A stretch of DNA of 22,354 bases from a virus: IMG/VR virus record IMGVR_UViG_3300037189_027533, positions 1-22,354 of that record, one strand, 5' to 3'. Below, in pieces: positions 1 through 22,354 of this stretch (positions within the stretch are counted from its first letter, which is position 1; each line of letters begins with the position of its first letter). Both the position numbers and the translations under genes were made by a program. The notes under the pieces are model-generated. The model ran no database searches, was not told where the DNA came from, and saw nothing but the letters and a program-made list of their open reading frames with translations.

Positions 1-400
1 ATTAAATAATGGTTTCAATTTTAAGCAAGTACGGGATGTTGTCGGGGTTATCAAATGTTATTCTACCTATGTTGGAGCTAAAGGATATCAAAAACACGAT
101 GAAAGATTTGAAAAGCTGCGTGAGATTGGTCAAGAGTTTGGAGCCACTACTGGACGACCAAGACAAATTGATTGGCTAAATTTCAATGAAGTAATTACAG
201 CTTGCCAAATGAATGGTGTAACCAAGCTAATTGTAAACAAAATGGATGTTTTAGCTCAAATTGAAAATGGCTGGGATTGGTATCAGGATGGTAAATTACA
301 TTTTGTTGATGATGAAGGTTCATTTATGCTTTGTCTTATGAATTACATTGCAAAATACAATTCAGATATTGAAGTTGAATTCCAGGGTCAATTACATTGA
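1..400 (+). CDS. Adenylosuccinate synthetase family protein (PurA/PurZ), C-terminal part
   Basis: The reading frame is open from base 2 and ends at TGA 398-400, giving 132 visible residues; the N-terminus lies outside the window. The fold-specific C-terminal motifs of adenylosuccinate synthetase are clear: TYVGA, then EFGATTGRPR followed by W, and NKMDVL, the NKxD-type base-recognition loop of the nucleotide site. The tail after NKMDVL is shorter than in bacterial PurA, as in archaeal and phage members. The family joins IMP (PurA) or dGMP (PurZ, the 2-aminoadenine route of Z-genome phages) to aspartate. The residues that separate PurA from PurZ lie in the missing N-terminus, so no symbol is given. 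The stop overlaps the next start, implying translational coupling to the clamp gene. Confidence 0.88.
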   Translation, partial: LNNGFNFKQVRDVVGVIKCYSTYVGAKGYQKHDERFEKLREIGQEFGATTGRPRQIDWLNFNEVITACQMNGVTKLIVNKMDVLAQIENGWDWYQDGKLHFVDDEGSFMLCLMNYIAKYNSDIEVEFQGQLH

Positions 401-1515
401 AATTCAAACTATCTAAAATTGATCATCTCTCTAAATTGCAAGTATTGAATAAACTTGAAAAATCTAAGCTTGCAATTTCTGAAAATAAATCCTCAATTTA
501 TAGCAATCTGATATTTTACACAAATAACAATAAATTATTTTGTTATTTGAATAATATGCATGCTTTTTCTTCAGTGTTTCTAACCGATGTTGAAGAAGAA
601 TTTGCTTTTTCATTAGACTGTAATATATTTTTGAATGCTTTCAATAATTTTCCCACAAATGAAATTCAATTTATTTACAATTCAGAAAATAATACATTAG
701 TTTTTGGCAATAAGAAAACCAGGGTATCATTGTCAACATCTCTTGTATCTGAAAAAGTGATTGAAAGTTTAGAAAATTCATTCATTTATGATAAAGATAA
801 CATTGTTGATATAAACAATGATGAATTAGCAAAAGCAATCAAATATACATTGTTTGCATGTGCGCCGGATGCTGAAGAATATCCTTACACTTCTATTTTG
901 TTTTACATAAAGGATAATAGTGTATGCTGCCAATCATCTGACAAGCATAGAATAGCTTTATTTGGAGATTCAATACTGCCAAATAACACATATCTAATTT
1001 CTAAAAATAATGCTGATAATATACTAAACTTTTTAGATTACAGAAAAGAAAGCAAGTTTTATTTATCAAGAAATTCATTATTTTTAGTGAATGAGAATGA
1101 TAAATTTGGTTGTCAACTTGAATCAAATGAATACAGTGCTGTATTTGAAAATTACAAAAAGTTTCTAAATACTGCTGAATCAATATTTTCTATAAAGCTT
1201 GACAAATCTGATGTTACAAAATCAGTAAAGTTCATTTCAAATATAAGTTCTGGAAACACTGTGACTTTTCAATTCCAGAATGATGAATTAATTCTAGGTA
1301 GTTCTTCTCATGAAAAGGGAAGTGCTATTGACAAAATTAAACTTGATGAAATTGTAAATGATTTATCTGTAGTTTATTTAGCGAGTCATGTCAACAAGGT
1401 CTTAGATATTCTGCCTGAAAACATTGTTGAATTTGATTTTTTGAACTACAATGGATATACACTGCTAAAACTAAAAGCAGACAGCTATATTCACTTAATT
1501 TTCCCAATGGAATAA
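397..1515 (+). CDS. dnaN: DNA polymerase III beta-type sliding clamp
   Basis: This 372-residue protein has the length of a bacterial beta clamp (about 366-380). The N-terminus (MKFKLSKIDHLSKLQVL) resembles the clamp start, SSDKHRIAL near residue 190 matches the central TDGHRLA-type motif, and the last residues HLIFPME match the terminal Y-x-x-x-P-M-R/E signature. It should form a ring on DNA that tethers polymerase and other phage proteins. The start is TTG at 397, inside the TTGA overlap with the upstream stop; the next in-frame Met is far inside the domain, so TTG is preferred. It heads a clamp, clamp-loader and sigma cluster. Sequence is very divergent from host-type DnaN, so identification rests on motifs, length and neighbours. 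Confidence 0.82.
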   Translation: MKFKLSKIDHLSKLQVLNKLEKSKLAISENKSSIYSNLIFYTNNNKLFCYLNNMHAFSSVFLTDVEEEFAFSLDCNIFLNAFNNFPTNEIQFIYNSENNTLVFGNKKTRVSLSTSLVSEKVIESLENSFIYDKDNIVDINNDELAKAIKYTLFACAPDAEEYPYTSILFYIKDNSVCCQSSDKHRIALFGDSILPNNTYLISKNNADNILNFLDYRKESKFYLSRNSLFLVNENDKFGCQLESNEYSAVFENYKKFLNTAESIFSIKLDKSDVTKSVKFISNISSGNTVTFQFQNDELILGSSSHEKGSAIDKIKLDEIVNDLSVVYLASHVNKVLDILPENIVEFDFLNYNGYTLLKLKADSYIHLIFPME

Positions 1516-1517
1516 AA

Positions 1518-2513
1518 ATGTCATCTAAAATTTTTATTGGTTCAAGACACCAGGCTTATATTTTCTTAAGAGCCAAGAATAACTCCACTTTTACTGTGCA
1601 TAACGTTCAGTCTCATGTAAAGAGTTTTTCACCTTTATTTGATGGTAATAAAACTTTTATTTACAACAATCCATCTTCTGAGGAAATAAAATTGATTTCC
1701 ACTCTGGTTGATAAGAATATGGGTGAGCATTGTTTGCTGTTTGATGATGAAAGTTTTGATGGAAGAATTTCTTTAATCCAAAAAATAAGAAAGAGTAATT
1801 CTGTATATAATTTTTCCTATCCAGTATTAGGTGACACCACTGAACTTAAAAGAAGAGTTTTGCAATTTACAAAAACTTTAGAAATAGAAATAGACAACAA
1901 TTGCTTTGACTGGATATCACAAAATTGTCCAATCTTTAGAATCAAGTCCAAAGAATCTGGTTCTAAAAAAGAATCTCTTACATACGACATAGAATTGCTT
2001 TTCCAAGAGCTATATAAGATTAGTTCTTACACAGACAAGATAACATTAGAAGAATTACAAAATTCTAATTTCAACACTGATTCTGATATTTTCATGTTCA
2101 TTGATCAAATATTGAATAAAAAACTAAATGAAGCTCTAGTTTCATCCCAGTTGCTTATGTCAAGTATGGGTGAACAAGGTATGCTTTTAATTCTTTTGAA
2201 TCAATTGTTGTTTCTTCTTCATGTTTCTCAATGCAAAGAAGAAAGAATCTACAACACTGATGATGTATTGAAGAGATTAGAGAATAGAGATTTAATTGGT
2301 AAATATTTATCAGAATCTTGGGAATTGATTTCAGTGCCAATAAAAAGCCAAAATCCCACCAGAGTTCGTATTGAAATTTCAAAAGATACATATTCAACAA
2401 TCAAATTATCAAAAATGATTAATTTCGTTGTGGATACAATCAAAGATCTAAGAAATCACGGCAACAAAAATATAGCAATGTTTTTATTGCTAAATAAAAT
2501 GCAAATTGTATAA
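1518..2513 (+). CDS. DNA polymerase III delta subunit-like clamp loader protein (HolA-like)
   Basis: The 331 residues follow the layout of bacterial HolA. There is a degenerate AAA+ N-terminal region with no Walker A. Next comes a segment (about 155-180, YDIELLFQELYKISSY then KITLEEL) matching the delta-family 'N-x-L-x-x-E-L-x-K-L-x-x-Y...ITLEDV' stretch. The C-terminal helical collar (about 190-240, DIFMFIDQILNKKLNEAL then LLILLNQLLFLLHV) matches the 'lxDALLeGd...LLaLLarQLRLLLQ' pattern. Delta is the wrench that opens the beta clamp. The gene starts two bases after the clamp stop, which supports a matched clamp/loader pair. No gamma/tau or delta-prime subunit is visible here; it may use host subunits or genes elsewhere. 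Similarity is weak and recognised by pattern. Confidence 0.68.
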   Translation: MSSKIFIGSRHQAYIFLRAKNNSTFTVHNVQSHVKSFSPLFDGNKTFIYNNPSSEEIKLISTLVDKNMGEHCLLFDDESFDGRISLIQKIRKSNSVYNFSYPVLGDTTELKRRVLQFTKTLEIEIDNNCFDWISQNCPIFRIKSKESGSKKESLTYDIELLFQELYKISSYTDKITLEELQNSNFNTDSDIFMFIDQILNKKLNEALVSSQLLMSSMGEQGMLLILLNQLLFLLHVSQCKEERIYNTDDVLKRLENRDLIGKYLSESWELISVPIKSQNPTRVRIEISKDTYSTIKLSKMINFVVDTIKDLRNHGNKNIAMFLLLNKMQIV

Positions 2514-2521
2514 AATCAGTA

Positions 2522-3079
2522 ATGTTAGAAGATAGATATGTATACATAAATAATTTAATTGATAAAATTAAATCTGGAAATTCTGAAAGTTTGTTTGAAC
2601 TGAAAGAGTTTTACAAACCTCTTATCTTAACTTCTTTAAAAAGATGCATAGCTAAAGATCAAAGATTATTTCCTTACAGAGAAGACATATTATCCGAATC
2701 AATTTTTGTATTAGAAAAATTAGTACATCAATATGATCCATCTCTTACATATTTCTCTTATTTTTTATCTACAAGAATAGATATCAATATAATCAGATAT
2801 TCTGTTGATAAATTTTTAGATAAAAATGAATCTAATGAAAATTATGAATTTGAAGCTACTTCAGACCCACTAAGTAGAATTGAAGATGTAATTACATTGC
2901 ACGAAGCTATTAATAAATTGAATCCTAGTCAAAAAGAAGCTATTGAACTTTATTTCTTTCAACAAAAAGATCAAGAAGAAGCTGCAAGTATTTTAAATAT
3001 AACACAAAGTGCTTTTTCAAAAAGATTACAAAGAGCAATTTTATCTTTAAAGGATATTCTTGGCAAAGATTTTTATTAA
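2522..3079 (+). CDS. RNA polymerase sigma factor, ECF/sigma-70 family, phage-encoded
   Basis: The 185 residues have a two-domain sigma layout. A region-2-like helical segment spans about residues 10-95 (ELKEFYKPLILTSLKR, then EDILSESIFVLEKLVHQYDP and FSYFLSTRIDINIIRY). After a short acidic linker comes region 4 (about 125-178) with helix-turn-helix DQEEAASILNITQSAFSKRL. It should direct host RNA polymerase to phage promoters. It is the last gene of the clamp operon, 8 bases after the loader gene, and the operon ends at a terminator 47 bases downstream. No clear ribosome-binding site precedes the ATG, so coupling is likely. The C-terminal tail ends in bulky residues (LKDILGKDFY), which could be tested as a clamp contact as in T4 gp55, but this is speculation. 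Confidence 0.75.
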   Translation: MLEDRYVYINNLIDKIKSGNSESLFELKEFYKPLILTSLKRCIAKDQRLFPYREDILSESIFVLEKLVHQYDPSLTYFSYFLSTRIDINIIRYSVDKFLDKNESNENYEFEATSDPLSRIEDVITLHEAINKLNPSQKEAIELYFFQQKDQEEAASILNITQSAFSKRLQRAILSLKDILGKDFY

Positions 3080-3125
3080 TGGAATATAAACAAATTATTT
3101 TTGTAATATATCATTATGTTTTCCA

Positions 3126-3166
3126 AATTCCTTTAGAACAATCGATCTAGAGGAATTATTTTATTT
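3126..3166 (+). terminator. Intrinsic terminator after the clamp-loader-sigma operon
   Basis: Two 12-base arms at 3126-3137 and 3146-3157 pair fully in RNA, with one G-U wobble and an 8-base loop. A T-rich tail (ATTTTATTT, 3158-3166) follows. It lies between the sigma gene and a gene with its own ribosome-binding site. Confidence 0.75.
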
Positions 3167-3181
3167 AAGGGGATTCTAATT

Positions 3182-3898
3182 GTGGTAGAAAACAATATTT
3201 CCGATGACATGATTTACAATTGGCGCAATGAATTACGTGCTCATAAAGACGGTGTATATGTTGTAGCCAATTCGACAGCTAGCAAATTAAAAAACCAAGG
3301 TTTTAACAAATCAGAAGTTATCGAGTTACTCGCAGCTAATAATTACGAAATAGAATTAGCTAACAGAGTAGCTTCTAATCTTTTTGACGAAAATCCAAAT
3401 GTCGAACAGAATTCTACAGTTGAAGTTGCAGTAGTTCCAACCAAATATTCTGATTGCGCCCCTATTATTGAAAAAAATCTTCAAAAATTATCAGCTAAAG
3501 AATTCACTAAGCGTTTGTGCACTGGCCCTTATGCAATTGTGAAAACTGATGATAGAGGAATTACTCAATGGCAAAGATGGGCTTCAATGGCTAAAGAATC
3601 AGAAGCAGGAATGCAAAATTTACATTCAGCTCTTAAACCTTACATTGAGGAACAGTTACTCTACAGTGTTCTTACCGCTCAATCTGAACAGGCTGAAATT
3701 AAAACAGCATCACAAGATAGATATATTGTTTCAATGAAAAAGGGCACTGCTGAAGTAGACTTAATGAATGGAACATCCACAAGTGATAAATATGTTCAAG
3801 GTAGCTATTCATCATTTGGGCTTGTAGATGAATTTTTAGTCAAAGCTGCAGACACTGTTTCCCCTTATATGAGACTCAAAAGAGCAATCGTAGATTAA
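3182..3898 (+). CDS. Unknown protein at the start of the head module
   Basis: No family is recognised in these 238 residues. The start is GTG at 3182, preceded by AAGGGG at 3168-3173 as ribosome-binding site. The N-terminal half is helical, with a possible three-helix segment (about 35-68), and the C-terminal half is mixed. Two [KR]xAS tetrapeptides (62-65 and 174-177) resemble those in neighbouring putative virion proteins. The gene is flanked by terminators on both sides (3126-3166 and 3918-3949), so it is probably transcribed alone. That fits a protein needed in larger or differently timed amounts. A virion or packaging role is inferred from position only. Confidence 0.75.
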   Translation: MVENNISDDMIYNWRNELRAHKDGVYVVANSTASKLKNQGFNKSEVIELLAANNYEIELANRVASNLFDENPNVEQNSTVEVAVVPTKYSDCAPIIEKNLQKLSAKEFTKRLCTGPYAIVKTDDRGITQWQRWASMAKESEAGMQNLHSALKPYIEEQLLYSVLTAQSEQAEIKTASQDRYIVSMKKGTAEVDLMNGTSTSDKYVQGSYSSFGLVDEFLVKAADTVSPYMRLKRAIVD

Positions 3899-3917
3899 TA
3901 CATATAAACTATTCATT

Positions 3918-3949
3918 GAGCCGTGTTTTAATCACGGCTCTTTTCTTTT
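3918..3949 (+). terminator. Intrinsic terminator
   Basis: A perfect 8-bp GC-rich stem (GAGCCGTG 3918-3925 with CACGGCTC 3933-3940) and a 7-base loop are followed by TTTTCTTTT. The T-tract runs directly into the TATAAT box of the next gene. Confidence 0.9.
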
Positions 3950-3954
3950 ATAAT
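3949..3954 (+). promoter_or_regulatory. Candidate -10 box for the terminase genes
   Basis: A perfect TATAAT ends 6 bases before the ATG at 3961, with no ribosome-binding site between them. Typical -10 spacing would start the transcript at the A of the ATG. No convincing -35 box is visible; the upstream DNA is the terminator hairpin. Confidence 0.5.
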
Positions 3955-3960
3955 ACTACT

Positions 3961-4647
3961 ATGGAAGAAGTTGTAGATTCTCTAATCCCAGTTCAAAATA
4001 AAAGCCTGACGAAGGATGATAAAAAGCCTTCGAGAATGTTCAGTGATTTAAAGGAAAATGAGAGACCAATAATTCCTTTACCTCCTGACAATATGAGTGA
4101 TATTTCTTATCCTCAATTTATTGAACCGAGATGTGCTATTTGTGTATCCCCATTCAGAGATTTAGCAGAACATGTTTTTCTTGAGTCTGGGAAAAAACCT
4201 CAAACTGTTTTAAACTATTTTGCTAAACACTTTGATGCAAAGATGAACTGGGTGCAAATTAGCACTCACATGGAACAGCATTGTGATTTTAAGAAAATCG
4301 CAACATCTGGATTGAAAAACTATGAGCAGAGAGAAGAACTTATTGCTCCATGGATTTTCAGAGAACATCAATTGGCTCTTACAGCATTACTTGTTGAACT
4401 TGATGATGTAAGAGGCATGGACTGCTCTAAAAACAATGAGATGAAAATCAAAAGAGCAGCAATGGTTGAAAAACTCATTAGTAAAATTTTGCAAATCAAA
4501 GATGCAAGAGATAACCAGGGAGTTTATTCAATTAATATTTTTGAAATCTTAATGAAATTACATGAAAAAATGGAATCTGAATTTGATAAAAAAATTATAA
4601 GAGATGAACTTGTAGAACTTAGACATAAAATTCAGTCAGATAATTAA
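3961..4647 (+). CDS. Probable terminase small subunit, zinc-binding
   Basis: This 228-residue protein lies two bases upstream of the large terminase, the usual place of the small subunit that recognises phage DNA. A disordered, charged N-terminus (1-50) leads to a likely zinc-bound DNA-binding domain: C58-x2-C61, then helices, then H103-x3-H107-C108. The C-terminal half is helical and charged (EKLISKILQIKDARD, IFEILMKLHEKM), fitting oligomerisation. ATG 3961 is chosen over an in-frame TTG at 3916 because that TTG lies inside the terminator hairpin and its extra residues would be encoded by stem and T-tract. The function comes from context and the CxxC/HTH pattern, not from clear family similarity. 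Confidence 0.6.
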   Translation: MEEVVDSLIPVQNKSLTKDDKKPSRMFSDLKENERPIIPLPPDNMSDISYPQFIEPRCAICVSPFRDLAEHVFLESGKKPQTVLNYFAKHFDAKMNWVQISTHMEQHCDFKKIATSGLKNYEQREELIAPWIFREHQLALTALLVELDDVRGMDCSKNNEMKIKRAAMVEKLISKILQIKDARDNQGVYSINIFEILMKLHEKMESEFDKKIIRDELVELRHKIQSDN

Positions 4648-4649
4648 AA

Positions 4650-6761
4650 ATGAGAAAACCTTCTCCGGACAAACTAAAACAATACGATCTTAAATCTCAA
4701 ATGCTACAACACTCAGCTGCTGTAGTTGATTTTTTCAAAGAACAGGGTTTCGAAGGAGAATTTACAGATGAAATTTTTCCTGAAACAAGGTCTGAAGTAT
4801 CTCATCCCGCTATACCAGAAAAAACAAGATTTAACCCTGATCAAATTGTAGATATTGTTACTTTTATAGAACATCCTTATTTTTGTAACTTAAAACCATA
4901 CCCTTGGCAAAAATTAATTCTTAAATTGTTCTACATGGGTCAAGAAGGCAACACGAATCTAGAAATTACTAATTCAGAAAATCAAATTGATTGCGATGGA
5001 TGTGTATGGTCTTATATCAAAGATAATGAATTAGATTTTTACAATACAAGAAATAGTCAAAGGCAAGTTAAGACAATCTTTTCAATTACAAATTCACCTT
5101 GTGTTCAATGCAAAAGATTAGATCCAGTGGTTAAAGAACACAGATATGAACGTGCTAATTCTGAAGCTACAAACCCTGATGCTGAAAAAAAAGTAAAAGA
5201 GTTTGAAGAAAGAGCAATAACTGACAATTATCAATCTGAAATGGATCTTCTTTACTCTGAAGAGTTTGATCCAAAATTAAGAATGCAAGTAGAGACCAAA
5301 TGTCTTAACAGATACAAATTTGAAGAACTTGTTTTGGTGCTTGGTCGTCGTTCAGGAAAATCGTTTCTAGTGTCAGCAATGGCTCTTTATGAGCTTTACA
5401 GGCTTCTTTCCATGGGTCATCCACAAGGAAGATATGGGCTCATGGAGTTTGATGAAATTGTTTTGCTAAATGTTGCTAGAAACGAAGAGCAAGCAAAAAA
5501 AGCAATCTTCTCTAAAATCAAACAAACAGTTTTAGCTTCTCCTTACTTTCAACCTCATATTGGTAAAGATACTGAATTGGAGATGAGATTTTTAAATGAT
5601 CATGACCTGAAAGAAAATGAAAGAAGAATTGCTTTAGGTCTTAATCAATTTGCTGGAAGTTTAGTATTAAGATGCGGTTCAAGTAATGCTTCAGGTCTTG
5701 TTGGTCTTACTTGTTGGTCAATCATCATGGACGAAGTTGCTGCCATGGCTGGTGACAATCCTGATTCAGGCGTTGACAATGAATTGTATGATGAATTGAA
5801 ACCATCTTTAGCAACCTTTGGCAAAGATGGAAAAATGATGATGCTTTCTAACCCAAAAGGACCAATTGGGTTACTATTTGATTTACATGAAAATCGACAA
5901 GATGACCCAACAACATTAGTATTAAGATTACCAACCTGGCTTACAAATCCTAATATTGATAAAGATTGGCTTGAAAATCAAAAACGCAAAGATCCTAATG
6001 AATTTATGATGCAATATGGAGCTGAATTTGGAGCTTCATCATCTGATCCAATGTTTACTCCTGATTCAGTGCAAAGAATGTTTTCAAGCATGAACATGGT
6101 GAAACGTGCTGAACAAGGACATTCTTTACATGAATATTTTTGCCATTTAGATCCAGCAAGAACTTCAGATTACTATGCACTAGTAATTGGACACGCAGAA
6201 AGAATCAATGGAACTATTGGACCAGATTTTCAACCTTTGAGAAGAGTTGTAATTGATCATATCCATTTTTGGAGTCCAATTTCTAAAAATCAACCTATCT
6301 CCGAAAGAGAAGTGGAAGATTATGTAATTGAACTTAATCAAAAATTCAGATTCAGACAAGTTAGTATTGATCAATGGCATTCTCAATCTTCAATCATCAA
6401 ACTAAAATCAAGAGGTGTTAACATTGTTGAAAGACAGTTTAATAAAGAATATAAAGAAAAAATTTACACTGAACTGACTCAATTAGTAAGAGAAGATAGA
6501 ATTGATGTTTACGATATTTCAAATGGCAAATACATTGATGCTGGTGGACAAGAACAGCATTTGAATGAAATACAAGAAGCTAAAACTCAATTCTTATTCT
6601 TACAGAAAAAATGGAAAGGCAAAAGATATTATATTGAAGCTTTATCAGGCTATAAAGATGATATCTGTGATGCTATTGCTGCAGTGTCTTATGAATGCAC
6701 CACAAATAAAATTCTACAAAGACTACCATCAAGTAAAATGGTTAGATTTTCTAGAAGGTAA
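4650..6761 (+). CDS. Terminase large subunit (DNA packaging ATPase/nuclease)
   Basis: The 703-residue motor protein packages DNA into the prohead and cuts it. ATPase motifs: Walker A GRRSGKS (232-238), Walker B SIIMDE (357-362, D361/E362) and coupling motif LSNPKG (399-404). The C-terminal RNase H-like nuclease shows HLDPARTSDYYALVIG with D501, VSIDQWHS with D574, and YKDDICDAIAA with D671/D674. Unusually, the N-terminal part carries two Cys pairs, C115-x2-C118 and C151-x2-C154, probably a zinc finger in front of the ATPase. That makes it longer than many TerL proteins (450-600). It follows the probable small subunit by two bases, with no own ribosome-binding site, so coupling is likely. Confidence 0.95.
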   Translation: MRKPSPDKLKQYDLKSQMLQHSAAVVDFFKEQGFEGEFTDEIFPETRSEVSHPAIPEKTRFNPDQIVDIVTFIEHPYFCNLKPYPWQKLILKLFYMGQEGNTNLEITNSENQIDCDGCVWSYIKDNELDFYNTRNSQRQVKTIFSITNSPCVQCKRLDPVVKEHRYERANSEATNPDAEKKVKEFEERAITDNYQSEMDLLYSEEFDPKLRMQVETKCLNRYKFEELVLVLGRRSGKSFLVSAMALYELYRLLSMGHPQGRYGLMEFDEIVLLNVARNEEQAKKAIFSKIKQTVLASPYFQPHIGKDTELEMRFLNDHDLKENERRIALGLNQFAGSLVLRCGSSNASGLVGLTCWSIIMDEVAAMAGDNPDSGVDNELYDELKPSLATFGKDGKMMMLSNPKGPIGLLFDLHENRQDDPTTLVLRLPTWLTNPNIDKDWLENQKRKDPNEFMMQYGAEFGASSSDPMFTPDSVQRMFSSMNMVKRAEQGHSLHEYFCHLDPARTSDYYALVIGHAERINGTIGPDFQPLRRVVIDHIHFWSPISKNQPISEREVEDYVIELNQKFRFRQVSIDQWHSQSSIIKLKSRGVNIVERQFNKEYKEKIYTELTQLVREDRIDVYDISNGKYIDAGGQEQHLNEIQEAKTQFLFLQKKWKGKRYYIEALSGYKDDICDAIAAVSYECTTNKILQRLPSSKMVRFSRR

Positions 6762-6790
6762 AACAATAACTTTTTTATGAAAATATAAAC

Positions 6791-7780
6791 ATGTCTACCA
6801 AGAATATTAAAACAGCTCAATTTGGTGGTGTTGGTGGAGGTGGTAACGGTACACCTTTTGCACCTGGTGGAAGTCCTATTGGCAACAAAGGAAAGAACCA
6901 AGGTTCATGGGATATCAACATGTACATCGACGAAGATGCAAGTTTTGATAAAATTTTAAGTCGTACTCATCTTGATAGAAATTATGATTCAAGCGACAAT
7001 ATTGAAAAAAGACTAACTCCACAACATAGAGATTCAGAACTAGAACTAAATTATATACTTTCTCCAGCTGAAAGAAGACAGAAGAGAATTTGGGATTCAT
7101 TCTTTACATATCAAGAATCTTTGAGAAATCATGCTGAAGAAATAAAGAATCAATCAAAAAATATCAACTACACTAAACCATCTCACTTAATGACTACAGA
7201 AGAGTCTCTTAAGTCTAGAAGAAATCACGATGATCTTGCATTAAATAGACATGACAGAGAAGATAAAAGTCCTGATCAAATCAAGCCCGAAAGAACACAT
7301 CCCGTATTATCAGAAACAGAACTAATTCGTGTTGCTCAATATTTAAATAATAATGATGATGATGAAATTGTTTATATTTCTGGAAATAAAATGACTAATG
7401 ATACTCAACGGGATCCAACTTCGAAAATTCAAAAAACAATCAATCCTTACAATTACAACACTCCTGTTTTAACAGATGGCGTAGAACTTGACGATTATCT
7501 TGAAAATTCAGACAAAGCTAACAGAGGTGGGCAAGATTCTATGTACAACGAGCCCACAATTTTAGACTATACCAATCCTGATTATGCTCCTTCTTTTCCT
7601 AATCCTAGAGTAAAACCAATAACAAAAAAAACTGACGAAAACAAAGATAATATTGAAAAAAGATTGCATACAGAAAAATACATAACTAACACATTTGATA
7701 GATTGTATGAAAAAGACAGTTTGGAAGAGCAATACGACACTTATCCAGCTGGTACATTACCTCACACACCTTTCGGATAA
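6791..7780 (+). CDS. Unknown, probably disordered structural protein
   Basis: The 329 residues belong to no family I recognise. The N-terminus is Gly-rich and low in complexity (residues 12-37). The remainder is hydrophilic, rich in Asn, Asp, Glu, Lys and Arg, with short helical pieces and no membrane segment. Short peptides repeat internally: NIEKRL occurs at 70-75 and 287-292. A QESL/EESL/DSL series (YQESLRNHAEE, TTEESLKSRRNHDD, EKDSLEEQYD) resembles peptides in later ORFs of the module. No Shine-Dalgarno precedes the ATG, but TATGAAA and TATAAAC lie just upstream. It sits directly after the large terminase. A virion-associated or adaptor role is guessed from position. Confidence 0.75.
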   Translation: MSTKNIKTAQFGGVGGGGNGTPFAPGGSPIGNKGKNQGSWDINMYIDEDASFDKILSRTHLDRNYDSSDNIEKRLTPQHRDSELELNYILSPAERRQKRIWDSFFTYQESLRNHAEEIKNQSKNINYTKPSHLMTTEESLKSRRNHDDLALNRHDREDKSPDQIKPERTHPVLSETELIRVAQYLNNNDDDEIVYISGNKMTNDTQRDPTSKIQKTINPYNYNTPVLTDGVELDDYLENSDKANRGGQDSMYNEPTILDYTNPDYAPSFPNPRVKPITKKTDENKDNIEKRLHTEKYITNTFDRLYEKDSLEEQYDTYPAGTLPHTPFG

Positions 7781-7782
7781 TG

Positions 7783-7788
7783 TAAAAT
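7783..7788 (+). promoter_or_regulatory. Candidate -10 box before the UDP-galactopyranose mutase gene
   Basis: TAAAAT, preceded by TG as in extended -10 elements, ends 6 bases before the ATG at 7795. No ribosome-binding site lies between, so the message could be leaderless. The hexamer is common in AT-rich DNA. Confidence 0.3.
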
Positions 7789-7794
7789 ATACTT

Positions 7795-8904
7795 ATGTAT
7801 GATTACTTAGTTGTTGGAGCCGGATTATTCGGCTCCATTTTTGCATTTGAAGCTAATAAACTTGGTAAAAAAGTATTAGTTCTTGAAAATAGAAATCATA
7901 TTGGTGGAAATTGCTATTCTGAGCCATATGAAGATTATCATATTCATAAATATGGCCCTCATATTTTTCATACAAACAAAAAACACATCTGGGACTATAT
8001 AAATCAATTTGCATCTTTCAACAATTTTACATTAAGAAATAAAGCTTTTGTAAATGGAAAAATTTATTCATTGCCAATAAATCTATCAACAATTCATCAA
8101 ATTTGGCCTGATGTCAAAAATCCGAAAATGGCTCAGGAAATGTTAAAAAAAGATTCGATAAAGATTGATAATCCACAAAACTTTGAAGAATATTGTTTGT
8201 CTACCATGGGCAAGACTTTATATGAAATGTTTTTCTACGGATATACAAAAAAACAATGGGGTCGAGATCCCGAAACTTTACCAGTTTCGATTGCTAAAAG
8301 AATACCCCTTAGATATTCATTTGATGATAGATATTATCATGATGATTATATTTATGAAGGCATACCAATCAATGGCTACACAGCTATATTTGAGAAGCTT
8401 TTAGAGAACATTGATATTGAATTAAGATGTGATTATTTAAAAGACAAAGAAGAATTTGATAAGCTTGCTAAAAAAACAATTTACACAGGATCTATAGACA
8501 GATATTTTAATTACATGTTTGGAGATTTAGAATATAGAACTCTCAAACATAACACAGTATTTACAAAAGAAGATTTGTGTGGGACAGCTTTGATGACATA
8601 TCCCTCATTGATTTATAGTCACACTAGAATAATTTCACATAATTATTTCACAAACAGTAAATCTAATAATAAAGCGATCACATGGGAATATTCCAAAACT
8701 TATGAAAAAAAATCTAGCAGTGAAGATCCATATTATCCAATCAATGATGAAATAAATAATAATATTTATAAAAAATATAAAGATTTTGCTGATACAAATT
8801 TCCCTAATTTACTAATTGGTGGAAGATTAGGCGATTACAAATATTACGATATGGATGCGACAATTGACAAAGCATTGGCACTTTGTTTAAAGGAATTTTC
8901 ATAG
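7795..8904 (+). CDS. glf: UDP-galactopyranose mutase
   Basis: This FAD enzyme interconverts UDP-galactopyranose and UDP-galactofuranose, the donor of Galf in surface glycans. The 369 residues match the normal family length, and key motifs are intact. The Rossmann FAD site is VVGAGLFGS (6-14) with the acidic ENRNHIGGNCY (31-41), and the substrate/FAD region is YGPHIFHT (53-60). The catalytic pocket has YGYTKKQWGRDP with W155, RIPLR with R173, and the terminal signature GGRLGDYKYYDMD (342-354) with R344. There is no frameshift or lost residue, so it should be active. It lies among head genes, where such an enzyme is not expected, with a TAAAAT box and no Shine-Dalgarno, suggesting an acquired cargo gene. 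It could modify the virion or alter host surface glycans. Confidence 0.95.
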   Translation: MYDYLVVGAGLFGSIFAFEANKLGKKVLVLENRNHIGGNCYSEPYEDYHIHKYGPHIFHTNKKHIWDYINQFASFNNFTLRNKAFVNGKIYSLPINLSTIHQIWPDVKNPKMAQEMLKKDSIKIDNPQNFEEYCLSTMGKTLYEMFFYGYTKKQWGRDPETLPVSIAKRIPLRYSFDDRYYHDDYIYEGIPINGYTAIFEKLLENIDIELRCDYLKDKEEFDKLAKKTIYTGSIDRYFNYMFGDLEYRTLKHNTVFTKEDLCGTALMTYPSLIYSHTRIISHNYFTNSKSNNKAITWEYSKTYEKKSSSEDPYYPINDEINNNIYKKYKDFADTNFPNLLIGGRLGDYKYYDMDATIDKALALCLKEFS

Positions 8905-8913
8905 TTTCTAATG

Positions 8914-8919
8914 TATGAA
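8914..8919 (+). promoter_or_regulatory. Candidate -10-like box (TATGAA)
   Basis: AATGTATGAAAC precedes the ATG at 8925 by 5 bases after the hexamer. The layout parallels the boxes at 7783 and 17755, which also follow an AATG. There is no ribosome-binding site. Weak on its own. Confidence 0.25.
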
Positions 8920-8924
8920 ACACT

Positions 8925-9362
8925 ATGGATCACACGAATTCACAGATTCTTCTTCAAAAAGCTTCTATTTTAGACAAACAAGGGCATTATCTAAAATCAG
9001 ATGCTATCTTTTTAAGATTAGCAAATTATTATCAATTAGATAACGTTACAAATCCTGGAGTTTCCATGTCTGAATATGACGAGATGGAGGACGAATTCCA
9101 AAATGCTGAACAGCTTAGAAGAAAAAAACCAAACTTGTTGCCTAAACAATATTTTGATCTTGGTGGTGAAGCAGATGGGCAAAATATGGAAGGGTTACTT
9201 AATGGCCCTGACAGTGTACCAGGTCCAGCTTATATAGATCCAGGAAATTTAGCATCAAGTCCATCTATGGCAGGTGATGTTGATGGACATTTATTCTCAG
9301 AAACTTACGAAAAGAATGAAGAAGAGGGAAATGGTTGGAAGAATAGAATTCCAGATAGATAA
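8925..9362 (+). CDS. Unknown small protein with a TPR-like helical hairpin
   Basis: The 145 residues start with a helical hairpin (about 6-36, LLQKASILDKQGHYLKSDAIF followed by LRLANYYQL) whose A-x2-L-x3-G-x-Y-x2-A spacing resembles one tetratricopeptide repeat. A single repeat is not diagnostic. The rest is acidic and Gly/Pro-rich, likely disordered (SEYDEMEDEF, GPDSVPGPAYIDPGNL). No Shine-Dalgarno is seen; a TATGAA box lies just upstream. It is 20 bases after the mutase gene and 12 before the next ORF, which has a good ribosome-binding site, so the two are probably co-transcribed. The function is unknown; a small head-module accessory protein is the best guess. Confidence 0.7.
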   Translation: MDHTNSQILLQKASILDKQGHYLKSDAIFLRLANYYQLDNVTNPGVSMSEYDEMEDEFQNAEQLRRKKPNLLPKQYFDLGGEADGQNMEGLLNGPDSVPGPAYIDPGNLASSPSMAGDVDGHLFSETYEKNEEEGNGWKNRIPDR

Positions 9363-9374
9363 CAGGAGAAAATT

Positions 9375-9866
9375 ATGCCTTTACCAATTAAATCATTAAA
9401 TGATCAAAACATGAATAGTTCAATTTTGGATATGCCGGAAATGTCCACTTTAGGATTGTCTGATTTGCAAATTCAATTATTTGGTTTTACACAAACTGAA
9501 TCTAGAGAAGCATCAAAAATTTCTGACAGACAGCTTATTATGCTTAAACAAATTGATGCTAATGTAAACGAAGTAGTTACAGCAGCTAATCAAGTTGCTA
9601 ATATCAAAGATTCTAAAGTTTGCTCTGTACCACAAGATATTACAGATCATGATTTATTATCTCTTAAAACTGCTGGATTGATTTCAGGATATGGCAGATC
9701 TGTAACATTAACAGATAGAGCTAAACTTGCTTTGAGAGATCATTATCTTTCACAAGAAACTGTAAATGAATTTAAAAAATCTAGAACAAAGAATAAATTT
9801 AATTTAGAAGAAGCTAGATCAGTAAAAGCATCTGATAAGCCAAGATTTGTAAAAGTAGCATCTTGA
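9375..9866 (+). CDS. Unknown protein with winged-helix-like region and clamp-binding-like motif
   Basis: The 163 residues begin at ATG 9375 after a clear AGGAGA (9365-9370). The N-terminus is short and flexible and contains QIQLF at 32-36, which fits the bacterial beta-clamp-binding consensus QLxLF. A helical segment (48-78) follows. Residues 88-125 (DITDHDLLSLKTAGLISGYG, then SVTLTDRAKLALRDHYLS) look like a winged helix: recognition helix, wing and final helix. The last residues are FVKVAS. The stop is TGA, one of only two TGA stops in the window. The frame then continues without another stop into the DUF192 domain downstream, so a 289-residue read-through form is possible. Function is unknown. 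Confidence 0.72.
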   Translation: MPLPIKSLNDQNMNSSILDMPEMSTLGLSDLQIQLFGFTQTESREASKISDRQLIMLKQIDANVNEVVTAANQVANIKDSKVCSVPQDITDHDLLSLKTAGLISGYGRSVTLTDRAKLALRDHYLSQETVNEFKKSRTKNKFNLEEARSVKASDKPRFVKVAS

Positions 9867-9944
9867 CTCACTGATGATGAATTCCGTGATGAATTCGATG
9901 TAAGGTTTGTAGCAAATACAAATGCTACAAGACAAAAGGGCTTA
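9864..9944 (+). other. In-frame coding extension behind a UGA stop (possible read-through)
   Basis: After TGA 9864-9866 the same frame stays open to 10244. The 26 codons before the first in-frame ATG (9945) encode LTDDEFRDEFDVRFVANTN and then ATRQKGL, matching the first strand and R-x2-GLM motif of DUF192 proteins. No ATG, GTG or TTG occurs in frame in this stretch. The stop context UGA-C is a leaky one. A 9-base direct repeat (GATGAATTC at 9876-9884 and 9888-9896) lies here. Alternatives are a sequencing error, a frameshift from ATG 9874, or initiation at 9945 on a trimmed domain. Confidence 0.5.
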
Positions 9945-10244
9945 ATGTTTGCAGAGCCTTTAGATGAATACGAAGTTGTTTTTTTTGATTTTCCTGATGA
10001 AGATCAACATAGTTTTTGGAACAACAACGTAGATTTTTCTTTAAGTTTAGCTTTCTTGGATAACAAAAATGTAATCCTTGATTTCAAAGACCTAAAGGAG
10101 CAAGATAAAAAACTTGTTTCTCCAAAATCTAATAAAGTTAAATATGTTGTAGAAGCAAAACATGGTGTATTTGACAAATTAGGTATAAAAATTGGAGATA
10201 AATTGATTTTGAAGGATAAAAAACTTATTTTAAGAAAAAAGTAA
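9945..10244 (+). CDS. DUF192 domain protein
   Basis: The 99 residues from the first ATG show the DUF192 pattern: PLDEYEVVFFDFP, an FW pair (24-25) in HSFWNNNVDFSLSLAFLD matching 'FWMkNT..pLDiiFld', then KYVVEAKHGVFDKLGIKIGD (66-85) matching 'yvLEl.aG.....gi.vGd'. DUF192 proteins are small beta-barrel proteins of unknown role, often secreted; no signal peptide is present here. The domain's first strand is encoded upstream of this ATG in the same frame, up to the UGA at 9864. The true product therefore probably starts earlier, either as a read-through fusion with the preceding ORF or through unusual initiation. AAAGGG at 9935-9940 could serve as a weak ribosome-binding site for 9945. Confidence 0.75.
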   Translation: MFAEPLDEYEVVFFDFPDEDQHSFWNNNVDFSLSLAFLDNKNVILDFKDLKEQDKKLVSPKSNKVKYVVEAKHGVFDKLGIKIGDKLILKDKKLILRKK

Positions 10245-10321
10245 ATGAATAACAATCCAAAGGTTTTAAGCCTTTAAAATCAGAAGGATTTAATTATTCT
10301 TTCTTGAGGAGAAGATTAAAA

Positions 10322-11407
10322 ATGGCAGATAGAATTTTCCCAAGCAATTATTCAGAAGATGCATTAGATTCTGAACTTGTGTTTAAGGGTATTGATTGGG
10401 ACAACTTTAATACTAAATTAGCAGAGGTGCAAGGCACCATGCAAAATACAGAGCTTCCTGAAGAATTCAAAGAAGTTTTGGCTGGTAAATCAGATGGTAT
10501 TCCACAAGAAGTTCTTGATAAATGGAATTCAAAAAAACCTAAATCTAAGGGAAACATCGAAAAACTTCCTGGCGATGAAGATAGTGGTTTAGAAGGCTAC
10601 GTCAGAAAAAACAAAAAAGATGATGATAGCGACGATGATGATGATGATGATACTTGCAAAGATTGTAACAAATCCAAAGATAAATGTAAATGCAAAGTCG
10701 AATCCAAGAAAGAAGTAAGATCAAAAGATTGTACTTGTGGAAAAACACCTTGCGCTTGCACTAGTGGAATGAAAAAAGAAGTAAAATCAAAAGATTCCAT
10801 TGACAAAAAAAATGAGATGAAGAAACAAGCTTCTTTCCATTTTAGTCATCCATCACAAATTGATGCTTCTGCTGTTGAAACAGCTATTTCAGAAGGCGAT
10901 GACTTACTTGTCAAAGCTATTTTAGCAGCTAGACAAGAAAGAAGAATGAGATTAGCAAATAAAATTGAAAGAACAATTATTGCTCAAGATATGGAAAAAA
11001 ATCTCAAACTTGCTAATGAAAAAGTTCAAACATCTAGAACAGCAACCGTAAAGAAAACATCAAAAGTAAGCAATACTGAAACTGGTGATTCTTTTGTAAA
11101 GGTATCTAATATGAGTCCTAATTATAAAAAAGCATTTGCAGCAAAAGCAATTGCACATGGTTTTCCACAAGAATACATTGATGCAATGTTGGGTGAATCT
11201 GAAACCAAAGCTGATAGCACTGTTGAAATTAGAGAAGTTATGTCTTCTAAGCTTAATTCAAATGTTAAAAAAGCAGCTGTTACATCAATGGTTAAAGAAG
11301 CAAACCTTACTAATGAAGATTATTCAAGATTACTCGATTATTGGATTAACGAGCTTGGATATGAAAAAGAATGGGCAGAAGCTCTCTTTACAAAGAAATA
11401 CGATTAG
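10322..11407 (+). CDS. Unknown Asp/Cys-rich head-module protein
   Basis: The start is ATG 10322 with ribosome-binding site GAGGAGA (10306-10312); an in-frame TTG at 10304 overlaps that site and is rejected. The 361 residues fall into three parts. Residues 1-95 form a globular-looking N-terminus. Residues 99-158 hold an Asp run (DDDSDDDDDDD) and two Cys-rich repeats, CKDC..KCKC and CTCG..CAC, each ending KKEV[RK]SKD. Residues 165-361 form a mostly helical, charged C-terminus (LVKAILAARQERRMRLANKIER). A KQAS tetrapeptide (168-171) separates the Cys region from the helical part and resembles putative cleavage sites in other virion ORFs. A stem-loop follows the gene. No family recognised; a metal-binding structural or scaffold-type protein is an inference. 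Confidence 0.78.
   Translation: MADRIFPSNYSEDALDSELVFKGIDWDNFNTKLAEVQGTMQNTELPEEFKEVLAGKSDGIPQEVLDKWNSKKPKSKGNIEKLPGDEDSGLEGYVRKNKKDDDSDDDDDDDTCKDCNKSKDKCKCKVESKKEVRSKDCTCGKTPCACTSGMKKEVKSKDSIDKKNEMKKQASFHFSHPSQIDASAVETAISEGDDLLVKAILAARQERRMRLANKIERTIIAQDMEKNLKLANEKVQTSRTATVKKTSKVSNTETGDSFVKVSNMSPNYKKAFAAKAIAHGFPQEYIDAMLGESETKADSTVEIREVMSSKLNSNVKKAAVTSMVKEANLTNEDYSRLLDYWINELGYEKEWAEALFTKKYD
10655..10795 (+). repeat. Two degenerate Cys-rich tandem repeats within a CDS
   Basis: Unit 1 (10655-10729, 25 codons) and unit 2 (10730-10795, 22 codons) both encode paired Cys motifs, then KKEV[RK]SKD. The shared part is also similar at DNA level (AAGAAGTAA-x-ATCAAAAGATT). This indicates an internal duplication of a likely metal-binding element. 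Confidence 0.7.
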
Positions 11408-11423
11408 TTATCCTCAAGAAAAA

Positions 11424-11452
11424 TATCCCAGAAGTAATTTGCTTCTGGGATA
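11424..11452 (+). terminator. Stem-loop, possible terminator
   Basis: A perfect 11-bp stem (11424-11434 with 11442-11452) with a 7-base loop lies 16 bases after the preceding stop. The tail (AATCTTCTTG) is only weakly T-rich, so it may be a partial terminator or an RNA processing/stability element. Confidence 0.6.
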
Positions 11453-11486
11453 AATCTTCTTGTAATAATCACACCAGGAATTAAAA

Positions 11487-12299
11487 ATGAGTAAATTTAA
11501 GAAAGTATCTGAAAATAATGAAATCCCGAATTTCATCGAAAAGAAATTCGTAGGAGCTAGCTATCAAGTAGAAGAAGATCCTTATGCTGAATTGAGGAAT
11601 AATTCTGCAGAAAACAGAATCAAAATTTCTAAAAATGAAATTGGATTAAGAAAAGAAGCAACAAGTGTAGCAAAATCCTGGGAAAAAGTTCAAGGCGCTT
11701 CTGTATATGAAGATCTTCGTGCTCAAAGCATGGAAGAAAGATTGGCAAATTTAGAATTTGGTTCAATCAAAAGATCTGATTATGGAATTGAAGAAAACTC
11801 TGTAAGAACTACCACTAGTAATTTACAAGCTTTCAGCCAAGATGATTATTTAGATGCTATGCTAAGAAAATCAGCTTCAATATTTAACCCAGATATGATT
11901 CAAATTACTGAAGAATTTATGAATAGCCAACAAACTACAAGTGAACAAAGTAGATTTGAACAACAACAAAAAAGAGAAGCTAAAGCAAGCAGACATTCTC
12001 AATGGGAAAACAAAAAAATGAATTCCATCAGAGAAGACAAAGTTGTTAGCACAAGAGCTCATTCAATTCTCAGAACATCAGCTGACGTATCAAACAATTC
12101 ACAATTTGGAATGATTGACACATCAGTTTTAGATGAAAGAGAACAAATTAGAATTGCTAATCAAGAAGCAATCAGAAATAAAAAGTCTGCTGTCAAAGCA
12201 CACAAACAAGAAGCTATGTCTGAAAACTCCAAGTTAAGCGCACAGACAGCTAGAGATATTTATAATTTTGTTTCTTTAGATTTTGATGATTTAGATTAA
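11487..12299 (+). CDS. Unknown charged head-module protein with an internal repeat
   Basis: The 270 residues start at ATG 11487 behind CCAGGAA (11474-11480). The protein is hydrophilic and mostly helical, rich in Glu, Lys, Ser, Asn and Gln, without membrane segments. A peptide of the form Y-[AE]-[ED]-L-R-x2-S-x-E-x-R-[IL] occurs twice, at 33-45 and 74-86, so the N-terminal half seems to contain a 41-residue duplication. KSAS (128-131) precedes a different segment rich in Gln/Arg (SEQSRFEQQQKREAKASRH). The C-terminus is acidic and aromatic (VSLDFDDLD), as at the end of the 13273 ORF. The next gene starts 3 bases later, so the two are likely coupled. Function unknown; probably a virion or assembly protein. 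Confidence 0.75.
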   Translation: MSKFKKVSENNEIPNFIEKKFVGASYQVEEDPYAELRNNSAENRIKISKNEIGLRKEATSVAKSWEKVQGASVYEDLRAQSMEERLANLEFGSIKRSDYGIEENSVRTTTSNLQAFSQDDYLDAMLRKSASIFNPDMIQITEEFMNSQQTTSEQSRFEQQQKREAKASRHSQWENKKMNSIREDKVVSTRAHSILRTSADVSNNSQFGMIDTSVLDEREQIRIANQEAIRNKKSAVKAHKQEAMSENSKLSAQTARDIYNFVSLDFDDLD

Positions 12300-12302
12300 A
12301 AA

Positions 12303-13271
12303 ATGAAAAAACTTTCTCAAACACAATTCTTAGCTTCTAATCCAGCAACTGCTAAAAGTTTAGGATTAGACAACATGCCTATGAATAATGTAGCTCAAGA
12401 AAATGCTTCACCTCCTGGGGATACTGATTCTCAAGGGGGTGTTTCACCTGATGAGATGAAGAAAGTACTTCATGAAATTGTCAACGCAGATAATCCTGAA
12501 GATTGTATGCCTAAAATTGAAGCAATTGCTTCGAAACCAATGAATGATGGTAAATGGACAGAAAAATTAAACATCCTTTATCATGCATGCAAAATGGCTA
12601 ATGATCCAAGACAAAGATCTGTCGATCAAGACACTGGAAAAATGGACCCCACTCCTAAAGAATTAGCATTAAGATATATAAAAGAATTGGAGAAAAATAT
12701 GACAGCAGATGCTCAAGTTTATAACTTCAAATTATCACAAAAATTAACACAAAAGAAGAAAAAAACAAGAGGAAATCCTTTTAGAGTTTTAATGGGTAAA
12801 GTAGGAAAGCTTCTTGATCATGGTATTGAGAAACAAGATATTGTTCGCTATATTTCAAAGCTAAACTACTGGAACAAAGAAACTATCGAAAGAGCTGTTC
12901 AAATTGTCCAAGAATATAATCGCAAAAAAGAACATAAAAAACAAACAAAAAACACTTCTAAAAAAGATGTGGTAGAAGATGTTGTTGATGAAATTAAAAC
13001 TCATGGTAACAAAACAGCATCTAAAATTTCAACAGCAGCTTACGATTACACTGCTAAACCAAATTTTAAGACAAGATCCACTGGTGAATTAATTTACAGA
13101 GCTGGTTTTTTATTAGATTTACAAGTTATTGATAAAAATACCAAACAAGGTGATTTCAAAGAAGTGGCAGATAAAAAAGGCGCTAAAGAAGAACTTCAAC
13201 AAATTAAAGCAGCTCTTAAAGACAGAGGCATGGGGCCAGAAGAACTTGAAATGTTGGGACTGGGGAAATAA
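12303..13271 (+). CDS. Unknown basic head-module protein
   Basis: No family is recognised in these 322 residues. The N-terminal 50 residues are flexible (NNVAQENASPPGDTDSQGG). Residues 51-130 are helical, and residues 140-225 are strongly basic (QKKKKTRGNPF, NRKKEHKKQTKNTSKKD) and could contact DNA or RNA. A KTAS tetrapeptide (237-240) marks the border to a C-terminal domain (about 245-322) with ISTAAYDYTAKPNF and GELIYRAGFLLDLQVIDKNT. The ATG follows the previous stop by 3 bases without a clear ribosome-binding site, so coupling is likely. The following gene begins 1 base after this stop with GGGGA upstream. A structural role is inferred from its place between terminase and portal. Confidence 0.75.
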   Translation: MKKLSQTQFLASNPATAKSLGLDNMPMNNVAQENASPPGDTDSQGGVSPDEMKKVLHEIVNADNPEDCMPKIEAIASKPMNDGKWTEKLNILYHACKMANDPRQRSVDQDTGKMDPTPKELALRYIKELEKNMTADAQVYNFKLSQKLTQKKKKTRGNPFRVLMGKVGKLLDHGIEKQDIVRYISKLNYWNKETIERAVQIVQEYNRKKEHKKQTKNTSKKDVVEDVVDEIKTHGNKTASKISTAAYDYTAKPNFKTRSTGELIYRAGFLLDLQVIDKNTKQGDFKEVADKKGAKEELQQIKAALKDRGMGPEELEMLGLGK

Positions 13272-13272
13272 A

Positions 13273-14946
13273 ATGAGTGGTTATAAAATTACAACTAAAT
13301 TAAAAACTCAAGATAATGATTTAGCAAACGATCTTATGGAAGGATTAGGCGGAGGAGCTTTAATCAATATGGTTTCTGATCTTGTTCACACAACAGAAGC
13401 TAATAATCTTCCAGCTGATGATTTATTTGAAAGTTCTCCTTTCAGTGTGGTTCGTATTTCAGATTTCAACCAAAAAGATCCTGTAATAGCTCAATTTGTC
13501 CTTCAAGGTGGAATTAAATTCATTAAAACACTTTTGACAAAAAATGATGCTCCATTTAGACTTTCTGAATTACATAGGGACTTAGTTGTAATTAGAACGT
13601 CCTCTATGAGAAAAGTTTTGAGATCAGCTTACAATTCAATGCAAAATTGTATTGACAGTGCTAATGAAGCAGTAAAGCTTGAAAGAACAGCATCAAACTT
13701 AAATGAAAAATCTAAAGGTTCATGGCAGGTAGAAGCTATTGAACATTTAGATAAATTTTCTTCATATGGCACAAATCATGAAACCGCTAGTAAAATTTCT
13801 TTAGCTAGAGAGTATATGCTTTCAGGTGAAAAATTATTCTTCAAAAAGGCCTCAAATTTAGTAAAACAACTATTTGAAGTGATTACACCAAAAGAAAACA
13901 AAAGAGTGGCATATACCACATTATTTACCCAAAATAATGAACCATATTTGATGTGTCCTAAAGGTGTAATTGAATTAGGTGCAGCTGTTCCTATGGAAAT
14001 TAGTAAATGTAGAGAAAACTGCATTGACTCTAGAGTAAGTAGAAATGGCGAAGTATCTTGTGCTTATCAAGATTGGCTTAAAGTTTCTTTCCAAACTAAT
14101 GCTGAAGTTTTTGCTCGTTTAGATGTATCAAGACATCCTGATAATGAAGAAAATTCATTAGAACTTAAAGATGGTGAAAGATCTAAGCCTTTAACAAAGA
14201 ATGAAGTTGGCCTTGAGGCACGAATGGATGCTAATAAACGTGGTGGCCATCATTATAAAAAATTAGAAGATCTTGAAGATTACAGAAATAGAGAATTGCA
14301 ATTAAGCGAATCAAAGAAAAATTTCCCAGGACACAGAAATGGTGATCCTATGGTGAAAGCTCCAAGACAAGCTCAAATGAAAACATTTGATGAACAATTA
14401 CCAAGAACATATCAATCAACAGACAAAACTCTCGAAGAGCAAACTCAAAACATTTCTGTAATGCCAAAATATAATTTTCTCAATCATATGAAGACTAGAG
14501 AAGAAAGTTTAGATGATAAAGGCTGGAATTCTCGTAAGGGAGAACCTGAAGAATTTTATCCTGATCTTCTCGCAGAAAATGATTCAGATGAAGAGTCTAT
14601 AACAAAACAAATTAATGATGAAGCTGGAGATGGATCTTCAGACACGACATCAAATTTGTTAAATAAAATTGCTAAAAAAGTTGAAAAAGATCTAACATTA
14701 GATCAAAAACTTGATGAGCATAGAAATGATAAAAAATCATTTGAACAAACTAGAGAAGAAAATTTATCCGACAGAAGAAAAAATAAAGATAAAAATATTG
14801 ACTCTTCTATTCAAGCTCTTTTAGATGAAGAAGATGAAGATTCTTTTGGACATCAATTTTCTGATGAAGACCTTAAACATTTTGCTGATGAATTAGGACT
14901 TGATTACATTTTGTCAGAGCATTCAGAAGATGGGTTGGATTTCTAA
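13273..14946 (+). CDS. Unknown large head-module protein with Cys cluster and acidic, disordered tail
   Basis: ATG 13273 is chosen because GGGGA (13262-13266) precedes it and it follows the upstream stop directly; a longer in-frame version from 13129 would lie inside the previous gene. The 557 residues split in two. The folded-looking N-terminal half (1-285) contains RTAS (138-141), KKAS (191-194) and four Cys (C228, C246, C250, C263) that could bind metal. The C-terminal half (285-557) is highly charged and probably disordered, with two copies of T-R-E-E-[SN]-L (408-413 and 494-499). It ends in an acidic helix-rich tail (FSDEDLKHFADELGLDYI). Its stop codon shares a base with the next start. 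Function unknown. Confidence 0.78.
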   Translation: MSGYKITTKLKTQDNDLANDLMEGLGGGALINMVSDLVHTTEANNLPADDLFESSPFSVVRISDFNQKDPVIAQFVLQGGIKFIKTLLTKNDAPFRLSELHRDLVVIRTSSMRKVLRSAYNSMQNCIDSANEAVKLERTASNLNEKSKGSWQVEAIEHLDKFSSYGTNHETASKISLAREYMLSGEKLFFKKASNLVKQLFEVITPKENKRVAYTTLFTQNNEPYLMCPKGVIELGAAVPMEISKCRENCIDSRVSRNGEVSCAYQDWLKVSFQTNAEVFARLDVSRHPDNEENSLELKDGERSKPLTKNEVGLEARMDANKRGGHHYKKLEDLEDYRNRELQLSESKKNFPGHRNGDPMVKAPRQAQMKTFDEQLPRTYQSTDKTLEEQTQNISVMPKYNFLNHMKTREESLDDKGWNSRKGEPEEFYPDLLAENDSDEESITKQINDEAGDGSSDTTSNLLNKIAKKVEKDLTLDQKLDEHRNDKKSFEQTREENLSDRRKNKDKNIDSSIQALLDEEDEDSFGHQFSDEDLKHFADELGLDYILSEHSEDGLDF

Positions 14947-15407
14947 TGTGGTACAGAAGTGTCTTAGCCCAAATATTTCCTGATCAACAACTTATTCCAT
15001 CTCAAATGTCTAAGGGAAATATGTATCCAGAATTAGAAGAAATACTTACTAAAATGGGTAAAAACACTGATGATTATTATCAGATGACAAAAGATCAACA
15101 ACAAGAAATTTGGAACATGCTGGTTATGAAATCTGGATCAAATTCATATGATGGATTTGAAGGTGAAGACACTTCTGGGTTTGATGCAATGGAAGCTGCA
15201 TCTAATTCTTCATATCAAGATAAAAGTATGATGAACATGGAACAAAGATTAGAAGATGCAAGACATGAACATACAGATGTATATCCTGGAAAACTAAATG
15301 AAAACATTAGGGGTGTAGAACAAATTCGTGGTACTTATCAAGAAAGATCTAGAAAAACAGAACCAAGAATATTTGGAAACCTACCATCTAACATTTCATT
15401 AATCTAA
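14946..15407 (+). CDS. Unknown acidic small protein before the portal
   Basis: The 153 residues begin at an ATG overlapping the previous stop (TAATG), so translation is probably by re-initiation. The N-terminus could form a short helical domain (PELEEILTKMGKNTDDYYQM, then KDQQQEIWNMLVM). The second half is polar and disordered, with MEQRLEDARHEHTD, which resembles the short E-x-R/S-L peptides of neighbouring ORFs. No Cys pairs and no [KR]xAS sites are present. The position just before the portal fits a small head or chaperone-like protein, but no family is recognised. Confidence 0.7.
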   Translation: MWYRSVLAQIFPDQQLIPSQMSKGNMYPELEEILTKMGKNTDDYYQMTKDQQQEIWNMLVMKSGSNSYDGFEGEDTSGFDAMEAASNSSYQDKSMMNMEQRLEDARHEHTDVYPGKLNENIRGVEQIRGTYQERSRKTEPRIFGNLPSNISLI

Positions 15408-15417
15408 AGTGTAGCGG

Positions 15418-15423
15418 TATAAG
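15418..15423 (+). promoter_or_regulatory. Candidate -10 box before the portal gene
   Basis: GGTATAAGTAGATT lies before the ATG at 15430, with TATAAG ending exactly 6 bases upstream, the same spacing as at 3949 and 7783. There is no ribosome-binding site. A leaderless transcript is possible. Confidence 0.35.
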
Positions 15424-15429
15424 TAGATT

Positions 15430-17751
15430 ATGGCAACAAGACAAACATTGGCAGGAGCTATTAGAGTTGCTGCCTCTTTAGCATATGGGAACGATACTTC
15501 TACAGAATCATCTAATAAAAATTATGGGTCAAGTAGAGTCAGTCAAGGTGTTGGGCCATCTATAACAAGAACAGCTCAATCTACAGGTAATATTACCACA
15601 GCGCCTAACTTTTATTCACCTTTTCTTACCCCAAGTGCATTTCAAATTCCAAATGCCAGAAGAGAAGTTTATTTATGGGCAAACTGGTGGAAAAATAATG
15701 AGCCTAAAGTTTCTGCAGCTATAAACTTTTATGCAAATTTCCCTTTTGCAGGTTGGAAACTTGAATGCTCATCTACATATGTTAAAGACTATTTTGAAAA
15801 GATGGTGGATAAACTTAATTTTCAAAAATGGTTGCCAGAAATTTCAAAAGTTTATCACTTGCTTGGTGATTCATTTGTTTTATTGTCCATAGATTGCCCA
15901 CACTGCCATGGATCAAACTGGGATGAAGAAAAACAAGAGACATGTAATCACGATGGTGCTTCTTGGAAATCAATTTCAATATTAAACCCAGATAGTGTTA
16001 TGAAAACACCCGGTATGATTGATCAGCCAGGTATGTATGTTTATAGACCTTCTGCTGATGAAATGAAAATTGTCAACGAGAGACAACCAAAAGAAATTTA
16101 TGATTCAATCCCCGATAATGTAAAGAAAATGATTTTGAAAGGGGATCCTATTAAGCTAAATCCTATTTCAATTCATCACTTTAAACATGGTTCTAACCCT
16201 TGGGAAGATTATGGGACATCTATGGTTAGATCCTTATTCCCAGTGTTGACATATAAAGATAAAATTAGACAAGCCCAATTTATCATCGCTGAAAGAATGG
16301 TCCTTCCAGTTAAAGTGGTAAAAGTTGGAAATAATGAACGTCCTGCATCACAAGAAGACATTGACAGCGTTCAAGAAGAATTAGCAGCAATTGCTAATGA
16401 TCCTAACCTTACATTAGTAACACACCATGCATTTGAATTTGAATATATTGGTGCTGGAACACAAATCTTTGCAGTGGCTAATGAATTCGAAGGTATCAAC
16501 AAAGAAATTATGGATGGTTTGATGCTTAACAGCGCTTTGCTCAACGGCGAAGGACCAAACTATGCAAGTGCACAAGTTGGATTATTAGCGTTATCACAAA
16601 GATTAGATACATTCCGAAGAGAAGTGGCTAGATGGATTGAACAATGTATTTTCAAACCTGTAGCAGAATGGAATGGTTTTATTGTCGAGGGTGATCGTGG
16701 ACAAGATGAAATTGTTTATCCTAAAATTTCTTTTGAAGATCTACAATTAAGAGACAACACAGGTTTATTGCAAAATCTTGTTCAAGCTAACACAAATGGC
16801 GTTGTTTCTAATACCACCCTTATTGAAGCTTTTGGCTTTGACCCTGATCAAGAAATTGAGAGATTAAGATACGAGCAGGGTGCAAACTTCATGAATGAAA
16901 GTAATTTTGGAAATAATCAATTTTCATTAGAGTTTTCTTCTGGCCCTGTTTCTGGGCAAGGTTTTGGTGCTCAACAACCTGCAGCACCAGGCGAAATGGC
17001 CCCTGGTGGTATTCCTCCAACAGCTCCAGGTATGGCTCCTATGGCAGAAGATAAAGATCAAAACTATAGATTAGCTTCTTCAATTATCAATGAAATTTAT
17101 CAAGAGAAGATAAATTTGTATCATGACCAAAATAATATAAGAACTGCAAGTAAAAGAATCAAGTCTGCTGCTCATGAGGGATTCCTAATGTCAATGAGTC
17201 CTGTTACAGGCAGGGGAACATTAGGTCCATTACCAGAAGAATATGATGGTTTTTATGGAACCATCAACACTCCTATATTTGGCGGATATGAATCTATAGC
17301 TTTAAATTATGAAGCTGAAAAAGAAATTTTTGCTGCAGAAAATTCAGAATATGATGCTCTGAGACAAGTTGTAGCTAAGATAAAAGAACGTCCTCAAGCA
17401 AAAATGTTTACATCTCTTGAAAAACTTCTTTATGGATTATTACTTTCTATCAATATGCCATTCCCATTATATGCACAATATGCTGCTGGTCCTAGCATGG
17501 ATTATCAATTAGATTCTGCAATCCCATCACTCAAAATTGGCTTTGAAGCTGATGGTGAAATTTGGCATAACAACGTAGATAAAATTGCCAAAGATAAAAG
17601 AAGAGACACCGAATTAGCTGCAAATGGATGGATTATTCTCAGATTTACTGATAGAGAATTAAAAGATCATCCTCAAGATTGCTTAAATGTTATTCTTAAA
17701 GCAATGAAAAAAAGATCAGGCATAAGTTCTCAAGGCAAAACATTCTTATAA
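15430..17751 (+). CDS. Portal protein with C-terminal DUF559/Vsr-like nuclease-fold domain
   Basis: Residues about 60-480 read as a phage portal, the dodecameric ring through which DNA is packaged. Portal-like stretches are WANWWKNNEPKVSAAINFYA (83-102), HLLGDSFVLLSID (143-155), ILNPDSV, HFKHGSNPWEDYGTSMVRSL (250-269) and YKDKIRQAQFIIAERM (275-290). A small Cys/His insert (C156-x2-C159, C172-x-H174) may bind zinc. After a Pro/Gly linker (505-540) and RTAS (571-574), residues 660-757 match DUF559/Vsr-like PD-(D/E)xK domains: E664, D695 then 11 residues on E706-x-D708-G, H713, and RRDTELAANGWIILRF with D726. At 773 residues it is longer than usual portals (450-600), and the extra length is this domain. 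Start and TATAAG box as noted for 15418; no Shine-Dalgarno. Confidence 0.85.
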   Translation: MATRQTLAGAIRVAASLAYGNDTSTESSNKNYGSSRVSQGVGPSITRTAQSTGNITTAPNFYSPFLTPSAFQIPNARREVYLWANWWKNNEPKVSAAINFYANFPFAGWKLECSSTYVKDYFEKMVDKLNFQKWLPEISKVYHLLGDSFVLLSIDCPHCHGSNWDEEKQETCNHDGASWKSISILNPDSVMKTPGMIDQPGMYVYRPSADEMKIVNERQPKEIYDSIPDNVKKMILKGDPIKLNPISIHHFKHGSNPWEDYGTSMVRSLFPVLTYKDKIRQAQFIIAERMVLPVKVVKVGNNERPASQEDIDSVQEELAAIANDPNLTLVTHHAFEFEYIGAGTQIFAVANEFEGINKEIMDGLMLNSALLNGEGPNYASAQVGLLALSQRLDTFRREVARWIEQCIFKPVAEWNGFIVEGDRGQDEIVYPKISFEDLQLRDNTGLLQNLVQANTNGVVSNTTLIEAFGFDPDQEIERLRYEQGANFMNESNFGNNQFSLEFSSGPVSGQGFGAQQPAAPGEMAPGGIPPTAPGMAPMAEDKDQNYRLASSIINEIYQEKINLYHDQNNIRTASKRIKSAAHEGFLMSMSPVTGRGTLGPLPEEYDGFYGTINTPIFGGYESIALNYEAEKEIFAAENSEYDALRQVVAKIKERPQAKMFTSLEKLLYGLLLSINMPFPLYAQYAAGPSMDYQLDSAIPSLKIGFEADGEIWHNNVDKIAKDKRRDTELAANGWIILRFTDRELKDHPQDCLNVILKAMKKRSGISSQGKTFL

Positions 17752-17754
17752 ATG

Positions 17755-17760
17755 TATAAA
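17755..17760 (+). promoter_or_regulatory. Candidate late-promoter-like box (TATAAATC)
   Basis: Two overlapping-style motifs, TATAAATG (17747-17754, across the portal stop) and TATAAATC (17755-17762), lie before the ATG at 17769. They resemble the T4 late consensus TATAAATA. No ribosome-binding site is present. Confidence 0.35.
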
Positions 17761-17768
17761 TCTAAATT

Positions 17769-18431
17769 ATGATAGAACTCAATGATGTTAATGGTGCAAG
17801 CAATATCACGTCAATGTTTGCACAAAAATGCCTTGAAATATTCCAAGAACCTTTAGTTGGTTGTGAAATTGGCATTGCTTATGGTGGTGGGCCAGAAAGA
17901 ATTGGTAAACTTTGGAAAGATCGTGGAATAGTTTACGGATTTGACACCTTTGAAGGTCACCCACAAGATGAAGTGATTGACAATTGTGATTTCACTCAAA
18001 AAGATGGCGGAAAAGATGCTTTTGCAGCAAGATGCATGGATAATTGGTATGAAATGTTTGGGACTGAAGCACTTACCATTGAATATCAACAGTCTCAATT
18101 AGATGCTCAAGGTTTAGATAATGTCAAACTAATTAAGGGATTAATCACTCCAGAAACAGATGTAAGTTTTATTGAAAAACTTCATTATTGTTTTATTGAT
18201 TTGGACTATCACGTTTGCATGAAAGATGCTTTTGATTTAGTTGATTCAAAAATTACAAATTGTGGATTTTTACTTTTGCATGATGTTGTCCCAGCGCATC
18301 ATATTCCTGGTTTATATGATTTGTATAATCAAATTGTAATGTCAGGTAACTATAAAATTATTTTAGAAAGTCCTAGCTCTTATATTGTAGGACTTCAAAA
18401 AATTAAAGAAAACAATTTGACTTGGATTTAG
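17769..18431 (+). CDS. TylF-like SAM-dependent methyltransferase
   Basis: This 220-residue class I methyltransferase resembles the TylF/macrocin O-methyltransferase family, which methylates hydroxyls on sugars. Visible motifs are the SAM loop VGCEIGIAYGGGPERI (30-45), the acidic ribose-binding region VYGFDTFEGHPQD (55-67), the family motif FIDLDYHVCMKDAFDLV (142-158) and LLLHDVV (168-174), whose acidic residues could hold a metal ion. Length is close to the family core (about 220-250). It lies between portal and protease, with a TATAAATC box upstream and an intrinsic terminator 24 bases downstream, so it looks like a separable cargo gene. The UDP-galactopyranose mutase 9 kb upstream raises the possibility of a shared glycan target, but the substrate cannot be told from sequence. 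Confidence 0.85.
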   Translation: MIELNDVNGASNITSMFAQKCLEIFQEPLVGCEIGIAYGGGPERIGKLWKDRGIVYGFDTFEGHPQDEVIDNCDFTQKDGGKDAFAARCMDNWYEMFGTEALTIEYQQSQLDAQGLDNVKLIKGLITPETDVSFIEKLHYCFIDLDYHVCMKDAFDLVDSKITNCGFLLLHDVVPAHHIPGLYDLYNQIVMSGNYKIILESPSSYIVGLQKIKENNLTWI

Positions 18432-18455
18432 ATGAAATAATTTTTCATTTTTTAT

Positions 18456-18487
18456 AAACCCGTGGAAAACCACGGGTTTAGTTTTTT
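18456..18487 (+). terminator. Intrinsic terminator after the methyltransferase gene
   Basis: A perfect 10-bp stem (AAACCCGTGG 18456-18465 with CCACGGGTTT 18470-18479) closed by an AAAA loop is followed by AGTTTTTT. The stem with its upstream T-run may also work on the opposite strand. Confidence 0.92.
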
Positions 18488-18554
18488 ACAGGTTTTGACA
18501 TGTAAAAAATAGAATAAAAATCAATAGTTAATTTTATATCAAAAGGAATTGCTT

Positions 18555-21500
18555 ATGTATAGGGTTGCAAAAGGCGGAGCTATAACAATCAATAGTTTTT
18601 TATCTAATGAAGATAGAAATATTGCTAGAGAACACATGCTCAAAACTGCCTCTACTAACATGCGTGAAGCTGCTAAAATTGGATTGCAATCGTTATATGC
18701 AGATCCTAATGAAGTTTTAGAAAAATACAAAGACTTTGATATCGTAAAAGAGATGCAAGCTCGCAAGGGTGCTAAACTTTTATGGGTGAGAGCAAGGGCT
18801 ATTGACGCTGACACAGTTAATGCCAATGGTGATTATTTTTCCAAAGCTGAATTATTAAAAGAAGCTGAAGTCAAAGGCGAAAAGATCCCTGCATATAAAA
18901 CATTTGAGGGAGTGCCAATCTACACTAATCATAAAAATGATGACATTGAACAAGCCAAAGGTATGGTTGTTTATGCTGAATGGGATGATAAAGAAAACTG
19001 TGTATATTGTACTTTTTTCGTAGATGAAGAAGCTTACCCAGATATTGCGAGAAATATTCGAACTGGCGTAATTCACGATGTTTCTATGGGCTGCAGCGTA
19101 TCATACGGTATATGTTCAAAGTGTGAAAATAAAGCATACTATGAAAAAGATTACTGTGACTGTTTAAAGAAATTTAAGGGCAAAACAGAACCATCCTCAG
19201 GGAAAAAAGTTTATGAGAAAAATTACGATTTAAAATTCATTGAACTTTCTTGTGTTGGTGATGGTGCTTTTGAAACTTGTGAAATTCAAGAAATTTACGA
19301 TGTAGATGATATTCTCGATGCTGCTAGAGACCTTGAAAGAAAAGCTAACGAATTAACTTGTAATATTATTTTAGCTCATCAAGGCGCTCCTATTAAAAAT
19401 AGAGCTGAATACGAAGAATGCTTAAGAACTGCGCAATCAACGGCTCAAATTGCTGTGAAACTTGCACAATCTGCTGGCACTCTTGTTGGAGGTCCACTAT
19501 TAGCAGGAGAAGGCGCAAATCAAAATTCTACAGTTAACGCTGTTTTACAAGCTCTTGGAATAGATCCTAGATCTGGTTTAAATGTATTAGATCTTATCAA
19601 TCTTTCCTTAAACTTCTTAGAAGTTTCAGTGCTTAATCTTTTTGCTAGAAAAGATAATGTGGATTTGACCCACGTTTCAAAAATATCTAAAGCAATGGCT
19701 GATTTACAGTCAACTATGCAAGATATGATTGATGAAGGGGTTGATGTTGGACAAGGAAGACCTGCTCCAATTAATCAACAACAAATTCAACAAGCTGGTC
19801 AACAAAGACCTACTGCTCCAGCAAGTTTTTCCAACTATACACTTGATGATAGTGGTGTGGGAAGAATCATGGATTTCTCAAATCAAAGTTCTGAAAGTAG
19901 CGCCATTGGTGGTGGTGTTGCTTTAGCAAGTACCAATGCTAATTTTGTTTGGGCTTCAAAGACTGGATCGAGAGAAGTTTATGCTAGTGTTAGCAATTCA
20001 AAACAACAAAATTCTATTGAAAAATTTGTAAAAAATATCTACGAATTCAAAAATGTTTTAGATAATTCAAAAGAAATTCAAAATAGTATTGATAACGTTG
20101 TAAGAGTAGCTAACGAGAGAAATAAACAAGTTAAAACAAATACACCAAAAAATAACGAGGTGGAAGGCAATCAAATGGATCATTTTGCGAAAATTGCATC
20201 TGAACAACGCAAGAAATTATCAGCTGCTGTAACTATTGATTTTAAAGTGGAAGATAATTCTGGCAATAGAGTTGTTTTGTCAACAGACGGTAGCATTACA
20301 GGCTACGTAAAAGGCGTAAAGACTGAATGGGAACCGATTTTAAATGAAAATCAGCTCAGTCTTATGGACAACGGACAAGGAACTAGAGTTGCTGCAGAAT
20401 TACTTAAAGATTTTACATCATTCACAAAAACTCATCCTTACAAAGAACCAAAAATCAAAACAGATATTTTTGAAGAAGAGTTAGCTCCATACAGACAAAA
20501 AAGTTATGATTCTCTTGGCGATGGACTATCTAAAGATCATAAAAATACGACAGATGAGACAAGACAAGAATCTCTCGAAAAATACAGAAAAAATGACGAA
20601 AATTTTGGTAATGAATTTTATTCAAAATCATTAGTTGATAGCAAACTTGACAATGCTAAACTTTACTCACAAAGAGTTAAAGATGATGAAGTTAAGAGAA
20701 CTCTTACTGAATTAGTAAATGATGCTAATAAAGGCTATCCTTCAGAATCAAGAGAAGTTGAGCTTAATCATTATCGTACAATGGGCACTGCTAAACCACA
20801 CTTGGTTATGTCTAAAACTTTAAATGCATTAGCTAAAGCTGTTGTCACTGCAATGGAAACACCAACTCAAATTATGAGAGTTGCACAAACATTAGTTGAC
20901 GAACCAATGTTACCAGAAATGATTGGTACCGCTAAAGAAGGCGAACCATACAGAGAAGAACTTACTGAAAAGAACGAGTTTTTCAATAAAGAAGTAGAAC
21001 CTGAAACTGGTGTTGCAGCTATTCTTAAACAACTTGCTGCTGAAATTACATCTGAAGTAACTGCTGCCGACCTTGCTAATGCTCTTCAAGTAGCTGTAGA
21101 AGAAGGCGAAATTACAAAAGAAGGCGTTACAAGATTAGCCGAACTTCTTATGGGTAGTGTTTCTGTTCCTGAAGAAGGACTTGATGTTGAAGCTCCTACA
21201 TCTAAAAATGAAGAACTTCGTGCTGCATTGATGAGTGCAGTTGAAGAAGATGATGATCTTATTTCAAAAGAAGATCTTAGAGCTGCAATTTCTGGTTTAG
21301 CTATGTCTTCTAAAGATACAATGGCAACTCCAGGAGAAGTTACAGATGTTATAGACAGCATGCCACAAGAAGAATTGATGGCAAGCATTGATAGAGCTAA
21401 AACTAAAACTGCAACAGATGCTAGACTTAGAGCAAGAGCAAGAAGAGAGTTCTGGGGAGTTAAAACAGCTTCTTCCAAAGATCTTAAATCAAATGTCTCT

Positions 21501-22354
21501 GGATGGTTAGCAGATTATTCCATTAATTTTGGAATTAGTTCAAGAGCTATCACCGCTGCAGCAAAAAGACTTTGTTCTGACTTTGATTTAGCAGAAAGAT
21601 TAGTATCCAAAGCGGTACAAGTTTCTGATCAAGCTAAAACAGCTGGAATGACAGTTACTCAGGATAAATCTGAAAATGTAAGATTTGTATGTAGAGTTGA
21701 AGATTTAGATGTAAATCCTACTGATGCTAACTTTGAAGAGTCATTCAAGCAAAAAGCAATCAGTGTGTTGCAATCTAATGGATTTAATGTAGATCCTAGT
21801 ACATTCACTTTTACTGACTTGAATATCTCTGCATTTGGAGACGTTACTGCTTCTATTTCCTCTAGAGTTTCTAGATCCTTCAAAGTTGACGGAAATGGCT
21901 CAGTTGAAGAATCTGGTGCTGAATTAGTAGAAGATGTAATGGAAGTGGATGATGAAGTTCCTGTTGTTATGACAGAAGCTGCTAAATTTGCAAGAGTTCA
22001 GAGAAGAAATGAAATCTTAGCTAGATACGCTCAAGTTATGGGTGGACCAGGTGGTGTTCCTGGAGCTCCTGCAGGTGCTGCAGCAGATCCAATGGGCGAA
22101 ACTCCAACTGATTATGGTGCTGAACCTGGTGTATCAGGCTTGACCACTGGTGTTGACACAGAAATGAACGAAGCTGCAGACACTGATACTAATGTACCAG
22201 GAGAAGAGCATCCTTGGGGAACTATTTGTCCAATCTGTGGAAGTGACAATACCAATATTGCAGAGGCTAATGCAGAGTGTCAAGATTGTGGAACTACTTA
22301 CACAATCGAACAATCTATCAAAGTCGTTTCTAAAGGCAGCAAAGGCAAAGCTAC
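18555..22354 (+). CDS. Prohead protease-scaffold fusion protein, N-terminal 1266 codons (partial)
   Basis: The frame is open from ATG 18555, behind AAAAGGA (18541-18547), to the window end. Residues about 70-250 are a phage prohead (capsid maturation) protease: WVRARAIDADTVNANGDYF, the catalytic His in TNHKND (H126), the catalytic Ser in GVIHDVSMGC (S177), and the closing ELSCVGDGAFETC, like the 'EiSlV...A' end of HK97-type proteases. A Cys insert (C187-x2-C190, C201-x-C203) follows the Ser. Residues about 255-540 are helical and Gln/Ser-rich. From 541 a long charged, scaffold-like region starts at an internal ATG with a strong ribosome-binding site. Residues 1225-1245 form a zinc ribbon (CPIC...CQDC). 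KTAS/KIAS sites at 30-33, 546-549 and 970-973 separate segments. It is far longer than usual protease genes (200-450 codons). Confidence 0.88.
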   Translation, partial: MYRVAKGGAITINSFLSNEDRNIAREHMLKTASTNMREAAKIGLQSLYADPNEVLEKYKDFDIVKEMQARKGAKLLWVRARAIDADTVNANGDYFSKAELLKEAEVKGEKIPAYKTFEGVPIYTNHKNDDIEQAKGMVVYAEWDDKENCVYCTFFVDEEAYPDIARNIRTGVIHDVSMGCSVSYGICSKCENKAYYEKDYCDCLKKFKGKTEPSSGKKVYEKNYDLKFIELSCVGDGAFETCEIQEIYDVDDILDAARDLERKANELTCNIILAHQGAPIKNRAEYEECLRTAQSTAQIAVKLAQSAGTLVGGPLLAGEGANQNSTVNAVLQALGIDPRSGLNVLDLINLSLNFLEVSVLNLFARKDNVDLTHVSKISKAMADLQSTMQDMIDEGVDVGQGRPAPINQQQIQQAGQQRPTAPASFSNYTLDDSGVGRIMDFSNQSSESSAIGGGVALASTNANFVWASKTGSREVYASVSNSKQQNSIEKFVKNIYEFKNVLDNSKEIQNSIDNVVRVANERNKQVKTNTPKNNEVEGNQMDHFAKIASEQRKKLSAAVTIDFKVEDNSGNRVVLSTDGSITGYVKGVKTEWEPILNENQLSLMDNGQGTRVAAELLKDFTSFTKTHPYKEPKIKTDIFEEELAPYRQKSYDSLGDGLSKDHKNTTDETRQESLEKYRKNDENFGNEFYSKSLVDSKLDNAKLYSQRVKDDEVKRTLTELVNDANKGYPSESREVELNHYRTMGTAKPHLVMSKTLNALAKAVVTAMETPTQIMRVAQTLVDEPMLPEMIGTAKEGEPYREELTEKNEFFNKEVEPETGVAAILKQLAAEITSEVTAADLANALQVAVEEGEITKEGVTRLAELLMGSVSVPEEGLDVEAPTSKNEELRAALMSAVEEDDDLISKEDLRAAISGLAMSSKDTMATPGEVTDVIDSMPQEELMASIDRAKTKTATDARLRARARREFWGVKTASSKDLKSNVSGWLADYSINFGISSRAITAAAKRLCSDFDLAERLVSKAVQVSDQAKTAGMTVTQDKSENVRFVCRVEDLDVNPTDANFEESFKQKAISVLQSNGFNVDPSTFTFTDLNISAFGDVTASISSRVSRSFKVDGNGSVEESGAELVEDVMEVDDEVPVVMTEAAKFARVQRRNEILARYAQVMGGPGGVPGAPAGAAADPMGETPTDYGAEPGVSGLTTGVDTEMNEAADTDTNVPGEEHPWGTICPICGSDNTNIAEANAECQDCGTTYTIEQSIKVVSKGSKGKA
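20157..20177 (+). promoter_or_regulatory. Internal ribosome-binding site and start codon for a nested scaffold product
   Basis: GAGGTGGAAGG (20157-20167) lies 7 bases before an in-frame ATG (20175, codon 541 of the protease ORF). This is the best Shine-Dalgarno match in the window and falls at the boundary between the protease part and the charged C-terminal region. The arrangement matches lambda, where scaffold Nu3 starts inside protease gene C. Confidence 0.65.
20175..22354 (+). CDS. Predicted nested in-frame scaffold/core protein (partial)
   Basis: This would be the product of initiation at the internal ATG, in the same frame as the protease ORF, with at least 726 residues before the window ends. 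It begins MDHFAKIASEQRKKLSAAV and contains a KIAS site at its residues 6-9 and the peptide DETRQESLEKYRKND, akin to peptides in other head-module ORFs. It also has long acidic-helical stretches (about 820-950 of the full ORF), KTAS at 970-973 and a C-terminal CPIC/CQDC zinc ribbon. In known phages such nested proteins act as internal scaffolds that the protease removes. That this one is made separately is inferred from the ribosome-binding site only. Confidence 0.5.
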   Translation, partial: MDHFAKIASEQRKKLSAAVTIDFKVEDNSGNRVVLSTDGSITGYVKGVKTEWEPILNENQLSLMDNGQGTRVAAELLKDFTSFTKTHPYKEPKIKTDIFEEELAPYRQKSYDSLGDGLSKDHKNTTDETRQESLEKYRKNDENFGNEFYSKSLVDSKLDNAKLYSQRVKDDEVKRTLTELVNDANKGYPSESREVELNHYRTMGTAKPHLVMSKTLNALAKAVVTAMETPTQIMRVAQTLVDEPMLPEMIGTAKEGEPYREELTEKNEFFNKEVEPETGVAAILKQLAAEITSEVTAADLANALQVAVEEGEITKEGVTRLAELLMGSVSVPEEGLDVEAPTSKNEELRAALMSAVEEDDDLISKEDLRAAISGLAMSSKDTMATPGEVTDVIDSMPQEELMASIDRAKTKTATDARLRARARREFWGVKTASSKDLKSNVSGWLADYSINFGISSRAITAAAKRLCSDFDLAERLVSKAVQVSDQAKTAGMTVTQDKSENVRFVCRVEDLDVNPTDANFEESFKQKAISVLQSNGFNVDPSTFTFTDLNISAFGDVTASISSRVSRSFKVDGNGSVEESGAELVEDVMEVDDEVPVVMTEAAKFARVQRRNEILARYAQVMGGPGGVPGAPAGAAADPMGETPTDYGAEPGVSGLTTGVDTEMNEAADTDTNVPGEEHPWGTICPICGSDNTNIAEANAECQDCGTTYTIEQSIKVVSKGSKGKA

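Follow-up and report, generated by a model that had tools for sequence, protein, structure and literature searches.

A conserved internal start in a giant protease gene suggests a nested second head protein in very large uncultured phages

The locus studied here raises the question of whether one very long reading frame, beginning as a capsid-maturing protease gene, specifies one head protein or two. The window, a viral contig of 22,354 bases, ends within this giant ORF (18555..22354, plus strand, as are the other ORF features given below), which runs for 1266 codons without a stop. An earlier note on this DNA described a frame of at least 1266 codons with a His/Ser prohead protease at its N-terminus, zinc-ribbon segments further on, and a lambda-like nested scaffold protein that would be initiated at ATG 20175. 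Comparison with relatives suggests that this group of very large, uncultured phages translates a second head protein, of 830-870 residues, from within the protease gene, a far larger case of an arrangement known in phage lambda and herpesviruses. The novel features are its size, its zinc-ribbon partner, how deeply it is conserved, and a probable second nested gene. The sizing and coring of giant capsids are poorly known, and a conserved nested product beside the protease and MCP provides a concrete core candidate in the lineage related to phage G and Bxz1.

The frame is indeed uninterrupted from 18555 to the contig end, and the stop that the earlier note proposed to seek downstream was found in complete relatives, whose ORFs finish after 1376-1405 codons; about 110-140 codons are thus absent from the window's copy. 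In relatives, this missing end contains a zinc ribbon and the terminus KNPSKLDVxIxWID. The window itself contains a single ribbon, CPICGSD...CQDCG (residues 1225-1246, C1225/C1228/C1242/C1245; 22227..22292), whose cysteines are invariant and which gives weak matches to Pfam ribbons throughout the family; the ribbon that relatives have past the window end is the second. The full-length ORF is preceded by an in-frame TTG at 18549 and by the Shine-Dalgarno (SD) sequence AAGGA at 18543..18547. Between the upstream genes and the ORF stands an intrinsic terminator-like hairpin with an 11 bp stem and a T-run (about 18455..18490; 1 found versus 0.1 expected in shuffles). The portal gene (15430-17751) lies upstream in the window and the MCP gene downstream in relatives, and this order of portal, protease and, further on, MCP places the giant ORF in a head module. 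The window has a weak methyltransferase-like gene (17769-18431) between portal and giant ORF; in relatives L002, L003 and L005 the giant ORF directly follows the portal. A C-terminal DUF559 / restriction-endonuclease-like domain was seen in the window's portal (residues 691-759) and in that of L005; searches of the phage G portal showed none. At the left end, positions 2-400 hold a partial adenylosuccinate synthetase-like gene, which also matches a PHROG whose name refers to the 2-amino variant and may indicate modified purine metabolism. A search of bacterial genomes found no relative and thus pointed to no host.

The prohead protease claimed for the N-terminus was borne out. Residues ~53-250 (18711..19304) match PHROG 18299, 'head maturation protease', at E 3e-15 and PHROG 2774 at E 3e-27, and are 37% identical to phage G gp19; profile-profile alignment by hhalign of residues 59-243 with the actinophage proteases gave a probability of 99.7 and E 3e-26. 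These matches support a head-maturation protease that has homologues in phage G and in the Bxz1/E3-type actinophages, with homology over the core and with invariant His and Ser motifs. His126 (in YTNHK) and Ser177 (in HDVSMG) are invariant in the relatives and so are the candidate catalytic pair. Behind the candidate active Ser there is a Cys cluster, C187-x2-C190...C201-x-C203 (19113..19163), and alignments show CxxC...CxH in the actinophage proteases. By homology, this protease would process capsid or core proteins. The structure model of the protease (pLDDT 46) was too poor for fold searching. A conserved, mainly helical region (residues ~251-400; 19305..19754), delimited by the conservation profile and modeled by AF2 with low confidence, connects the protease to a variable linker. 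In two distant relatives, inteins of ~380 aa with LAGLIDADG and splicing motifs (L086:4721-5854 and L096:4793-5932) sit exactly in the protease active-site motif, at HDVSMG|C; the window's protease has no intein at this position.

The evidence for a second start came from relatives in IMG/VR, with a non-redundant set of 26 defined as <93% identical in DNA. The purine-rich SD stretch noted ahead of ATG 20175 is present in the window as GAGGTGGAAGG (20157..20167), exactly 7 nt before the ATG, and both this Met (window residue 541) and the SD were found in 26/26 non-redundant relatives. Among all relatives examined, down to ~30% identity, the ATG and SD were retained. The mean anti-SD energy over the 26 relatives was -8.72 kcal/mol for the internal site, -6.10 for the ORF's own start and -3.70 for the next conserved Met, energies that might differ with the anti-SD of the actual host; all other conserved Mets of the ORF were at -3.7 or weaker. 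When 827 codon columns were ranked, the internal site and its immediate neighbours came out on top. Synonymous codon reshuffling of 11 deeper representatives gave -4.92 +/- 0.42 versus the observed -9.15, with 0/3000 reshuffles reaching the observed value. The same result, 0/3000, was obtained with eight further relatives, some only ~30% identical, of which the three most distant have weaker SDs (-6.4 to -6.6) that are not individually unusual. Synonymous variation reaches its ORF-wide minimum at the internal site, with ratios of 0.32 and 0.45 in 9- and 15-codon windows, and the conservation extends into the first codons past the ATG. The residues encoded over the SD vary between relatives (AEG, AGS, AGG, AEV, ARS, VEG, SGD), which points to selection at the nucleotide level, the counts being of sequences rather than of independent events. 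Reduced mRNA folding was looked for around the internal start and not seen in comparison with the remainder of the ORF.

Every locus recovered with the nested-part query had the nested part behind the protease in one open frame, and no standalone or split nested part was found among the loci recovered with the nested-part alignment. The earlier note had named homologues with the two parts as separate genes, and no conserved internal site, as the observation that would tell against a nested start; among these loci separate copies were not encountered, and the site is kept. By these comparisons the internal start is under strong purifying selection, and initiation at 20175 is very probably real. 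The locus thus resembles the nested protease/scaffold class in having an N-terminal protease and a predicted co-terminal shorter product from an in-frame start. We found no earlier report of this internal start in open-access papers. Where ORFs of this kind are annotated as one 'hypothetical protein' or 'protease', a major product is probably being overlooked.

The nested ORF (20175..22354) has 726 codons in the window, and its product, which would begin Met-Asp-His-Phe (MDHF), would be 833-867 aa in complete relatives. It is net acidic (-51 in L005) and combines two beta domains, the first of them small and followed by a long helical body, with one or two C-terminal zinc ribbons; its structure model is of moderate confidence (pLDDT 63). 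Sequence searches of isolated phages gave no match, those of PDB sequences gave nothing past weak zinc-ribbon matches, and fold searches gave no significant match. Position beside the protease and MCP, together with the known logic of protease/scaffold nests, leads us to favour, by analogy and with some reserve, a procapsid core or scaffold component. Of the earlier note's nested scaffold protein, then, the conserved and selected start stands, while the scaffold identity lacks a homologue of known function and faces an equal or better candidate in gene 2, the next gene downstream in relatives, past the window end (L005:12350-13951).

Gene 2 encodes 530-600 aa, strongly acidic toward the N-terminus (net -60), with a zinc ribbon. 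It too has an internal start in frame, MTKQALAxRRA at codon ~180-230, conserved in 24/24 relatives; the SD of this site has an energy of -6.49 versus -3.53 +/- 0.50 in synonymous reshuffles, none of which (0/3000) reached the observed value. When neighbouring genes were scanned for Met and SD, the strong conserved sites were the gene starts plus one internal site, that of gene 2. Two adjacent head genes therefore appear to hold nested starts. A motif, MTxxAxxARRxxRxxIL, occurs in L005 in both the nested product (residues 598-621) and gene 2 (residues 208-231); the match covers just 24 residues, with a probability of 6%, and might, weakly, indicate a common capsid- or core-binding helix. Rather tentatively, and at somewhat less than even chances, the lineage might build a multi-part core for very large capsids from long and short forms of two head proteins, encoded by tandem nested genes (the giant protease ORF and gene 2), with ratios set by the strength of the internal starts.

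Gene 2 also bears on the best surviving alternative, in which the internal start is real but its product is a lasting virion protein, whether inner-head, ejected or at a vertex, and gene 2 supplies the scaffold. The acidity of gene 2, its place nearer MCP, its own conserved nested start and its occupation of the slot held in Tunturi_5 and BcepSauron by acidic genes of 528-568 aa after the protease all favour this arrangement, and make gene 2 a rival scaffold candidate. Further, a scaffold would not usually have zinc ribbons and folded domains, and 830-870 aa is large for one. In known systems, however, the partners fused to proteases are scaffolds, and the nested part is itself net acidic and largely helical. 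We regard a lasting virion protein as possible but the less likely role.

The preferred explanation, which we hold with moderate confidence, is that one frame gives two head-assembly proteins, of which the nested form is a core component, and that the protease releases itself. Initiation at 18555 would yield the long protease-plus-core protein of ~1400 aa, and initiation at the stronger internal site would yield just the C-terminal 830-870 aa, a product that probably outnumbers the long form. The shorter protein would most likely be a component of the procapsid core, into which the long form would bring the protease through the C-terminal part that both have in common. Once the head is assembled, self-cleavage in the linker around GGGVALA|S would free the protease, which would then process core and capsid protein. 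The proposed cleavage region is a cassette, GGGVALAS..VWAS..REV(F/Y)AS (REVYAS in the window; 19908..19988, alignment columns 452-478), which is near-invariant in the otherwise variable linker upstream of the internal start. N-terminal sequencing showed that the phage G MCP matures from 282 to 255 residues (PMC5646251), and when mapped on the sequence this loss of 27 residues places the cut after VALA. The tetrapeptide VALA occurs both at that site and in the linker cassette, and from this match, of just four residues that are frequent in proteins, we infer cleavage of the linker at VALA.

The same cassette, with its VALA, VWAS and VYAS elements, would also suit an account in which only the long protein is translated, any short form is a proteolytic product, and the purine stretch plays no part in initiation. 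We consider that account highly improbable, as it leaves unexplained the invariant ATG, the correct spacing, the nucleotide-level conservation of the SD and the lowered synonymous variation. Least probable of all is a role of the SD-like stretch, between the domains, in programmed pausing or frameshifting instead of initiation. Internal SD stretches are able to stall ribosomes and to promote frameshifts, but the frame is open in all relatives, each has an ATG at start spacing, and conservation runs on behind that ATG.

Cultured phages have related proteases either as short genes standing alone, like those of phage G (gp19), Tunturi_5 (gp331) and BcepSauron, or within giant fused ORFs. In phage G, Tunturi_5, BcepSauron, Arash and D69 the protease genes encode 287-491 aa and are followed by separate genes. 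The proteases of phage G, Tunturi_5 and Arash stop near or before the point of the internal start, with a separate gene downstream; Arash (491 aa) and Vibrio D69 (471 aa) fall between the two forms, their proteases being about as long as the N-terminal part in the window and slightly overlapped by a separate next gene. Bacillus phage G resembles this family in MCP (47-48% identical), portal (30%) and the protease gp19, and differs from it in having no giant fusion: its protease, gp19, is a separate gene of 300 codons followed by separate acidic proteins; the phage G proteins compared were gp19, gp20, gp21 and gp27 (MCP). An assignment of phage G gp21 as protease and gp22/23 as scaffold was rejected, since the protease is gp19 and gp22/23 resembles a cell-wall hydrolase by sequence.

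The giant fused form is found in actinophages, of the Bxz1 type and others: Bixzunavirus I3 gp103 (1408 aa), Tonenili (1236), Stormageddon (1089), Pupper and Skog (1082), Finch (989) and Rhodococcus E3 gp77 (895). The earlier note had thought a fusion this large unusual. Annotated actinophage protease ORFs of 895-1408 aa mean that size alone is not new, although their C-terminal part is not detectably related: comparisons of the nested part and of gene 2 with that actinophage region found no homology. Like the ORF studied here, the actinophage giants have the homologous protease domain, including the Cys cluster, in a fused ORF upstream of MCP. They also have an internal Met in the context MARxxLAxRG or a similar one, and in 6/7 an AAGGA lies 7-9 nt ahead of it; this Met was seen in L008, L009 and L048-L051. 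Reshuffling gave 36/3000, a weak to moderate signal, and the actinophage giants possibly carry an unannotated nested start in a cultured group.

Beyond this lineage, the lambda scaffold is made from an internal in-frame start, and lambda gpC belongs to a different protease clan (S49/ClpP-like). Herpesvirus UL26/UL26.5 encodes a protease-scaffold fusion and a co-terminal scaffold-only product, with self-cleavage between the two; a separate transcript supplies the short form there, whereas an internal ribosome site would serve in the giant ORF. No homology to lambda C/Nu3 was found in PHROG, Pfam, PDB sequence or fold searches, in which remote homology could be masked by the weakness of the models, and 'lambda-like' thus holds as an analogy. 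The nested part also differs from Nu3 in its 830-870 aa and zinc ribbons, its scaffold role being putative. In lambda C/Nu3, P2 gpO and Mu a single gene codes for protease and scaffold (PMC8508860), and that paper cites Shaw and Murialdo (1980) for the overlap of lambda genes C and Nu3. The herpesvirus scaffold is removed by the protease (PMC4379554). In sum, the giant ORF would work like lambda C/Nu3 and herpesvirus UL26/UL26.5, by analogy rather than by demonstrated homology to either, suggesting that the logic of protease/scaffold nesting recurs with unrelated partner proteins.
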